Shown in pieces: positions 1 to 64,000 of a stretch of DNA of 64,000 nt. Within the stretch, counting starts at the first letter, position 1; each line of letters starts with the position of its first letter. The position numbers and the translations under genes were made by a program. A model generated the notes under the pieces. It saw only the letters and a list, made by a program, of their open reading frames with translations. It ran no database searches and was not told where the DNA came from. The stretch comes from Oscillospiraceae bacterium (GTDB lineage: Bacteria; Bacillota; Clostridia; Oscillospirales; Oscillospiraceae), in the NCBI GenBank assembly GCA_015067585.1, contig SVMC01000007.1, forward strand, positions 1 through 64,000, in the 5' to 3' direction.

Positions 1-77
1 CAGCGTATTTCATAGCGTCAGCTATTTCATAACGCGAAGCGTTATTTCACAAATCCCGCAAGGGATTTATTTCATTG
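1..77. repeat. Array of short perfect hairpins with ATTTCAT linkers
   Basis: Three small palindromes follow each other: TAGC-GTCA-GCTA, AACGC-GAA-GCGTT and AATCCC-GCAA-GGGATT, separated by ATTTCAT/ATTTCAC linkers. The window begins inside the array. A related array lies at 13890-13968 and looser relatives follow tRNA-Pro at 43488-43594. It sits just beyond the ssrA terminator. The function is unknown; a small non-autonomous repeat or a 3'-UTR element fits the pattern. Confidence 0.6.
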
Positions 78-118
78 AAAAGAACCCACACTTGTCGTAG
101 ACAAATGTGGGTTCTTTT
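78..118 (-). terminator. Rho-independent terminator of ssrA
   Basis: The stem AAAAGAACCCACA...TGTGGGTTCTTTT starts two bases after the CCA end of tmRNA on the minus strand. Its A/T flanks give a U-run in either direction, so it may work both ways. Confidence 0.85.
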
Positions 119-119
119 C

Positions 120-468
120 TGGTGGAGGCGAGGGGAGTTGAACCCCTGTCCGAAAATAACTTGGAAGGAACTTCTCCGAGCGCAGTTTGTTATTTACATT
201 CCCTCGCCGTGGCGGGAACAAACACTCTTCACGGCTTGGTAGCTTCATGATGCATGGTGCGCTCAAAGCTTTGCGCACGCACGAGTACCACTAAATCACG
301 CCCAAGCCCGGGTCGTGGTCCTCCCGGGGTGGACGGGTTGCCTAATTAGGCAGCCAGTGCAACAGTATTGTTGTCAGTTAATTTAGAAAAGTTGCCCGGT
401 TTAAAGAGGTCAGACACCTCTGCTCGCTATTCCGGCCTCACTATCCCCGTCGAAACCGGTACGCCCCC
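120..468 (-). ncRNA. ssrA: Transfer-messenger RNA (tmRNA)
   Basis: On the minus strand the 5' end GGGGGCG (468-462) pairs with CGCCTCC before the encoded ACCA at 120-123, forming a tRNA-type acceptor stem with one G-U pair. A T arm, GGGGTTCAACTCCCC, lies next to the 3' end. The conserved early segment ACCGGTTTCGACGGGG is present. A tag reading frame ends DNNTVALAA with its stop at 346-348, matching the hydrophobic ALAA-type degradation tags of the family. tmRNA with SmpB rescues stalled ribosomes and tags the nascent chain for proteolysis. smpB lies about 580 bp upstream on the same strand, with ppiB between. The exact resume codon is not certain. Confidence 0.95.
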
Positions 469-507
469 ATATCGCCGCCCCAAAATGGGGCGGGTATGAA
501 CATTCTC

Positions 508-1050
508 TTAGCGGAATCTTGCGTAGGGATCTTCCAGCTTTTTGGGTTCGGGATATTCTTCACCGAAGGTGTCCACAGTGACCTTTGCCATGATCTGAGG
601 TGCTACAGGACGGTCAGCCCGGTCGGTCTTGGTGGCTGCGATGGCGTCCACCACTTCGATGCCCTCGATCACCTTGCCAAATGCGGCATACTGTCCGTCC
701 AGATGGGGGGAATCCTCGTGCATCAGGAAGAACTGGCTGCCGGCGGAGTTGGGAGACTGGCTTCTGGCCATGGACAGAACACCACGCTTATGCTTCAGCT
801 TGTTGTCAACGCCGTTGAACAGGAATTCGCCCTTGATGCAGTAGCCGGGGCCGCCGGTGCCGGTGCCCTGAGGGCAGCCGCCCTGGATCATAAAGCCGGA
901 GATGACACGATGGAAGCAAAGGCCGTCATAGAAGCCCTTATTGATCAAAGAGATAAAATTATAGACAGACTGCGGTGCGGTTTCGGGATAAAGCTCCGCT
1001 TTGATGATAGCGCCGTTTTCCATTTCGATGGTTACAATGGGATTTGCCAT
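508..1050 (-). CDS. ppiB: Cyclophilin-type peptidyl-prolyl cis-trans isomerase
   Basis: This 180-residue protein is a complete single-domain cyclophilin. FHRVISGFMIQGGCPQGTG, near residues 45-65, carries the catalytic Arg and the substrate loop, and SAGSQFFLMHEDSPHLDG near 100-120 is the second hallmark segment. No signal peptide or membrane segment is seen, so it should act in the cytoplasm, speeding proline isomerisation during folding. It lies 1 bp downstream of smpB on the same strand and upstream of ssrA, so the three may share transcripts. The 35-residue C-terminal tail (EEYPEPKKLEDPYARFR) is hydrophilic. Confidence 0.93.
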   Translation of the reverse strand: MANPIVTIEMENGAIIKAELYPETAPQSVYNFISLINKGFYDGLCFHRVISGFMIQGGCPQGTGTGGPGYCIKGEFLFNGVDNKLKHKRGVLSMARSQSPNSAGSQFFLMHEDSPHLDGQYAAFGKVIEGIEVVDAIAATKTDRADRPVAPQIMAKVTVDTFGEEYPEPKKLEDPYARFR

Positions 1051-1051
1051 A

Positions 1052-1519
1052 TTATCTGCCGTTCCTTTCTTTCATTGCGCGGTCCATCTGCCGTTTTGCA
1101 TCCCGCTTGGCGATGTCTTCGCGCTTGTCATATAATTTCTTACCGCGGCACAGGGCGATCTTCAGCTTGACCCTTGAGCCATTGAAGTAGAGGCTCAGAG
1201 GGATCACCGCAAAGCCTTCCTGCTTCGTCTTGCCGAAGAGATACATGATCTGCCGTTTGTGCATCAGAAGGCGCCGGGGCCGCATGGGGTCTTTATTGAA
1301 GATATTCCCCTGCTCATAGGGCGCAATGTGCATATGGCGAACCCACAGCTCGCCGTCCTTGACGGTACACCAGGCGTCCTTCAGGCTCACATTGCCCTTG
1401 CGGATGGATTTGACTTCGGTGCCGAAAAGCTCGATGCCGGCTTCAAAATCCTCAAGGATGAAATATTCATGGGTCGCTTCGCGGTTCTTCGCGATCACAC
1501 GGATGCCCTTGCTTTCCAT
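1052..1519 (-). CDS. smpB: SsrA-binding protein SmpB
   Basis: The 155-residue product matches SmpB over its length: N-terminal NREATHEYFILEDFEAGIEL, central GTEVKSIRKGNVSLKDAW, the RRLLMHK segment, and a basic C-terminal tail (KREDIAKRDAKRQMDRAMKERNGR) that enters the empty mRNA channel in known SmpB. It binds tmRNA and delivers it to stalled ribosomes. The start has GGAGGT upstream. A TATAAT box lies at 1544-1549 in the gap to polC, so smpB probably has its own promoter although it follows polC on the same strand. Confidence 0.97.
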   Translation of the reverse strand: MESKGIRVIAKNREATHEYFILEDFEAGIELFGTEVKSIRKGNVSLKDAWCTVKDGELWVRHMHIAPYEQGNIFNKDPMRPRRLLMHKRQIMYLFGKTKQEGFAVIPLSLYFNGSRVKLKIALCRGKKLYDKREDIAKRDAKRQMDRAMKERNGR

Positions 1520-1604
1520 GCCGGCACCTCCCTTCCGTCATTCATTATATCACATTACAAGTAAGAATTAAACCACAATTATCAGAAAATTGCAAGCGGT
1601 AAAA

Positions 1605-4600
1605 TCAGAAGAAGCTCACCTGACTGGTCTCCGGCATGGAACCAAAGGCACCGGCCGCCTTGAGGTTCTCAATATGAGTCTGGGATACCTTGGGACAGGC
1701 GGCAGAGAATTCCTCAATGGAGATAAACTGCTTTCCTTTTCTTCCCTCCACAATATCCTCGGCCGCGGTTTCACCAAGACCGGACACCGCGAAAAATGGC
1801 GGCAGCAGCTTTCCATCCTCAATCACAAACTTCTTTGCCTCAGACTTATAAAGGTCGATGGGAGCGAACTCAAAACCGCGAAGATAGAATTCATAGCAGA
1901 CCTCAAGGGTGGTCAGGAGGTCTTCATCCTTGGCGGTGGCATCAGGGTTATGCTTAATGGCCTGAATGCTGGAAAGAACCATGTCCTTGCCTTGCGTCAT
2001 CAAGGCTGCGTCAAAGCCGCCCTTCTGACTTCTGCGGTAGAAATACGCCGCATAGAAGGCCAACGGCTCATGCACTTTAAACCACGCAATGCGGAAGGCC
2101 ATCATAACATAGGCAACGGCGTGGGCCTTGGGGAACAGATACTTGATCTTCTTGCAGGAGCCGATGTACCAATCCGGCACACCTGCCGCCACCATTTCCT
2201 CCTCCGCACCTTCGGGCAGTCCCCTGCCCTTTCGTACCGCCTCCATGATCTTGAAGGATCGTTTTTCCGGCATGCCGCAGGAAATCAGATAGTTCATAAT
2301 ATCGTCACGGCAGCCGATGGCCTGACCGACGGTGGCAGTCTTGGACAGGATCAGATCTCTGGCATTGCCAAGCCACACGTCCGTACCATGGGAGAAGCCG
2401 GACAAGCGGATCAGAGTATCAAACTCTGTGGGTTGGGTTTCTTCCAGCATGCCGCGGGTAAAGCTGGTGCCGAATTCCGGAATGGCCACAGAACCAACCG
2501 GCCCTAAAATCGGATCATTTTCATAGCCAAGCACCTTGGAAGAGGTGAAAATGGCCATGGTATCCTTATCATCCAGCGGGATCTCGCGGGCATTCACCCC
2601 GGTCATATCCTCCAGCATACGGATCATGGTGGGATCATCATGCCCCAGCATATCCAGCTTCAGGAGGTTTTCCTCCATGCAGTGATATTCAAAATGGGTG
2701 GTGATCCATTCCGAATCCGGTGCGTCCGCCGGGTGCTGCACGGGGCAGAAATCATAGATCTCATTTTCCTGCGGAATGACCACCAGACCGCCGGGATGCT
2801 GGCCCGTGGTGCGCTTGACACCCACGCAGCCAAGGGCAAGGCGCTGCTCTTCCGCGCGGTTGACAACCTTATCCCTTTCGCCGAGGTACTTTTTAACATA
2901 GCCGAAGGCGGTCTTCTCCGCTACGGTGCCGATGGTACCGGCACGGAACACATGATCCGCTCCAAACATATTCACGCAGTAGGCATGGGCCTCCGCCTGA
3001 TACTCGCCGGAGAAATTCAGGTCAATGTCCGGTACCTTGTCACCGCCGAAGCCGAGGAAGGTCTCAAAGGGAATGCCGAATCCCTCTTTTGCCAAGGGAG
3101 TGCCGCATTTGGGGCAATGGGCATCCGGAAGGTCCGCACCGCAGGCGGCATTATTCTTCGCCCAGATGGCTCTTTCCACCTTTTTGGCATCACCGGAGTC
3201 CTCGTCCATGGCATGGATATCCGCCGTATCAAATGTGGTGAACTTACACTCTCGATTCGGGCAGCGGTAATGGGGCGGATAGGAATTGACCTCCGTGATC
3301 CCGGAAAAATAAGCAACGATAGACGATCCAACGGAACCACGGGAACCGACCAGGTAGCCGTTCTCCAACGAGTTCTGCACCAGCTTCTGGGCAGACATAT
3401 AGATCACATCATAATGGCAGGAAATGATGTCGCCAAGCTCCGTCTCCACACGGTCGCGGATCAGCTTCGGCGGGTTTTCGCCATAAAGCTCATGCATCTT
3501 TCCGTAAACCAGCCGCTTCAGATCTGCCTCAGAATTCTCAATGGAGGGGGCAAACAGGTTATGGGGTACCGGGCGGATGGTTTCGCACATATCCGCAATC
3601 AGGTTGGTATTCTTTACAACCACTTCGTATGCCTTCTCTTCTCCAAGGTAGGAGAATTCCTCCAGCATTTCATCGGTGGTCTTAAAATAAATCGGCAGAT
3701 CCTTGTCCGCATCCTCAAAGCCCTTGGTGGCAAGAAGGATATGGCGGAAGATCTCGTCCTCAGGATTGAGGAAGTGTACATCGCCGGTGGCACACACGGG
3801 GATACCCAGCTCCTCGCCCAATTCTACGATGGTGCGGTTAAAGCTCCGCAGCTCCTCCTCGTCCTCCGCAAGGCCCTTTGCCAGCATGAAGCGGTTGTTG
3901 CAAATGGGTTGGATCTCCAAGAAATCATAGAAGCTTGCAATGCGCTTGAGTTCTGCATGACTCTTATGGGCCAGAACCGCCTGAAACAGTTCGCCCGCCT
4001 CGCAGGCAGAGCCGATGATCAGGCCCTCCCGCCAACGGATCAGCTCAGATTTCGGGATGTGGGGCACGCGCTTATAATACTGCAGATTGCCAAGAGAGAT
4101 CAGGCGGTAGAGATTGCGAAGGCCGGTCTGGTTTTTAGCAAAGAGAAGAATATGCCGCGCATGGCGCCCATCCAGACGGCCACCGCTGCGAATCTGCGCC
4201 ATAGCGGGATTGATGGCTTCAAGATCGTGAATATCCCGTTCTTCCAACATCTTAATAAAGCGCATCAGCAGATAGCCGCAGGTCAGAGCATCGTCAGAAG
4301 CTCTGTGGTGCTGGAATTCCGGCAGGCTCAAAGCATCCGCTACAATATTCAGCTTATATTTGCCCAGCTTGGGAAGCAGGTTCTGGGCAAGGATCAGAGT
4401 ATCTACATAGGTGGGTGCAAAGGGAATTTTCAGCTTTTCGCAAGCCGCTGTCAGGAAACCCACATCGAAGTCTGCATTATGGGCACAAAGGGGACGATCG
4501 CCGCAGAATGCAAGAAATTCCGGCAGCACCTCGTGGATCTTGGGTGCGCCACGCAGCATCTCATCGGTAATGCCGGTGAGTTCAATGATCTTTTTCGCTA

Positions 4601-5999
4601 AAGGCCGCTCCGGATCTACAAAGGTCTGGAAACGGTCGATCACCTCACCGTCCCGGATGATGACGGCACCGATCTCGGTGATCACATCCTGTCGGGCAGA
4701 AAGGCCCGTGGTTTCCAAGTCAAAGGCTACGAATTCATCATGCAGGGAGGCATTCTGCTCCCCATGTACCACGATACGGTCATCCACGTCGTTTACATAA
4801 TATCCTTCGCAACCATAAAGGATCTTCATTGGCTGGTTGGTGCCTGCCACCTTGCAGCCCCATTCCACCGCGTGCATAGCATCGGGGTAGGCCTGTGCGC
4901 CACCGTGATCGGTGATGGCAATGGCCTGATGTCCCCAGCCTGCCGCCGTTCTGACTGCGGTCATGGTGTCGGTCAGCGCATCCATAGAGGACATGGCTGT
5001 ATGCAGATGCAGCTCTACGCGCTTTTCCGCAGCGGTATCCTGTCGGACAGGCCGCTTCCCTTCCATAATGGCGCTGGGTTTCATAACCATATCGTTCTCA
5101 TATTTATCATGGGTCATGCGGCCCTGAATCCTGATCCAGATACCCGGCTTTTTCTTTTTTGCATTGGGACCGTAAATGTTTTCAAGGATCGGCTTTGCCT
5201 CCGCCGGCTCCATGAACTGGTTGACACGCACACTTCCGGTATAATCCGTCATGTCAAAGCTGATCACCCATGCGTTTCGCTTTTTCAGCTCACGATGATT
5301 GATGGCAATGACCTCGCCCTCCACGATGACACGCCCCATATCCAGATTTAATTCGCACATGGCAGTCGCCTCTCCCCGGAAGGGCTTGCCATAGATGGCA
5401 CCTGCTTCGAGCTTGGATGCCGCAGGGGCCGCCTTCTCCACGACGGTGACAGCGGGCACAGCTTTCATAGCTTCCTGGCGAATGGCCTGGGTCATCTCAA
5501 ACAGAGCATCCCCCTCAAGCTGCTCACCTGCGTGAACTTCAACGCGTATTTCTGTCTCAAACCAATCCCTGAGCTGCCGCTCCAGATGCTTCAGATGCGG
5601 CTCCAGCTCGCTGACGCCATTTCCCTGCAGATAAAGATGCATCGTCCGCTGTTGTGCATCCGCTTCCCAGCGCGCACCCGCCAGAATGGCTCTTGCGGGA
5701 GAATACGCACAGGTCACCACACGGGTCAGATCAAGCGGCGCAGCTTTACTGAGCGCATCCAAGGGGAACACCGGAAGGATCTGCACACTGCGAAGGTGAT
5801 AGGCTTTTGCAAGCTCCGTTTCACAAAGGCGGAACAGCGCTGCGGGAAAATAGCTCCCGCAGCGCACCTGAACCGTTAAAGAACGAAACTGTGTATCAAG
5901 TTGTACATCAAATACCCGCATATTCTCCATGAGCGGCCGCAGCTCATCAGGCGGCGCAAAATCAGGAAACATGACGGTAAAATGCAGTTCGGCTTTCAT
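1605..5999 (-). CDS. polC: DNA polymerase III alpha subunit, Gram-positive PolC type
   Basis: This is the replicative polymerase with built-in 3'-5' exonuclease. Of 1464 residues, in order: N-terminal domain; OB fold (about 235-310); split PHP domain starting KRVELHLHT; an inserted DEDDh exonuclease (FVAFDLETTGL, later HNADFDVGFL); polymerase palm with PDIDLNFSGEYQ; and a C-terminal SQVSFF that fits a beta-clamp-binding motif. A zinc site (CPNREC and later CPKCG) carries a longer spacer than I expect for PolC. I chose the ATG at 5997-5999 because AGGAG sits 5 bases upstream; an in-frame GTG at 6018-6020 overlapping the ispG stop has no good site. Confidence 0.97.
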   Translation of the reverse strand: MKAELHFTVMFPDFAPPDELRPLMENMRVFDVQLDTQFRSLTVQVRCGSYFPAALFRLCETELAKAYHLRSVQILPVFPLDALSKAAPLDLTRVVTCAYSPARAILAGARWEADAQQRTMHLYLQGNGVSELEPHLKHLERQLRDWFETEIRVEVHAGEQLEGDALFEMTQAIRQEAMKAVPAVTVVEKAAPAASKLEAGAIYGKPFRGEATAMCELNLDMGRVIVEGEVIAINHRELKKRNAWVISFDMTDYTGSVRVNQFMEPAEAKPILENIYGPNAKKKKPGIWIRIQGRMTHDKYENDMVMKPSAIMEGKRPVRQDTAAEKRVELHLHTAMSSMDALTDTMTAVRTAAGWGHQAIAITDHGGAQAYPDAMHAVEWGCKVAGTNQPMKILYGCEGYYVNDVDDRIVVHGEQNASLHDEFVAFDLETTGLSARQDVITEIGAVIIRDGEVIDRFQTFVDPERPLAKKIIELTGITDEMLRGAPKIHEVLPEFLAFCGDRPLCAHNADFDVGFLTAACEKLKIPFAPTYVDTLILAQNLLPKLGKYKLNIVADALSLPEFQHHRASDDALTCGYLLMRFIKMLEERDIHDLEAINPAMAQIRSGGRLDGRHARHILLFAKNQTGLRNLYRLISLGNLQYYKRVPHIPKSELIRWREGLIIGSACEAGELFQAVLAHKSHAELKRIASFYDFLEIQPICNNRFMLAKGLAEDEEELRSFNRTIVELGEELGIPVCATGDVHFLNPEDEIFRHILLATKGFEDADKDLPIYFKTTDEMLEEFSYLGEEKAYEVVVKNTNLIADMCETIRPVPHNLFAPSIENSEADLKRLVYGKMHELYGENPPKLIRDRVETELGDIISCHYDVIYMSAQKLVQNSLENGYLVGSRGSVGSSIVAYFSGITEVNSYPPHYRCPNRECKFTTFDTADIHAMDEDSGDAKKVERAIWAKNNAACGADLPDAHCPKCGTPLAKEGFGIPFETFLGFGGDKVPDIDLNFSGEYQAEAHAYCVNMFGADHVFRAGTIGTVAEKTAFGYVKKYLGERDKVVNRAEEQRLALGCVGVKRTTGQHPGGLVVIPQENEIYDFCPVQHPADAPDSEWITTHFEYHCMEENLLKLDMLGHDDPTMIRMLEDMTGVNAREIPLDDKDTMAIFTSSKVLGYENDPILGPVGSVAIPEFGTSFTRGMLEETQPTEFDTLIRLSGFSHGTDVWLGNARDLILSKTATVGQAIGCRDDIMNYLISCGMPEKRSFKIMEAVRKGRGLPEGAEEEMVAAGVPDWYIGSCKKIKYLFPKAHAVAYVMMAFRIAWFKVHEPLAFYAAYFYRRSQKGGFDAALMTQGKDMVLSSIQAIKHNPDATAKDEDLLTTLEVCYEFYLRGFEFAPIDLYKSEAKKFVIEDGKLLPPFFAVSGLGETAAEDIVEGRKGKQFISIEEFSAACPKVSQTHIENLKAAGAFGSMPETSQVSFF

Positions 6000-6016
6000 A
6001 ATACTCCTAAGAGAAA

Positions 6017-7063
6017 TCACATCATATCAACATATTCCAGTAATCTGGGAAGCAGCTCATCATAGGGCATCTTTTCCTTGAGTTCCCCCTTGACAAACAG
6101 CACGCCGCAGCCATCGCCGCCTGCGATGCCCAGATCTGCCTGCCGAGCCTCACCGGGGCCATTGACCACGCAGCCCATAACCGCAACGGTCAGATTCTTT
6201 TTGCAGCCCTTCAGCGCATCCTCGACCCTCCGGGCAAGACCGATCAGATCGATCTGCGTCCGTCCGCAGGTGGGGCAGGCAACGATATTGATACCCTCTT
6301 TGCGAAGACCGGCGGCACGAAGGATGGCCTTAGCCGCCTCGATCTCGTGCAGCGGGTCTGCGGTCAGGGATACACGGATCGTGTCACCGATGCCCATACA
6401 AAGAAGACCGCCGATGCCAACGGCAGATTTGATGGTACCCATGTACTCCGTACCGGTTTCTGTCACGCCTACATGAAGGGGATAGCTCGACCGCTCAGAA
6501 AACAGGCGGTAAGCCTCCATCATCACCGGTACATCAGAGGATTTCATGGAAACGCAGATATCAAAGAAGCCGCAATTCTCCAAAAGGGCAATGTGAGAGA
6601 ACGCGCTGTCCACCAGTGCCTGTGCCGTGGGGCTGCCATAGCGCTCCAAGAGTTTCTTTTCCAGGCTGCCGCCATTGACACCAATGCGAATGGGGATCTT
6701 ATGGGCGCGGCAGCAATCCACCACCGCTTTTACCCGCTCTTCCCCGCCAATATTGCCGGGATTGATGCGGATCTTGGCTGCGCCCGCCTCAGCAGCGGCA
6801 ATGGCAAGGCGATAATCAAAATGGATGTCCGCCACCAAAGGCAGCGGGGATCTGTCTACGATGCTGCCAAAGGCTTTTGCCGCTTCCATATCCGGAATAG
6901 CCAGCCGTGCAATCTGGCAGCCGGCATCGGAAAGGGCATTGATCTGGGCAAGGCAGCCTTCCACATCCGTTGTTTTTATATTCAGCATGGACTGGATGGA
7001 CACCGGCGCATTGCCGCCGATGAGCACATCCCCCACACGGATCTGTCGTGTAATATTTCTCAT
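6017..7063 (-). CDS. ispG: 4-hydroxy-3-methylbut-2-enyl diphosphate synthase, flavodoxin type
   Basis: IspG makes HMBPP from MEcPP in the penultimate step of the MEP isoprenoid pathway, using a [4Fe-4S] cluster. The 348 residues hold the TIM-barrel part (ADIHFDYRLAIAAAEAGAAKIRINPGN-type region near 80-110) and the cluster-binding C-terminal part with CPTCGRTQ near 262 and GCVVNGPGEA near 297. The length fits the short bacterial form. It follows rseP by 4 bp and precedes polC closely, in one run of co-directional genes with dxr, so two MEP enzymes are encoded together. Confidence 0.97.
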   Translation of the reverse strand: MRNITRQIRVGDVLIGGNAPVSIQSMLNIKTTDVEGCLAQINALSDAGCQIARLAIPDMEAAKAFGSIVDRSPLPLVADIHFDYRLAIAAAEAGAAKIRINPGNIGGEERVKAVVDCCRAHKIPIRIGVNGGSLEKKLLERYGSPTAQALVDSAFSHIALLENCGFFDICVSMKSSDVPVMMEAYRLFSERSSYPLHVGVTETGTEYMGTIKSAVGIGGLLCMGIGDTIRVSLTADPLHEIEAAKAILRAAGLRKEGINIVACPTCGRTQIDLIGLARRVEDALKGCKKNLTVAVMGCVVNGPGEARQADLGIAGGDGCGVLFVKGELKEKMPYDELLPRLLEYVDMM

Positions 7064-7067
7064 AATC

Positions 7068-8123
7068 TCACCTGAAAATCAGTTTCCACACATCGTGGAA
7101 AGTAATAAACGCCATAAACAAAAGCAGCAGAACCATGCCGGCGCCGTGGATATAGCCCTCATACTTGGGATCGATCTTTTTTCGGAAGATCCCTTCAATG
7201 GCCGCCGTCACCAATAGGAAGAAAATGCGTCCGCCGTCCAGTGCCGGGATGGGCAGCATATTCATCACCGCCAGATTGACAGCAATGAAAGCAGTGAGGT
7301 AAAGCACATCCCGAATGCCCTCAGCCGTGGTTTTTGCGGCCTTGCCGGTCTCGGACATAGTGTTCACAATAGCAACGGGGCCACCCACTTCATTCAGGCC
7401 CGCTCTGCCGGTGATCAGATCCTCAAGACCCATCCACACCATGCGGCAAAAATCCATACAGGCATACCAGCTGTTCCGCAGAACCGAAGAAGCCGTGGCT
7501 TCCTCATAGCCGACGGTAAAGCCGTAAAGAAGCTCTTTGCCTTTCTCTGTTTCATATTCCTTCTTTTCCAGTGTAAAATCCGGCATTTCCACCTTTTCGC
7601 CGTCTCGCAGCACCACAAGGTCGCACTTCCCCGTGGCATTACGGCTCAGGTATAGCTGGATATCCGTCAAGGTATAGACCCTGCTTCCGTCGATGGAATA
7701 GAAGTAGTCCCCTTCCTGCATCCCGTGGACTTCCATGGGACTATCGGGCAAAAACTTCGAAACCTGTGTCGTGCTGAAACCATCTGCTGTACTGAACAGC
7801 AGCAAAACGATCAAAAAACCAATGACGAAATTCATAAACGCACCAGCAGCTAAAATGATCAGCCGCTTCCACCATTTGGCACTGGTGAAGGCCCGGGGGC
7901 TGTCACTGGCCTCATCCTCCCCCTCCATGGCGCAGTAGCCGCCAATGGGGATAGAACGCAGGGAATAGGTGGTCTCCCCTACCGTTTTTTGAAAAATAGC
8001 AGGCCCCATGCAAATGGCAAACTCATTGACCTTCACGCCCAGGGACTTTGCCGCAATAAAATGTCCCAGCTCATGCACAAAGATCAGAATGCCGAAGGCA
8101 AGAATCGCAAAAAGGATATACAT
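7068..8123 (-). CDS. rseP: RIP metalloprotease (site-2 protease family)
   Basis: A 351-residue intramembrane zinc protease. The first membrane helix contains HELGHFIAAK (zinc-binding HExxH, near residue 18), a PDZ domain follows (GMQEGDYFYSIDGSRV), and the C-terminal membrane part carries NMLPIPALDGGR, the third zinc-ligand motif. The family cleaves anti-sigma factors and remnant signal peptides in the membrane. The place between dxr and ispG is the common Firmicutes arrangement. Substrates cannot be read from the sequence. Confidence 0.95.
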   Translation of the reverse strand: MYILFAILAFGILIFVHELGHFIAAKSLGVKVNEFAICMGPAIFQKTVGETTYSLRSIPIGGYCAMEGEDEASDSPRAFTSAKWWKRLIILAAGAFMNFVIGFLIVLLLFSTADGFSTTQVSKFLPDSPMEVHGMQEGDYFYSIDGSRVYTLTDIQLYLSRNATGKCDLVVLRDGEKVEMPDFTLEKKEYETEKGKELLYGFTVGYEEATASSVLRNSWYACMDFCRMVWMGLEDLITGRAGLNEVGGPVAIVNTMSETGKAAKTTAEGIRDVLYLTAFIAVNLAVMNMLPIPALDGGRIFFLLVTAAIEGIFRKKIDPKYEGYIHGAGMVLLLLFMAFITFHDVWKLIFR

Positions 8124-8142
8124 GAATCAAACGCCTCTTTTA

Positions 8143-9297
8143 TCAGAGTTTTGAGAATTGCCGCAGCACCGCTTCCCGGGCCATCCGGTCCGCGCCGAGA
8201 ATCTCCTCAACGCTCTCGCCCGGAGTCACGGGAACCTCATCCATCGCCGCCTTTACAAGCTCTTCGATCTGTGCAAGGGAGATCTTATCCTCAAGGCACA
8301 GGCCCACCGCAGCTTCGTTTGCAGCATTCATGATGGCACAGGCGGTACCGCCCTGCCTTGCCGCGTCAATGGCAAGCCGCAGGCAGCCAAAGGTCTCCAT
8401 GTCCGGCCTTGCAAAGGTTAAGGAACCGCAGGAAAACAGATCCAACTCCGGAGCGGGGCACCATGCTCTGTCAGGGTAAGTCAGCGCAAGCTGAATGGGG
8501 ATGCGCATATCCGGCACACCAAGCTGCGCCATAATGGCGCCGTCGCAGAATTCCACCAGACTGTGGACGATGCTCTGGCGATGGATGGCCACCTCAATAC
8601 GCTCCAAGGGCATGGAATAAAGGTGCATCGCTTCGATCACCTCAAGGCCCTTGTTCATCAGGGTAGCACTGTCAACGGTGATCTTTGGGCCCATGTTCCA
8701 GTTGGGATGGCGCAGGGCATCCGCCTTGGTCATCTCAGAGAGTTCTTCCCGGCTCATACCGTAGAAGGGGCCGCCGGAGCAGGTCAGGATGAGCTTCTTC
8801 ACCTGCGCCCGGTCATGGCATCCCATAAGGCACTGGAAAATGGCGGAATGCTCAGAGTCCACTGGAATGATCTCCGCGCCCCACTTTTTCGCCTCAGCCA
8901 TTACAAGAGAGCCGGCGCAGACAAGGGTTTCCTTATTGGCAAGACCGATGCGCTTGCCTGCACGGATAGCAGCAAGGGTAGGGCGAAGGCCCAATGTACC
9001 CACAACGGAGGTGATGACAGTATCTGCTTCGGGAAGCTGCGCTGCTTCTATCATACCCGCTTCGCCCACGAGTATGTCGATCTTCTGATCGCCCAGCAGA
9101 CTTCGCAGTTCCTTTGCCGCCGCTTCCGTACCCATGACCGCAAGGCGAGGCTGAAATGCCCTGCACTGCTGCGCCAGAAGTTCCGTGTTGGTACCCGCCG
9201 CAAGAGCGCAGACCTGAATGGGCAAATGCTGCACCACATCAAGGGTCTGGCGGCCGATGGAGCCGGTGCTGCCAAGGATCACAAGCTGTTTTGTCAT
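8143..9297 (-). CDS. dxr: 1-deoxy-D-xylulose 5-phosphate reductoisomerase
   Basis: Dxr converts DXP to MEP, the committed step of the MEP pathway, with NADPH. The N-terminal Rossmann motif is ILGSTGSIGRQTLDV (residues 7-21), GLANKETLVCAG near 118-129 is the conserved substrate loop, and PVDSEHSAIFQ near 147 holds metal and substrate ligands. At 384 residues the length is normal. It lies between cdsA and rseP in the same transcription unit, with GAGGT as its ribosome binding site. Confidence 0.97.
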   Translation of the reverse strand: MTKQLVILGSTGSIGRQTLDVVQHLPIQVCALAAGTNTELLAQQCRAFQPRLAVMGTEAAAKELRSLLGDQKIDILVGEAGMIEAAQLPEADTVITSVVGTLGLRPTLAAIRAGKRIGLANKETLVCAGSLVMAEAKKWGAEIIPVDSEHSAIFQCLMGCHDRAQVKKLILTCSGGPFYGMSREELSEMTKADALRHPNWNMGPKITVDSATLMNKGLEVIEAMHLYSMPLERIEVAIHRQSIVHSLVEFCDGAIMAQLGVPDMRIPIQLALTYPDRAWCPAPELDLFSCGSLTFARPDMETFGCLRLAIDAARQGGTACAIMNAANEAAVGLCLEDKISLAQIEELVKAAMDEVPVTPGESVEEILGADRMAREAVLRQFSKL

Positions 9298-9322
9298 GTA
9301 GCATTACCTCTTATCAACAAAA

Positions 9323-10141
9323 TCAAACACGAACCGCGAAGGGCAGCAGCAGCATCAGTGCCTCTACCAGAGGGGCCACCACCACCATGCTGTCAAAGCG
9401 GTCAAGAATGCCGCCATGACCGGGCAGCAGATTGCCGTAGTCCTTGAGTCTGACCTGCCGCTTGATGACAGAGAAGACCAGATCGCCCAGAATGGAGCCG
9501 ACGGAACCAAGGGCACCATACAGCAGCGCATAGATGAAGTTTACTTCAAAACGGAAGCCGAAGCGAAGCACAAAGGCATAGATCAGCATTGCTGCCATAG
9601 CGCTGATGATGCCGCCAATGGCACCCTCTATAGTCTTCTTGGGGCTGACAATGGGAGCCAACTTTCTTGTACCGAAGGCACGGCCCACAAAATACGCACC
9701 GGTATCCGCAGAAAAGGCAATAATGCAGGGCACCAGCACCAAAAATCTGCCGTTGTCCATCATAAGTAAGCGAACCATGGCGGTCAGAAGGCCCGGCACA
9801 ACGATTGCCGCAAAAGCAGATACGCACACAGTGGTAAAGGGCAATTCCGCATGGGCATGCACCAATTCCGCAGCCAGCGCAATGAAATACACCGTCAGCA
9901 AGAGCACAGCCAGACCATGGGGACAGGACAGCCAGCTCCAGATGGAAATGGCAACAGCCATCAGCGCGGAATAGATCATAAGACGAAGATGGCGCACCAG
10001 ACCCGTGGCATACAGCAGCTCCCACACCGCAAGGGCGCACATGGCACCAATCAAAATCGCAGTGGCGATGGTGGGAAGGACCAATAAAACGATCAGAAGC
10101 AGAGGCAGAGCCACTGCCGCGGCAATAATTCTGGTTTTCAT
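9323..10141 (-). CDS. cdsA: Phosphatidate cytidylyltransferase
   Basis: CdsA makes CDP-diacylglycerol from phosphatidic acid and CTP, the precursor of anionic phospholipids. The 272 residues are mostly membrane helices. The signature region runs from SADTGAYFVGRAFG (about 143-157) through KLAPIVSPKKTIEGAIGG (about 160-177) to LGDLVFSVIKRQVRLKDYGNLLPGHGGILDRFDS (in pieces, about 210-250), which is the CDS family motif. The start overlaps the uppS stop by 4 bp, indicating translational coupling. Confidence 0.95.
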   Translation of the reverse strand: MKTRIIAAAVALPLLLIVLLVLPTIATAILIGAMCALAVWELLYATGLVRHLRLMIYSALMAVAISIWSWLSCPHGLAVLLLTVYFIALAAELVHAHAELPFTTVCVSAFAAIVVPGLLTAMVRLLMMDNGRFLVLVPCIIAFSADTGAYFVGRAFGTRKLAPIVSPKKTIEGAIGGIISAMAAMLIYAFVLRFGFRFEVNFIYALLYGALGSVGSILGDLVFSVIKRQVRLKDYGNLLPGHGGILDRFDSMVVVAPLVEALMLLLPFAVRV

Positions 10142-10893
10142 TTCTTTACTCCTCCAAATCTGCGGGATCGGCCGTTATACTCCGCAATGGCTTTTTCCAG
10201 ATCCTCCGGGGTGAAGTCCGGCCAGAGGACATCTGTAAATACATATTCACTATAGGCCGACTGCCATAACAGGAAATTTGATGTACGGATCTCGCCGCTG
10301 GGGCGGATGATCAGCTCCGGATCGGGCACACCTGCGCTGTAAAGGCAGGAAGAAAACTGCGCCGCGTCCAAATCTTCGGGGTTGGCTTTTCCCTCCATGC
10401 AGGCTCGGGCAAAGCTGCGGGCAGCCATCAGGATCTCGTCCCGGCCGCCGTAGTTGAGGCAGAAATTCACCTGCACTCCTTCATAGGTCTTGGAGCGTTC
10501 CTGCGCCAGCTCGCATAATTCCCGCAGATCATCGCTCAATCGGGAAAGGTCGCCAAAAAAGACAAAGCGAACCCGGTTTTTATCCATATCCTGCAGCGCT
10601 TCCCGGAGATAATTGCCTAAAAGCCTCATGATGGCGCTGATCTCCTCCTGAGAGCGCTTCCAGTTCTCCGTGGAGAAGGCATAGACGGTGAGGTATTTCA
10701 CTCCAATAGATTTGCAGTAGTTGGCAATGGTGCGGAAGGTCTCCGCCCCCACGGCGTGACCTGCATAGCGGGGCATACCTCGGCGGGTAGCCCAGCGGCC
10801 GTTGCCGTCCATGATGATGGCAATATGCTGCGGAACCGGACGATCCGCAGTTTGCAGCGTCGGTTCCTGCGACTTCTTAGAAAAAATTCCCAT
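10138..10893 (-). CDS. uppS: Isoprenyl transferase (undecaprenyl diphosphate synthase type)
   Basis: A cis-prenyltransferase that builds the C55 lipid carrier for peptidoglycan. At 251 residues it has the substrate-binding IIMDGNGRWA (residues 27-36), FSTENWKRS near 74-82, and the C-terminal DPELIIRPSGEIRTSNFLLWQ, which is the RxSGExRxSNFLxWQ family motif. It is normal in length. It precedes cdsA with a 4 bp overlap, and follows frr after a 125 bp gap containing two hairpins. Confidence 0.96.
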   Translation of the reverse strand: MGIFSKKSQEPTLQTADRPVPQHIAIIMDGNGRWATRRGMPRYAGHAVGAETFRTIANYCKSIGVKYLTVYAFSTENWKRSQEEISAIMRLLGNYLREALQDMDKNRVRFVFFGDLSRLSDDLRELCELAQERSKTYEGVQVNFCLNYGGRDEILMAARSFARACMEGKANPEDLDAAQFSSCLYSAGVPDPELIIRPSGEIRTSNFLLWQSAYSEYVFTDVLWPDFTPEDLEKAIAEYNGRSRRFGGVKK

Positions 10894-11018
10894 AATGTAT
10901 CCTCAACATTTGATTCTATTAAAGCTGTCATAACAAGGGGAACTTCCCTTCCCACTGTTATCACAGCTTTTCGCCCGGGGGAAATAAATTCCTCCGGGCG
11001 ATGATAAAGCCAAAAGCA
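10894..11018 (-). other. Two strong hairpins between frr and uppS
   Basis: Read on the minus strand, a CGCCCGGAGGAA/TTCCCCCGGGCG stem with one mismatch is followed by a long hairpin, AAAGCTGTGATAACA pairing with TGTTATGACAGCTTT, with an inner GGGAA/TTCCC stem. Neither is followed by a U-run, so they are not typical terminators. They lie in the frr-uppS gap of an otherwise tight operon. A processing site or a regulatory leader is possible; I do not recognise a known RNA. Confidence 0.6.
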
Positions 11019-11570
11019 TTAAAGCTCCATCAGTTCCTTTTCTTTCACGGCACAGGCTGCATCGACCTTCTTGATATACTTATCGGTCAGATCCTGCAGA
11101 TCCTTTTCGGCCTTCTTCTGATCGTCTTCGGTGATCTCGCTCTTCTTCTTGAGGGCTTTGATGTAGTCCATGGCATCACGGCGGACATTACGGATGGCGA
11201 CCTTACCATCTTCACCGTACTTCTTCACCTGACGGGTCAGTTCCTTGCGGCGTTCCTCCGTCAGCATGGGGAAGGAAAGGCGGATGATACGGCCATCGTT
11301 CTGGGGATTGATGCCCAGATCGCTGACCTGAATGGCCTTCTCAATGGCCTTGAGGAGACTGCCGTCCCAGGGCTGGATTACCAGCGTGCGGGGATCGGGA
11401 GAAGAAATGGAAGCCACCTGAGCGATGGGTGTCTCACTGCCATAGTATTCCACGCTGATGCGGTCAAGAACACGGGCATTGGCACGGCCGGCACGGACAG
11501 CGCCAAACTCTTCCTGCAGCACTTCCAGAGTGCGCTCCATCTTTCTTGTATAATCCTTGAAATCTACCAT
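11019..11570 (-). CDS. frr: Ribosome recycling factor
   Basis: RRF splits post-termination ribosomes together with EF-G. The 183 residues show the whole family pattern: GAVRAGRANARVLDRISVEYYG (in pieces, about 24-46), QVASISSPDPRTLVIQPWD (56-75), and the long helical end EITEDDQKKAEKDLQDLTDKYIKKVD (in pieces). GAGGAAATTTAA precedes the ATG. The gene follows pyrH by less than one codon, the usual pyrH-frr pairing. Confidence 0.98.
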   Translation of the reverse strand: MVDFKDYTRKMERTLEVLQEEFGAVRAGRANARVLDRISVEYYGSETPIAQVASISSPDPRTLVIQPWDGSLLKAIEKAIQVSDLGINPQNDGRIIRLSFPMLTEERRKELTRQVKKYGEDGKVAIRNVRRDAMDYIKALKKKSEITEDDQKKAEKDLQDLTDKYIKKVDAACAVKEKELMEL

Positions 11571-12293
11571 TTAAATTTCCTCCTTTACGATCGTGCCAAC
11601 CTCTTCACCTTTGATGACACGCAAAATATTTTCGGGGTCCTTCAGTGCGAAGACAACGATCGGCATATGATTGTCCATGGACAGGGAGGTTGCCGTGGTA
11701 TCCATGACCATCAGATGGGCCTTGAGCACATCATCATAGCTGATCTCGTCGTATTTTACCGCGGTTGCATCCTTGGCAGGGTCCGCGGAATATACACCAT
11801 CAATGTTTTTGGCCAGCAGAATGGCGTCAGCGCCGATCTCCACCGCACGCAGGGCAGCGCCGGTATCCGTGGAGAAGAAGGGGTTGCCGGTGCCGCAGCC
11901 GAAGATCACGACACGGCCCTTTTCCAGATGGCGGATGGCCTTGGAGCGGATGTAGGGTTCTGCGATCCGATTCATCTCAATGGCGGTCTGAACCCGGACA
12001 GGCACACCCCGCTGCTCTAAGCTGTCAGCCAGAGCCAGAGAGTTGATGACCGTCGCCAGCATACCCATATGGTCGGCACGGGTGCGCTCCATACGGTCGC
12101 CGCCGTCCTTCAGACCGCGCCAGATATTGCCGCCGCCCACAACGATGCCAACCTGCACACCGATCTCAACGCAGCGCTTGATGACATCGCAAACACTGCC
12201 GATCACATCAAAATCAAGCCCTCTGTGGGCATCGCCCGCCAGAGCCTCGCCGCTGAGCTTTAAAAGGATTCTTTTGTATTTGAGTTCCTGCAT
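11571..12293 (-). CDS. pyrH: UMP kinase
   Basis: PyrH phosphorylates UMP to UDP. In 240 residues it shows [12 protein letters not shown] (7-18), VGGGNIWRG (52-60) and the nucleotide region [19 protein letters not shown] (in pieces, about 132-150), typical of the hexameric bacterial enzyme in the amino-acid-kinase fold. It is the first gene of the co-directional run down to polC, and a strong sigma-A-type promoter lies upstream. Confidence 0.97.
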
Positions 12294-12325
12294 CAGTAGA
12301 ACACTCCTTTTCTTGTTTCCCTCCT

Positions 12326-12354
12326 ATTCTATAATAATTATGCCTTTTTGACAA
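12326..12354 (-). promoter_or_regulatory. Promoter of pyrH and the following genes
   Basis: On the minus strand TTGTCA (12354-12349) and TAGAAT (12331-12326) are 17 bp apart, 33 bp upstream of the pyrH start. This is a near-consensus vegetative promoter, likely to drive pyrH-frr and possibly more of the cluster. Confidence 0.7.
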
Positions 12355-12403
12355 CAGGTATTTCCAGCTTTCATAAAAAGTTTTTATTTTTTTCACACAA
12401 TAG

Positions 12404-12448
12404 AAAGGCCATCCCAGTTGATAATCCATAAACAGCTGAGATGGCTTT
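12404..12448 (-). terminator. Terminator of the DUF4041 gene
   Basis: On the minus strand AAAGCCATCTCAG pairs with CTGGGATGGCCTTT around an 18-base loop, followed by TTTCT. It lies 36 bp past the stop of the gene at 12485-13795. Confidence 0.65.
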
Positions 12449-12484
12449 TGCTTTGTTCTATAAGCTGCTATAACAAGACAGCAA

Positions 12485-13795
12485 CTATTTTTTTCGCATT
12501 AACTCAGATTGACGATATTGTTCTGCAAGGGGGATGTCTACAAAATCGACCGTCTGATCAAAGTTCTGCTTTACAACAGCTTTTATTTCATCAAGTGATA
12601 CTCTAAAGAATTCTCTGCGAGTATTTACCATATTCAACTTTCTGTCTTCAAACGCTTTATGTAATTCCGCTTCAAGTGCCGGCGCATTGTCCGAGAAAAT
12701 AAGTGCATGAACATCGAAGTCAAACGGAACCGAGGCATCACCCAATTCATCGATGCGATCCATCGGCTCTAAGCGTCGGGTCATACCAATTTTATACACG
12801 CCTTCGCCAAATGCACCTACATTGGAGATAATATAGACATAACCGGCCTTTTGATTCGCTTCGCGATAATCAATTTGTTGAATAGACTTGTCTAAATCTA
12901 ATAGCTGATTTTCAAGTTCCTTCTTTTTCTCTTCCAAAGCTGCTACTTCATCGGCAGAAGCATTTGAAAGTTGCTGAATAACTTTTTTGAGCGCATTTGC
13001 ATAATGTTTTTGCTCTTTTTCAACTTTCTTTCTTGCTTCCGCAATTTCCTTTTCCAGCTTTGCTCGTTCACGTTCTTCAGCACGCAGCTGTTTTAATGCC
13101 TCTTTTTCTTTTTGTTTCTCTACTTGGTATTCATATGCAAGGTACAATTCCTTAATTTTAAGATCTCTATAGATACCGGTAATCGCTATTCCGCAAACAG
13201 CACCAAGCTTGGAAATTGCGCTGTAAGATGCTTCGATTCGTTTAACAGCATTCTCAACATTGTTAAATTTAACATGATCAACTACATCATCACATTCACA
13301 ATTAAAAGCACGAATCAGAAGTTTCTGCATATCGTGGATCATCTTTGCGCCTTTTTGTCTGTCGCCATTAACAGTCCAATCATCACGACCAGTTGCAGCC
13401 TGACCTGCCTTAACACATTCTTTTTGCTGTGTACGAACCTTTGAAAGTTCTTCTTTGTACTCAGAAGAGTTAGCAAATGCAAAATGCGGCTTATATAGAC
13501 CAAAAGACTGCATCAGCACTTCTTCATTGGTTTCTACCAACTGCATTTTTGCTTGAGCAATTTGCTTATTAAGTAAAGATAATTCTTGGCGAGCTTTTTC
13601 CGTCTGTTGATCCAGAGCGATTTGTGTACTTGTAAGCTGCTGTTGTAACCTTGAAACCTCTGTACGTTGATCAGTAAGCTGTCTCTGCAAACGAATACTG
13701 TCCTGCATTTCCGGAGTAAGCATAGCCTCTAACTGCATAATCCGGGCTTTCAACTGTGCATTTTCTTTTCCTTTAAACATATCTCCCAACGCCAT
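12485..13795 (-). CDS. DUF4041 coiled-coil protein with GIY-YIG-like (T5orf172) domain
   Basis: A 436-residue protein with three parts. Residues 1-90 are a coiled coil rich in Q, L and E. The middle (about 95-320) is a DUF4041-like region that returns to a long charged coiled coil. Residues 325-425 are a T5orf172/MUG113-type domain: AGYVYIISNVGAFGEGVYKIGMTRR, quoted in part, gives the YVYII and YKIGMTR cores of the GIY-YIG superfamily, and ELHKAF and RREFFRV follow. Such proteins are often phage- or defence-associated, but no phage genes flank it. It has its own promoter and terminator. Nuclease activity is not shown. Confidence 0.8.
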   Translation of the reverse strand: MALGDMFKGKENAQLKARIMQLEAMLTPEMQDSIRLQRQLTDQRTEVSRLQQQLTSTQIALDQQTEKARQELSLLNKQIAQAKMQLVETNEEVLMQSFGLYKPHFAFANSSEYKEELSKVRTQQKECVKAGQAATGRDDWTVNGDRQKGAKMIHDMQKLLIRAFNCECDDVVDHVKFNNVENAVKRIEASYSAISKLGAVCGIAITGIYRDLKIKELYLAYEYQVEKQKEKEALKQLRAEERERAKLEKEIAEARKKVEKEQKHYANALKKVIQQLSNASADEVAALEEKKKELENQLLDLDKSIQQIDYREANQKAGYVYIISNVGAFGEGVYKIGMTRRLEPMDRIDELGDASVPFDFDVHALIFSDNAPALEAELHKAFEDRKLNMVNTRREFFRVSLDEIKAVVKQNFDQTVDFVDIPLAEQYRQSELMRKK

Positions 13796-13829
13796 ATTGC
13801 CTGCATCCTCCTAATTTTTCTTTAATTTA

Positions 13830-13858
13830 AGGATACTGTCTTTGAATTTTTTTGTCAA
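13830..13858 (-). promoter_or_regulatory. Promoter of the DUF4041 gene
   Basis: On the minus strand TTGACA (13858-13853) and TATCCT (13835-13830) are separated by 17 bp, with the ribosome binding site AGGAGG and the ATG downstream. Confidence 0.7.
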
Positions 13859-13889
13859 GTAAAAGTACGAAAGACACCTCGAATGATTT

Positions 13890-13968
13890 GATGCTTCGCA
13901 TCATGAATTGGAGCAACGCTCCATGATTTCTCGCTTTTCTCCATGATTTGAATTGCCGTTGGCAATTC
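13890..13968. repeat. Second array of short hairpins with CATGATTT linkers
   Basis: GATGC-TTC-GCATC (13890-13902), TGGAGC-AAC-GCTCCA (13909-13923) and GAATTGCC-GTT-GGCAATTC (about 13950-13968) are perfect palindromes with three-base loops, joined by ATGAATT or CATGATTT linkers. The layout matches the array at 1-77. It fills the gap between the acetyltransferase stop codon and the DUF4041 promoter. Confidence 0.65.
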
Positions 13969-13969
13969 A

Positions 13970-14593
13970 TTATTTCAATCTATCGATTTCCCTTTGCAGA
14001 TTTTCTAAGAATCTTCCCGCGTGGGCGCCGTCCATTTGGGTGTGGTGAAACTGGAAGGAGATGGGAAGCTCATAGCGGAACAGCTTTTTTCTATATCTGC
14101 CCCAAATCATGAAAGGGTTGTTGAAAATGCCGCTGTTCATGCCCACAGCACCGTCGATTTCCGTATCCACAATGGCAGAGGTACCAATGACCATGCTGTT
14201 GTCGGACAAATCCCTGTCTTGGCAGGTCTGTGCCACCTGTGCGGTATCGTTCAAATACTGCTGATTAAAGCTTTCCAAGTCTTCGTCATACAGAAGATCG
14301 CAGGAACTGACCTCCCCTTCCCGATTCTTCACGATGGTATTGACCGCAATGGTATCATACTGCATCAGCTGATCGCCAACGGGAAGAATGTAAAACTCCT
14401 TTACCCCGACAGCCGCCTTGCCGATGCAATAATCCATAAGCATATTGAACTTCATCTCTCTTCGCTTGCTGACCCGGATGAGATTTGTCACATTCAGGGT
14501 CTTAAAAAATGTCACCATCGGATTTGGCGCTTTCATCCAAAGCTCATATGCACTTGCCCTTGAGGTGTCCTTGGGATCGATTGCTCTTGCCAT
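13970..14593 (-). CDS. Chloramphenicol acetyltransferase-like O-acetyltransferase
   Basis: The fold family is the trimeric CatA type. FHHTQMDGAHAGRFLENLQ near the C-terminus gives the HHxxxDG catalytic motif, with the first or second His as general base. I start at the ATG at 14591-14593 (207 residues, MARAIDPKD) because GGTGG precedes it and a TATAAT box lies only about 9 bases before the upstream in-frame ATG at 14626. Many proteins of this family in gut Firmicutes have unknown substrates, so drug resistance should not be assumed. It stands alone between two unrelated units. Confidence 0.8.
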   Translation of the reverse strand: MARAIDPKDTSRASAYELWMKAPNPMVTFFKTLNVTNLIRVSKRREMKFNMLMDYCIGKAAVGVKEFYILPVGDQLMQYDTIAVNTIVKNREGEVSSCDLLYDEDLESFNQQYLNDTAQVAQTCQDRDLSDNSMVIGTSAIVDTEIDGAVGMNSGIFNNPFMIWGRYRKKLFRYELPISFQFHHTQMDGAHAGRFLENLQREIDRLK

Positions 14594-14652
14594 GGTTTCC
14601 ACCATCCTTTTCCATTGATTGCGCATTTTTTACAATTATATCATAAAATTCC

Positions 14653-14684
14653 AAAAATGACAGGAGCAAATGCCCCTGTCATTT
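14653..14684 (-). terminator. Terminator after the XRE regulator gene
   Basis: On the minus strand AAATGACAGG...CCTGTCATTT forms a stem with an inner GCA/TGC pairing, followed by TTGG with a preceding T-run. It closely resembles the terminators at 24800 and 29991 (shared GACAGGAGCAAA). Confidence 0.75.
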
Positions 14685-14696
14685 CATATATCATCT

Positions 14697-15314
14697 TCAA
14701 TGCTCTGCCTTGCATTGCCGAAAAAGCAGTATTCCTTTGATGAGCAGCAGCAAGAAGGCCAACGTGACCGCGTAGGTCTCCCCTGCCAATGCCAGATAAA
14801 TAACCAAAACGACGCTCATTACCATGGAAACGAGCGTTACAGTTTTTTGATCTTTGCCTGCGCGTAACTGCGTCAGCGAAATTTTCACCGCGCCGATCAA
14901 GACAAGGGCAAGGAACAGCGCCCAATAGACCGTCCGATTCAGTATGGTCGTTTCTGTATACGAAAACAGATTCACCGAATATACATAGCCGTCCACTGTC
15001 CAGGGATAGAGAGGCAATACGATGAGCAAAAAGGAAAACAGATCTGTCATTCCAAACATCAGATCACAAATATTGCGAATATTGGACTTGTTTTCCTTTT
15101 CCGCGATGGAGATCAGCTTCTCACCCGACAAAAGATCATCGATCGTCACCGAGAAATACTTTGAGATCTCCTTCAGGGAGTCAATGCTTGGATATCCTCT
15201 GCCAGATTCCCATTTGGACACGGCGGTTCTGGAAACATACAGTGCCACCGCCAATTCCTCCTGGGTTAACCCGCGGCTTTTTCGCAATTCCTGAAGTTTT
15301 TCGCCAAATTCCAC
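14697..15314 (-). CDS. XRE-family regulator with membrane-spanning C-terminus
   Basis: The N-terminal HTH (LRKSRGLTQEELAVALYVSRTAVSKWESGRG, quoted in pieces, residues about 10-40) is a classic XRE/Cro domain. From about residue 85 the protein is hydrophobic with about four membrane segments, so it looks like a membrane-anchored regulator. I choose GTG at 15312-15314 because GGGAGG lies 7 bases before it; a TTG two codons upstream is too close. The gene is translationally coupled to the PAP2 phosphatase gene before it (3 bp apart), which suggests the pair responds to an envelope or lipid signal. Confidence 0.8.
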   Translation of the reverse strand: MEFGEKLQELRKSRGLTQEELAVALYVSRTAVSKWESGRGYPSIDSLKEISKYFSVTIDDLLSGEKLISIAEKENKSNIRNICDLMFGMTDLFSFLLIVLPLYPWTVDGYVYSVNLFSYTETTILNRTVYWALFLALVLIGAVKISLTQLRAGKDQKTVTLVSMVMSVVLVIYLALAGETYAVTLAFLLLLIKGILLFRQCKAEH

Positions 15315-15316
15315 CG

Positions 15317-15973
15317 TCAAACCTCCCTGATCCGCAAAACAACACCTTTGTAGATAAAGAACAAACCCATACTCAGAAAAACAGAACCCACAATATCCGT
15401 CAGCCAGTGAACTCCGGACACTAATCTTTCTATCACCATGAATAACGAAAACAGGCTGGTCAAAACGGAAATGACTTTTTTCATTCCCGGATGCTTCAAT
15501 CTGCGCTCAGATTGAAACACAAGGGTCGGCATCACACTCAGCACAAGCAATGTGGTGGAGGACGGATAGGAAGCCTCCAAACGACCTTCGATGAAGATCG
15601 GTCTGTAGTTGATGGGGATCATCTCAAAGAGAAGATAGCACAAAATCACGACCACATAGTAAAGGCCCAAAAGAAGGATATCAGGATCGACTTTCATCAG
15701 ACTTTTTCTCCTGACCAGCTGCGTTAAACCAAGCAAGCCAAACAGAAAACACACAAACACCGGAACCAATCCCAGCCAATCTGTGATATAATAAGCCGTC
15801 ATATGTACGCCGGTAAAACCATGAAACCAGCCATTCAAAGACGCAAAGCCAATGTCCTTCCCCGTCTCCCCTGCCGTTCTCACATCCACCGTCAGGATCA
15901 ATACCGTCCAGAGGGCAAACAGCACAAGCAGAGATAATCCAATAAGAAGCGTTCTTTTTCCTCTTTCCTTCAT
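15317..15973 (-). CDS. PAP2-family membrane phosphatase
   Basis: A 218-residue protein with about six membrane segments. YRPIFIEGRLEASYPSSTTLL (in pieces, about 122-143) corresponds to motif 2, with SYPSSTT in place of the usual PSGH, and RLVSGVHWLTDIVGS near 185-199 is motif 3 with the catalytic His and Asp. Such enzymes dephosphorylate lipid phosphates or undecaprenyl diphosphate. The changed motif 2 makes activity less certain. The next gene is an XRE membrane regulator. Confidence 0.78.
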   Translation of the reverse strand: MKERGKRTLLIGLSLLVLFALWTVLILTVDVRTAGETGKDIGFASLNGWFHGFTGVHMTAYYITDWLGLVPVFVCFLFGLLGLTQLVRRKSLMKVDPDILLLGLYYVVVILCYLLFEMIPINYRPIFIEGRLEASYPSSTTLLVLSVMPTLVFQSERRLKHPGMKKVISVLTSLFSLFMVIERLVSGVHWLTDIVGSVFLSMGLFFIYKGVVLRIREV

Positions 15974-16125
15974 TTTTCCAAGTCCTTTCTCGTTTATCTG
16001 CCAATGGCAGTTTTAAACTATCAAAAGACATGAAAAAAGGAAAGAATCAAGCCGTCACATGGGTGACACGATTCGTATCATCAAAAATTAGTGCAACCGG
16101 CATTTATGATGTTGCTGATTTGTCA

Positions 16126-16431
16126 TTATTTCAGCAGCCACTGATAATCCTGCCTGCAATCCACGATCCAATCCACAAAAACCGTATCGTCCCTGATTTG
16201 GTACAGGATCAGATAACAGTTCTCCACATAGAGCTTATGGTATTTGTTGGCCGGGATATAGCTCTCCTGAAAGAATGGATAACGCTGCGGCATATCCTGC
16301 AGGGAACGCATTGCCTCGATCAGGCGGTTTTTCAGTTTGACCGCAGCAGGTTTATTGACCTGCGCCAAAAAACGGATGTGCATACCAAGCATTTCTTTCG
16401 CTCTGTCAGAGACAATGACATGATATTTCAT
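16126..16431 (-). CDS. RelE/ParE-superfamily toxin
   Basis: The 101 residues have the RelE/ParE fold pattern: YHVIVSDRAKEML at the start, LQDMPQRYPFF in the middle, then KYHKLYVENCYLILYQIRDDTVFVDWIVDCRQDY. The antitoxin gene lies 3 bp upstream on the same strand. Whether the target is gyrase (ParE) or mRNA (RelE) cannot be decided from the sequence. GAGGG precedes the ATG. Confidence 0.85.
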   Translation of the reverse strand: MKYHVIVSDRAKEMLGMHIRFLAQVNKPAAVKLKNRLIEAMRSLQDMPQRYPFFQESYIPANKYHKLYVENCYLILYQIRDDTVFVDWIVDCRQDYQWLLK

Positions 16432-16434
16432 ACA

Positions 16435-16701
16435 TTATCCCTCTTTCAGCACAATATCCAGATAGCTTTCCAGCTCATCAATGCTGCAGCCCCGGCGGCC
16501 CATTGCCCGGTCTTCCTCTACCGCAAGAAGATTTTCCCGCAGCTGGAGCATTCTCTCTCTTCGGGTGAAGCTTTCAATGTCCATGACCACCAAATCACCT
16601 TCGCCATTTTTTGTCAAATAGACCGGAGTTTGCGTCTTGCGGCAAAGCTCCGCGATTTCATTGTAATTCTGCCGAATGGCAGCAGAGGGACGGATGTTCA
16701 T
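16435..16701 (-). CDS. Phd/YefM-type antitoxin
   Basis: An 88-residue protein starting MNIRPSAAIRQNYNEIAEL, with PVYLTKNGEGDLVVMDIESF as the Phd/YefM DNA-binding core, and an acidic helical C-terminus (SIDELESYLDIVLKEG) that would bind the toxin. The start at 16701 has AGGAGG seven bases upstream; an in-frame TTG further out is less likely. A consensus promoter lies just upstream, and in this family the antitoxin normally represses it. Confidence 0.87.
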   Translation of the reverse strand: MNIRPSAAIRQNYNEIAELCRKTQTPVYLTKNGEGDLVVMDIESFTRRERMLQLRENLLAVEEDRAMGRRGCSIDELESYLDIVLKEG

Positions 16702-16733
16702 AGCAGATCCTCCTGTAGTCAAATTCTATCATT

Positions 16734-16762
16734 ATTATAACCAAATTCAGCAACCTCGTCAA
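16734..16762 (-). promoter_or_regulatory. Promoter of the toxin-antitoxin operon
   Basis: On the minus strand TTGACG (16762-16757) and TATAAT (16739-16734) are exactly 17 bp apart, 32 bp before the antitoxin ATG. This strong core promoter is expected to be autoregulated. Confidence 0.8.
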
Positions 16763-16776
16763 TGTAAAAAAACTGC

Positions 16777-16803
16777 AAAAGGAACGGCACACAGGCCGTT
16801 CCC
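16777..16803 (-). terminator. Terminator of the NAD(P)H oxidoreductase gene
   Basis: On the minus strand GGGAACGGCC...GCCGTTCC is followed by TTTTGC. The stem is nearly identical to the terminator of the adenine deaminase gene at 17454-17481. Confidence 0.8.
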
Positions 16804-16826
16804 AACAATTGTTTCGTAATATGCAC

Positions 16827-17387
16827 TTAGTCTACATCACGGGGAATCCCTCTTTTAGCCTCCTCCATAATCGCATCCACATCTGCGCCCCAGATGTTAA
16901 GACCTTCTGCTTTCACAAGGCGAACATCAAAGATTCCGTAAAAGCTTTGTGCAAGGGCTTTCACATAGTCAAAGCCGAAATTATGAATGATGGGGCCGCC
17001 GGCTGTGGTCACATAGATCAGGCGCTTCGCCTTGCAAAGGCCCTGAGGAATGCCGTCTGCACTGTATTGGAAGGTGATGCCGGTTACGGTAATCTCCTCC
17101 AGATAAGCTCTCACTTTGGCAGGAAACATCAGATCCCAGTAGGGTGCCGCGATCACGATGGTGTCTGCCCGGGCAAACTGATTTGCCCAACGGAACATGG
17201 GATGGGAGTATTCGCCCTTTCTGAGAAGCTCGTCCCGCTGCCGCAGAGTTTCCTCGTTCAGGCCCTCCGGGCCATCGGGATAAAGCTTGACCTCCTGCAC
17301 CTGCCCTGCTTCCTTCGATAATACAGCTTTTGCTAATTCAAGGGTACGGGACTCCGCCCGAACACAGCCATTGATAAATAATACCAT
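16827..17387 (-). CDS. Flavodoxin-fold NAD(P)H-dependent oxidoreductase (azoreductase-like)
   Basis: The 186-residue protein has the flavodoxin-like pattern of FMN-dependent NADH-azoreductases: VLFINGCVRAESRTLELAKA at the N-terminus for the phosphate loop, TIVIAAPYWDLMFPAKVRAYLEE (in pieces, about 76-98) for the flavin site, and TTAGGP near 127. These enzymes reduce quinones or azo and nitro compounds. It is a single-gene unit between terminators. Confidence 0.82.
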   Translation of the reverse strand: MVLFINGCVRAESRTLELAKAVLSKEAGQVQEVKLYPDGPEGLNEETLRQRDELLRKGEYSHPMFRWANQFARADTIVIAAPYWDLMFPAKVRAYLEEITVTGITFQYSADGIPQGLCKAKRLIYVTTAGGPIIHNFGFDYVKALAQSFYGIFDVRLVKAEGLNIWGADVDAIMEEAKRGIPRDVD

Positions 17388-17453
17388 CTTTGTCCTCTCA
17401 AGTAATACAGTATTCTATTGCTATCATATCACAAAACAATGAAAACGCAAGAT

Positions 17454-17481
17454 AAAAGGGAACGGCACAACGGCCGTTCCC
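17454..17481 (-). terminator. Terminator of adenine deaminase gene
   Basis: On the minus strand GGGAACGGC...GCCGTTCCC is followed by TTTTATC, directly after the ade stop codon. Confidence 0.8.
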
Positions 17482-17491
17482 AATATTTCAC

Positions 17492-19282
17492 TTATTCTGC
17501 AATCAACTCCATAAACGAGAAGGTTCTGCAATCCACCATACCTCTGTTGGTGAGGCGGGTCTCGGGCAGACAGGCGAGGGGGATCAGCGCCATGGTCATG
17601 AAGGGAGACGGCAGGGTGCTGCCCATTTCCTTCCATGTGTGCTCCATGTTCTCAATGGCTGCGCTCATTTCCTCGATGGGTCTGTCGCTCATCAATCCTG
17701 CAATGGGCAGAGGTACAACACTCAGCACCTTGCCATCCAGCACGGCAACCAGACCGCCACCGCATTCGATCAGGGTATTGGCGGCAAGGGCCATATCTTC
17801 ATCATTGCTGCCCGCAACCAAGAGATTATGGGCATCGTGGGCCACCGTCTGAGCCAAAGCGCCCCGTTTGATGCCAAAGCCCTTGACAAAACCTCTGCCA
17901 ACGGTTCCGGTTCTCTTATGCCGCTCAAATACCGCCACCTTCAGGATATCCTGTTCTGAATCTGCCGCAATGCCGCCCTCCTGCACAGGAAGGGTCACGA
18001 CCTTGTCAAAGGTGCCCACTCTTCCGGGAATAACTTCGATGGTGTGTACCTTTGCGGATTCCCCTTCGCAGGGAATCTTGAAGTCAGCCGGGGCAAGGGG
18101 ATCCAAATGGACAGAATGCGTTGCTTTTTCAGAATAAGTATAGGGGGCAAATTCGATCAGCAGCTTGCCGTCCTTCGCCACATATTCGCCATCGATGAAC
18201 ACATCCGTGACATGGCAGGCATTCAGATCATCCATCAGGACAAGGTCGGCGCACTTGGAGGGGGCAACACTTCCCATTTCATGATCCAGCTGGAAGCACT
18301 GCGCCACATTGATGGTGACCATCTGGATCGCCGTGACGGGATCAATGCCCTCTTCGATGGCACGGCGCACGATATGGTCGATATGTCCATGACGCATCAG
18401 GGTATTGGGGTGGGTGTCATCGGAAACGAGACAGGCAAAGCGGCTGTCCACCTTTCTTTCCGTCACTGCCTTGGCTACCTCATGAAGGTCATGCCATGCA
18501 GAGCCTTCCCGGAGCATGGCGTACATACCAAGGCGCATTTTTGCGATGGCATCCTCCGCCCTTGTGGATTCGTGGCAGCATCTCAGGCCACTGGCAATGT
18601 AGGCATTCAGACCCGGGCCGGTTTCGGGGAGAGAATAATGGCCGGTGGGGATCTTGCCTGCCTTCAATGTTTCGGCAACGATGCCGTGGGTATGGGGATT
18701 GGCGCCGAGAATGCCGGGGAAATTCATCATTTCGCCAAGGCCAACGCAGCAGTCATAGTCCATCGTCAGAGCCACATCCGCAGGATCGATCTTTGCGCCG
18801 GTATCCTCAAAGCCGCCCACCGCGGGAACACAGGATGGTGTGGTGAGCATCGTCTTCAGGGGGGTACGCTTTGCGTCCTCCATCATGTAGTTCACCCCGT
18901 CCAGACCAAGCACATTGCAGATCTCATGGGGGTCAATAAACACGCCGCTGGTGCCATGGGCCACCACTGCCTTTGCGTATTCGCCAACGGAAAGCATGGA
19001 AGATTCAATATGGATGTGCCCATCCATAAAGGCGGGAGCAAGATATTTATTTTCCGCATCGATCACCGTGGTGTTTTCACCGATGCAGTGCTCCGCATCA
19101 CCGACCAGCGCGATGCGTCCTTCCGTGATCGCCACGGAGATATTCTCCATGATCTCATGAGTACAAACATTAATCAGGCGGGAATTCTTGATCACAAGAT
19201 CCGCTTTTTCCGCGCCTGTGGCAACCCGTGCGAGCTTCATCGTACATTCGTAAAGGGGCTTTTTACAGAATTTGTTAATCAT
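17492..19282 (-). CDS. ade: Adenine deaminase
   Basis: Ade hydrolyses adenine to hypoxanthine and ammonia. At 596 residues it has the family length. The amidohydrolase metal motif is APAFMDGHIHIESSML (about 83-98), followed by FIDPHEICNVLG near 115-127, and VSDDTHPNTLMRHGHID (in pieces, near 285) supplies further metal ligands. The C-terminal Ade domain includes AHDAHNLLVAGSNDEDM. AGGAGG lies before the ATG. The 220 bp upstream show a TATACT box but no purine riboswitch that I can see. Confidence 0.95.
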   Translation of the reverse strand: MINKFCKKPLYECTMKLARVATGAEKADLVIKNSRLINVCTHEIMENISVAITEGRIALVGDAEHCIGENTTVIDAENKYLAPAFMDGHIHIESSMLSVGEYAKAVVAHGTSGVFIDPHEICNVLGLDGVNYMMEDAKRTPLKTMLTTPSCVPAVGGFEDTGAKIDPADVALTMDYDCCVGLGEMMNFPGILGANPHTHGIVAETLKAGKIPTGHYSLPETGPGLNAYIASGLRCCHESTRAEDAIAKMRLGMYAMLREGSAWHDLHEVAKAVTERKVDSRFACLVSDDTHPNTLMRHGHIDHIVRRAIEEGIDPVTAIQMVTINVAQCFQLDHEMGSVAPSKCADLVLMDDLNACHVTDVFIDGEYVAKDGKLLIEFAPYTYSEKATHSVHLDPLAPADFKIPCEGESAKVHTIEVIPGRVGTFDKVVTLPVQEGGIAADSEQDILKVAVFERHKRTGTVGRGFVKGFGIKRGALAQTVAHDAHNLLVAGSNDEDMALAANTLIECGGGLVAVLDGKVLSVVPLPIAGLMSDRPIEEMSAAIENMEHTWKEMGSTLPSPFMTMALIPLACLPETRLTNRGMVDCRTFSFMELIAE

Positions 19283-19451
19283 AATTCTCCTCCTAAAATT
19301 TTATAGATGATTTAGTATAACACATGCCGCAGAAAAAAGGAAGAGAATTTTGTGATTTTGCAAAAAATTTCGCGACTAATCGTTCTCATTTTATCCGAAG
19401 TACACAAGAACAGTAATATGAACAACCGCTTTAATTCACAGCATCGTTTTG

Positions 19452-19480
19452 TTGAACTTTATAATATCACACGATATAAT
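19452..19480 (+). promoter_or_regulatory. Promoter of the orphan gene at 19506
   Basis: TTGAAC (19452-19457) and TATAAT (19475-19480) are 17 bp apart, followed by AAGGAGG and the ATG at 19506. The rest of the 220 bp gap to ade shows nothing else clear. Confidence 0.75.
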
Positions 19481-19505
19481 AGAATCACAGCAAGGAGGAT
19501 AGATT

Positions 19506-20264
19506 ATGTTTATGTTCCATAATTTCAATGAATCAACTCTTGAATATATAAAAGCATTTGTGAAGGGTGATTTGTCAATCGCTGATTTCATGGCTTACTT
19601 TCATGAAATCAGCGAGATCTCAGACTATCTGGAATATGTAATTGATACCATTACAACACAGCAGATTCCCATTAAACGCCGTACTATTTATATGAAAAAT
19701 GTTGCTCAGAACAAACCGTTTGAAGTACGTTCTAATGCCGAGAAATTTATCAAAGAATATGCCCAGTCATTCCGTGATCTTTCTCCTAAATGGAAAGAGA
19801 ATCCTCCCAGAGTTGGGAATTTTTTAAGAACGCAGACCCATCAGACCGCACATGGGGCAGTTACAATATACGGCATTGTTGCAGATATCTACTATCAGAT
19901 CGATCCTACATTTCCGCGTACTGAAAAATACAGTGAAGAATATGAATTCTCACTGGATGTTCTTCCCGGATATCTTGCAGGCGGCATTTCCGCAGAAAAC
20001 TATGTAAGCCAATATATCCTACCCAAATATCCTTCCACAATGAAAAAAGGTGAAAGAAAGCGCCTTGTGAAGGAAGAAATCAAGCTGGCTTTTCAGCGGG
20101 AATGCAAAGGTTTTCCCCGATGGATCCAGATGCCGGAATGGCCGATCGGCTCAGACAACAAGCCGATGATTTACTTGGGTCAAAAGGCATTTGATCATCA
20201 TTCAGAGTATTATTTTCGTGATAGTACAACAAATGAAAAATATACTGTAACACAATCGTGGTAG
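19506..20264 (+). CDS. Hypothetical protein of unknown function
   Basis: I do not recognise a family. The 252-residue soluble protein has no signal peptide or membrane segment. Visible features are a charged N-terminal helical part, SFRDLSPKWKENPPRVGNFLRT in the middle, and a C-terminal stretch FPRWIQMPEWPIGSDNKP followed by IYLGQKAFDHHSEYYFRD, which is reminiscent of small SUKH/DUF1963-like or immunity-type proteins but not diagnostic. It is the only plus-strand gene in the 12-31 kb stretch and has its own strong promoter and terminator, as often seen for recently acquired single genes. Confidence 0.8.
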   Translation: MFMFHNFNESTLEYIKAFVKGDLSIADFMAYFHEISEISDYLEYVIDTITTQQIPIKRRTIYMKNVAQNKPFEVRSNAEKFIKEYAQSFRDLSPKWKENPPRVGNFLRTQTHQTAHGAVTIYGIVADIYYQIDPTFPRTEKYSEEYEFSLDVLPGYLAGGISAENYVSQYILPKYPSTMKKGERKRLVKEEIKLAFQRECKGFPRWIQMPEWPIGSDNKPMIYLGQKAFDHHSEYYFRDSTTNEKYTVTQSW

Positions 20265-20270
20265 ACACAA

Positions 20271-20306
20271 AGCGGGGAATCGGACAAAACCGATTCCCCG
20301 CTCTTT
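20271..20306 (+). terminator. Terminator after the orphan gene
   Basis: AGCGGGGAATCGG pairs with CCGATTCCCCGCT around ACAAAA, followed by CTTTTAT. It is a 13 bp perfect stem and may also serve the convergent minus-strand cyclase gene. Confidence 0.9.
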
Positions 20307-20342
20307 TATGCTTTTGTATCAATGGCAGCAGATCCGCAGCAA

Positions 20343-20900
20343 TTAAAGCTCTGCAATCACTCTGCACGGCAGACCTGTAATGCCAGAAAACCGCATAGGG
20401 TATGTCCGTGCGGTAAAAAGCGCATTCAAAGACAGTACGGACTTCAGATCCCACAGATTTTCGATCACAAATACACCCCGATCTGCACAGCGCTGGTCTG
20501 CCGGTACATGCGCTTTCCCTCTGCGGATCCCGGCGCAATCGACTCCAATGATGGAGATTTTCTTGTCGAGTAAGGCATCGATCAATATGTCGCTAAGCTG
20601 CGGATGCTCTTTAAAATATTGGGGCGTTCCATACGCCACATCCTCGATGTAGCCTGTTCGGAAGGCAACAAACATATCCGCATCCACAAGACTTAAATCT
20701 ACATCCGCAATTTCAATATCCCGCCCTCTTATGTGCGAAACATCAAACACCACAGCTTTGCGTGTAGTATAGTCCAAAGGAAACTCTTTATCCATCACAT
20801 CAAAGTGTGTACCCAGATGGCCCACCAGCGATTTTGCTGTGTTTTCCCGAGCTGTCCCCATCATTTCCGGTGTTACCGGCAAGGTAATATCTATCATCAT
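20343..20900 (-). CDS. Cyclase-family metal-dependent hydrolase
   Basis: This belongs to the kynurenine formamidase/cyclase family (PF04199). GHLGTHFDVMDKEF near residues 27-40 gives the HxGTHxD metal-binding motif. At 185 residues it is shorter than most members. The substrate is unknown; members hydrolyse N-formylkynurenine, isatin or other cyclic amides. A second family member is encoded at 29333-29932, clearly divergent in sequence. It lies 15 bp downstream of a methyltransferase gene on the same strand. Confidence 0.82.
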   Translation of the reverse strand: MMIDITLPVTPEMMGTARENTAKSLVGHLGTHFDVMDKEFPLDYTTRKAVVFDVSHIRGRDIEIADVDLSLVDADMFVAFRTGYIEDVAYGTPQYFKEHPQLSDILIDALLDKKISIIGVDCAGIRRGKAHVPADQRCADRGVFVIENLWDLKSVLSLNALFTARTYPMRFSGITGLPCRVIAEL

Positions 20901-20915
20901 AATGCTTACCCCCCC

Positions 20916-21515
20916 TCAAATACGAAAACCCGGCAATTGAAAGATCATGATCCGCTCCCGCGAATCTCCCTCAAACAGATCATCACATTCGATCTCATCA
21001 TAAAATTCAAGTTCGTCCACCGTCATAAGATAGGAAATAAACTCCTCCGACGGATAATAGAAAAACAGAAAGATTTCCCTTGGATTCTCGTAATAAGATT
21101 CCAGTATTCTTGCCATCACCTTATGCAGGATCTCAGCAGAAAATGGATTGAAAAAGTAACAGCGGTTGACTTCCTGCGGCACTTCATATGCTTCTGCTCT
21201 TGCCAGAATAAACGCTGCTCTGGATGCCGCCGTTTTTTGGTTTTCTATCGCAAGAGCGTAAATCCGCTCATCATATTCGATGCCAATGGTCTTCGCCTGT
21301 GTCTGATGGGCAAGAAAGAAATCGACCCTTCCCTTCCCGCAGCCATAGTCTAACACCGAATCCCCCTTGCGGATCAGACCGCTGTCTGCCAATCGCTCCA
21401 ATACACAATAAGGTGTGGGTTCGTATGGATATCGATACTCGTCAGCCTTAGAATCATCCCGACCCGTGGTGTTGATTTTCAGGAGCTTGTCCCATGTATG
21501 GTCATATTCTAACAT
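20916..21515 (-). CDS. Class I SAM-dependent methyltransferase
   Basis: In 199 residues, SVLDYGCGKGRVDFFLA (about 53-69) is the glycine-rich SAM-binding motif I, TIGIEYDERIY follows as motif II, and CYFFNPFS near 119-126 fits the catalytic motif IV position. The substrate cannot be told. It appears to form a two-gene unit with the cyclase-family hydrolase 15 bp downstream. A copy of the 120 bp repeat lies between it and the DMT transporter gene. Confidence 0.8.
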   Translation of the reverse strand: MLEYDHTWDKLLKINTTGRDDSKADEYRYPYEPTPYCVLERLADSGLIRKGDSVLDYGCGKGRVDFFLAHQTQAKTIGIEYDERIYALAIENQKTAASRAAFILARAEAYEVPQEVNRCYFFNPFSAEILHKVMARILESYYENPREIFLFFYYPSEEFISYLMTVDELEFYDEIECDDLFEGDSRERIMIFQLPGFRI

Positions 21516-21539
21516 GATCTACCTCTATGATGTAAATGA

Positions 21540-21660
21540 GTTGACAGTGGACAGTGGACAGTTGACAGTGATTGTGTCGGCTTCGCCGACGAATTATAAT
21601 CATTCCCTTCGGTAATGCCATAACTATCCACTGTCCACTGTCAATTGTCAACTGACAACT
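21540..21660. repeat. Palindromic repeat family, copy 1
   Basis: The copy is built as GTTGACAGTGGACAGTGGACAG, given here in part, then the core hairpin GTCGGC-TTC-GCCGAC, a second weak hairpin CCC-TTC-GG, and an inverted tail CACTGTCCACTGTCAATTG. Ends are inverted repeats of (GTTGACAGT/GGACAG)n. On the minus strand it overlaps the last codons and stop of the DMT transporter gene (21648). Other copies lie at 22530, 23233, 26466 and, partly, 24861. Confidence 0.85.
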
Positions 21661-22514
21661 GCCTTCCCTTCCCATTGTGACAGCACGATTGCAGCGAAGA
21701 TCACTGCAAAACCGGCAAACATACGAAGGGTGATGTGCTCGTGATAAAGGATCACAGAGAACAGAACACCGAATACGGATTCCAGACTCAGGATCATGCC
21801 CGCAATGGTAGGCTCTGCGTATTTAATGCCGAAGCTTTGCATGAACAGGCACAGCGCCGTTGCAAAAAGGCCCAGATAGACGATGCCGCCCACCGCTTTC
21901 ATGGGGAATTCTGTGGGGAATGCGTTGCCCGCAAAGACGAAGATCCACGCAAATACGGCTACAACGCAAAGCTCAACGGTGGTCAGCAGCAGAACATTTC
22001 TTTTCTTGCTGACAATGGAGGAAATGACGATATTGACAGCACAGGGCACACCGCTGAGTGCTGTCAGCACATCACCCAATGACATCCCCCATCCACCGGA
22101 CAGGGACAGAAGTCCCACGCCGGTAATACACAGGAACACACAGACGATATGCCGCAGTTTGGGACGCCGCTTCGTCACAAACCAGTAGACAAACGGCACT
22201 AAAACACTGTAAGTGGTGCATAAAAAGGCACTTTTTCCCGGCGAGGTATCCAAGGTAAGGCCGCACACCTGAAGGAAATAAGACGCAAACATGGTCAGGC
22301 CCAGCCAGAAACCATGGATCAGATAGCTTTTATCCAGCTGCTTTCTCTGGGGATAGGCTGCGATCAGAAGGACAATGCCTGCGATCAGGAAGCGTAATGC
22401 AATAATAAAGGATGCTGAGAACACCTCTGTGGCAAGCTTTCCAATTGTAAATGTGGTTCCCCAGAGTATCGCCGTCAGAAACAGCGCCATTTTCGCGACC
22501 GTTGATTTTCTCAT
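21648..22514 (-). CDS. DMT-superfamily (EamA) transporter
   Basis: The product of 288 residues has about ten membrane segments in two EamA halves, with FLTAILWGTTFTIGKLA at the start and EPTIAGMILSLESVFGVLFS (in pieces) in the second half. Substrates of such exporters are often amino acids or metabolites. I start at ATG 22514 with GGAG upstream; a longer frame from a TTG at 22544 would run into the neighbouring repeat. The last three codons and the stop (GTTGTCAGTTGA) lie in repeat copy 1, so the native end may have been replaced. Confidence 0.87.
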   Translation of the reverse strand: MRKSTVAKMALFLTAILWGTTFTIGKLATEVFSASFIIALRFLIAGIVLLIAAYPQRKQLDKSYLIHGFWLGLTMFASYFLQVCGLTLDTSPGKSAFLCTTYSVLVPFVYWFVTKRRPKLRHIVCVFLCITGVGLLSLSGGWGMSLGDVLTALSGVPCAVNIVISSIVSKKRNVLLLTTVELCVVAVFAWIFVFAGNAFPTEFPMKAVGGIVYLGLFATALCLFMQSFGIKYAEPTIAGMILSLESVFGVLFSVILYHEHITLRMFAGFAVIFAAIVLSQWEGKAVVS

Positions 22515-22529
22515 TCTATCTCCACAATA

Positions 22530-22631
22530 GTTGACAGTTGACAATTGACAGTTATGGTGTCGGCTTCGCCGACGAATTGAATCATTCCCGAAGGGAATAC
22601 CTTAACTGTCCACTGACCACTGTCAACTGTC
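22530..22631. repeat. Palindromic repeat family, copy 2
   Basis: It has the same build as copy 1: GTTGACAGTTGACAATTGAC end, core GTCGGC-TTC-GCCGAC, TTCCC-GAA-GGGAA hairpin, and the inverted end ACTGTCCACTGACCACTGTC. It lies 14 bp downstream of the ppa stop on the minus strand and directly upstream of the DMT gene. Confidence 0.85.
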
Positions 22632-22644
22632 CGCTTCATTAATC

Positions 22645-23139
22645 TCACTGTTCCCTCTCACGAAAAGCTTTCTTGCTTTCCTCAATGATCTTCAGTGCCT
22701 CTTCAGCATTGTGATAATTGCCCACCTCAACACTGACACCCTGCAGCACCTTATAGTTTGCGAAAAAGTTTGCGATCTCCTTGAGGACAAAGGGATTGAT
22801 ATCCTCGATCTGCTGATAATGGTCATAACGGGGATCACAATCCACAACGGCGATCAGCTTATAATCCAGCTTTCCGTTGTCGATCATGTCCAGGTATCCA
22901 AGCACCCTTGCCGGAACGATACAGCCGGGGAAGGTGGCATCCGAGCAGATCACTAAAATATCCAGCGCATCCCCATCCGGTGCCAGAGTATTTTCAATGA
23001 TTCCATACTCCGCGGGATACATCATCGCCGCATACAAAACCCGATCCAGCTTGATGCGTCCGGTCTTTGTATCCATCTCATACTTATTCTTCGATCCCAG
23101 AGGGATCTCGATCATTGCATCAACAACATTGTTTTTCAT
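22645..23139 (-). CDS. ppa: Soluble inorganic pyrophosphatase, family I
   Basis: The enzyme hydrolyses pyrophosphate to drive biosynthesis. The 164 residues include IEIPLGSKNKYEMD (10-23), YPAEYGIIENTLAPDGDALDILV (in pieces, about 40-65; the metal-binding DGDALD is clear), and GKLDYKLIAVVDCDPRY near 88-104. The start at 23139 has AGGAG eight bases upstream; the longer in-frame extension to 23211 has no site and no family match. Both neighbouring gaps hold copies of the repeat family. Confidence 0.95.
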   Translation of the reverse strand: MKNNVVDAMIEIPLGSKNKYEMDTKTGRIKLDRVLYAAMMYPAEYGIIENTLAPDGDALDILVICSDATFPGCIVPARVLGYLDMIDNGKLDYKLIAVVDCDPRYDHYQQIEDINPFVLKEIANFFANYKVLQGVSVEVGNYHNAEEALKIIEESKKAFREREQ

Positions 23140-23232
23140 CGTATTTTCTCCTGTTCTTTGACAATCGGAAGTAATTACAATCGTTTTGAATATTATAGCA
23201 GATTTTCCCACAAAAAAACAGAGGGGAATTCA

Positions 23233-23319
23233 GTTGACAGTGGACAGTGGACAGTTACGGTGTCGGCTTCGCTGACAAATATAATGATTCCCCAAGGGCA
23301 TACCTTAGCTGTTCACTGT
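23233..23319. repeat. Palindromic repeat family, copy 3
   Basis: GTTGACAGTGGACAGTGGAC, a slightly imperfect core GTCGGC-TTC-GCTGAC, CCC-CAA-GGG hairpin and a short inverted end. It abuts the TAA stop of the DUF3916 gene (23321-23323) on the minus strand, and the ppa leader lies on its other side. Confidence 0.8.
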
Positions 23320-23320
23320 T

Positions 23321-23821
23321 TTATCTCAGTTCCTCCGGGAATTCGCCATAAAACCACAGGACGGATTTTCGTGAAAAATCATCATCATGAATCGTTTCTT
23401 TCATTGAAATCTCCGGCAGAATTGTAGCTATATTTCTTCGTCTTGTAAAGGACATTTGTTTGGATACTTCCCAAGTCTGAACTGGTCCGCTTCTGTGCCA
23501 GAAGCTTCTATAGTATTCTTCATCATAAAAGATGATGATCTGAGAATTCCAAAAATACGGTTCATCGATCATTGCAACAATTTTACAAAACGGAAGATCA
23601 TTCGGTTTTTGCGACAGCATCTCTTCGGCTTTCTGAATCCATGCCCTTGCAAATTCCGTCTTGATTCTCCCGCTGGTTTTGGGAGACTCTATGAATTGAC
23701 CGCTTGGAACATGAAAATGCTCATACCCCAATCCGAGATGTTCAAATGCATTGAATTCCTCAATGTGTCTAATTAAACATCGAAGCTTTCTGTGTTGTCC
23801 CCTGACTCTTGCTTGATCCAT
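23321..23821 (-). CDS. DUF3916-like protein
   Basis: About 166 residues. The pattern HFHVPSGQFIESPKTSGRIKTEF (in pieces), CKIVAMIDEPYFWNSQIIIFYDEEYYRSFWHR (in pieces) and an acidic end with VLWFYGEFPEEL matches what I recall of DUF3916, a family of unknown function. GGAG lies nine bases before the chosen ATG (23821); another ATG five codons earlier overlaps the preceding gene by 11 bp. It is coupled to the unknown gene at 23826, so the two products probably work together. Contact-dependent toxin or immunity loci are one place where such pairs occur, but nothing here proves that. Confidence 0.65.
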   Translation of the reverse strand: MDQARVRGQHRKLRCLIRHIEEFNAFEHLGLGYEHFHVPSGQFIESPKTSGRIKTEFARAWIQKAEEMLSQKPNDLPFCKIVAMIDEPYFWNSQIIIFYDEEYYRSFWHRSGPVQTWEVSKQMSFTRRRNIATILPEISMKETIHDDDFSRKSVLWFYGEFPEELR

Positions 23822-23825
23822 AGTG

Positions 23826-24515
23826 CTATACTCCATATTCTATTATCACTGGATTGATCTTTGTTGTATAGGCATTCTTTCTTGGCTTTATCACGACACT
23901 CTGTGTGCTGACCTGTATTTCTCCGAGGTAGTCCAATGTCACGGTTTTTGGCAAGTCTTTTTCAAGCAGGAGATGATCCTCTAAATCATATACCCGCAAA
24001 AGTGGATGGAATCTGCAGGTATCAAGAAACCGCAGATAGATCACAGCTTTACGCTTTGTAGTGACCTTTTCTTTGAACTTCATCAGCATATCCTCCCCTT
24101 GTTCAACCGCCTGCTGAACACAGGAATGGATCCGTAATTCGTCAAAATCCTCAGACGAAAAATAAGTAACGAGCACAGTGCTGATCCAATGGATGATGCT
24201 TTCGTAAGCCTCCGGAGAATAGATGTTATTGTAGAGATCCATTTCTACAGGTACATTACATTCCCGGAACCACGGAAAACATTGATCTGCATCCTCGGCT
24301 AAGCGCACTTGTTTTCCCTGATCACAAGGCATAATGTTAATATACAGATGATCAAATTCTCCAAAGGAAAAGTCGTTTTCCCGCAATTTCATGACGATTC
24401 GTTTTACAATCGCATTCAGCTTCTTATCGCCAAAGGGTGTATTAAAGTCAGCGCCGGTTTCAGGATTCGTTCCACTGACAAATAAACGAATATCTTTGAT
24501 GGTTTTCTTTTTCAT
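23826..24515 (-). CDS. Hypothetical protein, partner of DUF3916-like gene
   Basis: I do not recognise the 229-residue product. It is soluble, with a polybasic start (MKKKTIKDIRLFVSG), a stretch LYINIMPCDQGKQVRLAEDADQCFPWFRECNVPV (in pieces), and a beta-rich end. It overlaps or nearly touches the DUF3916 gene and follows a small membrane protein gene by 27 bp on the same strand, which suggests a three-gene orphan unit. Confidence 0.7.
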   Translation of the reverse strand: MKKKTIKDIRLFVSGTNPETGADFNTPFGDKKLNAIVKRIVMKLRENDFSFGEFDHLYINIMPCDQGKQVRLAEDADQCFPWFRECNVPVEMDLYNNIYSPEAYESIIHWISTVLVTYFSSEDFDELRIHSCVQQAVEQGEDMLMKFKEKVTTKRKAVIYLRFLDTCRFHPLLRVYDLEDHLLLEKDLPKTVTLDYLGEIQVSTQSVVIKPRKNAYTTKINPVIIEYGV

Positions 24516-24542
24516 AAGAATTCCCCCATCGCCAATTTGATT

Positions 24543-24743
24543 TTATTCTTTTTGATCTCCGCCATGATCTTCTTTCGACTTTTTCAAATATACAGAACCC
24601 AGACAAAGAAATGTCGAACCAAGGCACAACCACAGTACACCCTGCGTGTTATTCTTTCCACCTACAAAACTTAAAATCGCAGATATATAGAACAAAGCAG
24701 CCGCAAAATAATAAAGCGTAGAAGCGATTTTATCCTTTTTCAT
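24543..24743 (-). CDS. Small two-helix membrane protein
   Basis: A 66-residue protein with two predicted membrane helices (STLYYFAAALFYISAILSFV and VLWLCLGSTFLCLGSVYL) and charged ends (MKKDK; KKSKEDHGGDQKE). It has no recognisable family. It is the first gene of the orphan unit running down to the DUF3916 gene. Confidence 0.65.
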   Translation of the reverse strand: MKKDKIASTLYYFAAALFYISAILSFVGGKNNTQGVLWLCLGSTFLCLGSVYLKKSKEDHGGDQKE

Positions 24744-24799
24744 TTTAACACCTCTTTAAACCATGATCCCTTAGGCCAATTGTACCATAAAAGGCGAAA

Positions 24800-24830
24800 G
24801 AATGACAGGAGCAAAACTGCTCCTGCCATA
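24800..24830 (-). terminator. Terminator-like hairpin downstream of the gltS-like gene
   Basis: On the minus strand ATGGCAGGAGCA...TGCTCCTGTCAT forms a strong stem followed by TCTTT. It shares GACAGGAGCAAA with the terminators at 14653 and 29991. Confidence 0.7.
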
Positions 24831-24860
24831 AAAATGTTTTTTCAGTTACAGCGGAACAAA

Positions 24861-24893
24861 CTGTCCTCTGTCCCCTGTCAGCTGTCCACTGTA
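24861..24893. repeat. Palindromic repeat family, partial copy 5
   Basis: CTGTCCTCTGTCCCCTGTCAGCTGTCCACTGT, quoted here in meaning only, is one end of the repeat: successive CTGTCC/CTGTCA units without the GTCGGC core. It lies 14 bp downstream of the gltS-like stop codon on the minus strand, the same position relative to a gene end as other copies. Confidence 0.6.
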
Positions 24894-24906
24894 TCGCCGC
24901 AGGCAA

Positions 24907-26346
24907 TTATTCCTCATCCGTCCAGACAACGACGGGTTTATCCGCAAATCGCTTCTTGAAAACTCTTCTGCGGAACAAGAATACCGTGTAAGCAATCCAA
25001 AGCACAAAGAAAATCACAAAAGCAATGATGGCATTGGTCAAGGATTGTCCTGCGAAGTTCAGAAGGAGCAGCAGAGGTGCGATCATCACCATTGCAGGGA
25101 AATTGGAAAGGATGTACAAACCGGAAACCGGGGTGCGAAGCTGCGGGTCGATCTCCTTCATGAGAATCATACCGTTGGAAGCCGTGCCAGTCATAGTGCC
25201 AAAGCTCATCAGGAAGAACTCATGCTTAAAACCCTTAAAGCACTCTTTTGCCACAGCTTGAATATAGAAGAAGGTTATCACAGCGCCAACAACACTGAGG
25301 ATCACAATGGGAAGGATATAGTTCTTAATATCATTGATCTCAATGGCCGATACACCGGCAACGATCATGACATCAAAAGCAAAGCCTGAAATGCGGTCCA
25401 TCTGATAATTGTTGATGTATTCCCTGTTCATCAGCTTTCCCTTATGCAGCTGCTTCACAACAGCACGGATCAGCATACCGGCCAGAGATGCCCACAGGAA
25501 GTTGAAACCCCAGGCAATGTTATTGGTGAAATCGGAAAGCGCACCCAACAGGCACATAAAGCCGTAGGCAAGGGCATAGGCAAGCGCCACAAAGCCGTTC
25601 TGCAGTGTGAATTTATCGATGGATTCATTATCGGGGATCTCTTCCCGTCCGCCATCAGTCTGGGTCTCCGGAACAGGCAGCGCACTGCTGCTGCGGACCG
25701 TAAGCTTGCCCCATCTTTTGCTGATATTGATGTACAGCACACCAAACACAGAGGCTACTACAAAGCCGATGGACGCCAGCGACAGGCCAAAGCTACCGTT
25801 GCCGGCGAACTGGGCAGCCGCGGTATTGGTAAAATTAATGTCCCAGCTCAGGGCATTTCCCGGACCCTGACCGTAGGCCAGAGGCAGGATCAGACCGCAA
25901 ATGTAGGAAACGACCTTTTCCCCGTGACGGGTGAATAAAAACATCACCAAAGTAATGCCCAGACCGACAAAAGCCTGCAGCATATAGGCACCGCCCTGCA
26001 GCGCGCCAAATTCTACAACCTGTGTTGGATTCGTCTTATGGTTGGTCTTTTCCGTCTTCAGTGACATTGCCGCAAAGCCAATGGCAAGACAATGATAGGT
26101 GATGACCTGCATCAAGCGGTTATCCACCAACACAAAGTCAAACTGCTTGCCAATGATGTTCACCACCAGCAACATTGTGCCGCCCAAAAGCGCGGAGGGA
26201 ATCAAGCACTTACGAAACAGAGGGATCTTACGGCGGAGAATATTGCCCACGACAAGGAACAGCAGCAGAATACCCAACTGCACCATAAAGCTCCAGACAG
26301 GACCATAATTTTCCAGAGAAAAATTCCAGCTTGTTGCAGCATCCAT
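24907..26346 (-). CDS. Sodium/glutamate symporter-family transporter
   Basis: The product of 479 residues has about eleven membrane segments and matches the GltS family: LLLFLVVGNILRRKIPLFRKCLIPSALLGG (in pieces, about 22-52) at the N-terminus, GPGNALSWD near 160, and MTGTASNGMILMKEIDP near 400 as a pore-loop type motif. It is longer than enterobacterial GltS, with a hydrophilic loop near 240-270. GAGGTG precedes the chosen ATG at 26346; a 22-residue longer frame lacks a site. Confidence 0.85.
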   Translation of the reverse strand: MDAATSWNFSLENYGPVWSFMVQLGILLLFLVVGNILRRKIPLFRKCLIPSALLGGTMLLVVNIIGKQFDFVLVDNRLMQVITYHCLAIGFAAMSLKTEKTNHKTNPTQVVEFGALQGGAYMLQAFVGLGITLVMFLFTRHGEKVVSYICGLILPLAYGQGPGNALSWDINFTNTAAAQFAGNGSFGLSLASIGFVVASVFGVLYINISKRWGKLTVRSSSALPVPETQTDGGREEIPDNESIDKFTLQNGFVALAYALAYGFMCLLGALSDFTNNIAWGFNFLWASLAGMLIRAVVKQLHKGKLMNREYINNYQMDRISGFAFDVMIVAGVSAIEINDIKNYILPIVILSVVGAVITFFYIQAVAKECFKGFKHEFFLMSFGTMTGTASNGMILMKEIDPQLRTPVSGLYILSNFPAMVMIAPLLLLLNFAGQSLTNAIIAFVIFFVLWIAYTVFLFRRRVFKKRFADKPVVVWTDEE

Positions 26347-26465
26347 AGTCAGCACCTCTATTCTATCAAAAATGGCTGATTTAATTATGGCATAGCAATC
26401 GTTTTTTGTCAATAAAAGGAAGACGCATACCGGTACATTAATTTAAAATTAAAATAATCGGTTTG

Positions 26466-26560
26466 GTTGACAATGGACAGATAAAAATTGACAGTGACGG
26501 TGTCGACTTCGCCGACAAATTTAATCGTTTCCGAAGGGAACACCGCAACTGTCCACTGAT
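26466..26560. repeat. Palindromic repeat family, copy 4
   Basis: It is a degenerate copy: GTTGACAATGGACAG, core GTCGAC-TTC-GCCGAC, TTTCC-GAA-GGGAA hairpin, ending AACTGTCCACTG. It lies about 22 bp past the stop of the beta-propeller gene at 26583, and about 120 bp upstream of the gltS-like start. Confidence 0.75.
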
Positions 26561-26582
26561 TTCCCCATTATTTCCAGAATTT

Positions 26583-27323
26583 TCAGGCATCCAAGTCCAC
26601 AGCAAATCTGTGTTCAAACTCCAAATTAGGAAGAGGTTCCGGCGGTGAAACCGTTCTATTCCATACATTTTGGAATCCCCGGACTACCATTTCGCTGCCG
26701 TCCATTGCGATATGGTTGATGCGATAATTCTCATGTCCTCCGGTAAATTCCTTATGGGTAAAAGCCAGTTTGGTTTCCAGGGTTTCCGCATCGATCACTT
26801 CCCATCTGCGTGCCCTTACCCCGCACACCACGGTTTTATGACCGATCGCAGTAAAACCCCAGTCGACTGCGGGTCGCTTCTCTGCCAAAACTTCACCTGT
26901 ATGGATATCGAGCAGCTGAAGCGCACGCTCCCGCTGATGACACAGCACGGTGCTTTCATTCACAAATATACTGGTAATACTCCGCCTGCTTTTCGTCCGC
27001 CAGAGCTTTTCGCCGGTACGGGCATCCAAACAAAACAGGCCGTTTTCCCATGTTTGAACAAAGATGTATTTCCCATCAAATGAAACGGCAATACCAAACT
27101 GATAATTGTAAGATGAGATCCATTTCGTTGTCCATTCCGCTTTGCTGCCATCTTCAAAGAATACACAAACCGCAGCGGGAGCCGAAATCGTATCAAAATC
27201 CAGTGTAATCAGGCGAATGGCCCCTGCATCAAAGGCAGTCGTTCTGCCGTAATGATATAAGCAATAATTCCGATGAAAAACAATATCACCGTTTTCCACC
27301 GCCTGACGATATACTTCGTTCAA
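26583..27323 (-). CDS. PQQ/WD-like beta-propeller protein
   Basis: The 246 residues show repeated blade-like strands: FVQTWENGLFCLDARTGEKLWRTKS (in pieces) is a typical PQQ-like repeat, followed by LQLLDIHTGEVLAEKRP and WEVIDAETLETKLAF. There is no signal peptide, so it appears cytoplasmic. The start is uncertain: no ATG exists in the frame, and I use TTG at 27323 with GGTG five bases upstream. About three or four blades are present, too few for a full ring unless it dimerises. The function is unknown. Confidence 0.7.
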   Translation of the reverse strand: MNEVYRQAVENGDIVFHRNYCLYHYGRTTAFDAGAIRLITLDFDTISAPAAVCVFFEDGSKAEWTTKWISSYNYQFGIAVSFDGKYIFVQTWENGLFCLDARTGEKLWRTKSRRSITSIFVNESTVLCHQRERALQLLDIHTGEVLAEKRPAVDWGFTAIGHKTVVCGVRARRWEVIDAETLETKLAFTHKEFTGGHENYRINHIAMDGSEMVVRGFQNVWNRTVSPPEPLPNLEFEHRFAVDLDA

Positions 27324-27358
27324 ATCATCACCGTCTTTTCTTTTTCGTTGTGACTAAA

Positions 27359-28192
27359 TTACCCCATTGAATTCTGTTCATCAGAACACAGCGATCCGCC
27401 GATCAAAAAATCGTATACGACGCGATTGAAGTCTTTCGCTTCCTCATAGGCAGCATGGCCTAAATCATCATACATATGTATTCTGCATCCGAGTTTTTCC
27501 GCGAGCTCCACGGAAGCCTCACCGCCAAGGACTTGATCCCTTCCACCGCCAAGAACAAGCACAGGACACTTGATCCTGTCCAATATTTCATATGTATTGC
27601 AGCTCAGACAGGCTCTCGCAAGGATGATAAACCGCCGTACATCCTTTGGTTTTTGCAGGACCGTCAGCAGCGGCATAAACGGTCGGTACCTTTTAATATA
27701 TGCATCTGAATACATTTTTTCAGCCATATCTGCAACAAGCGCCTTCATAGCGCCCTGCTCTGCCATCTGCGTCCAGTGATGGATGACCTTCCTTACCATA
27801 TCATTCGTTCGGGAAAGCGTAACGGCAAGAACCAGTTTATTTACCAAATCGGGCCGATCGATTGCAAGGTACTGTGCGATCATTCCTCCCTGCGATACAC
27901 CAAATACATCTGCCTTTTTGATACCCAGTTCTGCCATGGCAGCGGCAATATCCAAAGCCATATCCCTTACCGTGATCCCCTCACAGACATCCGGCCTTCT
28001 GTCAAACAGATAAACCTTGTAATCCTTAGCGAAAATGCGGTACATATAGGCCAGCGACAGCGCAGCACCCTTAATCCCCCGGGTATTTAGTCCCTGTATC
28101 ATGATCAAAGCTTTTTCTCCGGAGCCGAATGTAATATAATCGAAGACTCTGCCTTGAATATTCAGTTTCAACTCCTTTGCATTGTACATCAT
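27359..28192 (-). CDS. Alpha/beta hydrolase
   Basis: The 277 residues have the alpha/beta-hydrolase pattern: IMIQGLNTRG oxyanion loop, GVSQGGMIAQYLA nucleophile elbow with the catalytic Ser near 99, GGGRDQVLGGE with a candidate acid Asp, and DLGHAAYEEAKDF with the catalytic His. The substrate is unknown. I start at ATG 28192 because GGGGGAAG lies six bases upstream; the frame is open for 11 more codons. Confidence 0.87.
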   Translation of the reverse strand: MMYNAKELKLNIQGRVFDYITFGSGEKALIMIQGLNTRGIKGAALSLAYMYRIFAKDYKVYLFDRRPDVCEGITVRDMALDIAAAMAELGIKKADVFGVSQGGMIAQYLAIDRPDLVNKLVLAVTLSRTNDMVRKVIHHWTQMAEQGAMKALVADMAEKMYSDAYIKRYRPFMPLLTVLQKPKDVRRFIILARACLSCNTYEILDRIKCPVLVLGGGRDQVLGGEASVELAEKLGCRIHMYDDLGHAAYEEAKDFNRVVYDFLIGGSLCSDEQNSMG

Positions 28193-28238
28193 AGTATACT
28201 TCCCCCTGAATTCAGGCTTCAACAATCTGGTTTTAACT

Positions 28239-28643
28239 TCAGCAGTTTAAGGACTTAACCATGACACGGTCATTCAAAACTTCATAACCAAATTTCTTAT
28301 ATAGCGCATGTGCGTCTCTCGTAATCAAAACACCTCGCAGCCCCGCATACTGCGGTAACTGCTCTATATACGATATCAGATCGGTCCCCAAGCCATTATG
28401 CCGATAAGCTTCATCAATGATCACATCGCAAAGATAATAGGTCGTGGCATAATCGCTGATCACCCTGGCAAAGCCCACAAGTTTTTTCTCGGCTTCAATA
28501 TAAACGCCATAACAGGAGGAATTGTGAATTGACTTCTCGATTTGTTCTGTTGTTCGTTTATCCGCCCAATAAGTCATTTTCAGCAGTCTGACAATGTCTT
28601 CAAGCTTCATTTCTTCCATTCCATCAATGATCCTGTAGTTCAT
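28239..28643 (-). CDS. GNAT-family N-acetyltransferase
   Basis: A 134-residue protein with the GNAT fold: LVGFARVISDYATTYYLCDVIIDEAYRHNGLGTDLISYIE, given in summary, holds motif A (YRHNGLGTDL, the acetyl-CoA pyrophosphate loop), and LITRDAHALYKKFGYEVL is motif B. Acceptor substrate unknown. GGAG precedes the ATG. The 45 bp downstream lead to the hydrolase gene on the same strand. Confidence 0.87.
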   Translation of the reverse strand: MNYRIIDGMEEMKLEDIVRLLKMTYWADKRTTEQIEKSIHNSSCYGVYIEAEKKLVGFARVISDYATTYYLCDVIIDEAYRHNGLGTDLISYIEQLPQYAGLRGVLITRDAHALYKKFGYEVLNDRVMVKSLNC

Positions 28644-28771
28644 AGCTCTCCAATTCCTTATAAATCCTATATTGTCTAATTCATGGCGATATAAAATGGA
28701 AACGACATCAACAGCCGGCTTATTTTCAGCCTGTACAGCAACGCCTCCGGTTATCCGGAGGCGAAATATGC

Positions 28772-29095
28772 TTAGAAATTCAAAATACCCATTCTTTTCA
28801 GGATACCAAATGTCAGACCAAGGATGACCGCGATCACGATGATAAGAATCCGCTGTTTTAACACACCTTTTCCGTCCGCGGCTCTTTTTTCATCCAGCCA
28901 GTATTTATTCATACCAACTCTTTTTACGATATTCATGCTGAGCATTTTGTGCATTGCATCCGCATCGGCCATCGTTTCTGCATCCGGAAAAAGTTCACTC
29001 CGAGTCACTGCAGTCTCCTTAGACAGTGCGTTCAGTTCCTGAAAACGATCATAGTACACGGTAAAAGCTTTGTCCATCATGTCTTGATATGCCAT
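28772..29095 (-). CDS. Small tail-anchored hypothetical protein
   Basis: A 107-residue protein whose first 80 residues are hydrophilic and helical (MAYQDMMDKAFTVYYDRFQEL...), followed by a single C-terminal membrane helix RILIIVIAVILGLTFGILKRM. This is a tail-anchored layout with the bulk in the cytoplasm. No family is recognised. GGAGG lies eight bases before the ATG. Downstream, 28644-28771 contains an apparent hairpin (CCTCCGG-TTAT-CCGGAGG) that may be its terminator. Confidence 0.7.
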   Translation of the reverse strand: MAYQDMMDKAFTVYYDRFQELNALSKETAVTRSELFPDAETMADADAMHKMLSMNIVKRVGMNKYWLDEKRAADGKGVLKQRILIIVIAVILGLTFGILKRMGILNF

Positions 29096-29187
29096 ATGTC
29101 ATTCCTCCGTTTTGCAGCATTGGTTAACCTAAAATAGTACGATTAGATTATATACCATTTTATAATAAAAGTATAGCGGCAATTATG

Positions 29188-29256
29188 GTCATTCACCAGC
29201 ACATGTGTCACCGCGCCCACCAGTTTGCCATCCTGGATAATGGGACTGCCGCTCAC
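29188..29256 (-). pseudogene. Duplicated fragment of the spoIVB 3' region
   Basis: The minus strand encodes [20 protein letters not shown] followed by VND, almost identical to the SpoIVB active-site segment [20 protein letters not shown] encoded at about 30085-30153. Homology spans about 68 bp with a handful of base changes and stops abruptly on both sides. There is no start or remaining domain, so this is a gene remnant. It lies 830 bp from the intact gene with the cyclase gene in between. Confidence 0.8.
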
Positions 29257-29332
29257 GAGTGATTGTCATTAGGGGCAACATTTTTTAGGCACAAAACAGC
29301 TCTGTATGATTTCATTTCAGTTTCATAGGTAT

Positions 29333-29932
29333 TCATTTCTCGGCAGCAATCAGTACAGCCCTGCACGGCGAACCGTCTGCACCGGACAGATTCAACGGTG
29401 CGGCATTCAAAAAATAAACACCCTCCGGCACCGCCGACAAACGAATTCCTTCCAACAAGACAACATCAGCGGCCAAAAGCACAAGGTGCACAGCCATCGG
29501 TGCATTTTCCGGTCCAACTGTCTGTGGTTCATTTCCCAAAAGTAAAATATCTGAAGATGCAAATATCTTTGCTGCCTCTAATGATACTTCCACATCACCT
29601 TTAATCAGAATTCTCTTTGCCGCTTCCGAATTCTGCCTTTTTGCTTTTTCGATGATTTCTGCTGCATCATCACCGGTGACAATCCCGTGATGTTCTGCCA
29701 CATAAGCCATTCCCACAAATGCCTCCAGGCATATCTCATCAACTGTTTTTCCGTCTTTAATAAAATGAAACGGCGCATCTATATGCGTGCCGTTATGTGC
29801 ACACATACTAAATGCAGTTAAATTATATACTTCACCTCTTTGCATTGACTTCAGCACTTTTTTCTCCGGCACAGGATCATCGGGATATACTTCGCAGCTG
29901 AAAACCTTTTGAGAAATATCATAGATTTTCAT
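29333..29932 (-). CDS. Cyclase-family metal-dependent hydrolase (second copy)
   Basis: A PF04199 protein of 199 residues. MCAHNGTHIDAPFHFIKDGKTVDE near 43-66 (in pieces) carries the HxGTHxDxPxHF metal-binding motif in full form, and LLLGNEPQTVGPENAPMAVH near 128-147 is the second conserved part. This is closer to kynurenine-formamidase-like KynB than the relative at 20343. Substrate unknown. It has AGGAG before the ATG and sits between the spoIVB gene and the spoIVB fragment. Confidence 0.86.
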   Translation of the reverse strand: MKIYDISQKVFSCEVYPDDPVPEKKVLKSMQRGEVYNLTAFSMCAHNGTHIDAPFHFIKDGKTVDEICLEAFVGMAYVAEHHGIVTGDDAAEIIEKAKRQNSEAAKRILIKGDVEVSLEAAKIFASSDILLLGNEPQTVGPENAPMAVHLVLLAADVVLLEGIRLSAVPEGVYFLNAAPLNLSGADGSPCRAVLIAAEK

Positions 29933-29990
29933 CGCATATTCTCCTTCCGCAATTTAAGTTTATTTGATTGATTATATCACAAAATCGCAG

Positions 29991-30018
29991 AAAAAGACAG
30001 GAGCAAACTGCCCCTGCC
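29991..30018 (-). terminator. Terminator of spoIVB
   Basis: On the minus strand GGCAGGGGCAGTTTGCTCCTGTC forms a stem directly followed by TTTTTC, 8 bp past the spoIVB stop. It shares its sequence with the terminators at 14653 and 24800. Confidence 0.85.
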
Positions 30019-30025
30019 AAATCGT

Positions 30026-30994
30026 TTATTCCGCTGCTTCCAACATATTCTCAATAAAAATCCCGTATCCCCGTGTGGGATCATTCACCAGCACATGGGT
30101 CACTGCGCCCACCAGTTTTCCATCCTGAATAATGGGACTGCCGCTCATACCCTGCACAATGCCGCCGGTTTTTGCTAATAGTTCTTCATCCTGAACATGG
30201 AGAAGGATGTTTCTTCCCTGATCGTTGTCCGGGTCGATCTCCATGATCTCTACTTCATATGGTTCTACTTCCGTGCCGCTGACATTGGAGAGGATGGTTG
30301 CCTCGGTTTTTTGCACTTCGGTGCTGTCTGCCAGGGGGATGGGTGCTCCTGCGGGCAGGGCGGCGTCCATGGTGCCGAAAATACCTGCCGTGGTATTGGC
30401 TTTTACCTTGCCCAGCGGGTCATCTTTATCAATAGACCCTTTCAGGGCGCCTGGGTCGCCCGCTTTTCCTTTATCCACATCCGTTACACTGGCTGACATG
30501 ATATTGCCGCCGGAGATGGCGATGCATTCCCCGGTTTCCGGGTCGTTCACGCTATGCCCAAGGGCGCCGAAGCTGCCGGTTTCCGGGTCATAGAATGTAA
30601 CGGTTCCGATGCCGGTGATGCCTTCGCGTACCTTCAGGCCGATTCGGCTGCCCTCCGGGGTTTCCACCGGAGAAAGATAAAACTCCACATTTTTCCCATC
30701 TCGTTCCACCGTCAGATGCACGCCCCCCTGTGCATCCGTGGCAGTGCGAAGATCTTCCATGGAATCCGCCTCGCTTCCGTTCACGGCAACGATCCGGTCC
30801 CCTACCCTGACGCCTGCCGCTTTTGCTCCGTTTCCAAAGTCCTCGTCAAATCCGACCACTACAAGTTCACCGCCCAAATGAATGCCCACCGTCTTCCCCA
30901 CCGGCACCAGTGTCTCCGGCGTGGCAAGGGCATTGCCGCACAGAGAAAGGAGCACAGCGAACAATATGATGATTTGCCTGCATCTTCTTTTCAT
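30026..30994 (-). CDS. spoIVB: SpoIVB-type serine peptidase
   Basis: SpoIVB is secreted from the forespore and triggers pro-sigma-K processing in sporulation. The 322 residues begin with a signal peptide (IIILFAVLLSLCGNALA), then a PDZ domain (about 45-105, with GVRVGDRIVAVNG), then the S55 peptidase domain: FGALGHSVND holds the catalytic His and [20 protein letters not shown] the catalytic Ser. The start at 30994 has GGGAGG upstream. Here it is not beside spo0A or recN, where it is usually found. Its partner protease of the SpoIVFB type is at 42341. A 9 bp inverted repeat (31078-31114) lies in the leader. Confidence 0.92.
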   Translation of the reverse strand: MKRRCRQIIILFAVLLSLCGNALATPETLVPVGKTVGIHLGGELVVVGFDEDFGNGAKAAGVRVGDRIVAVNGSEADSMEDLRTATDAQGGVHLTVERDGKNVEFYLSPVETPEGSRIGLKVREGITGIGTVTFYDPETGSFGALGHSVNDPETGECIAISGGNIMSASVTDVDKGKAGDPGALKGSIDKDDPLGKVKANTTAGIFGTMDAALPAGAPIPLADSTEVQKTEATILSNVSGTEVEPYEVEIMEIDPDNDQGRNILLHVQDEELLAKTGGIVQGMSGSPIIQDGKLVGAVTHVLVNDPTRGYGIFIENMLEAAE

Positions 30995-31125
30995 ATTTTT
31001 TCCTCCCATTCGCGTGCCTTTTGCCGCGTGTCTTTAATTTGACCGATTGTGCCGATTTCAAGCAGTGAATTTGATAGTAATATTCGGCGGATTTTCCTAT
31101 GAAACCGCCGAATTTTGCCATATAT

Positions 31126-31162
31126 TGAAAAAACGATGCCGACGCTAATGCATCGGCATCGT
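31126..31162 (-). terminator. Terminator of the DUF2461 gene
   Basis: On the minus strand CGATGCCGA...TCGGCATCG, a 9 bp perfect stem, is followed by TTTTTT. Confidence 0.88.
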
Positions 31163-31176
31163 TATTATACTAAGTT

Positions 31177-31827
31177 TTACAGCATCATCTTTCTGCACCA
31201 GCGCATCAGCGGCTTTAGTGCCTGATAGCACGCCCGGATCTCGTCCACAAGCTCCGGCGAAAACAGCCGATCATCAATGCCTCTATTGACGGTGACGCCA
31301 AAATTTTTCAGTTCAAAAAATCTTTTCAGGCTCTCATCCGGGCAGGGCTTGGGGCGCTTGAAGCACTCCCCTTCCAACCGCAGATCGGTACTGCTTTCAA
31401 GCTGCTGCACGATCTCCAGAAACTCTCCGGGATCTTCTGCAAGCTGCTTTCGGAACTGCTCCATCTGCCATGTTTTAGGAAACCACAGCAGGAAACCGAA
31501 GCTGTATTCCTCCGGCGTCAGTTCAAAGTAAAACACCGGCTGCTCACCCCATGGACGGTCTGCCGTCCGGAAGCAGATCCAGAGGCTTTCCTTATAGGGT
31601 GTGGGCGGATGAAGTCTGGCATCCCGGTAAATGCGGGAAACCTTGCATTCCAGCTCGGGAAGATCCTCCAAGCTCGGATAAAGATCCCGGGCAAGGGCCT
31701 TCATCGGCTCATAAAGGCTTTGCTGATACTGCTTTTTATGGGGTTCAAACCATTCCCGGTTGTTGTTGAACCGAAGTCCCCAGAGAAAGTCGATGGTCTC
31801 GGGGGAAAAGCCCTGAAATTCCATCAT
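31177..31827 (-). CDS. DUF2461 domain protein
   Basis: The product of 217 residues fits DUF2461/TIGR02453: it begins MMEFQGFSPETIDFLWGLRFNNNREWFEPHKKQY (in pieces), followed by SRIYRDARLHPPTPYKESLW and YFELTPEEYSFGFLLWFP. The biochemical role of the family is unknown. I start at the ATG of 31827, four bases downstream of the previous gene's stop; the 35 extra N-terminal residues in the open frame are an overlap with the dehydrogenase gene. No good ribosome binding site is visible, so translation may be coupled. Confidence 0.83.
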   Translation of the reverse strand: MMEFQGFSPETIDFLWGLRFNNNREWFEPHKKQYQQSLYEPMKALARDLYPSLEDLPELECKVSRIYRDARLHPPTPYKESLWICFRTADRPWGEQPVFYFELTPEEYSFGFLLWFPKTWQMEQFRKQLAEDPGEFLEIVQQLESSTDLRLEGECFKRPKPCPDESLKRFFELKNFGVTVNRGIDDRLFSPELVDEIRACYQALKPLMRWCRKMML

Positions 31828-31831
31828 ATGT

Positions 31832-33055
31832 TTACAGGCGATGGGTGCCGGGCAGGAAGCAGATATGGCGGGTGTCCAGAACCACCTTATCCTGCAGCTT
31901 TTCCATATGCTCCCGCAGCTCAGAATGGCCAACCAGAATGACTACCATATCCACATCATTCAGGAACGCATCAAAATTATGGTACTGATTGGGCACCAGA
32001 TCCCGCTTGACCCAGGGATCATAGACCTTCACAAGGCCGCCGGCCAGATGGCGCTCCATGCTCTCCAGCATCTGGAGGGTGGGACTTTCGCGCACATCGT
32101 CCACATTTTCCTTATAGGTCAGGCCGTAGAAGCCAACGCGGGTCAGATCGGTCAGGCCCTCTTCCTTCATGACGGTACGGATGCGTTCCAAAACGAAGTC
32201 GGGCATGGAATCGTTGGTGGTGCGGGCGCAGAGAATGAGCTTTGCCAGCATGGGATAGTCACCCACCAGGAACCAGGGGTCCACGGAGATGCAATGACCG
32301 CCCACACCGGGGCCGGGAGAGAGAATATTGACACGGGGATGCTTGTTGGCAATGCGGATGATCTCATACACATCCATGTTATCGCTGCGGCAGATCTTTG
32401 CCAATTCATTCGCAAAGGCAATGTTAATATCCCGGAAGGTGTTTTCCACCACCTTAGTCATCTCTGCGGTGCGGATATCCGTCACCACGATCTCGCCCTT
32501 GCAGAAGGTAGCATAGGCTTCCTTCACCTTTTCACCCACGGCGGGATCGTCCGCGCCGATGGTACGGGAGTTATACTCCAGCTCATACACCATGTTGCCG
32601 GGAATGATGCGCTCCGGTGCGTGCACCAGATGCAGATCCTCACCGATGGTGAAGCCCGCTTCCGTCACAACGGGACGCACGAACTTGTCGATGGTACCCG
32701 GGGAAATGGTGGATTCAATGACCAGCACCGCACCCTTGGGACAGACTTCCATGACGCTCTTGACCGCGCTCACCATATAGGAGGGGTCGATCTTCTTGCT
32801 GTCATTGTCATAGGGGGTGGGAACGGCAATGATATAAAGATCCGTCTTCTGATATTCCGTGGAAAAACGGATGCCGCCGGCAAGGGCCTTCTCAAACAAT
32901 TCGTCCAGACCCTTTTCCTCAAAGGTGGCATGTCCTGCGTTCAGGGTCGCCACCAGCTCGTGATTATAGTCCGTACCCACTACCTCGCAGCCGTGGGAGG
33001 CAAACATCAAAGCTGTGGGCAGACCAATATAACCAAGACCAATGATATTAATCAT
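31832..33055 (-). CDS. UDP-sugar dehydrogenase (WecC/Ugd superfamily)
   Basis: A 407-residue NAD-dependent nucleotide-sugar dehydrogenase: Rossmann motif NIIGLGYIGLPTALMFA (3-19), VIESTISPGTIDKFVRP in the NAD domain, the catalytic GPGVGGHCISVDPWFL with Cys near residue 255, and a C-terminal UDP-binding domain (GLTYKENVDDVRESPTLQ). The GGHCISVDPWFL form is typical for UDP-ManNAc dehydrogenases (WecC type), making an acidic sugar for surface polysaccharide. No polysaccharide cluster surrounds it. AGGAG is 11 bases before the chosen ATG. Confidence 0.9.
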   Translation of the reverse strand: MINIIGLGYIGLPTALMFASHGCEVVGTDYNHELVATLNAGHATFEEKGLDELFEKALAGGIRFSTEYQKTDLYIIAVPTPYDNDSKKIDPSYMVSAVKSVMEVCPKGAVLVIESTISPGTIDKFVRPVVTEAGFTIGEDLHLVHAPERIIPGNMVYELEYNSRTIGADDPAVGEKVKEAYATFCKGEIVVTDIRTAEMTKVVENTFRDINIAFANELAKICRSDNMDVYEIIRIANKHPRVNILSPGPGVGGHCISVDPWFLVGDYPMLAKLILCARTTNDSMPDFVLERIRTVMKEEGLTDLTRVGFYGLTYKENVDDVRESPTLQMLESMERHLAGGLVKVYDPWVKRDLVPNQYHNFDAFLNDVDMVVILVGHSELREHMEKLQDKVVLDTRHICFLPGTHRL

Positions 33056-33094
33056 AATTTCTATATCTCCTGATGCCGTAAAACGACAATTCAT

Positions 33095-34813
33095 TTATTT
33101 TGCGGGTTTAAAAGAGTCCTTCAGGCTGACACTGCGGTTGAATACCGGCATGGCAGCAGTGGAATCCCGGTTGTCGAGGCAGAAGTAGCCGGTACGCATG
33201 AACTGGAAGGAAGGTGCAGTCTGGGCTGCGCGGTTTTCCTTCTCGTCGAATTCTGCTGCGATCTTTGCCATGGAGGCTTCGATCTTGCAGCCTTCCAGCA
33301 CTTCAAGAGAAGCGGGATTCAGGAAATCCAGGAAGTCCTTATCCGGGCCATCGGGTTCGGGATCGGTGAAGAGATTGCCGTAGAGGCGAACCTGGGCATC
33401 GGCGCAGTTGTTGGCATCCACCCAGTGAATGGTAGCGCCCTTGACCTTGCGGCCGTCGGCAGGATTGCCGCCCTTGGATTCGGGATCATATTCGCAGAGA
33501 ACTTCCACCACATTGCCCTGGTCGTCCTTCACGCAGCCGGTGCACTTGACAAGATAAGCACCCTTCAGGCGAACTTCGTTGCCGGGGTACATACGCTTGT
33601 ACTTGGGAATGGGAGCTTCCAGGAAATCCTCTGCCTCGATCCACAGATTGCGGGAGAAGGTGATCTCATGGGTGCCCTGCTCGGGATGCACGGGATTATT
33701 TTCCACCACGAAGGTCTCGCTCTGACCTTCGGGATAGTTGGTGACAGTGAGGCGCACGGGATGCAGCACAGCCATGGTGCGCTCCGCGTTTTCATTCAGA
33801 TCTTCACGCAGGCAGTGCTCCAAGAAGGCATACTCCACAGTGGAGGGAACCTTGGCAACGCCGATGCGCTCGGAGAAATTGCGGATGGAAGCGGCAGTAT
33901 AGCCACGGCGGCGAAGACCGCACAGAGTGGGCATTCTGGGATCGTCCCAACCGGAAACATACTTCTCCTCCACCAGCTTGCGAAGCTTGCGCTTGGACAT
34001 GACGGTATAGTTGATGCCAAGGCGGGCAAACTCGATCTGCCGGGGCTTGGAGGGCAGGGTCACATTGTCCACCACCCAGTTATACAGGGGGCGGTGATCC
34101 TCATATTCCAGAGAGCACAGGGAATGGGTGATATGCTCCAGCGCGTCCTGAATGGGATGGGCAAAATCATACATGGGATAGATGCACCATTTGTTGCCCT
34201 GACGATGGTGATCGATATAGCGGATGCGGTAGATGACCGGATCACGCATATTGAAGTTGCCGGAGGCCAGATCGATCTTGGCGCGCAGGGTCATGGAGCC
34301 TTCGGGGAACTCGCCCTTTCTCATGCGCTCGAACAGATCCAGAGATTCTTCGATGGGACGGTCACGGTAAGGGGATACCGCAGGCACACCCACATCACCA
34401 CGATTGGCCTTGAATTCCTCCGGGGTCATCTGGCAGACATAGGCAAGACCCTTCCGGATCAGCTCTACTGCCAGTTCATAGTCTTTTTCAAAATAGTCGG
34501 AGCCATAGTAGAACCGGTCGCCCCAGTCAAAGCCAAGCCAATGGATATCATCCTGAATGGCCTCTACATACTCCGTATCTTCTTTGGCAGGGTTGGTATC
34601 GTCCATGCGGAGATTGCAGATGCCGTCAAAGCGCTCTGCGGTGCCAAAGTCGATGCACAGGGCCTTACAGTGACCGATGTGCAGATAGCCGTTGGGCTCC
34701 GGCGGAAAACGGGTGTGCACCTGCTTACCGGCGTACTGTCCGCCCTCAGCCAGATCCTCACAGATAAAGGATTCAATAAAATTTCTGGGTTCAAAGTTGT
34801 TTTCCACAGCCAT
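33095..34813 (-). CDS. glnS: Glutaminyl-tRNA synthetase
   Basis: A class I synthetase of 572 residues. RFPPEPNGYLHIGHCKAL (about 35-52) includes the HIGH motif, LRMDDTNPAKE follows, and TVMSKRKLRKLV near 270 is the KMSKS-type motif. DDPRMPTLCGLRRRGYT is the family segment that distinguishes GlnRS from GluRS, and the C-terminal beta-barrel domains are complete. The start has GGGAGG upstream. It lies 39 bp before the nucleotide-sugar dehydrogenase gene. Confidence 0.96.
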   Translation of the reverse strand: MAVENNFEPRNFIESFICEDLAEGGQYAGKQVHTRFPPEPNGYLHIGHCKALCIDFGTAERFDGICNLRMDDTNPAKEDTEYVEAIQDDIHWLGFDWGDRFYYGSDYFEKDYELAVELIRKGLAYVCQMTPEEFKANRGDVGVPAVSPYRDRPIEESLDLFERMRKGEFPEGSMTLRAKIDLASGNFNMRDPVIYRIRYIDHHRQGNKWCIYPMYDFAHPIQDALEHITHSLCSLEYEDHRPLYNWVVDNVTLPSKPRQIEFARLGINYTVMSKRKLRKLVEEKYVSGWDDPRMPTLCGLRRRGYTAASIRNFSERIGVAKVPSTVEYAFLEHCLREDLNENAERTMAVLHPVRLTVTNYPEGQSETFVVENNPVHPEQGTHEITFSRNLWIEAEDFLEAPIPKYKRMYPGNEVRLKGAYLVKCTGCVKDDQGNVVEVLCEYDPESKGGNPADGRKVKGATIHWVDANNCADAQVRLYGNLFTDPEPDGPDKDFLDFLNPASLEVLEGCKIEASMAKIAAEFDEKENRAAQTAPSFQFMRTGYFCLDNRDSTAAMPVFNRSVSLKDSFKPAK

Positions 34814-34935
34814 CAAAGCCTCCCGCTCTTAAACATTCAAATTCGCTGCAATTCAGCAGCAACTATTATAACCGATAATTGCAAATCGTGCAACCGATTC
34901 GCCCCGGTTTTTTCAAAAAAGCCGGGGCATTCGTG

Positions 34936-36711
34936 TCAGATTTCCTCCCCTGTCAGACCTTCCTGCCGGAAGCGCTCCATGATCCGGGACACAAGGGCGG
35001 TTCTTGAGAAGGGTGTCACCACATAGAAGCCATCCACATAGGGCGCGATCTCCCTGCCGATGGCAAGGCTGATGCGCTCTGCCATCTCTTCCCCCTGTTC
35101 CCGGTCAAGTCCGCTGTAGAGGGAAATGATGCGCTCGTCCACAAGGATGCCTGTGACCTCACTGTGGATAAACTGCGCATTGCGCTTGCTGACGATGGGG
35201 AAAATGCCGCCAAGGATCTTGGCATCCAACTCCTTGCGGGCAAGCTTCAGATTCTCAAGAGCCTGCTCTGTCAGAACCGGCTGCGTAAGGAATGCGCAGA
35301 CACCCTTCTCCACCTTTTCCTTTGCCAGCTCAAGCTGTACATGAAAATTGAGAGCATTGACATTTAGGGCACCGAAAATGTGCAAGTCCGCCGGCAGTAC
35401 TGTCTTCTTCAGCGCCGATATGTAACCCGCCAAAAGACGAGAATTGAAATTATAAACGCTTTTCACTTCATCACGGCTGGCAGACGGTATGGGGTCGCCG
35501 GTGACCACCAGCACATTCCCAACACCTTCCGCGCTCAGACCCAGAAGCAGACCCTTGGTGGCATTGAGGTTGCGGTCACGGCAGGTCATATGGGGCAGAG
35601 TTTCAATTTTTAATTCTCTTCGCAGCTTGCAGGCAAGCAGGCTCGAGTCCATTCTCGGCTTTGCAACAGGGCAATCCGCTATGGTGATGATGGAAGCGCC
35701 GTTGGCCTGCAGTTCTCTTGCTCCGGCAATGAATTTTTTGATCTCCGTTGTCTCCGGCGGGTCAAGCTCCACCGCAAAGGGTTTCCTTGTTTCATCGCAA
35801 AGTGCATCCCAGAAAAGGCTCTCTTCCTTCAGCTTGGGTCGGTATTCGGAATGTGCCGCAGCTTCCGGCAGCTGCCGCTTCATATGCTGGATGGCAAGGG
35901 CCGTGGCGGCAATGTGCTCCGGTGTGGTGCCGCAGCAGCCGCCTAAGATCTTTGCTCCCTTGGCAGCAAGCACCGCCATCTGCTTGGCAAAGTAATCCGG
36001 CTCCGCGTTATAGAGAGTTCTGCCGCCTACAACAGTGGGATAGCCCGCATTGGGCAACACGGAAAGGGTCAATTCATCCGTGTCCAGCATATCCAGCATT
36101 TGGGTCATATGCCTTGCGCCGCAAACGCAGTTGATGCCTGCAGCGTCCACATTGGGGTCCTTCGCCGCCCGGTGCAGCAGCACCTGCGCCTGCTCACCCA
36201 CGATGGTAAAGCCGTCCGGCTGAGCCGCAAAGGAGAGAATGATAAAGGCATCGGGGCATTGCTCCTTGATATAGGCCGCAATTTCATGCAGTGCCGTATC
36301 CTGCAGATGAGTCTCAAACAGGAAATTTCGTATATCCTGCTGCAAAAAGCGATCTACAATGAATTGGTATTCCTCAAAAGGATCATCCAGACCGGTTGCG
36401 GCCACCGGACCGATGTCCGCAAACACCCATGCCCTGCCCGCGGCCTTCTTCGCAATGGCAATACCCGCATCGATAATGGCGACGCATTTATCATCGGGAT
36501 AGTTCATGCGGTTGGCCCCAAAGGTATTGGTCTTGATGGCATCGCAGCCTGCCGAGCGGTAAGCACGGTGAATGGCTTCGATCTCCCAAGGCTCGCGCAA
36601 ATTCGCGATCTCGCAGTGCAGGGCAGGCTTGTGGTTTCTTTCTGCATAGAAGGTGCCCATGGCACCGTCAAACAGCAGGCTGTGCTCCTTCAGGTATTCT
36701 CTGATGTCCAT
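34936..36711 (-). CDS. Bifunctional homocysteine S-methyltransferase / methylenetetrahydrofolate reductase
   Basis: A fusion of 591 residues. Residues 1-290 are a homocysteine methyltransferase domain with DGAMGTFYAE near the start and the zinc ligands in INCVCGARHM and GGCCGTTPEH. Residues 310-590 are an MTHFR-type TIM barrel (FAVELDPPETTEIKKF, ITIADCP, NVLVVTGDPIPSASRDEVKSVY in pieces). It would reduce CH2-THF to methyl-THF and possibly transfer methyl groups. The ATG overlaps the metH stop by one base (TAATG), so it is coupled to metH. Start by this overlap; the frame is open 40 codons further. Confidence 0.92.
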   Translation of the reverse strand: MDIREYLKEHSLLFDGAMGTFYAERNHKPALHCEIANLREPWEIEAIHRAYRSAGCDAIKTNTFGANRMNYPDDKCVAIIDAGIAIAKKAAGRAWVFADIGPVAATGLDDPFEEYQFIVDRFLQQDIRNFLFETHLQDTALHEIAAYIKEQCPDAFIILSFAAQPDGFTIVGEQAQVLLHRAAKDPNVDAAGINCVCGARHMTQMLDMLDTDELTLSVLPNAGYPTVVGGRTLYNAEPDYFAKQMAVLAAKGAKILGGCCGTTPEHIAATALAIQHMKRQLPEAAAHSEYRPKLKEESLFWDALCDETRKPFAVELDPPETTEIKKFIAGARELQANGASIITIADCPVAKPRMDSSLLACKLRRELKIETLPHMTCRDRNLNATKGLLLGLSAEGVGNVLVVTGDPIPSASRDEVKSVYNFNSRLLAGYISALKKTVLPADLHIFGALNVNALNFHVQLELAKEKVEKGVCAFLTQPVLTEQALENLKLARKELDAKILGGIFPIVSKRNAQFIHSEVTGILVDERIISLYSGLDREQGEEMAERISLAIGREIAPYVDGFYVVTPFSRTALVSRIMERFRQEGLTGEEI

Positions 36712-39050
36712 TATCCCAACACACTCCTTGCAATATCCGCGCTGCATTTTGCGTCCTTTGCGTAGAAATCCGCGCCGATCTTTTTTGCATAATCGGGGGT
36801 CAGCACAGCGCCGCCCACCATAATCCTGCATTTATGACCGCTCTCATGAAGCGCCTGAATGGTCTTTTCCATGCTTCCCACCGTGGTAGTCATCAGGGCG
36901 GACAGGCCAACGAGAGAAACATTTTCTTTTATCGCCGCATCAACGATGCGCTCCGGCGGTACATCCCTGCCAAGGTCGATGACGGTGTAACCGTAATTCT
37001 CCAGCACCACCTTGACAATGTTCTTTCCGATATCGTGGATATCTCCCTGCACCGTGGCAAGAAGGATCTTTCCCCTACTGATGGCGCTGTCACCCTTTTT
37101 CGCAAGGCCGGTGCGGATCACCTCAAAGCCTTCGCAGGCAGCACCCGCCGCGCTGATAAGCTGAGGAAGGAAAATCTGCTGCTTTTCATACTGTTCACCG
37201 ATCCGGTCAAGAGCCGGGATCAGAAGGCTGTTTACCACTTCCAGCTCGTCCATCTTTGCAAGCGCTTCCCGGGTCAAAGCAGCGGTCTCTGCCTTGAGTC
37301 CACGGGCAATGGCATCGGACAAGGTCATCGCAGATGAATGTGCGATCTCTTCCGTTTTTCGTCCCGCAAAGCGGGCAATATACTGTTCACATTGGGGATC
37401 CTCCCCATGCAGCGCCCGGAAAGAGGCAACAGCATCCATAATGGCATCCTGATTGGGATTCACAATGGGGAAGCTGAGTCCTGCATACAGCGCCTGCGTC
37501 AGGAAGCTGACGGTGATATGCTCCCGTTCCGGCAGGCCAAAGGAAATATTGCTCACACCTAATACGGTATTCAATCCCATTTCCCGGCTCACATAGGAAA
37601 CTGCCGCCAGTGTCTCCACCGCCTGCTCCTGCTGCGCGGAAATGGTAAGTGTCAGGCAATCGATGAGAAGATCCTCTCTCGGAATTCCATAGGCATCACA
37701 GGCGGAGGCAATGCGCTTTGCGATTTCAATACGCCCTTCCCTGCTGTTGGGGATGCCATTGCTGTCCATGGTGAGGCCCACCACAGCAGCGCCGTATTTT
37801 TTGCAAAGGGGCAGAATGCGATCCAAAACCGCTTGTTCACCGTTCACAGAATTCACGATGGCTTTGCCATTCACCACCCGAAGACCCGCTTCGATGGCAT
37901 CCGGGTCGGAGGAATCGATCACTAAGGGAAGATCCACCACACCCTGCACCGCCTTGACCACCCGGATCATCATTTCCTTTTCATCGATGCCGGGAAGTCC
38001 CACATTGATGTCCAATAACTCTGCCCCGGCATCCTGCTGCTCCACGGCACGGGCAAGGATATAGTCCATATCCCCATCCCGCAGGGCCTGCTGGAATCGT
38101 TTCTTGCCGGTGGGATTGATGCGCTCGCCGATCACATGGACTGTGCCGTATTTTGCTGTTGTACGGCAAGAGCTGATGCCTTTATAGATAGGCTTCGGTC
38201 TTTCCGCAGGAGAAACACCCTCCAGTTCTTTGCATAACGCACGGATAAAGTCCGGTGTGGTGCCGCAGCATCCGCCAAGGCAGGCTACGCCAAGGCTGCT
38301 TGCCTCTGCCAGTTCCTTGGCAAATTCTTCCGGCGTGATGGTATAGGCACCGGTCTCGGGATCAGGCAGCCCTGCGTTTGGTTTGAGGATCAGAGGAAGC
38401 TCTGTCCAGCGGCGAAGCTCTTCCACCAAGGGCATGAGCTGCTTCGGGCCAAGGCTGCAGTTAAAGCCAAGGGCCTCAACGCCCAATCCCTGCAGTGTCA
38501 GTGCCATGGCACCCACACTCACCCCAAGGAAGGTCCTCCCGGATGCTTCAAAGGTCATGGTGACCCAAACCGGAAGCTTCGTATGTTCTTTTGCCGCCAA
38601 AACAGCGGCTTTCACTTCGTAAAGATCGCTTTGCGTCTCAATAATAATGAGATCCGCGCCTGCCTGCGCGCCCGCGATCATGATCTCTTTATAAATATCG
38701 TAGGCTTCTTCAAAGGAAAGTGTGCCAAGGGGTTCCAAAAGCTGTCCCAAAGGGCCGACATCCAGTGCGACCTTTGTATCCGTCCCATCAGCCGCAGCCT
38801 TAGCCGCCGCAACACCGGCCCGAACCACCTCGCTCACATCCGCTTTTCCCTTCAGCTTGCAGCGATTCGCGCCAAAGGTATTGGCGAAAATGATCTGAGA
38901 ACCTGCCCGCACATACTGCTTCTGGATCTGCGTTACCTTTTCAGGATCCGTCAGATTCCAAAGCTCCGGCGCCATTCCCACAGGCAGACCGGCTGATTGC
39001 AGCATGGTGCCCATGCCGCCATCCAAAATGGTAAACTCAGTGTTTGTCAC
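36711..39050 (-). CDS. metH: B12-dependent methionine synthase lacking the activation domain
   Basis: The 779 residues comprise the homocysteine-binding domain (LDGGMGTMLQSAG; CLGGCCGTTPDF), the pterin-binding domain (HVIGERINPTGKKRFQQAL; DINVGLPGIDEKEM), the cobalamin cap domain (LIPALDRIGEQYEKQQIFLPQ) and the B12 domain with GDIHDIGKNIVKVVL, where the His binds cobalt. The protein ends right after this domain; the AdoMet-binding reactivation domain of full-length MetH is missing and encoded by the preceding gene. The start codon is GTG with AAGGAGG nine bases upstream, overlapping the activation-domain gene by 14 bp. Confidence 0.95.
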   Translation of the reverse strand: MTNTEFTILDGGMGTMLQSAGLPVGMAPELWNLTDPEKVTQIQKQYVRAGSQIIFANTFGANRCKLKGKADVSEVVRAGVAAAKAAADGTDTKVALDVGPLGQLLEPLGTLSFEEAYDIYKEIMIAGAQAGADLIIIETQSDLYEVKAAVLAAKEHTKLPVWVTMTFEASGRTFLGVSVGAMALTLQGLGVEALGFNCSLGPKQLMPLVEELRRWTELPLILKPNAGLPDPETGAYTITPEEFAKELAEASSLGVACLGGCCGTTPDFIRALCKELEGVSPAERPKPIYKGISSCRTTAKYGTVHVIGERINPTGKKRFQQALRDGDMDYILARAVEQQDAGAELLDINVGLPGIDEKEMMIRVVKAVQGVVDLPLVIDSSDPDAIEAGLRVVNGKAIVNSVNGEQAVLDRILPLCKKYGAAVVGLTMDSNGIPNSREGRIEIAKRIASACDAYGIPREDLLIDCLTLTISAQQEQAVETLAAVSYVSREMGLNTVLGVSNISFGLPEREHITVSFLTQALYAGLSFPIVNPNQDAIMDAVASFRALHGEDPQCEQYIARFAGRKTEEIAHSSAMTLSDAIARGLKAETAALTREALAKMDELEVVNSLLIPALDRIGEQYEKQQIFLPQLISAAGAACEGFEVIRTGLAKKGDSAISRGKILLATVQGDIHDIGKNIVKVVLENYGYTVIDLGRDVPPERIVDAAIKENVSLVGLSALMTTTVGSMEKTIQALHESGHKCRIMVGGAVLTPDYAKKIGADFYAKDAKCSADIARSVLG

Positions 39051-39690
39051 AGGTTCTTCCCTCCTTACGGTAGATACAATCAGAATACATACTGCAGCCC
39101 ATACAACTTCCTCTGCGGTGTCTTTGAGGCTTATCGGAAATACCGATGATGGCGGTAACGGACTTCTGCGGCAGCATCAGGCCGCTGTCCGTCAGGGTAA
39201 CGCCAATACGCCGGGTCACATCCAGCACATCAAAAATGACTTTTTGATGAGAAAGGGGCAGATCTCCATAGCCGGGACTATAGCGATCCGTCAAAAAAGA
39301 TGGCTGCACAAGCGCTGCCAGATCAGTGCAGAAATGATCGCAAACATTTTCGATGGCACTGTCGGCGCAGGCATCTAAGATCACCGCCTGTGCCATATCC
39401 CGCACCTGCGCTCGGTGCAAATAGCGCTCCGCCTCCATGCCAAGGGTAGCGGCAAATATGACCATTTCAGAGCAATCCTTCAAAATGCCCCGGATATCCT
39501 CCCCTGCCAGCAAATAATCATTATCAGCGGTCAGGGGCAGCCGCCGCCATACCAATCGGGGCACTGTAACGGCTATGAGTTCTTCGGAAAGGCGGGTTAT
39601 CCTTTCCTTCAGTTCCGGGTCGGGAGCTTTGGCAGCACCAAGATACCGCAGCACTTCCCTTTCATCGATCCTTGTCAGTTTTGCGGTCAT
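39037..39690 (-). CDS. Separate methionine synthase activation-domain protein
   Basis: The 217-residue protein corresponds to the AdoMet-dependent reactivation domain of MetH. FLTDRYSPGYGDLPLSHQK near 140-158 is the conserved AdoMet-binding RxxPGY motif, and LGMEAERYLHRAQVRDMAQAVILDACAD (in pieces) precedes it. The C-terminus is cysteine-rich (CMGCSMYSDC and a later Cys), which may bind metal. It is the first gene of the metH unit, with a consensus promoter upstream. I start at the ATG at 39690 (GGGGTG upstream); a TTG is seven codons further out. Confidence 0.9.
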   Translation of the reverse strand: MTAKLTRIDEREVLRYLGAAKAPDPELKERITRLSEELIAVTVPRLVWRRLPLTADNDYLLAGEDIRGILKDCSEMVIFAATLGMEAERYLHRAQVRDMAQAVILDACADSAIENVCDHFCTDLAALVQPSFLTDRYSPGYGDLPLSHQKVIFDVLDVTRRIGVTLTDSGLMLPQKSVTAIIGISDKPQRHRRGSCMGCSMYSDCIYRKEGRTCDKH

Positions 39691-39734
39691 CGGCTCTACA
39701 CCCCGTTTCAAATAATTTTCATTTATATTTTATA

Positions 39735-39763
39735 ATTATACATCATTGTTTTCTTAAAAACAA
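39735..39763 (-). promoter_or_regulatory. Promoter of the methionine synthase operon
   Basis: On the minus strand TTGTTT (39763-39758) and TATAAT (39740-39735) are 17 bp apart. The -35 lies in a small palindrome, CATTGTTTT/AAAACAATG, that could be an operator. No SAM or cobalamin riboswitch is visible; the leader to the ATG is only about 40 bp. Confidence 0.65.
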
Positions 39764-39773
39764 TGCGCACAGC

Positions 39774-39803
39774 AAAAAAACCGGGCCATACGGTCCGGTT
39801 TTT
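39774..39803 (-). terminator. Terminator of the radical-SAM gene pair
   Basis: AAAACCGGGCC-ATAC-GGTCCGGTTTT is a near-perfect stem with A/T runs on both sides, directly after the gene at 39814. It overlaps the region just upstream of the metH operon promoter. Confidence 0.85.
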
Positions 39804-39813
39804 GCATATTTCA

Positions 39814-40479
39814 TCAGCGGAAAGGCTTCCCTTCCCCATCCAGCACCGCCAGACGGCGAACGGAGGAAAAGTCGGGAGCATAGTCCGGCAGCTCCCGGAG
39901 GATCATGGCGGGGATCACGGAAGGATTCAGAGAAGGATTCTGTGCGCAGATCACGCACTCCATGCAAAGGGTCTCCCCATCGATCACGGCAAACGACACA
40001 TCCTTCATCATTTCCAGAATGTTCTGGGTGACGATGTTGCCGCTTTTCGTCTTCTTCTCCATCAGAAGCTCGTCCCGACGGAACAGCTCCGTAAGCATCT
40101 GCAAACAATCAGCCTTAATGCCGTTGTCGTATTCCAGTGTGATCGCCACACGCAGATGGGTCAGTTCCTTTGCTTTTCTGGTGGGTTCGTAGACTTTCTG
40201 AATATGAATACCCTCCGGCAGCACAGCGTTCAGCATCCCCGCCAGCTGGGCGGCAGCAACCACCTGTCCCTCTGCCAGTTCGAAATCCATGATCTCGCAG
40301 CAGCTGGACACACCCACGGAAAGGGGCAGCGCCAAAGACAGGGCAGGATGAGGCGTAAAGCCCTGAGAATGCTTGAGAAGCAGACCTGCTCTTCGGAAAG
40401 AGCGCTGCAGCACCCGCATCAGGTCAAGATGGGAGATCCAGATGGCATTCCCCTCTTTTGAAAAAATACCTCTATACAT
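39814..40479 (-). CDS. TIGR03936-family radical-SAM-associated protein (DUF2344)
   Basis: The 221 residues begin YRGIFSKEGNAIWISHLDLMRVLQRSFRRAGL (in pieces), the DUF2344 hallmark, followed by HSQGFTPHPALSLALPLSVGVSS and ELAEGQ. Family members are always linked to the radical-SAM gene found here directly upstream, with an 8 bp overlap. The pair is conserved in Firmicutes near ribosomal-protein L21 genes, and an RNA-modification role has been suggested; the reaction is unknown to me. AGGAGG lies eight bases before the ATG. Confidence 0.92.
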   Translation of the reverse strand: MYRGIFSKEGNAIWISHLDLMRVLQRSFRRAGLLLKHSQGFTPHPALSLALPLSVGVSSCCEIMDFELAEGQVVAAAQLAGMLNAVLPEGIHIQKVYEPTRKAKELTHLRVAITLEYDNGIKADCLQMLTELFRRDELLMEKKTKSGNIVTQNILEMMKDVSFAVIDGETLCMECVICAQNPSLNPSVIPAMILRELPDYAPDFSSVRRLAVLDGEGKPFR

Positions 40480-42307
40480 CGCATCCCACCTCCTTGCAAA
40501 GTGCGTTGGCGCCGCAGGCAGAGCATTCCATGCGGCAATCCGGTGTGGTCTGGGAGCGATAGGCCTGCTCCCGTTCCCGCCAGAAGAACTCCCGGTCGAC
40601 CCCTACGGAAATGGTCTGCCAGGGGAAGATCTCGTCCTTTCCGTAGCCACGGGTGGTATAGAAGGTCGGATCAATGCCGCAGGCGGCAAAGGCATCCAGC
40701 CAGATCTGATAGTCAAAATAGTCATCCCAGCCGTCAAGTCGTCCGCCCCGGCGCACCACTTCCTCCAATACGGCGCAAAGGCGGCGGTCGCCTCTGGCAA
40801 GCACTGCCTCAAGCTGGCTGAGGTCGGGAGCATGCCAGTTGTATTCCACACTCTTTGCGGTCATGTAGGATTTCAGAAGCCGCTGCTTACGGGTGTATTC
40901 TTCGGGAGGATCCTGCTTTTCCCACTGGAAGGGAGTAAAGGGTTTGGGCACAAAATAGGCCGTGGAAACATGGACTCTCAGACCCCGCTTCTTATTGGTA
41001 GCATGCTTCTGCCATGTCTTGATGACCTTATAGGTCAGGTCGGCAATGCCCAGCACATCCTCGTCCGTTTCCGTGGGAAGACCCAGCATGAAATAGAGCT
41101 TCACATTGTTCCAGCCACCGGAGAAGGCGGTGGCACAGGTGGTGAGGATCTCTTCTTCCGTTACATTCTTATTGATGGCATCACGCAGGCGCTGAGTGCC
41201 CGCCTCGGGCGCAAAGGTCAGGCCGCTCTTTCTTACCTTCTGCAGCTTGAGCATCAGCTCCCGGGAGAAATTGTCCGCACGAAGGGAGGGTACGGAAAGA
41301 TTGATCTTTCGGGGCATGGTGTAGTCCAAAAGTTCATCCATCAAAGGCTCCAGCTCCCGATAGTCGGAGGTGGAAAGGCTGGACATGGTGATCTCATGGT
41401 TCCCGGAGATGCGAAGGGACTCTCTTGCCTGCTCGCACAGCACATTGGCGCTGCGCTTTCTCACCGGGCGATAACAGAAACCCGCCTGACAGAAGCGGCA
41501 GCCACGGATGCAGCCACGCATCACTTCAAGGTTGGTGCGGTCATGTACGATCTCCGTGGAGGGTACGATGGTATCGGCGGGATAGTACGCCTCGTCCATA
41601 TGCTCGATGATGCGCTTGGTCACCACCTTGGGTGCGCCGTAAAGGGGCGTGATGGCAGCAATGGTACCATCGGGATTGTAGGAATGCTCATAGAAGGAGG
41701 GCACATAGATGCCATCGATCTTACTGACCGCCAAGAGGAACTCCTGCTTGCTCCAGCCTTCCTTCTTTGCCTTGCGATAAAGCTCGATGATTTCCACGGT
41801 GATTTCCTCCCCTTCACCGAGGGAGAAAAAGTCGATAAAATCCGCAAGGGGTTCCGGGTTGTAGGCGCAGGTGCCACCGGCAAAGACCATGTTTTCCAAT
41901 CCCTGCCGATCCGCACTGCGAAGGGGAACATTCGCCAGATTCAGCATATTGAGGATGTTGGTATAGCTCATTTCATAGCCGATGGAGAAGGCGATCATAT
42001 CGAAGTCCTTCACCGGGTCATGGCTTTCCAATGCATAGAGCGGAATGTCATGCTTGCGCATGGCTTCTTCCATATCTCCCCAAGGCGCAAATACACGCTC
42101 ACACCAGACACGGGGCATATTGTTCATCACGGCATAGAGGATCCGCACGCCGAGGTTGGACATACCAAGCTCATAGGTATCCGGGAAACAGAAGGCCACC
42201 CGCACATCCACCTCAGATTTATCCTTCACGATCTGAAGATACTCTCCCCCGACATAGCGGGCAGGCTTCTGCACCGTGGGGAGGATCCTTTGTAATTTAT
42301 CGGTCAT
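40472..42307 (-). CDS. TIGR03960-family B12-binding-like radical SAM protein
   Basis: A 611-residue protein with an N-terminal cobalamin-binding-like domain (VAFCFPDTYELGMSNLGVRILY in pieces, about 37-60) and a radical SAM core with RGCIRGCRFCQAGFCYRP near 265-282, whose CxxxCxxC motif binds the [4Fe-4S] cluster. LTFAPEAGTQRLRD is a SAM-domain segment. The C-terminus has extra cysteines (CRMECSACGANALCKEVGC), which may bind a second cluster. GAGGT precedes the ATG. It is coupled to the DUF2344 gene. Confidence 0.93.
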   Translation of the reverse strand: MTDKLQRILPTVQKPARYVGGEYLQIVKDKSEVDVRVAFCFPDTYELGMSNLGVRILYAVMNNMPRVWCERVFAPWGDMEEAMRKHDIPLYALESHDPVKDFDMIAFSIGYEMSYTNILNMLNLANVPLRSADRQGLENMVFAGGTCAYNPEPLADFIDFFSLGEGEEITVEIIELYRKAKKEGWSKQEFLLAVSKIDGIYVPSFYEHSYNPDGTIAAITPLYGAPKVVTKRIIEHMDEAYYPADTIVPSTEIVHDRTNLEVMRGCIRGCRFCQAGFCYRPVRKRSANVLCEQARESLRISGNHEITMSSLSTSDYRELEPLMDELLDYTMPRKINLSVPSLRADNFSRELMLKLQKVRKSGLTFAPEAGTQRLRDAINKNVTEEEILTTCATAFSGGWNNVKLYFMLGLPTETDEDVLGIADLTYKVIKTWQKHATNKKRGLRVHVSTAYFVPKPFTPFQWEKQDPPEEYTRKQRLLKSYMTAKSVEYNWHAPDLSQLEAVLARGDRRLCAVLEEVVRRGGRLDGWDDYFDYQIWLDAFAACGIDPTFYTTRGYGKDEIFPWQTISVGVDREFFWREREQAYRSQTTPDCRMECSACGANALCKEVGCDV

Positions 42308-42340
42308 TTTGTACCTCGTAAATCATTTGTTGTGCCTTCA

Positions 42341-42916
42341 TTATACCGAGGTTCCCATGGATTCGCAACCATAATTTCGTTCCATCACAACACGGCCAAG
42401 CAAAACCCCACAAATGAGCAACGGCATCATTCCAAATTCAGGACAGAAATGCGCTGAACTAATGGACACAGCGCCAAAGGTCAGCAGCATCACCGCCTTC
42501 TCGATTTGTTCCGCAACATTCACGGGCAGGCACAGGTACAAAACCGACCGCAAAGCCCTTCCGCCATCAAGGGGATAAACAGGCAGCAGATTATATCCGG
42601 CCAGCAGCAAAGAGATCAGTGCTGCGTCCAAACGAACAGGATGCAGCACCCAGAAGCAAAAAAGGTTCACCATCGGCCCCGCTAAAGCGCAAACAGTCTC
42701 CACCCAAAGTGACATGGGAGCTGTGGAAATGACGGCACCAAGGGCGCCGATGCGAATCTGCCATACCCGAATGCCAAAGAGGCACATTGCCGCCAAGTGA
42801 CCCAACTCATGAAGAAGCGATAGGATCAAAAAAGAGAGAAACACTCCCCTTTCGCTGATGTAATACAAAAAGCACAGCAGCGCCACAAAGCCAGGGGTAA
42901 TGCTAAGCCGTTTCAT
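42341..42916 (-). CDS. SpoIVFB-like M50 intramembrane protease
   Basis: A 191-residue protein made of about six membrane helices. LLHELGHLAAMCLFG near 34-48 gives HExxH and NLLPVYPLDGGRALRSVLY near 108-126 the third ligand motif, without a PDZ domain; this compact form is that of SpoIVFB, which activates pro-sigma-K in the mother cell after the SpoIVB signal. CBS domains of B. subtilis SpoIVFB are absent, so it could instead be another small site-2 protease. The start overlaps the preceding small membrane protein gene by 14 bp. Confidence 0.82.
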   Translation of the reverse strand: MKRLSITPGFVALLCFLYYISERGVFLSFLILSLLHELGHLAAMCLFGIRVWQIRIGALGAVISTAPMSLWVETVCALAGPMVNLFCFWVLHPVRLDAALISLLLAGYNLLPVYPLDGGRALRSVLYLCLPVNVAEQIEKAVMLLTFGAVSISSAHFCPEFGMMPLLICGVLLGRVVMERNYGCESMGTSV

Positions 42917-43235
42917 CCGTCAGTTCCTGACAAAACACCGTCCAAGCCTCAGATACGCTCTCCCCTTCTCCCAATGCTTCCTCCATGCGGAAAAACGCCT
43001 GCTGTACCCGCTCGCTTCCGTCCCCAATGATCCACCGCTGCAGCTTCGCGGCACTGTCCGGACTGCCCAGCTTACAAAACACTGCAGCCACACTCAGGAT
43101 CAGCGCCAAAGCCATCCGAAACCGTTGGGATAAGCCCTCCATTCGCTGGGATTTTCGAGGAATTTCGCACATTTCCCCCTCAGCAACCTGCTCCTGCGCA
43201 TCGGGCAACGCAAGCCTTTCCACCTTCTCGTCCAT
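42903..43235 (-). CDS. Small single-pass membrane protein upstream of the SpoIVFB-like gene
   Basis: The 110-residue protein has a charged N-terminus (about 40 residues), one membrane helix (MALALILSVAAVFCKLG) and a C-terminal domain of about 50 residues (RWIIGDGSERVQQAFFRMEEALGEGES in pieces). No family is recognised. In B. subtilis spoIVFA precedes spoIVFB and holds it inactive; this gene has the same place and membrane layout but no LytM domain and is much shorter. AAAGGAGG precedes the ATG. Confidence 0.72.
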   Translation of the reverse strand: MDEKVERLALPDAQEQVAEGEMCEIPRKSQRMEGLSQRFRMALALILSVAAVFCKLGSPDSAAKLQRWIIGDGSERVQQAFFRMEEALGEGESVSEAWTVFCQELTDETA

Positions 43236-43304
43236 ACAGATCCCTCCTTTGCAAAATACTATGAAGCAGAAACCTCATTATTCTGGTATTCAATGGAAAA
43301 CAGC

Positions 43305-43333
43305 TTGACAAATGATATCTCAAGGGATATAAT
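43305..43333 (+). promoter_or_regulatory. Consensus promoter of tRNA-Pro
   Basis: TTGACA (43305-43310), 17 bp, TATAAT (43328-43333), both perfect. The tRNA starts 12 bases after the -10 box. Confidence 0.92.
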
Positions 43334-43344
43334 AGTTTGGCTAT

Positions 43345-43421
43345 CGGGATGTGGCGAAGTTTGGTATCGCGCTTGGTTCGGGTCCAAGAGGCCCCGGGTT
43401 CGAATCCCGGCATTCCGACCA
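43345..43421 (+). tRNA. tRNA-Pro (anticodon CGG)
   Basis: It folds as a standard 77-base tRNA: acceptor CGGGATG/CATTCCG, anticodon arm CTTGG-TTCGGGT-CCAAG with anticodon CGG, T arm CCGGG-TTCGAAT-CCCGG, and an encoded ACCA end. It reads CCG proline codons. The 3' end is repeated downstream (see the region 43467-43700). Confidence 0.96.
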
Positions 43422-43460
43422 AATAAAAAAATCCACCCTACGGGGTGGATTTTTTTATTT
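43422..43460 (+). terminator. Terminator of tRNA-Pro
   Basis: AAAAAATCCACCC-TACG-GGGTGGATTTTTT is a perfect stem followed by T and A/T bases, starting right after the CCA end. Confidence 0.95.
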
Positions 43461-43466
43461 GATCTT

Positions 43467-43700
43467 GCCGGGATTCGAAGAGGGCGGCCGGCACGAAGTG
43501 CCGGTAAAAAACATGCCGGTGGCATGTTTTTTAGCCCGGGGGAGAATCCCTTGATTCATGGACGCACCCCTTGTGGGTGTGGACATGAATCAAGCAGGTT
43601 GGTTCTATGCTACAGGCTTGACAGCAGCAAAAATGCAAACGAATCCCGGCATTCCGGCCCCCTTAAATGCAGCCGCCTTTGCGGTTGCCGGATTTTTTAT
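43467..43700. repeat. Hairpin cluster with two copies of the tRNA-Pro 3' end
   Basis: The 17-mer CGAATCCCGGCATTCCG of the tRNA (43401-43417) recurs directly at 43640-43656, and 13 bases of it (TTCGAATCCCGGC) are inverted at 43467-43479. Between are perfect hairpins: CCGGCAC-GAA-GTGCCGG (43488-43504), AAAAAACATGCC-GGT-GGCATGTTTTTT (43506-43532), and a nested one with outer arms CTTGATTCATG/CATGAATCAAG (43550-43594). A terminator-like stem GCAGCCGC/GCGGTTGC with TTTTTT closes it (43669-43700). It looks like the scar of integration events at the tRNA end, with no integrase left. Confidence 0.75.
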
Positions 43701-43706
43701 CTTTAA

Positions 43707-43877
43707 TGGGATTCAAAAAACATAAGATTGGCATCAATACTTTGTACATCAAAAATCTTTGCAGATCATGAAATATACGGACTTGCACAATCTCTTACGA
43801 TCGGTATGATGGGATTTATTGGTACACTGATCGGTTCGGAGCTGTACTCCCTCAGGCATCTTCCAAAGCTTTCTTAA
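43707..43877 (+). pseudogene. C-terminal fragment of a membrane protein gene
   Basis: A plus-strand frame without a start codon or ribosome binding site encodes about 56 residues ending SLTIGMMGFIGTLIGSELYS then LRHLPKLS and a stop. This has the look of the last membrane helix and tail of a larger membrane protein whose 5' part is missing. I cannot name the family. It lies just past the tRNA-end repeats, so it may be what remains of an element that entered there. The remaining 55 bp to the CDF gene stop hold a CCCCTG/CAGGGG hairpin. Confidence 0.45.
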
Positions 43878-43933
43878 TGAGATTTCCCCTGTGAAGAATC
43901 CTCTGTGCAGGATCCATCTCAGGGGTTTCCTTT

Positions 43934-44836
43934 TTAATGCAGATGATGACCATGATGATGCCCTCTGGTGAAACTGCTGTGTTCTTCTACAGCACAATGC
44001 GCCTCATGACAATCCTCTGAACTTGATTCGATCTCGATCGTCGCATGACCGATCCCCTGCTTTTGCAGTGTTTGACGAATTCTGTGTTTAATCTCGTGAG
44101 GGTCACTGTCCGTGATAATGTGCATTGTAGCCAAATTATTCTGACCGTCCATGGTCCAAAGGTGAATGTGATGAACATCTGTAACACCTTCGATTTCTTT
44201 CATAAGTTCTTCAATTTCGCTGATCTTCATATGATGGGGCGCTTTTTCGAGAAAAACATCCCCTGCTTCTTTCAGATTCCTGATTGCATGGCTCAAAATA
44301 AAGAGAGATACGCCGATGGACATCAGAGGATCGATAAGGGCAAAATCCGTAACGCGCATCACCACTGCACCCACCAATACAACCGCCCAGCCGAGGACAT
44401 CCTCCAGCATATGCAGATTCACTGCCTTCTGATTCAAAGAATCGCCGCTTCGGGTAAAGTATGCGGCGCAGAAATTGACGCAAACACCCACCATAGCAAA
44501 GAGGATCATTCCATTATAATTGATCTCAGCAGGTGCGATTATTCTTCCAATGGCATTGCAGATCATTACGATCGACCCAAAGAGAAGGACCAGACTTGTA
44601 ATCAATCCTCCCAGTACAGAGTATCTCAGGTAGCCATAGGTATAGGTTTCGTCCGGTTGTTTTCTGCTCTTTCTCTCTAAAAGGTATGAAATGCCGATGC
44701 TCAAAGCATCCCCCGCATCGTGAACGGCATCTGAAATGATCGCCACGCTGCCGGTCATCAGGCCGCCGATCAATTCAAACACAGAAAATGACAGGTTGAG
44801 AAGAAATGCAATGAGGATATTCCGATCTGTTTTCAT
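43934..44836 (-). CDS. Cation diffusion facilitator (CDF) transporter
   Basis: A 300-residue metal/proton antiporter with six membrane segments. SVFELIGGLMTGSVAIISDAVHDAGDALSIG (in pieces, about 20-50) contains the HDxxD metal site in helix 2, and MLEDVLGWAVVLVGA is its partner in helix 5. The C-terminal cytoplasmic domain (VHHIHLWTMDGQNNLATMHI) ends in a His-rich tail, GHHHGHHLH, that could sense metal. Zn, Fe or Co are likely substrates. The start at 44836 has GGGAGG five bases upstream. A TetR gene is divergent. Confidence 0.92.
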   Translation of the reverse strand: MKTDRNILIAFLLNLSFSVFELIGGLMTGSVAIISDAVHDAGDALSIGISYLLERKSRKQPDETYTYGYLRYSVLGGLITSLVLLFGSIVMICNAIGRIIAPAEINYNGMILFAMVGVCVNFCAAYFTRSGDSLNQKAVNLHMLEDVLGWAVVLVGAVVMRVTDFALIDPLMSIGVSLFILSHAIRNLKEAGDVFLEKAPHHMKISEIEELMKEIEGVTDVHHIHLWTMDGQNNLATMHIITDSDPHEIKHRIRQTLQKQGIGHATIEIESSSEDCHEAHCAVEEHSSFTRGHHHGHHLH

Positions 44837-44867
44837 ATTGCCCTCCCATTGATTTTTTCCAATTCTA

Positions 44868-44918
44868 TGATACAATAGATTCACTACAGAACATATTGTT
44901 CAGCAGTATTGTATCATT
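44868..44918. promoter_or_regulatory. Nested palindromic operator between CDF and TetR genes
   Basis: ATGATACAATA (44868-44878) and TATTGTATCAT (44908-44918) are perfect inverted repeats 29 bp apart. Midway lies another palindrome, GAACA-TAT-TGTTC (44890-44902). They lie in the 161 bp divergent gap, so a dimeric regulator such as the adjacent TetR protein could bind here and control both genes. Confidence 0.6.
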
Positions 44919-44997
44919 CCATGCAGTCGATGCAACATACGATATCGTGCAGGGATTCATTACGGAACAAATCATAGAAAATGTACGGAGAAACACT

Positions 44998-45549
44998 ATG
45001 GATCGGCGACAAAGAAAAACCAGAGAAGCGATCTTTCATGCCTTTACGGAACTCCTTTCCAGAACGGATTATCACAACATCACCGTGGGCGAGATCATCG
45101 AAAAAGCAGATATCGGCAGAGCCACCTTCTATGCCCATTTCGAGACCAAGGATTATCTGCTCAAAGCCTTCTGCGAAGAACTGTTCTGCCATCTCTTCGA
45201 CACCCAGTTTAATACGAACCACGAGCATCGCCACATTTTTGATTGCGGCAGCACTGAATCGGTGTTCCTTCACCTGTTCCGTCACCTGCAGAAAAACGAT
45301 CATAATATACTGACGCTCCTGGCCTGCCGGAACAATTCGCTGTTTTTAAGTTATTTTCGCAGCAGTCTTGAAGGTCTGATCGAAGACAATCTCAGTTTAT
45401 TTAACGCCAAAAAGAGTGATCAAGTGCCGGAGGCATTCTGGAAGAACCATATTCTGTCCACCTTTATGGGGACACTGGAATGGTGGCTCAATCACGGAAG
45501 GAAGGAAAGCCCGGAAGTAATCACACAATACTTTTTCAATGTAATATAA
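44998..45549 (+). CDS. TetR/AcrR-family regulator
   Basis: The product of 183 residues starts MDRRQRKTREAIFHAFTELL and has the TetR HTH: YHNITVGEIIEKADIGRATFYAHFETKDYLLKAF (in pieces, about 24-57). The ligand-binding half ends with the segment of TetR_C type found in Firmicutes (WKNHILSTFMGTLEWWLNHG in pieces). GGAG lies seven bases before the ATG at 44998; the frame is open 34 codons further but without family match. It is divergent from the CDF transporter and probably represses it. Confidence 0.9.
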   Translation: MDRRQRKTREAIFHAFTELLSRTDYHNITVGEIIEKADIGRATFYAHFETKDYLLKAFCEELFCHLFDTQFNTNHEHRHIFDCGSTESVFLHLFRHLQKNDHNILTLLACRNNSLFLSYFRSSLEGLIEDNLSLFNAKKSDQVPEAFWKNHILSTFMGTLEWWLNHGRKESPEVITQYFFNVI

Positions 45550-45564
45550 TCCTATGCTATGCAG

Positions 45565-45599
45565 AAAGGCTGCCCCACGATCATGTGGGGCAGCCTTTA
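45565..45599 (+). terminator. Bidirectional terminator between TetR and ygjV-like genes
   Basis: AAAGGCTGCCCCAC-GATCAT-GTGGGGCAGCCTTT is a perfect 14 bp stem between two convergent genes, with A/T-rich ends. Confidence 0.93.
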
Positions 45600-45615
45600 T
45601 TATGGAATGAACATT

Positions 45616-46155
45616 TTACTTTTTTCTGTCGAAACGCAGCATACCGATGAAGATAGAGCAAAGATTCAGCGTCTCGCAGACGATGGCACCGATGGAGCCG
45701 CTGGCAATGTTATAAATGAGCCAGGCAGGAGAACTGATGAGACCGTACTTGCGGATGCTCTTTGCATCGGAATAGCGGAAGCTGACGGTGGAAGCGGTCA
45801 TACCGATGACGGGAAGCACTTCGAGAATGAAGTTCTTCGCCGTAGGTTCTTTCCCGAACAGGGTGAAGGAAAGCACATAGCAAGCAAGGAACACAAGGAT
45901 AAAGCCGATAAGCCAGGGCGTGTTGTCTGCATGGAGCTTTTCCTTATTCAGGAAAATGATAGCACGGAAGAAGGCGATCGCATTGAGAAGACTGCCCACA
46001 TATGCCCCCAGCATGAAAAAGTTGACGCAGAACAGCAGGCCGCAGATCATCTGGAAAGTGATAACGCCTGCGCGGGACTTTTGCTGGAAGGACAGGATGC
46101 TGAAGGCCATTGCAGCAATACCAAACCCCTGCGCGATCAAGTTATATGTATCCAT
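45616..46155 (-). CDS. YgjV-family inner membrane protein
   Basis: A 179-residue protein with about six membrane segments matching the YgjV (Imp-YgjV) family: QGFGIAAMAFSILSFQQKSR near 9-28, LGAYVGSLLNAIAFFRAIIF near 48-67, and SSPAWLIYNIASGSIGAIVCE (in pieces) near 143. The role is unknown. It has its own promoter at 46186-46213 and AAGGAG before the ATG. Confidence 0.85.
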   Translation of the reverse strand: MDTYNLIAQGFGIAAMAFSILSFQQKSRAGVITFQMICGLLFCVNFFMLGAYVGSLLNAIAFFRAIIFLNKEKLHADNTPWLIGFILVFLACYVLSFTLFGKEPTAKNFILEVLPVIGMTASTVSFRYSDAKSIRKYGLISSPAWLIYNIASGSIGAIVCETLNLCSIFIGMLRFDRKK

Positions 46156-46185
46156 AAATATCTCCTTTTCTTTTTATGCAATAAC

Positions 46186-46213
46186 ATTATACAGTAGTAA
46201 ATATAGAAGTCAA
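46186..46213 (-). promoter_or_regulatory. Promoter of the ygjV-like gene
   Basis: On the minus strand TTGACT (46213-46208), 16 bp, TATAAT (46191-46186). Confidence 0.75.
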
Positions 46214-46261
46214 CATGAATCACCGATTATTTCCAATCGCGCCGAGAAACGGAATCTTTCA

Positions 46262-46290
46262 TTGAAAGTCAGCACTGTTGGGTGTATAAT
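46262..46290 (+). promoter_or_regulatory. Promoter of the lipoprotein gene
   Basis: TTGAAA (46262-46267), 17 bp, TATAAT (46285-46290), with GAGGAG and the ATG at 46354 downstream. Confidence 0.78.
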
Positions 46291-46353
46291 AAGAACGATC
46301 CGCTTATTCACTTTCAAATTCAAACAACAAATAAAAAAGGAAGAGGAGTAAAA

Positions 46354-47085
46354 ATGAAACGCCTGTTTTGTATTGTATTTGCCGCATTGCTTTGTCTGAC
46401 CCTGTGTGCCTGCGATTCCACGCCTGCACCTGTAGTGACTCCGGAACCCGCACCGGAGGTAGAACTCCCTGCCCCCACTATTGATGTCGATACCCCTGAA
46501 GAGCCGTCTGTTTCTGATGTCCCGGAGGAACCGGCTGAGGTTGTTTCTCAAATCCGTGACATCGTGTTCACCCGCTGCGAAGCCATGACCGACGGCATAT
46601 TCACTGAATATGCCCAGATCACCGGTGTAGGCGAGTCCGGTGAGATCCTTTGGGACTATACCTCGGATCAGTATGAAGCCGCCCAGATGCCCCAGACTTC
46701 CGAAATCGGCCGCACCTCCGACCGCTACTATTTCTGCGAAAACGGTGCCGTTGTAGCGCTGGATATCAGCACCGGTGCGGTGCTTTGGAAAAATTCCGAT
46801 TTCAATGGCGCTCCCGCACAGCCTCAGTCCAGCCTGATCGACGAGAACGGCACGGTCTACCTGTGCGGCTATCTTGGCCCGGATTTCTATGCGGTGGATG
46901 CCGACGGCAATACCATCTTCAAAACCGATACTTTCTCTGAGGATTACTGGTGGCCCTTTGCCCTTGAAAAGCAGGGTGACAAAATGGTCATCACCTTTGA
47001 AATGGGACCCGGCGGCTCCGATACCGAAAACGGTTACAAGCTCTGTGTGGATCTGAATGATTTCTCATGGACTACGGAAAACTAA
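46354..47085 (+). CDS. Lipoprotein with PQQ-like beta-propeller repeats
   Basis: The 243 residues start with a lipoprotein signal MKRLFCIVFAALLCLTLCAC with lipobox LCAC, so the mature protein is anchored outside the membrane. A proline- and acid-rich linker (about 22-65) follows. The domain from about 70 shows PQQ-like strands: AVVALDISTGAVLWKNSD, GTVYLCGYLGPDFYAVDADG. The function is unknown. The start at 46354 has GAGGAG five bases upstream. It lies alone, 95 bp before glnA. Confidence 0.82.
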   Translation: MKRLFCIVFAALLCLTLCACDSTPAPVVTPEPAPEVELPAPTIDVDTPEEPSVSDVPEEPAEVVSQIRDIVFTRCEAMTDGIFTEYAQITGVGESGEILWDYTSDQYEAAQMPQTSEIGRTSDRYYFCENGAVVALDISTGAVLWKNSDFNGAPAQPQSSLIDENGTVYLCGYLGPDFYAVDADGNTIFKTDTFSEDYWWPFALEKQGDKMVITFEMGPGGSDTENGYKLCVDLNDFSWTTEN

Positions 47086-47119
47086 TTGCGTGATATTTCA
47101 TCATTTGGAATGTTTTTGA

Positions 47120-47148
47120 TTGACACAGAAACAGAAATTTTGTATTCT
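47120..47148 (+). promoter_or_regulatory. Promoter of glnA
   Basis: TTGACA (47120-47125), 17 bp, TATTCT (47143-47148), 31 bp before the start codon. I see no GlnR-type or nitrogen riboswitch element in the short leader. Confidence 0.75.
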
Positions 47149-47179
47149 AATCTCAGTTTTATTTTAGAGGAGTGATCTC

Positions 47180-48604
47180 ATGTCCAAAAGCGTACAGCAA
47201 ATCATTGATCTCATCAAAGAGAAAGACATAAAGATGGTGGACTTCAAAATGGTGGATATCAACGGCCAATACCGCCATGTCACCATTCCTGCAAACCATT
47301 TTTCCGAAAAGACCTTGACCGACGGCATCGGCTTCGACGCCTCCAACTACGGTTACGCCGTTGTTGAAAAAAGCGACATGGTGTTCATTCCCGATCCCGA
47401 CACCGCTGTGATCGATCCCTTCTGTCAGGTTCCCACCCTGTCCATGACCGGCAATGCCATGATCATCGACAATCCCGAAAACCGTCCTCTGGCCCAGTAT
47501 CCCCGCAACATCGTGCTGGCAGCCGAGCAGTATATGAAGGACAGCGGTATCGCCGACACCATGCTGATCCTGCCCGAATTTGAATTCCATCTGTTTGACG
47601 AAGTTGGCTGGGAAGTTCAGCCCAACTGCATCGGTATGAATCTGGATGTGGACCGTTCCTACTGGAACAGTGCCACCGATGGCAAGGGCTGCGTGGTTCC
47701 CAAGCAGAAGAACTACCACATTGCCAAACCCTTCGACTCCACCTATGAGTGCCGCAGCGAAATGTGCCTGCTGATGGAAGAAGCCGGCATCAACATCAAG
47801 TATCATCATCCCGAAGTGGGCGCCTCCGGTCAGTTTGAGATCGAACCCCAGCTTGGTCAGATGTCCAAGATGGCAGACGCCTCCATGATGATCAAGTATA
47901 TCATCCGCAACACCGCCCTGAAGCACGGAAAGACCGCAACCCTGATGCCCAAGCCTGTCTACGGCGAAGCCGGCAACGGTATGCATGTGCATATGCTCCT
48001 GATGAAGGACGGCGAGCCTGTCTTCTCCGATGACAACGGCTACTCCCACCTGAGCGAAACTGCCCACTACTTCATGGGTGGCCTTCTGAAGCACATCGCT
48101 TCCCTGTGCGCCATCACCAACCCCAGCACCAACTCCTTCAAGCGCCTGGTTCCCGGCTTTGAGGCTCCCGTCACCGTGGGCTATGCCACCTCCAACCGCA
48201 GCGCGGTCATCCGCATCCCCGCCTATGCCAAGAGCCCGAACCTGCGCCGCTTTGAGATCCGCAACCCCGATGCCACCTGCAACCCCTACTTCTGCTATGC
48301 GGCTCTGCTGATGGCAGGTCTTGACGGTGTCAAGAATAAGATCCATCCCAAGGAAAATGGCTGGGGCCCCTATGATATGAACCTCTACCATCTGTCCGAT
48401 GAAGAAAAGGCCAAGCTGAAGCATCTGCCCACCAGCCTGGAGGAAGCTCTGGACGCACTGGAAGCCGACCACGACTACCTCACCGCAGGCGGTGTCTTCC
48501 CCGAAGAGCTGATCGCCAACTTCATCAAGGGTAAGCGGGAAGAGTGCCGCGAGATCGCCAAAATCCCTCATCCCGTTGAATTCGAAAAATATTACAATCT
48601 GTAA
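47180..48604 (+). CDS. glnA: Glutamine synthetase, type I
   Basis: GlnA makes glutamine from glutamate and ammonia with ATP. The 474 residues show DGIGFDASNYGYAVVEKSDM (in pieces), the ammonium-site Asp region, LPEFEFHLFD near 133, GQFEIEPQLGQ near 216, NGMHVHMLLMKDG near 264, and SPNLRRFEIRNPDATCNPYF (in pieces). The segment MNLYHLSDEE lies where beta-type GS carries the adenylylated Tyr (NLYDLP in enterobacteria), and the C-terminus HPVEFEKYYNL is also of the beta type. No adenylyltransferase gene is nearby. It has its own promoter and terminator. Confidence 0.94.
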   Translation: MSKSVQQIIDLIKEKDIKMVDFKMVDINGQYRHVTIPANHFSEKTLTDGIGFDASNYGYAVVEKSDMVFIPDPDTAVIDPFCQVPTLSMTGNAMIIDNPENRPLAQYPRNIVLAAEQYMKDSGIADTMLILPEFEFHLFDEVGWEVQPNCIGMNLDVDRSYWNSATDGKGCVVPKQKNYHIAKPFDSTYECRSEMCLLMEEAGINIKYHHPEVGASGQFEIEPQLGQMSKMADASMMIKYIIRNTALKHGKTATLMPKPVYGEAGNGMHVHMLLMKDGEPVFSDDNGYSHLSETAHYFMGGLLKHIASLCAITNPSTNSFKRLVPGFEAPVTVGYATSNRSAVIRIPAYAKSPNLRRFEIRNPDATCNPYFCYAALLMAGLDGVKNKIHPKENGWGPYDMNLYHLSDEEKAKLKHLPTSLEEALDALEADHDYLTAGGVFPEELIANFIKGKREECREIAKIPHPVEFEKYYNL

Positions 48605-48620
48605 GCATGAACCATTTTCC

Positions 48621-48660
48621 GACCCTGAGCGCTTCAACGCGCTCAGGGTCGTTTATGTTT
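48621..48660 (+). terminator. Terminator of glnA
   Basis: GACCCTGAGCGC-TTCAAC-GCGCTCAGGGTC followed by GTTTATGTTT. Confidence 0.9.
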
Positions 48661-48773
48661 CATTCGCATATGTGTCAATCTTGAAAATGAAAAATTTTTT
48701 CGTTTTCTTCGCAGAAACTGACAAAACAAATTTGTGCATATTCACGATTTTAGTTTAACATTACGAAAACCCA

Positions 48774-48802
48774 TTGACAGAACCATCTTTTCGTGGTTTT
48801 AT
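48774..48802 (+). promoter_or_regulatory. Promoter of the sugar ABC operon
   Basis: TTGACA (48774-48779), 17 bp, TTTTAT (48797-48802). A palindromic operator candidate lies at the expected transcription start. Confidence 0.7.
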
Positions 48803-48807
48803 AAGTC

Positions 48808-48822
48808 TGGACACATTGTCCA
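48808..48822 (+). promoter_or_regulatory. Operator candidate TGGACA-CAT-TGTCCA
   Basis: A perfect 6 bp inverted repeat with a 3 bp centre, five bases after the -10 box. Its place over the start site fits a repressor of the sugar operon. No regulator gene is next to it, so the repressor is likely encoded elsewhere. Confidence 0.6.
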
Positions 48823-48851
48823 ATAAATTATAATGAATGTGAGGAAAGATC

Positions 48852-49817
48852 ATGAAAAAGATTATTGCTCTCCTGCTCGCAGTCGTAATGGTATTTGCAC
48901 TGTGTGCATGCGCCGGCGGCGCAAAGAAGGATGACGGTGTTATCTCCGTCGGCATCATCAACAACGACCCCAACGAATCCGGCTATCGTACCGCCAACGA
49001 CAAGGACATGAAGGAAACCTTCACCGCTGAAAACGGCTATGCCGCTGAATTCTTCTACAGCCTCAAGAACGAAGAGCAGATCGCTGCTGCTCAGAAGTTC
49101 GTGCAGGACGAAGTTGACTACCTCCTGATCTCCGCAGCCGGCACCGCTGGTTGGGACACCGTTCTGAAGGACGCTCAGGATGCCGGCATCAAGGTCATCC
49201 TGTTCGACCGCACCATCGATGCTGACCCCAGCCTGTATGAAGCTTCCATCGTTTCCGATATGGCTAAGGAAGGCCAGACTGCTGTTGATTGGCTGGCAGG
49301 CCAGGGCCTCGACGCTTACAATGTCATCCACATCCAGGGCGTTATGGGCTCCGCTGCTCAGATCGGCCGTACCGGTGCTCTCGACACCATGGTCGCTGAA
49401 AACGACAACTGGAATCTGGTTACCCAGCAGACCGCTGAATGGAACGCTGAAACTGCTCAGCAGATCGTTCAGGGCGTCATCGACTCCGGCGCTGAATTCA
49501 ATGTAATCTACGCTGAAAACGACGACATGGCCAAGGGCGCTGTTGCTGCTCTGGACAAGGCTAACATCTCCCACGGCGTTGACGGCGACGTCATCATCAT
49601 GGGCTTCGACTGCAACAAGTGGGCACTCGAAGAACTGCTGGCAGGCAACTGGAACTATGACGGCCAGTGCAACCCCTTCCAGGCTGACTACATCGACACC
49701 ATCATCAAGGACCTCGAAGCTGGCAAGGCTCCCGCAGAAAAGGTCGTTATCATGGACGAGAAGGGCTTCGATGCTGCCACCATCACTCAGGAAGATGTTG
49801 ATCAGTACGGCATCTAA
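48852..49817 (+). CDS. Sugar-binding lipoprotein of ABC transporter (YtfQ/RbsB-like)
   Basis: A 321-residue substrate-binding protein with lipoprotein signal MKKIIALLLAVVMVFALCACAGG (given in part; lipobox LCAC). The periplasmic-binding fold of the ribose/galactose type is clear: ISVGIINNDPNESGYR near 31-46, NEEQIAAAQKFVQDEVDYLLISAAGT (in pieces), DAGIKVILFDRTID, and VIYAENDDMAKGAVAAL. The four-gene order of binding protein, double ATPase and two permeases matches the YtfQRT-YjfF layout, which takes up furanose sugars in E. coli. The true ligand is not known. Confidence 0.9.
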   Translation: MKKIIALLLAVVMVFALCACAGGAKKDDGVISVGIINNDPNESGYRTANDKDMKETFTAENGYAAEFFYSLKNEEQIAAAQKFVQDEVDYLLISAAGTAGWDTVLKDAQDAGIKVILFDRTIDADPSLYEASIVSDMAKEGQTAVDWLAGQGLDAYNVIHIQGVMGSAAQIGRTGALDTMVAENDNWNLVTQQTAEWNAETAQQIVQGVIDSGAEFNVIYAENDDMAKGAVAALDKANISHGVDGDVIIMGFDCNKWALEELLAGNWNYDGQCNPFQADYIDTIIKDLEAGKAPAEKVVIMDEKGFDAATITQEDVDQYGI

Positions 49818-49862
49818 TTCCAACTGATCCCACTACCTGAACTCATCAAAAAGTAATTTTGG

Positions 49863-49902
49863 CACGCGGTACGGTATATTGATACCGCACCGCGTGTTTT
49901 TT
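49863..49902 (+). terminator. Terminator inside the sugar operon, after the binding-protein gene
   Basis: CACGCGGTACGGTAT...ATACCGCACCGCGTG forms a long stem with one bulge, followed by TTTTTTA. Partial read-through would give more binding protein than ATPase and permease, a usual need of such systems. Confidence 0.88.
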
Positions 49903-49978
49903 ATGTATTTTTGCTGATCAAATCAGCACGCAATTCAGTGCGGCCATCGCCGCACAAAGGATAGGGAGGCGAATCACC

Positions 49979-51496
49979 ATGCAAGACGGCGCAATTCTTA
50001 AAATGCGCGGCATCTGCAAGTATTTCCCCGGTGTGAAAGCTCTGGAGGAGGTGGATTTCACCCTGCGCGCCGGCGAAATCCATGCCCTGATGGGCGAAAA
50101 TGGCGCGGGTAAATCCACTCTGATCAAGGTTCTGACCGGTGTTTACGGCAAGGATGCCGGCGAGATCCATTTGATCGGCCACGATGGTCCGATCAACATC
50201 AAATCCCCGCAGGATGCCCAGAATGCGGGCATCAGTACGGTTTATCAGGAAATCACCCTCTGCCCCAACCTGACGGTCGCAGAGAATATGTATATTGGCA
50301 GAACCAAAGGCGCCATCACCAACTGGAAGAAGATCAATGCGGATTCTCAGAAGCTTCTGGATTCCCTTGGCATTCCGGCAAAATCCACCCAGCAGCTTGC
50401 CAGCTGCTCCATCGCGGTGCAGCAGATGATCGCCATTGCCCGCGCAGTGGATATGGAATGTAAGGTTCTCATTCTGGACGAACCCACTTCCTCTCTGGAC
50501 GAGCAAGAGGTCGCCAAGCTGTTCCGCCTCATGCTGGATCTGAAGCAGCGGGGTGTTGGTATCATCTTCGTTACCCACTTCCTGGATCAGGTCTACGAAG
50601 TCAGTGACCGCATCACCGTCCTGCGTGACGGCAAGTTGGTTGGCGAATTCATTATTGAAGATCTGCCCCGTGTCAAGCTGGTCTCTAAGATGCTTGGCAA
50701 GGACCTGGACGATCTTTCCGACATCAAGAGCGAAAGCGATACTGCCGCTGTGGACGAATCCTCTGTTCCTGTACTGGAAGCAGAACAGCTTGCCAGCATG
50801 GCAGGCATCAAGCCCTTCGACTTCCGTATCTACAAAGGCGAGGTCAACGGCTTTACCGGTCTTCTTGGTTCCGGCCGAAGCGAATGCGTCCGTGCCATTT
50901 TCGGCGCAGATAAGACCACCGGCGGTACCGTGAAGATGAACGGCAAGGAAGTTAAGATCAACAAGCCCATCGATGCCATGAAACAGGGCATTGGTTATCT
51001 GCCCGAGGATCGCAAGCGTGACGGCATCGTCGGTGATCTCTCCGTCCGTGAGAATATCATTCTTGCCCTGCAGGTGATGAAAGGCTTCTTCAAGCCCTTC
51101 ACCAGAGCCCAGGCAGAAGCTTTTGCCGACGAGTACATCAAGCTTCTTGATATCAAGACCGCTTCTTCCGACACCCCCATCAAGTCTCTCTCCGGCGGCA
51201 ACCAGCAGAAGGTTATTCTTGCCCGTTGGCTGCTGACCAACCCCAATTATCTGATTCTGGATGAACCCACCCGCGGCATCGACATCGGCACCAAGATCGA
51301 CATTCAGAAACTGGTGCTGAAGCTGGCTGCCCAGGGCAAGAGCATCACCTTTATCTCCTCCGAGACGGACGAGATGCTCCGTACCTGTTCCCGTCTTGTG
51401 GTCATGCGTGACCGCAAGGTGGTCGGCGAACTCAAGGGAGAAGACCTGACCCAAAGCAAGATCATGACTACCATCGCAGGAGGTGACAATCAGTGA
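49979..51496 (+). CDS. Sugar ABC transporter ATP-binding protein, double domain
   Basis: A 505-residue RbsA/YtfR-type ATPase with two nucleotide-binding domains. The first has GENGAGKSTLIKVL (Walker A, about 39-52), a weakened signature (LASCSIAVQQM) and ILDEPTSSLDEQE (Walker B). The second has GSGRSECVRAIFGADKT (atypical Walker A, as in this family), LSGGNQQKVILARWL signature and ILDEPTRGIDIGTK. Such asymmetry is normal. AGGGAGG precedes the ATG; the stop overlaps the permease start by 4 bp. Confidence 0.95.
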   Translation: MQDGAILKMRGICKYFPGVKALEEVDFTLRAGEIHALMGENGAGKSTLIKVLTGVYGKDAGEIHLIGHDGPINIKSPQDAQNAGISTVYQEITLCPNLTVAENMYIGRTKGAITNWKKINADSQKLLDSLGIPAKSTQQLASCSIAVQQMIAIARAVDMECKVLILDEPTSSLDEQEVAKLFRLMLDLKQRGVGIIFVTHFLDQVYEVSDRITVLRDGKLVGEFIIEDLPRVKLVSKMLGKDLDDLSDIKSESDTAAVDESSVPVLEAEQLASMAGIKPFDFRIYKGEVNGFTGLLGSGRSECVRAIFGADKTTGGTVKMNGKEVKINKPIDAMKQGIGYLPEDRKRDGIVGDLSVRENIILALQVMKGFFKPFTRAQAEAFADEYIKLLDIKTASSDTPIKSLSGGNQQKVILARWLLTNPNYLILDEPTRGIDIGTKIDIQKLVLKLAAQGKSITFISSETDEMLRTCSRLVVMRDRKVVGELKGEDLTQSKIMTTIAGGDNQ

Positions 51497-52614
51497 GCGC
51501 TCCCACCATTACCAATCAAAAATCTTTCCTCAGTAGAATTGGCGCTGCCCTGATGAGTCTCGTGCGCCGCCAGATCTTTATTCCCATCGCAGCCCTCGTT
51601 GTGCTGATCGTGTTCAATCTGATCGCAGATCCCTCTTTCTTCGCCATCAAGATCGGCCCCAACAGTGCCGGCGACATGGTCCTTTCCGGTTATCTTATCA
51701 CCATTCTTGACAATGCTTCCGAACTTGTTATTCTCGCCATCGGCATGACGCTGGTCACCGCTGCTTCCGGTGGTCAGGACATCAGTGTCGGCTCTGCCAT
51801 CGCCATTGCGGGCAGTGTCACCCTGCGTATTCTCTGCGGTACCAACTCCCGCCCCGAAGTTCTGCAGGCCCCCATCATCGTGGCCTTCCTGGTCTGCTGC
51901 GTGGTCGCCATGCTCTTTGGCGCTTTCAACGGCGCACTGGTTGCCTATCTGAAGATCCAGCCCATGGTTGCTACCCTGATCCTCTTCACCGCCGGCCGCT
52001 CCATCGCTGCCTGGATCAACAACAATGAGCTGCCCATCATCAGTGATGCAGCCTTCGGCTACTATGGCAACTTTATCCCCGGCATTCCCGTTCCCACACC
52101 CATCTTTATTGCGATCGCCTGTATGATCGCTATATTCCTTGTGCTGAAGTTTACCAATCTGGGTCTCTACACCCAGTCCGTTGGCATCAACGCAGCATCC
52201 TCCAGACTCAACGGTCTGAACCCTGAGCAGGTGAAGTTCATGACCTATGTGATCCTTGGTCTTTGCGTTGCAGTAGCAGGTTTCATCAAGGTCAGCCGCT
52301 TCTCCACTATCAACTACTCTGTGGTAGCAAAGGACATTGAAATGGACGCTATCCTTGCGGTCGCCCTGGGCGGCAACGCACTGAGCGGTGGTAAGTTCAA
52401 CATGGGTGCCTCCATCCTCGGCGCCTATGTCATCCAGTTCCTGACCACCACCCTGTTCAAGTTCAATGTCGTCTCCACTGCCCTGCCCGCCTACAAAGCT
52501 GTCGTCGTTATCATCCTCGTGGTGCTGAGCGCACCCGCCGTAAAGGAAAAATTCGGCGAACTTCGTAAGCGCATGGCTTCCAGAAAAACTGCAAAGGAGG
52601 CTGAAGCGGTATGA
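51493..52614 (+). CDS. Sugar ABC transporter permease (YtfT-like)
   Basis: A 373-residue membrane protein of the BPD_transp_2 family with about nine to ten helices. ELVILAIGMTLVTAASGGQDISVGSAIAIAG (in pieces, about 73-100) is the family signature, and MDAILAVALGGNALSGGKFN the second one. It starts with GTG, with AGGAGGT eight bases upstream, and overlaps both neighbours by 4 bp, so the three transport genes are coupled. Confidence 0.92.
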   Translation: MSAPTITNQKSFLSRIGAALMSLVRRQIFIPIAALVVLIVFNLIADPSFFAIKIGPNSAGDMVLSGYLITILDNASELVILAIGMTLVTAASGGQDISVGSAIAIAGSVTLRILCGTNSRPEVLQAPIIVAFLVCCVVAMLFGAFNGALVAYLKIQPMVATLILFTAGRSIAAWINNNELPIISDAAFGYYGNFIPGIPVPTPIFIAIACMIAIFLVLKFTNLGLYTQSVGINAASSRLNGLNPEQVKFMTYVILGLCVAVAGFIKVSRFSTINYSVVAKDIEMDAILAVALGGNALSGGKFNMGASILGAYVIQFLTTTLFKFNVVSTALPAYKAVVVIILVVLSAPAVKEKFGELRKRMASRKTAKEAEAV

Positions 52615-53660
52615 AAACGAAAGTCAAACTGGACAAGAAGGGTCGGCTGAACCCCTCCAATATGTCCGATACCAACCTGCTGCTCACCATTACCATCGCA
52701 GTTTTCTTTGTGATGTACATCTGTGCGGTCATCTTCCTTGGTTCCGGCTTCCTGAAGCCTCAGACCTTCTTCAACATTCTCAATGAGAATGCCTCCCTCA
52801 TCATTCTGTCCTGCGGCATGAGCCTCGTCATGCTCTCCGGCGGCATCGACATTTCTGTCGGCATGGTCACCGCTCTGGTATGTATGAGCTGCGCTGTCCA
52901 TCTGGACTTCCACGGCGGTAATGTACTTACTGCCATGCTCATCGCGCTGGGCATTGGTGTCGCCTTTGGTCTTGTGCAGGGCTTCCTGGTGGCCTATCTG
53001 GAGATCCAGCCCTTCATCGTCTCTCTGGCGGGTATGTTCTTCGCCAAGGGCATGACCACCATCGTCAATGCTACCCAGTTTAATGTAGAGCATGCAGGCT
53101 TCCAGGCTCTGAAAGCTGTGCGACTCTTTGTTCCCGGCATGGGTTCCTACAACAAGGTAGGTAAATATATCCCCGCTTATGTGGAGATCGGCGTTGTGGT
53201 AGCGATCGTGGTCGTGATCGCCCTGTTCATCCTGCTGCGCTGGACCAAGCTTGGCCGCAGCTTCTATGCCGTCGGCGGCAATGCCCAGAGCGCCAATATG
53301 CTGGGCATCAATGTCAAGCGCTCCAAGTTCCTTGCCCATCTGCTGTGCAGCACGCTGGCAGGCATCGGCGGCTTCGTATACTTCCTGCACGTTGGCTCCG
53401 GTTCTCCCTCCCATGCAGCAGGCGCGGAAATGAATGCCATCGCCTCCTCCATCATCGGCGGCACCCTGCTGACCGGCGGTGTTGGCAACATCATCGGCAC
53501 CTTCTTTGGCGTACTCTCCCTGAGTACCATCAAGAACATCGTCTCTTCCCTTGGTCTGGATGAAGCATGGTGGACCAACATCACCGTTGCCGCCATGATC
53601 TGCATCTTCCTTGTGATCCAGAGCGTTGTTCTCATGCGTAAGAACAAGAGCAAGGTTTAA
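52611..53660 (+). CDS. Sugar ABC transporter permease (YjfF-like)
   Basis: The second permease, 349 residues, same family: NASLIILSCGMSLVMLSGGIDISVGMVTAL (in pieces, about 58-90) and MNAIASSIIGGTLLTGGVGN. It probably forms a heterodimer with the preceding permease. It ends the transport part; a 96 bp gap with a hairpin separates it from the kinase gene. Confidence 0.92.
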   Translation: MKTKVKLDKKGRLNPSNMSDTNLLLTITIAVFFVMYICAVIFLGSGFLKPQTFFNILNENASLIILSCGMSLVMLSGGIDISVGMVTALVCMSCAVHLDFHGGNVLTAMLIALGIGVAFGLVQGFLVAYLEIQPFIVSLAGMFFAKGMTTIVNATQFNVEHAGFQALKAVRLFVPGMGSYNKVGKYIPAYVEIGVVVAIVVVIALFILLRWTKLGRSFYAVGGNAQSANMLGINVKRSKFLAHLLCSTLAGIGGFVYFLHVGSGSPSHAAGAEMNAIASSIIGGTLLTGGVGNIIGTFFGVLSLSTIKNIVSSLGLDEAWWTNITVAAMICIFLVIQSVVLMRKNKSKV

Positions 53661-53690
53661 CAACTGAATCACCTCACAAGCAATACAGAT

Positions 53691-53716
53691 AGCGTGTCGG
53701 ATCCTTCCGACACGCT
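53691..53716 (+). other. Hairpin between permease and kinase genes
   Basis: AGCGTGTCGGA-TCC-TTCCGACACGCT is an almost perfect stem without a U-run, so it is more likely an mRNA processing or stability element than a terminator. Confidence 0.6.
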
Positions 53717-53756
53717 GTCTCGGATTTATCGAAAAGAGTGAAAGCGAGGAAATACG

Positions 53757-55316
53757 ATGAAACTGAACGAAACTGTTCTCGGTATTGAGTTTGGCTCCAC
53801 CAGAATCAAGGCCGTTCTTCTGGACCGCAACCATCTTCCCATTGCCGGCGGCAGCTTTGAGTGGGAAAACCAGCTGGTGGACGGCATTTGGACCTATTCC
53901 ATGGATACCATCCACGCAGGTCTTCAGGCCTGCTATGCTGACCTGCAGCGGGATGTGAAGGAAAAATTCGGCGTTGAGCTGACCACCGTGGGTGCCATTG
54001 GTGTATCCGGCATGATGCACGGCTATCTTCCCTTTGATAAGAACGGCAGACAGCTGGCCGAATTCCGCACCTGGCGCAATACCATCACCGGCGAAGCCGC
54101 GGAAAAGCTCACTGCCCTCTTTGATTTCAATGTGCCCCAGCGCTGGAGCATTGCCCATCTGTATCAGGCCATCCTGAACGGCGAAGCTCATGTAGGCGAC
54201 ATTGCCCACCTCACTACCCTGGCCGGTTATATCCACTATAAGTTCACCGGCAGACATGTGATGGGTGTTGGCGAAGCCTCCGGTATGTTCCCCATCGACA
54301 GCGAAAAGATGGACTACGATCAGGCCATGATGGACAAGTTCGATGTATTCTCCGGTCAGAGCTGGAAGCTGCGGGATATCCTCCCCACCGTTCTGTGCGC
54401 CGGTGAAAACGGCGGCTACCTCACCGAAGAGGGTGCCCGTTTCCTCGATCCCACCGGCACCCTGCAGGCGGGCATTCCCGTCGCTCCCTGTGAGGGTGAC
54501 GCAGGCACCGGCATGGCAGCCACCAACTCTGTCCGCGTGCGCACCGGCAACGTGTCCGCCGGCACCAGCGACTTTGCTATGCTGGTCACGGATCATGCCC
54601 TCGGTGTCCACCGCGAGATTGACATGGTCACCACTCCTGCAGGTCTGCCCGTCGCCATGGTACACTGCAACAACTGCACCTCCGACATCAATGCATGGGT
54701 GGAACTCCTGTCCCAGTTTGCCGAAGCCATCGGCGCACCTCAGAACAAGGGCGAGCTCTTCACCATGCTGTTCCGCAAGGCGCTGGAAGGTGATGCCGAC
54801 TGCGGCGGTCTGATCAGCTACAACTATTTCTCCGGCGAAGGTGTCACCGATCTGGACGAAGGCCGTCCCATCTTTGCCCGTATGCCCAATTGCAGCTTTA
54901 CCCTTGCCAACTTCATGCGTACCCACCTGCTGTCCGCACTGGCTACCCTGAAGATCGGCCTCGATATCCTGACCAAGGAAGAGAACATTGCGGTGGATAA
55001 GCTCTATGGCCACGGCGGCTTCTTCAAGACCCCCGGTGTGGGCCAGCGGATGCTGTCCGCAGCTGTTGGCGCTCCCGTCTCCGTCATGGAGACCGCTGGT
55101 GAGGGCGGTCCCTACGGCATGGCCCTTCTGGCTGCCTTCATGCTGTGGCGGGAAGAAGGCGAAGTGCTGGAAGACTATCTGGACAACAAGGTATTCGCTT
55201 CCGCTACCTCCTCCACCCTGATGGCTGAGGAAAGCGACATCATCGGCTTCAACACCTTCCTTGACCGCTATAAGAAAGCGCTGCCCATGGAAAAGGCCGC
55301 GATCGAGGTGATGTAA
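53757..55316 (+). CDS. FGGY-family carbohydrate kinase (ribulokinase-like)
   Basis: A 519-residue sugar kinase: [17 protein letters not shown] (9-25) is the N-terminal phosphate motif, [17 protein letters not shown] near 80-96 contacts the sugar, [14 protein letters not shown] near 263 is phosphate motif 2, and [16 protein letters not shown] near 443 the C-terminal FGGY signature. It abuts an AraD-type epimerase gene (stop and start adjacent), so L-ribulose is the likely substrate, giving L-ribulose 5-phosphate. L-xylulose or a similar ketose cannot be excluded. Confidence 0.88.
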
Positions 55317-56006
55317 ATGCTGGAACTGCTGAAGAAACAGGTCCTGGAGGCCAACCTCCTGCTTCCCAAGTACGGCCTTGTCACCTTCACCTGGGGCAAT
55401 GTTTCCGGCATTGACCGGGAAAGCGGCCTTGTGGTGATCAAGCCCTCCGGCGTCTCCTACGAGGGTATGAGCGTCGAGGATATGGTGGTGGTCGATCTGG
55501 ATGGAAAGGTCGTAGAGGGCAAGTGGAAGCCTTCCAGCGACACTCCTACCCATGTTGCCCTGTACCGTGCCTTTGAGAACATTGGCGGCGTGGTACACAC
55601 CCATTCCCGCTGGGCCACCACCTATGCCCAGGCCGGTATGCCCATCCCTCCCCTGGGCACCACCCACGCCGATTACTTCTACGGCGCCATTCCCTGCACC
55701 CGTCCCATGACGGAAGAGGAAATCGCCGGAGAGTACGAAAAGGAGACCGGCAAGGTCATCATCGAAGCCTTTGAAGGCAAATCCGCCGATGACATTCCCG
55801 GTGTTGTGGTCTATAGCCACGGTCCCTTCTCCTGGGGCACCGATCCCATGAACGCGGTACACAATGCCGTGGTCATGGAAGAGATCGCCTTCATGGATTG
55901 GCATGCCACCATGATGAACCCCCAGCTTGGGGATATGCAGCAGTGCCTGCTGGATAAGCACTACCTCCGCAAGCACGGCAAAAACGCCTATTACGGCCAG
56001 AAATAA
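55317..56006 (+). CDS. araD: L-ribulose-5-phosphate 4-epimerase-like class II aldolase
   Basis: A 229-residue AraD-type protein: [24 protein letters not shown] (in pieces) is the phosphate-binding part, [16 protein letters not shown] near 92-107 gives two zinc His, HADYFYG near 120 follows, and YSHGPFSWG near 168 gives the third His. AraD links L-ribulose 5-phosphate to D-xylulose 5-phosphate. It is the last gene of the operon; no arabinose isomerase gene is in the window, so the isomerase must be elsewhere or the imported sugar is a ketose. Confidence 0.88.
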
Positions 56007-56013
56007 CAAATTC

Positions 56014-56046
56014 GCCGCCATCACGGTCATCGTGATGGCGGCTTTC
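56014..56046 (+). terminator. Terminator between araD and rtcB
   Basis: GCCGCCATCAC-GGTCATC-GTGATGGCGGC, perfect 11 bp stem, followed by TTTCCTT; the rtcB gene converges on it. Confidence 0.92.
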
Positions 56047-56047
56047 C

Positions 56048-57250
56048 TTATTCAGAGGCTTTGAAGTTGTAGAGAGGTCGGATTTGCTCTAAAATGTCAA
56101 CCGTAGGCCCGATCTGAGCGATGATCTCGTCGATGCCCTTATAGGCCATGGGGGACTCATCCAAGGTGTCAAAATTGACGCAGGTGCTGTAGATCCCGGA
56201 CATTTCTTCCTCATATTCCTGTAAAGACAGGTTCTCAAAGGCCGCTTTGCGGCTCATGAGGCGGCCCGCACCATGGGGTGCGGAGTAATTCCACTCGGGA
56301 TTCCCCTTCCCCACGCAGATCAGGCTGCCGTCACGCATATTGATGGGGATCAGGAGCTTTTCCCCCTTTCGGGCAGAAACCGCACCCTTGCGAAGGATAA
56401 ACTGCTCCGTATCGATGTAGTTGTGGATGGTGGTAAACTGCTCCACAGGGGTCAGACCCATTCCCTTTACGATCACATCCACCATGGCCTTGCGGTTCAA
56501 TGCCGCAAAGTGCTGGGTGATGGCCATATCGTGGAGATAATCATCAAACAGCTTCCCTTCTACCCACGCAAGATCTCTGGGCACACGGGTGGGGCGCTCG
56601 CGTTTCAGCGCTTTGATGGTAGCCTCGATCTCCTGAAAACGGCCCTGTGCCTTGAGTTCGGCAACAGCGGCTTGAATCTGGTGGTTCGCACCGCCCCAGA
56701 GGGCTTTGCGGCCTTCTTCCTGATAGAACTTTGCCACCTGTGTACCCAGATGACGGCTGCCGGAGTGGATCACGAGAAATATGTCTCCTTCCTCTCCCCT
56801 GTCCACCTCAATGAAATGGTTGCCGCTTCCAAGGGTACCGATGCTGCAGCGTGCCCGTTCCAGATTCACATACTTTGCACAGCGCAGTGCGTTCAGGTCG
56901 ATCTCATGATTCAGTTCATGGGGTTCTGTGCGGATCTCACGGCCACAGGGAATCTGGGTGCGGATGATCTCATCCAGTTTCTCATAATCCAGTTCCTTTT
57001 CCGCAATGCGAAGGGTCTCCATGCCGCAGCCGATGTCCACCCCCACCATACCGGGCACGATCTTGTCCGTAATGGTCATGGTGGTACCAATGGTGCAGCC
57101 GATCCCCGCATGGACATCTGGCATAATGCGAATCTTGCTGTCGGAGAACTCCTTCTGATCACAAACCGCCCGGATCTGATCCTCTGCCGCCTTTTCCAGT
57201 GCCGGGGTATAGCAGATGGCAGTGTTATATTGTCCTTTGATCTCAATCAT
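56048..57250 (-). CDS. rtcB: RtcB-family RNA ligase
   Basis: RtcB joins RNA 2',3'-cyclic phosphate or 3'-phosphate ends to 5'-OH ends with GTP and Mn. The 400 residues hold the family motifs: MPDVHAGIGCTIGTTM (43-58), MVGVDIGCGME with the metal-binding Cys, IGTLGSGNHFIEVD near 137-150, VIHSGSRHLG near 160, and YSAPHGAGRLMSR near 336 with the His that is guanylylated. It follows the Ro-like DUF2828 gene by 46 bp on the same strand with AAGGAG before the ATG. The nearby tRNA-like RNA modules suggest a role in RNA repair. Confidence 0.96.
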   Translation of the reverse strand: MIEIKGQYNTAICYTPALEKAAEDQIRAVCDQKEFSDSKIRIMPDVHAGIGCTIGTTMTITDKIVPGMVGVDIGCGMETLRIAEKELDYEKLDEIIRTQIPCGREIRTEPHELNHEIDLNALRCAKYVNLERARCSIGTLGSGNHFIEVDRGEEGDIFLVIHSGSRHLGTQVAKFYQEEGRKALWGGANHQIQAAVAELKAQGRFQEIEATIKALKRERPTRVPRDLAWVEGKLFDDYLHDMAITQHFAALNRKAMVDVIVKGMGLTPVEQFTTIHNYIDTEQFILRKGAVSARKGEKLLIPINMRDGSLICVGKGNPEWNYSAPHGAGRLMSRKAAFENLSLQEYEEEMSGIYSTCVNFDTLDESPMAYKGIDEIIAQIGPTVDILEQIRPLYNFKASE

Positions 57251-57296
57251 CGTGAATTCTCCTTTCCAAATTCATCTTACAACTTTCATTTTACTT

Positions 57297-58754
57297 TCAT
57301 GCCGCAATCGGAGCATATCGCGAGCTGCCAAGAATATCCAGCATATAGCCCATGGGAGACAGATTTCCGGAGGCCAGCATCCCAAAAATTCTGGGGTTGC
57401 AGCCGCTGACCAGAGCCACACCCTGCTCGTTCATTGTAACAGGCTGCTGCTCTCTGCGGCTTGCCACATTCCAGAAGACCAGACGGGGAAGCTGATAGCC
57501 ATGCTTGGCAAAGATTTCCTTTGCGTAGTCAAAATTCGTCATATCCGCGCCTTTGGTGCAATAATCAAACTCCATATCAGAGATGATATACACGGTGGAA
57601 GGCAGTTCACTCTGGGGAACCTTGTGCTTCACTGCCGCGTTCAGGATCAGCTCAAATACCTTCTGGATGTTGGTATTGGCCACCTCGTTGAAATCATGGC
57701 AGTAACGCACCTTCTCAAGAATATCCTTTCCCTTGATCTTCACCAGTTGGGGATTTTCAGAAAAGGTAATAAAGTGATCCCGGAAGGCTCCGGTGTTTCG
57801 CTCGGCAAAATAGATGCCCAGAGAAAGGGCCACAGCAGCGGGACGGGGTTCCATCGCCATATACATAGAGCCGGAGCCATCGATGACCACCAGTGCGTTC
57901 TCACCGTCCGTGAAATCCTCCTGTGCCTTCCATGTGGCATCGATGGCGTCGCGCTCTGCTTTGCTCACATTGGAAGAAAAGAAGGGAGCGATGATATCAT
58001 AAGGCGTCAGAGTGGCGGTGTGCAGTACGGCTTCTCCCATGGTAACCTTGTTCATAAATTCGCTGTAACGCTCGCCATCGTTTCGAATAAACGCCTTACG
58101 GTATTTGTACATGGCCTTGGAGGGCTGCTTCTCATAGTCGAAGGTGTAGTCCTTTTCCCGAAGGTTATTCTCGATGATTCGGATGCGGGCGCGAAGCTGC
58201 ACCAACAGCTTGCGATAGCTTGCGTCATTCATGCCAAGGGCCTTGGCAATGCGCTTGGCCGTATGTACGGTTTCGCTGTTAGAGGCATTGACGGAGGGGA
58301 GCCACTTGGCAAGCAGGCTCACATCATCGCCCATATCCATTGCCATCTGATCCTTCTCAAGCTGCTTGCGGATCAGAGCGATGGCATCCATCTCGCAAGG
58401 AGTATCCATCAGGGTCAGAACATCATCCCAGCGGCCAAATTCTGCAACATAGGGAAGGTTCTTCTTCACGGATTCCGGCGCATAGGCGGCAAGCCAGCGA
58501 AGAACGGTACGAAAAACCTTTCTCTCGCCGAGACCACCTCTGACATCTCTGCCAAAGAACAGGATCTTCATGGCAAGATCGGGATCTTCCGCGTAAGCTC
58601 TGCGAAAGCGGCGGATCACCGCATCCTCGTCCGCACTTCTCAGTGCGCCAATGGTGGCAAAGAGATCGAGGCAGTCAGAGAGGGTGGTAGCATTGGAAAG
58701 CGCACCGTTTTCGGTATAGGCCCGATTGGCCTCCATTTGGATATAATTCAGCAT
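57297..58754 (-). CDS. DUF2828 protein, Ro/TROVE-like with vWA domain
   Basis: A 485-residue protein. The N-terminal helical part (about 1-260) has LAMKILFFGRDVRGGLGERKVFR (in pieces), LPYVAEFGRWDDVLTL, LLAKWLPSVNASNSET and QPSKAMYKYRKAF, which I recall as the DUF2828 pattern. The C-terminal part is a von Willebrand A domain with the MIDAS-type VVIDGSGSMYMAM near 277-290. HEAT-like helices plus vWA is also the plan of Ro60/Rsr, which bind Y RNAs. DUF2828 being a Ro equivalent is inference. The neighbours (RtcB and tRNA-like RNA modules) support it. GAGGAGGG lies six bases before the ATG, 35 bases after the last RNA module. Confidence 0.85.
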   Translation of the reverse strand: MLNYIQMEANRAYTENGALSNATTLSDCLDLFATIGALRSADEDAVIRRFRRAYAEDPDLAMKILFFGRDVRGGLGERKVFRTVLRWLAAYAPESVKKNLPYVAEFGRWDDVLTLMDTPCEMDAIALIRKQLEKDQMAMDMGDDVSLLAKWLPSVNASNSETVHTAKRIAKALGMNDASYRKLLVQLRARIRIIENNLREKDYTFDYEKQPSKAMYKYRKAFIRNDGERYSEFMNKVTMGEAVLHTATLTPYDIIAPFFSSNVSKAERDAIDATWKAQEDFTDGENALVVIDGSGSMYMAMEPRPAAVALSLGIYFAERNTGAFRDHFITFSENPQLVKIKGKDILEKVRYCHDFNEVANTNIQKVFELILNAAVKHKVPQSELPSTVYIISDMEFDYCTKGADMTNFDYAKEIFAKHGYQLPRLVFWNVASRREQQPVTMNEQGVALVSGCNPRIFGMLASGNLSPMGYMLDILGSSRYAPIAA

Positions 58755-58788
58755 AAAAATCCCTCCTCAGGATCGTAATGATCGAAAC

Positions 58789-58877
58789 AAGGCACATCCC
58801 TATTATGGGTGCAAATTTCAGTTTTTAGGCTGGGTCAGAACTTACCTGACGAAGTGCATGATTGCTGTATGTGCCTT
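58789..58877 (-). ncRNA. Structured RNA module 4 of the tRNA-like array
   Basis: On the minus strand the ends AAGGCACAT (58877-58869) and ATGTGCCTT (58797-58789) pair perfectly. ACAGCA follows the 5' strand. Inside is a five-base-pair stem with a seven-base loop, GTCAG-GTAAGTT-CTGAC, the size of a T or anticodon arm but without a T-loop sequence, and a weak CCC-ATAATA-GGG hairpin before the 3' strand. It is the last module before the DUF2828 gene and so also part of its leader if co-transcribed. Confidence 0.65.
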
Positions 58878-58881
58878 TTCC

Positions 58882-58944
58882 AAGATGCCTTTCTGCGATG
58901 GCTCCCAAAGGTGCCGTCGGACGGCGGCTTGCTGTTGGCATCTT
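58882..58944 (-). ncRNA. Structured RNA module 3 of the tRNA-like array
   Basis: On the minus strand AAGATGCC (58944-58937) pairs with GGCATCTT (58889-58882). Both arms carry compensating changes against the AAGGCACC/GGTGCCTT helix of modules 1 and 2, which supports the helix as real. AACAGCA follows the 5' strand. The inside holds GCCGT-CCG-ACGGC and no T arm, so this 63-base unit is a reduced form. Confidence 0.65.
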
Positions 58945-58953
58945 TCAAATAAC

Positions 58954-59047
58954 AAGGCACCATAGGAAGCGGGACTCGAACCCGCGTAACCGGAATTGCT
59001 TCCGGTGCTTTCACCACTTAGCTATTCAGTGTTGCTGTCGGTGCCTT
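58954..59047 (-). ncRNA. Y-RNA-like tRNA mimic, module 2 of the array
   Basis: A 94-base unit on the minus strand. Closing helix AAGGCACC (59047-59040) with GGTGCCTT (58961-58954). Then GACAGCA; a D-arm-like AGCTAAGTGGTGAAAGC (59023-59007); ACCGGAA-GCAA-TTCCGGT, a seven-bp hairpin with a GNRA tetraloop where the anticodon arm would be (59006-58989); and a T arm GCGGG-TTCGAGT-CCCGC (58985-58969). There is no anticodon, no proper acceptor stem and no CCA, so it is not a tRNA. A protein-binding stem joined to a tRNA-like module is the plan of bacterial Y RNAs such as YrlA. Confidence 0.8.
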
Positions 59048-59058
59048 TATGAACTTCC

Positions 59059-59128
59059 AAGGCACCATTTCCTCAAAGGTGGGATTTGAACCCACAAGTA
59101 CCATTTCCTTGGCTGCTGTTGGTGCCTT
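59059..59128 (-). ncRNA. Structured RNA module 1 of the tRNA-like array, with T arm
   Basis: A 70-base unit on the minus strand. AAGGCACC (59128-59121) pairs with GGTGCCTT (59066-59059), the same helix as module 2. AACAGCA follows, then a canonical T arm GTGGG-TTCAAAT-CCCAC (59095-59079). D and anticodon arms are absent. AGGAAATGGT occurs twice, on both sides of the T arm. The first base lies about 40 bases after the terminator of the WYL gene; the sequence between has ATAAGATATG but no clear -35 box. Confidence 0.75.
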
Positions 59129-59167
59129 TGTGGCCATATCTTATCATCCGCTTTCCGGAAAATCGTG

Positions 59168-59210
59168 GAAAAAAAGTTGCGAACTCAGTTTTTTACTTCT
59201 GAGTTCGCAA
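59168..59210 (-). terminator. Terminator at the end of the WYL operon
   Basis: On the minus strand TTGCGAACTCAG pairs with CTGAGTTCGCAA, followed by CTTTTTTT. The stop codon of the WYL gene (59193) is in the loop, so the 5' arm is made of its last codons. It separates the regulators from the RNA array. Confidence 0.93.
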
Positions 59211-60107
59211 ATCCATTTGTTTTTCGATTCTTCTGCGCAGCTTTTTCTTAAAATGCATGGGAGAAATCACCTTTATCGTTGGTCCAAAGGAGAGAACGCG
59301 GATCAAAAGCTCCGTTTCGTCATCCCTTTCATACTGCAGGGTCAGCAGATACCGCTTTTCATCGATGCGCTGTGTGGTCTTCTCCAGATGGGAAAAGTGC
59401 AGCATACAGCGCTCCAGTGTATTTCTCTCGTCTGTGACCTCCAGCACAAGGGTATCCTTCCGCAAAGTCTTAGGGCGGTATTCCTCATCCGTGCAGAGCT
59501 CCAATAGGGCGCAATCCGTGATCCGGGCCATATTGATGGTGAGAACGCTTCTGCTGTTGCCGGTGATCAGGCGAAATTTATCGTCTTTTTGGGAGTATTC
59601 CAGCTTATAGGGTACGCAGTTCCAGCAGTGCGGGATTCCATCCCGACCGCTAAAGTGGATTCTGAGCCAGCGGCGTTCCCGCAAAGCCTGCAAAACTGTC
59701 TGAAAATGGGCAATGTAGCACCCATCCTCATAGGGATCACCGTCACCGTAGCGATCATAATACACGATCGCATCCTGCGGATAAAGAGGCTCCACATCCT
59801 CAAGTCCGTCCATCGAAGGCGCAAACAATCGAATTCTCGGATCGGAAAGCAGGGTCTTCAGCCAGCGCTTCTGCAGTGTGGTGAGGGGCATGGTGGGTGG
59901 ATGCTTCAAGGGTGTTGTAAAATTCTTTTTCAGCAGAGGCCAGCTTTCGTCATTAAGGTGCTGCGGGATGGTCAGTATACTCTCCTGAAAGCCTTTTTCC
60001 CGGATGATGGTATACATAGCTTCCTTTGTCAGTTCGCCCCGCACTGCCCGCTCCAAAAGCTCAGAAAGCACATGATAGTAGCTTCCGTACACTTCACTGA
60101 ACAGCAT
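59193..60107 (-). CDS. WYL-domain regulator, second of two
   Basis: The product of 304 residues has the WYL layout: an N-terminal helical part, then a central beta domain with LRERRWLRIHFSGRDG, CVPYKLEYSQKDDKFRLITG (the position of the WYL core, here YKLEYSQKDDKFRL), and a C-terminal WCX-like extension (LVLEVTDERNTLERCMLHFS, LRIDE-like end). No clear HTH is seen at the N-terminus. WYL domains sense nucleic acids or nucleotides and control many RNA/DNA-repair and defence genes. The ATG overlaps the stop of the first WYL gene by one base (TAATG). Confidence 0.83.
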   Translation of the reverse strand: MLFSEVYGSYYHVLSELLERAVRGELTKEAMYTIIREKGFQESILTIPQHLNDESWPLLKKNFTTPLKHPPTMPLTTLQKRWLKTLLSDPRIRLFAPSMDGLEDVEPLYPQDAIVYYDRYGDGDPYEDGCYIAHFQTVLQALRERRWLRIHFSGRDGIPHCWNCVPYKLEYSQKDDKFRLITGNSRSVLTINMARITDCALLELCTDEEYRPKTLRKDTLVLEVTDERNTLERCMLHFSHLEKTTQRIDEKRYLLTLQYERDDETELLIRVLSFGPTIKVISPMHFKKKLRRRIEKQMDLRTQK

Positions 60108-61339
60108 TACCCTTCACCTCCATACATGGCGGCCATTTTCTCCAAATCCCCATAAAATCGATCCACCACCGCCTGATCGGAGCATTTCAGCTCCACGATC
60201 CTTCCGATGAAGGTGCGAAGCCACGGGATTAGCTCCGACGCATCATAAACATCCACACTGTAGCGGCAGGTATGCTCGTCTATGATCTCCACGGTGCCGT
60301 TTCGCTTTTCCCTCTCCAGCCGCTTTGGAATGTGCCCCTCGCTTGCGCCATAGCGCACCGTCATCTCCAGATGATCCACCTGAAATCCCTGCCCGCCGGA
60401 GGTGCCCCAGAGATGAGGCTGGAACTTCTCCCAGATCTCAGAAAACCGCTCAGGTTCTGCTTCCATTTCCTTCGGTTCCACAGTCAATATGTAATCCAGA
60501 CGGAAAAAGATCATTTTCCGGAAGGCATAATGATGGCACAGCAGATACTGCCGCCCGGTCTGGGTGCTGATGAAGATCTTCACAGGGTAGACCAGATGCT
60601 TTGTGCTTTGATCCTTCCGCACGCTGGCATTGGTCAGCATAACACGGCGATTCTCTCCAATCGCGCTAAGAAGCTGCAGAAGGATCTCGCTGTCCAGCGC
60701 ATGGAGCATATAATGGTGCTTGAACTGGAAATGATCCGGGATCTCCCCAAGCTGATCCAGCAAAAAGGAACCGATCACACCAAGAGGATCGACTTCGGAA
60801 AAGAAGGATATGGCTTGTTCCCATCCGTGCAGAGAAACCCCGCTGTCATTTCGGGAAAACACCACTTCCCTGCCCCGCTTTTCGCTTTTAAGCAAACCAA
60901 GGGCAACATATTCCTTCAGCTTCTTGCGGACGGTGGAAAGATCCGGCTGCCAATCCGTTTCAAAATGACATAGATAGCAATCAAGAAAGCAATCGAGAAT
61001 TTCCTGGGCGGTATGGCCTTCCCCATCCTGCAAAAGATCCAGAATATAGAAATGGAAGGTCACATCCCCATCGGTAAAGCTTTTGGCCTTAAATGCCTGA
61101 TAGAGAGGATTATGGGAGATACTCCGGCTGTCCACGGACAAAAACACATTCTTCCCCTCTGTGGTCTGGCGGAAGCGCATATACTCTCCCAGCCAGCTTT
61201 CGATGCGGCGGCGCTCATTGTCATAGCTGCGGGCGCTCTTTTTGTCATACTCCGTCCGACTCTTAAAGCCGTAGACATAGAACTGCCGCATATAATCCCG
61301 CACCTTGTCGATGCTCTTAATTAGTTCGCTATAGGCCAT
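60107..61339 (-). CDS. WYL-domain regulator, first of two
   Basis: The product of 410 residues starts MAYSELIKSIDKVRDYMRQFYVYGFKSRTEYDKKSARSYDNERRRIESWL (in pieces). A winged-helix part follows (HFYILDLLQDGEGHTAQEILDCFLD; STVRKKLKEYVALGLLKSEKRGREVVF, in pieces), then the WYL domain (NRRVMLTNASVRKDQSTKHLVYPVKIFISTQTGRQYLLCHH, in pieces) and a C-terminal WCX part. I start at 61339 because AAAGGAGG lies just upstream; the 90-residue extension in the open frame overlaps the xdh gene. It would regulate the RNA-array/DUF2828/rtcB genes, by inference. Confidence 0.87.
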   Translation of the reverse strand: MAYSELIKSIDKVRDYMRQFYVYGFKSRTEYDKKSARSYDNERRRIESWLGEYMRFRQTTEGKNVFLSVDSRSISHNPLYQAFKAKSFTDGDVTFHFYILDLLQDGEGHTAQEILDCFLDCYLCHFETDWQPDLSTVRKKLKEYVALGLLKSEKRGREVVFSRNDSGVSLHGWEQAISFFSEVDPLGVIGSFLLDQLGEIPDHFQFKHHYMLHALDSEILLQLLSAIGENRRVMLTNASVRKDQSTKHLVYPVKIFISTQTGRQYLLCHHYAFRKMIFFRLDYILTVEPKEMEAEPERFSEIWEKFQPHLWGTSGGQGFQVDHLEMTVRYGASEGHIPKRLEREKRNGTVEIIDEHTCRYSVDVYDASELIPWLRTFIGRIVELKCSDQAVVDRFYGDLEKMAAMYGGEG

Positions 61340-61355
61340 GGTGCCGCCTCCTTTC

Positions 61356-63644
61356 TTATTCTTTATCCATGATGATTCTTTCCGCTGTGATGGGCAATTC
61401 CCGATGCCATACACCGGTGGCACGATAGATCGCATGGGCAATTGCAGGAGCGGGGGTATTGATGACAATCTCACCGATGGATTTCGCCCCAAAGGGGCCG
61501 GTGGGTTCATAGCTCTGCTCAAATTCCACCCGCAGCTTGCCGATATCCAATCGGGTGGGCATCCGATACTGCATAAAGGAGGATTCCATGGGACGACCCT
61601 TCTGATCATAGGTCACATTTTCCATCAGGGTATGTCCAATGCCCTGCACGATACCGCCTTCGGTCTGAACTCTCGCCAGTGCGGGGTTTACAGGTGTCCC
61701 GCAATCCACCACCGCCGTATAATTCAGCACCTCCACCTTGCCCGTCACCCGATCCAGCTCGATCTCTGCCATGCCAACCATATAGGGCGGCGGTGATACG
61801 GGAGAGGAATGGCTTGCGGTGGCCTCCGGCGCGATGATACCGCCAAGCTGGGTCTGATAGCACACATCAGAAAGAGTAACTGCCTTATTGCCGGAAACGC
61901 ATCGAATATTCGCGCCTTCAAAGCAGGTATCTTCCTTCGGACAATCCATCATCTTCGCCGCAATGGCACAAAGCTTGCCCTTGAGTTCCTCGCAGGCTTT
62001 TACCACTGCAGTACCGGTCACATAAGTAGTAGATGAGGCATAAGAGCCGGAATCATAGGGGGATGCATCCGTATCCGCTCCGAATACTGTCACATCCTCC
62101 ACGCTGCAATCCATACATTCCGCCACCATTTGCGATAAAATGGTATCGCAGCCGGTACCCATGTCCGCAGCGGCAATGATCAGATGGTAGCCGCCATCGT
62201 CATTCAGACGCACCGTGGCAGAACCCACATCCACATTGGGAATGCAAGAGCCCTGCATGGCGATGGCAACACCGGAGGCGCGCACCTTGCCGTTGCCCAT
62301 GTCCCGTACAGGATACTTTTGCTCCCAATCAAACAGCTCACGGCAGCGGCTCATGCACCGATCCAGCGCGCAGCTGTTGGCAATTTCGTTATAATAGGCA
62401 GGCATGGTCATGCCCTGCTGTACCATATTTTTCTCCCGCAGTACGGTGGGATCGATTCCAAGCTGTTCTGCCAACTCATTTACAGTGCTCTCCACGGCAA
62501 AAATACCCTGGGTGGCACCATAACCACGATAGGCGCCCGCAGATTGCAGGTTGGTGTAGACCACATCATAGGCAAAGCGGTGGGCCTCCAGACCGCCGGT
62601 ATACAAAGGGATGGACTTTTCCGCCGTCAGGCCGACGGTGGTGGAGCCATGCTCGCCATAAGCGCCGGAATTGGAGAGGGTATAAATATCAAGTGCGCGA
62701 ATTCGTCCGTCCCGATCCGCGCCAAGGCGCACCCGCACTTCCATCTCATGCCGGGGAGAGCCTGCGATCTGGCATTCCTCCCGGGTATAGATGAGCTTGG
62801 CAGGGCGGCCTGTCATCCATGTCACAAAAGCGGGGTAAACCTCACTTACGGAGGTCTGCTTTGCGCCGAAACCGCCGCCAATACGGGGTTTTTCCACACG
62901 GATGCGGCTCTTGGGAATGCCCAATGCCCGGGACAAAATGCGCCGGCAGTGGAACACGATCTGGGTCGAGCTCACCACATGGAGTCTGCCATAGGCATCC
63001 ATCTCGGTATAAGTACGGAAGGTCTCCATCATGCCCTGCTGGAAGGCTTTGGTGTGATATGTGCGATCCAGCACGATGTCACAATCCTTCACGACCGCAT
63101 CGATGTCGCCTGCCGAGGTCCTTCCTGTGGCAACCAGATTGCGGCGATGATCGTCGCCCATGTCACAAGGCACCGACCAATCTTCTTCCGGATGCACCAG
63201 AATTTCGCCGTCCTTCGCCTTTCGGAAATCCAGAACAGCTTCCAGCACATCATACTCCACCCGGATCAGCCGCATGGCCTGCAAAGCTGCCTTCTCATGC
63301 TCTGCCGCAATGATCGCGACCACATCCCCAGAGAAGCGCACATGACGGTCAATGATCAATCGGTCATAGGGCGAGGGCTCGGGATAGGTCTGGCCCGCAT
63401 TGGAATAGCGGTTTTTGGGCACATCCTCCCAGGTATAGATATCCACGATGCCGGGGACCTTCTTTGCCTTTTCCGTATCGATGCTGCGGACGATGGCATT
63501 GGCATGGGGGCTTCGAAGCAGCTTGACGATCAGGGCATCCTTCGGCGCAAGATCGTCGGTATACACAGGCTTGCCTGTGAGAAGCTGCATGGCATCCTTT
63601 TTACGGACAGAATGCTGAACCGTATGAAACGCCTTATTCTCCAT
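61356..63644 (-). CDS. Xanthine dehydrogenase-family molybdenum-binding subunit
   Basis: The 762-residue product is the large subunit of a molybdenum hydroxylase. VYTDDLAPKDALIVKLLRSPHANA (in pieces) is the N-terminal segment, RIGGGFGAKQTSV near 275 and AYRGYGATQG near 370 are molybdopterin contacts, AAADMGTGCDTILSQ near 498 is another, and FGAKSIGEIVINTPAPAI near 720 contains the catalytic Glu. Xanthine or a related purine or N-heterocycle is the likely substrate. The ATG overlaps the iron-sulphur subunit gene by 11 bp; GAGGGG lies six bases upstream. WYL genes follow 16 bp downstream. Confidence 0.92.
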   Translation of the reverse strand: MENKAFHTVQHSVRKKDAMQLLTGKPVYTDDLAPKDALIVKLLRSPHANAIVRSIDTEKAKKVPGIVDIYTWEDVPKNRYSNAGQTYPEPSPYDRLIIDRHVRFSGDVVAIIAAEHEKAALQAMRLIRVEYDVLEAVLDFRKAKDGEILVHPEEDWSVPCDMGDDHRRNLVATGRTSAGDIDAVVKDCDIVLDRTYHTKAFQQGMMETFRTYTEMDAYGRLHVVSSTQIVFHCRRILSRALGIPKSRIRVEKPRIGGGFGAKQTSVSEVYPAFVTWMTGRPAKLIYTREECQIAGSPRHEMEVRVRLGADRDGRIRALDIYTLSNSGAYGEHGSTTVGLTAEKSIPLYTGGLEAHRFAYDVVYTNLQSAGAYRGYGATQGIFAVESTVNELAEQLGIDPTVLREKNMVQQGMTMPAYYNEIANSCALDRCMSRCRELFDWEQKYPVRDMGNGKVRASGVAIAMQGSCIPNVDVGSATVRLNDDGGYHLIIAAADMGTGCDTILSQMVAECMDCSVEDVTVFGADTDASPYDSGSYASSTTYVTGTAVVKACEELKGKLCAIAAKMMDCPKEDTCFEGANIRCVSGNKAVTLSDVCYQTQLGGIIAPEATASHSSPVSPPPYMVGMAEIELDRVTGKVEVLNYTAVVDCGTPVNPALARVQTEGGIVQGIGHTLMENVTYDQKGRPMESSFMQYRMPTRLDIGKLRVEFEQSYEPTGPFGAKSIGEIVINTPAPAIAHAIYRATGVWHRELPITAERIIMDKE

Positions 63645-64000
63645 CTGCTTCCCCTCTCCGCTTTCTGCTGTCAAGATAGGCGCGAATACCCCGAAGCTGC
63701 CCTTCATAACCGGTGCAGCGGCAGAGATTTCCCGCCAAAAATGCGCGGATATCGTCATCCGTGGGATCAGGGTTCTCCCGCAGCAAAGCGATCGTGTTCA
63801 TCACAAAGCCGGGATTGCAGAAACCGCACTGATCCGCACCCTGATCGGCGATAAAGCCGATAAAATCCGCCGCTTCCTCCTGAAGACCTTCCAATGTACA
63901 AATGCTGTGACCATCCGCCCGGGCGGTCAGCATGGCGCAGGACAAAATGGGTTTCCCATCCATAAGTACCGTGCAAAGGCCACAATTCGCCGTTTCACAG
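63634..64000 (-). CDS. Xanthine dehydrogenase-family [2Fe-2S] subunit, partial
   Basis: The gene runs off the window at 64000; its 5' part is missing. The visible frame begins CETANCGLCTVLMDGKPILSC, the plant-type [2Fe-2S] cluster loop, and continues with QCGFCNPGFVMNTIALL and GNLCRCTGYEGQLRGI, the second [2Fe-2S] cluster of the molybdenum hydroxylase family. It passes electrons from the molybdenum subunit encoded directly downstream. An FAD subunit gene may lie outside the window. Confidence 0.93.
   Translation of the reverse strand, partial: CETANCGLCTVLMDGKPILSCAMLTARADGHSICTLEGLQEEAADFIGFIADQGADQCGFCNPGFVMNTIALLRENPDPTDDDIRAFLAGNLCRCTGYEGQLRGIRAYLDSRKRRGEADGE

Follow-up and report, generated by a model that had tools for sequence, protein, structure and literature searches.

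Four short RNA modules of a common build stand in tandem between a pair of WYL-type regulator genes and the genes for a Ro-like protein and an RtcB RNA ligase in an Oscillospiraceae bacterium, and the question that the locus raises is what such an array carries and what it is for. The window, which is the whole stretch of 64,000 nucleotides analysed here (contig SVMC01000007.1, positions 1 to 64,000), holds the following genes and modules:

56048..57250, minus strand: RtcB RNA ligase.
57297..58754, minus strand: Ro-like protein with DUF2828 and DUF7788; vWA domain with the MIDAS motif DGSGS, and a predicted full Ro60 fold.
58789..58877, minus strand: module 4 (M128); arms AAGGCACAT/ATGTGCCTT; 23S rRNA hairpin, then GAAATT.
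58832..58854, minus strand: 23S rRNA mimic CTTCGTCAGGTAAGTTCTGACCC in module 4.
58882..58944, minus strand: module 3; arms AAGATGCC/GGCATCTT; GC-rich hairpin interior.
58954..59047, minus strand: module 2; arms AAGGCACC/GGTGCCTT, as in module 1; cloverleaf in tRNA order with no acceptor stem.
59059..59128, minus strand: module 1; arms AAGGCACC(A)/(T)GGTGCCTT, ACAGCA and a tRNA T arm inside.
59079..59095, minus strand: T-arm mimic GTGGGTTCAAATCCCAC in module 1.
59193..60107, minus strand: WYL2, a WYL/WCX-domain regulator (PADLOC WYL model, E 3e-11; Pfam WCX below its cut-off).
60107..61339, minus strand: WYL1, a WYL-domain regulator, its start set at 61339 since most relatives align from residue 81-91 of the longer open reading frame.

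On inspection of the sequence, the four modules occupy 340 nt of the minus strand with spacers of 11, 9 and 4 bases, and each is closed by a helix of 8-9 bp with ACAGCA directly after the 5′ arm; the array folds more stably than 100 of 100 dinucleotide shuffles (z −3.2). A preliminary description had given the arms, spacers and ACAGCA in just this way, had placed the array between the WYL regulators and the Ro-like and RtcB genes, and had proposed different payloads on one frame, all of which holds; it overlooked the tRNA and 23S rRNA matches in three of the four interiors, and many payloads, taken over all loci, are mimics of these kinds.

Rfam contains Y RNA families. When the window's array was compared with Rfam, only tRNA rose above the gathering score and no Y RNA family appeared even at E up to 10, at which six weak extras were returned (plastid UTR families, sR48, STnc420 and tmRNA). 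The payload of module 1 scores 33 against tRNA-Leu (shuffle maximum 29), and the sub-threshold tmRNA match (model 347-363, E 0.017) falls on its T-arm mimic. Module 2 matches the Rfam tRNA model at 41.8 bits (58966-59027; model positions 5-66 of 71), carries a GCAA-capped stem in place of the anticodon loop, and aligns with 14 similar modules. For the interior of module 3, no relative was recognised among the tRNA and rRNA comparisons. In module 4, CTTCGTCAGGTAAGTTCTGACCC is identical to 23S 1879-1900 of CCNA10 in 22 of 23 alignment columns (score 39; maximum 28 in 1200 shuffles).

The protein encoded beside the array is predicted to have the full Ro60 fold, with a HEAT-type ring and a vWA domain as in Ro60/TROVE proteins. 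The predicted fold covers 388-420 residues of Ro60, and the MIDAS (DxSxS) residues D292, S294 and S296 are invariant in 28 sequences; the likeness to Ro60/Rsr, including phage Ro60 (PDB 9L5Y), lies in the predicted fold and the vWA/MIDAS C-terminal half, and the difference in an identity of 10-16%. Unlike Rsr, the protein matches DUF2828 and DUF7788 in Pfam and not TROVE (PF05731), and NCBIfam holds no family for it or for the WYL proteins. A PDB search with the 28-sequence profile returned no match, so the link to Ro60 rests on the predicted fold; a TROVE search of the window's genome found nothing. The locus offers a lead to the function of DUF2828/DUF7788 proteins.

Conservation of the frame was followed in relatives. 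A protein-based scan of genome contigs gave 23 named loci, and 50 oriented loci, the window included, were compared (modules are identical within the pairs L003/L029, L004/L031 and L013/L036). Because the interiors differ, a covariance model was replaced by a pattern and a pairing count; sites were chosen by the 5′ arm pattern and ACAGCA only, with pairing not required. In 416 kb, this yielded 139 sense sites vs. 5 antisense, and for 133 of the 139 the Ro-like gene follows within 3.2 kb. An exact 7-bp complement follows within the next 150 nt at 128 of these 133 sites, which bear 19 different 7-nt arms, whereas 1000 swaps of arms between modules left 4.3 paired on average and never more than 11. 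The catalogue of 129 modules found anywhere in the loci did require pairing, the evidence for which is the swap test; apart from one nested unit it holds 16 distinct arm pairs, in which two Watson-Crick types are seen at each of pairs 2-7 (at pair 6, AU in 64 modules and GC in 64). With a relaxed motif (NCAGCA and ACAGCG accepted), 155 of 164 sites are paired, in 44 of 50 loci with 1 to 8 per locus, vs. 0 of 24 antisense sites; six of the 50 loci have no module even by this motif. The preliminary description had read the arm changes that keep pairing as a sign of selection on the helix, and had named the conservation and covariation of helix and ACAGCA in related genomes as the test of its idea; the swap comparison supports the first, and the second came out strongly in its favour. 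In L022, module M065 seems to enclose module M066.

The frame also travels with the protein. Across the host's order, the Ro-like protein is present in 24 of 394 genomes and the exact 15-letter frame AAGGCACCNACAGCAA in 8, of which 7 are among those 24 and carry the frame within about 1.7 kb of the Ro-like gene (Fisher p 1e-8; 1.4e-7 without the window's genome). G042 has the exact frame with neither a Ro-like gene nor a pairing arm, and a looser frame pattern is unspecific genome-wide. Outside the host's order, modules were found in five of seven further genomes with a DUF7788 match (three of one genus) and in none of nine TROVE-type loci, whose flanks are short. Judged by genome comparison, the frame, its covariation and its co-occurrence with the Ro-like gene are established.

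The neighbouring genes are more variable. The fetched flanks of the 49 other loci contain RtcB in 24 cases and WYL genes in 23; among the 15 loci with full 5-kb flanks, RtcB is present in 10 and absent from 5, and WYL genes are present in 11 and absent from 4. No RtcB lies within 5 kb in L007, in which the Ro-like gene is directly followed by RlaP, of the RNA repair pathway polymerase-beta family (6531-7295, plus strand). PADLOC, run on six neighbour proteins, returned WYL models and a weak Cas3c match.

What do the modules carry? For the comparison with tRNA, 120 distinct payloads were taken over all loci, excluding the nested unit and payloads containing N, and set against 102 tRNAs from three genomes, with 240 shuffles as the null. 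In the sense orientation, 48 of 120 payloads exceed the 99% point of the shuffles and 30 exceed the shuffle maximum, vs. 3 and 0 in antisense. In 20 of the 120 there is a hairpin of 5 bp and 7 nt whose loop reproduces a real anticodon loop letter for letter (200 shuffles: mean 0.17, maximum 2); the loops are those of Phe GAA in 6, Met CAU in 4, Lys UUU in 4 and Ser UGA in 2, and the single Cys, Tyr, Asp and Leu loops may be accidental. Weaker anticodon arms resemble Asn GUU (M005 and M085, whose score of 29 only reaches the shuffle maximum) and Arg UCU (score 26 in M075). The bare hairpin shape is not strand-specific, being present in 47 of 120 payloads in sense but in 20 in antisense (shuffle mean 1.7), nor is the largest class of a coarse classifier, "anticodon arm only" (37 sense, 38 antisense, 8.4 in shuffles); the classifier leaves 51 of the 120 unrecognised, vs. 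77 in antisense and 105 in shuffles. The mimicry, as far as it can be read from sequence, rests on letters, T and D arms and loop identity, not on hairpins alone.

Two layouts recur among the tRNA-like payloads. An acceptor-less cloverleaf is common to 15 modules (13 by the classifier, M052 and M107 by eye), in which TGG of the D loop and the greater part of the T loop are constant and the anticodon loop varies, being that of Met, Phe or others, or a tri- or tetraloop (window module 2, M040 and M079). Variable anticodon loops would also be expected from a set of different tRNAs, and with tri- or tetraloops in several of them not all of these modules can be substrates of anticodon nucleases. 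In L023 and L016, the T arm, an acceptor stem with a capping loop and the D arm follow one another in permuted order, and in the L023 module the halves correspond to tRNA positions 47-67 (first) and 2-28 (second); the layout in L021 is weaker, being assigned by the classifier only, and M048 of L016 is doubtful (second half score 14). The modules of the window show cloverleaf order, a T arm only or 23S rRNA, and none is a permuted tRNA. Ordinary tRNA genes were considered and rejected, as ARAGORN calls none in the window's array and there is no acceptor stem; antisense guides to tRNA were likewise rejected, on the 3 of 120 antisense matches above the shuffle 99% point. An extra tRNA-like RNA that lacks ACAGCA and has a long acceptor-type helix (about 11 bp or more) lies between modules in L030 (3508-3582, minus strand), L003 (4374-4449, plus strand) and L019 (4582-4653, plus strand).

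Other payloads copy rRNA. The hairpin of 23S 1879-1911 (CCNA10) recurs in M018, M025 and M128 with scores of 51, 40 and 39, above the maximum of 28 reached in 1200 shuffles, and in M011 with a score of 20, which is inside the shuffle range. All four have GAAAT in the 3′ half, vs. 2 of 116 other payloads; in 23S rRNA itself GAAATT precedes the hairpin and in the modules it comes after, which gives them the look of permuted copies. In L033, the same hairpin stands in native order in a module with GCAGCA, matching in 28 of 31 letters with a score of 47 (vs. 16 in antisense and 0 of 1000 shuffles reaching 47). The stretch 938-980 of 23S rRNA is matched by M114 (score 30) and M098 (28), the latter, like M015 (27), not above the shuffle maximum of 28; M099 scores 26 against 23S 927-944, inside the shuffle range, and a lone 16S match was found in M013 (30; shuffle maximum 27). 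The helix names H70/H71 are those that we take to apply to the 23S matches. Antisense guides to rRNA were rejected, since 1 of 120 antisense payloads exceeds the 99.5% point for 23S (M120; 30).

These copies are, to our mind with a chance just short of even, decoys for RNA-cutting enzymes, their tRNA- and 23S-like interiors being held by the Ro-like protein. The closing helix and ACAGCA would form the handle bound by that protein; each payload would show one face of a target (the anticodon arm on the acceptor-less cloverleaf, the acceptor-T-D body on the permuted one, or an rRNA hairpin) and occupy nucleases specific for tRNA or rRNA; RtcB would reseal those RNAs that are still cut; and an array whose handle is fixed and whose payloads are exchanged could keep pace with changing nucleases, such as those of toxins, rivals or phage-host conflict. 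Decoy action would explain why recognised payloads are sense copies with one exposed target face each, and why they differ between species on a constant handle with RtcB often adjoining. The RNA-repair setting, comprising RtcB, RlaP in L007 and the RNA ligase and kinase-like protein of a prophage region (see below), speaks for it. Against it weigh the unrecognised payloads, module 3 of the window among them, the tri- and tetraloops of several cloverleaf modules, and the full-flank loci that lack RtcB or WYL genes. That bacteria and a prophage encode in this way a library of pseudo-substrates, with exchangeable payloads copying the attacked sites of tRNA and rRNA and coupled to repair by RtcB, is a proposal that we hold tentatively and rate as rather less than evenly probable. 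On the decoy reading, the payloads would name candidate targets, namely the Lys, Phe, Met, Ser and Asn anticodon arms, T and D arms and a 23S hairpin.

Much of this build is familiar from bacterial Y RNAs. Like YrlA/YrlB and the D. radiodurans Y RNA with Rsr, each module would, as an RNA, be closed by pairing of its 5′ and 3′ ends; as in the rsr-yrlBA-rtcBA operon of Salmonella, the modules lie beside genes for a Ro-fold protein and RtcB; and they share with bacterial Y RNAs the mimicry of tRNA, in a few modules of relatives apparently as a permuted tRNA body. They differ from bacterial Y RNAs in forming arrays of up to 8 tandem units on an ACAGCA frame, in the variety of their payloads, which extend to anticodon arms and 23S rRNA hairpins, and in that modules over the Rfam gathering score match tRNA only; unlike in the Salmonella operon, WYL genes stand in place of RtcR. 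To our knowledge, the known bacterial cases have one or two Y RNAs each, and no description of such arrays was found in the open-licence literature searched. The idea of a Y-RNA-like array of many units, put forward in the preliminary description, gains support from the conserved and covarying helix, the predicted Ro60 fold and the permuted tRNA layout in a few modules of relatives. Up to eight payloads on one handle bear on the purpose of bacterial Y RNAs beside RNA-repair enzymes, which becomes directly testable by asking which nuclease each payload blocks and whether the Ro-like protein holds the common helix.

YrlA has been described as forming "circularly permuted superpositions with various tRNAs" (PMC11472068), and its basal stem is reported to tether Rsr and its tRNA-like part to bind PNPase (PMC8394870). 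Both favour the explanation that the modules are adaptor RNAs of the YrlA kind, in which the frame binds the Ro-like protein and the payload recruits an enzyme that binds tRNA or rRNA (PNPase, or one that processes or modifies tRNA or rRNA), the particle feeding damaged RNAs to degradation or repair; the permuted tRNA bodies of L016 and L023 (in L021 by classifier only) have the published YrlA layout. For PNPase a single adaptor would be enough, whereas as many as 8 modules occur in one array and their interiors are mostly unlike one another, with anticodon arms of several kinds as well as 23S hairpins, and we consider adaptors unlikely, if a serious candidate. In favour of decoys, a competitive nuclease-inhibitor role has already been proposed for YrlA (PMC7790460); against them, fragments of the tRNA-like YrlA were reportedly not detected in Salmonella.

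Decoys have a parallel in phage tRNA genes, which have been proposed to evade anticodon nucleases (PMC10264068). As in those genes, anticodon loops are altered and some modules lie in a prophage-like tRNA cluster; unlike phage tRNA genes, the cloverleaf modules have no acceptor stem and share one frame. Lacking an acceptor stem, such modules should not replace a tRNA. The cluster is in CCNA10, where modules accompany a second Ro-like gene, 42% identical and assigned to PHROG 850 ("RNA-binding protein"):

L228 13954-15504, minus strand: second Ro-like gene of CCNA10.
L224 9326, 11903 and 12936, plus strand: three CCNA10 modules between tRNA genes.

Near this gene lie genes for an RNA ligase (by PHROG) and a kinase-like protein of the AAA type, and about 40 kb from it the 22 tRNA genes, with genes for a terminase and a portal protein; both parts probably belong to one prophage, and the region also has an ARAGORN tmRNA call. 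The idea that the frame is widespread in viral contigs was rejected: among 113 viral stretches that match the bare frame AAGGCACCNACAGCAA, 6 of 217 sites pair, these come from three sequences of which up to two look coding, and the loci have no Ro-like, RtcB or WYL gene. L168 and L198, both viral contigs, have an identical module-like frame with a pairing arm, and no Ro-like, RtcB or WYL gene in the available viral DNA.

Upstream of the array, comparison of loci brought out a conserved promoter element and its surroundings:

59138..59143, minus strand: −10-like hexamer TAAGAT, 39 nt after TCGCA, as in relatives.
59167..59184, minus strand: conserved promoter element GTTCGCAACTTTTTTTCC.
59177..59210, minus strand: palindrome TTGCGAACTCAG-N10-CTGAGTTCGCAA, then a T run.

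The element GTTCGCARCTTTTTTTCC lies upstream, in a looser form, in 23 of 50 loci, with 0 antisense, and in its exact form occurs in 22 of 325 genomes, one copy each (12 of 18 sampled genomes with a Ro-like gene vs. 10 of 307 without). WYL genes adjoin it in 18 of 20 fetched loci, and it marks WYL-linked operons, several of which have RtcB. The best −10-like hexamer is at +39 in 14 of 21 distinct rows (for the window the script picked GATGAT at +34; counted by eye, it and TAAGAT both have 4 of 6), and the first module starts 50-60 nt downstream of the element in 15 of the 21, a longer gap in L260 and L277 being filled by a module of variant motif. A sigma-70 scan found no promoter before the array; transcription is predicted to start at the first module. 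A hairpin and T run precede the first module in 12 of 43 loci, mostly formed with the element; the palindrome of the window may be a terminator of the WYL genes, an operator or both, and we infer that the WYL pair controls the operon, with GTTCGCARCTTTTTTTCCGTGA as a candidate DNA site.

This conserved element, immediately upstream of the first module, would suit an array that acts as the 5′ leader of the ro-rtcB mRNA, a sensor or autoregulator in which the operon would be expressed according to whether nucleases or free Ro-like protein have cut or occupied the modules. It would likewise fit that in 27 of 43 loci 15-54 nt separate the last module from the start codon of the Ro-like gene, and that in loci with RtcB as the first gene the array precedes RtcB. 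Against a leader weigh the wide variation between loci in how many modules there are and in what order, and the position of the three CCNA10 modules between tRNA genes, some 40 kb from the second Ro-like gene; we judge it improbable. Chance hairpins, or functionless debris of tRNA genes or mobile DNA, could account for the tRNA-like letters and for loci in tRNA clusters or beside ROOL RNA, but are scarcely credible given the covariation measured against swap, antisense and viral-contig controls, the constancy of ACAGCA, and the presence of a Ro-like gene in 7 of the 8 genomes with the exact 15-letter frame.

In L017, a ROOL RNA (3794-4388, plus strand) lies shortly upstream of tRNA-like modules and the Ro-like gene. 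A sister operon was found in genomes without a Ro-like gene (L262-L265, L273-L275 and L279; extended L280, L282 and L283), in which WYL genes and the same promoter element are followed by a conserved stretch of about 300 nt, which contains a T-arm-like hairpin and matches no Rfam family at gathering score, and then by a Band_7 (slipin-like) gene, confirmed by Pfam in 3 of 3 tested; RtcB comes next in 3 of 5 extended loci. At the edge of the window itself, a Gut-1 RNA and a tmRNA adjoin on the minus strand (2-77 and 120-468).
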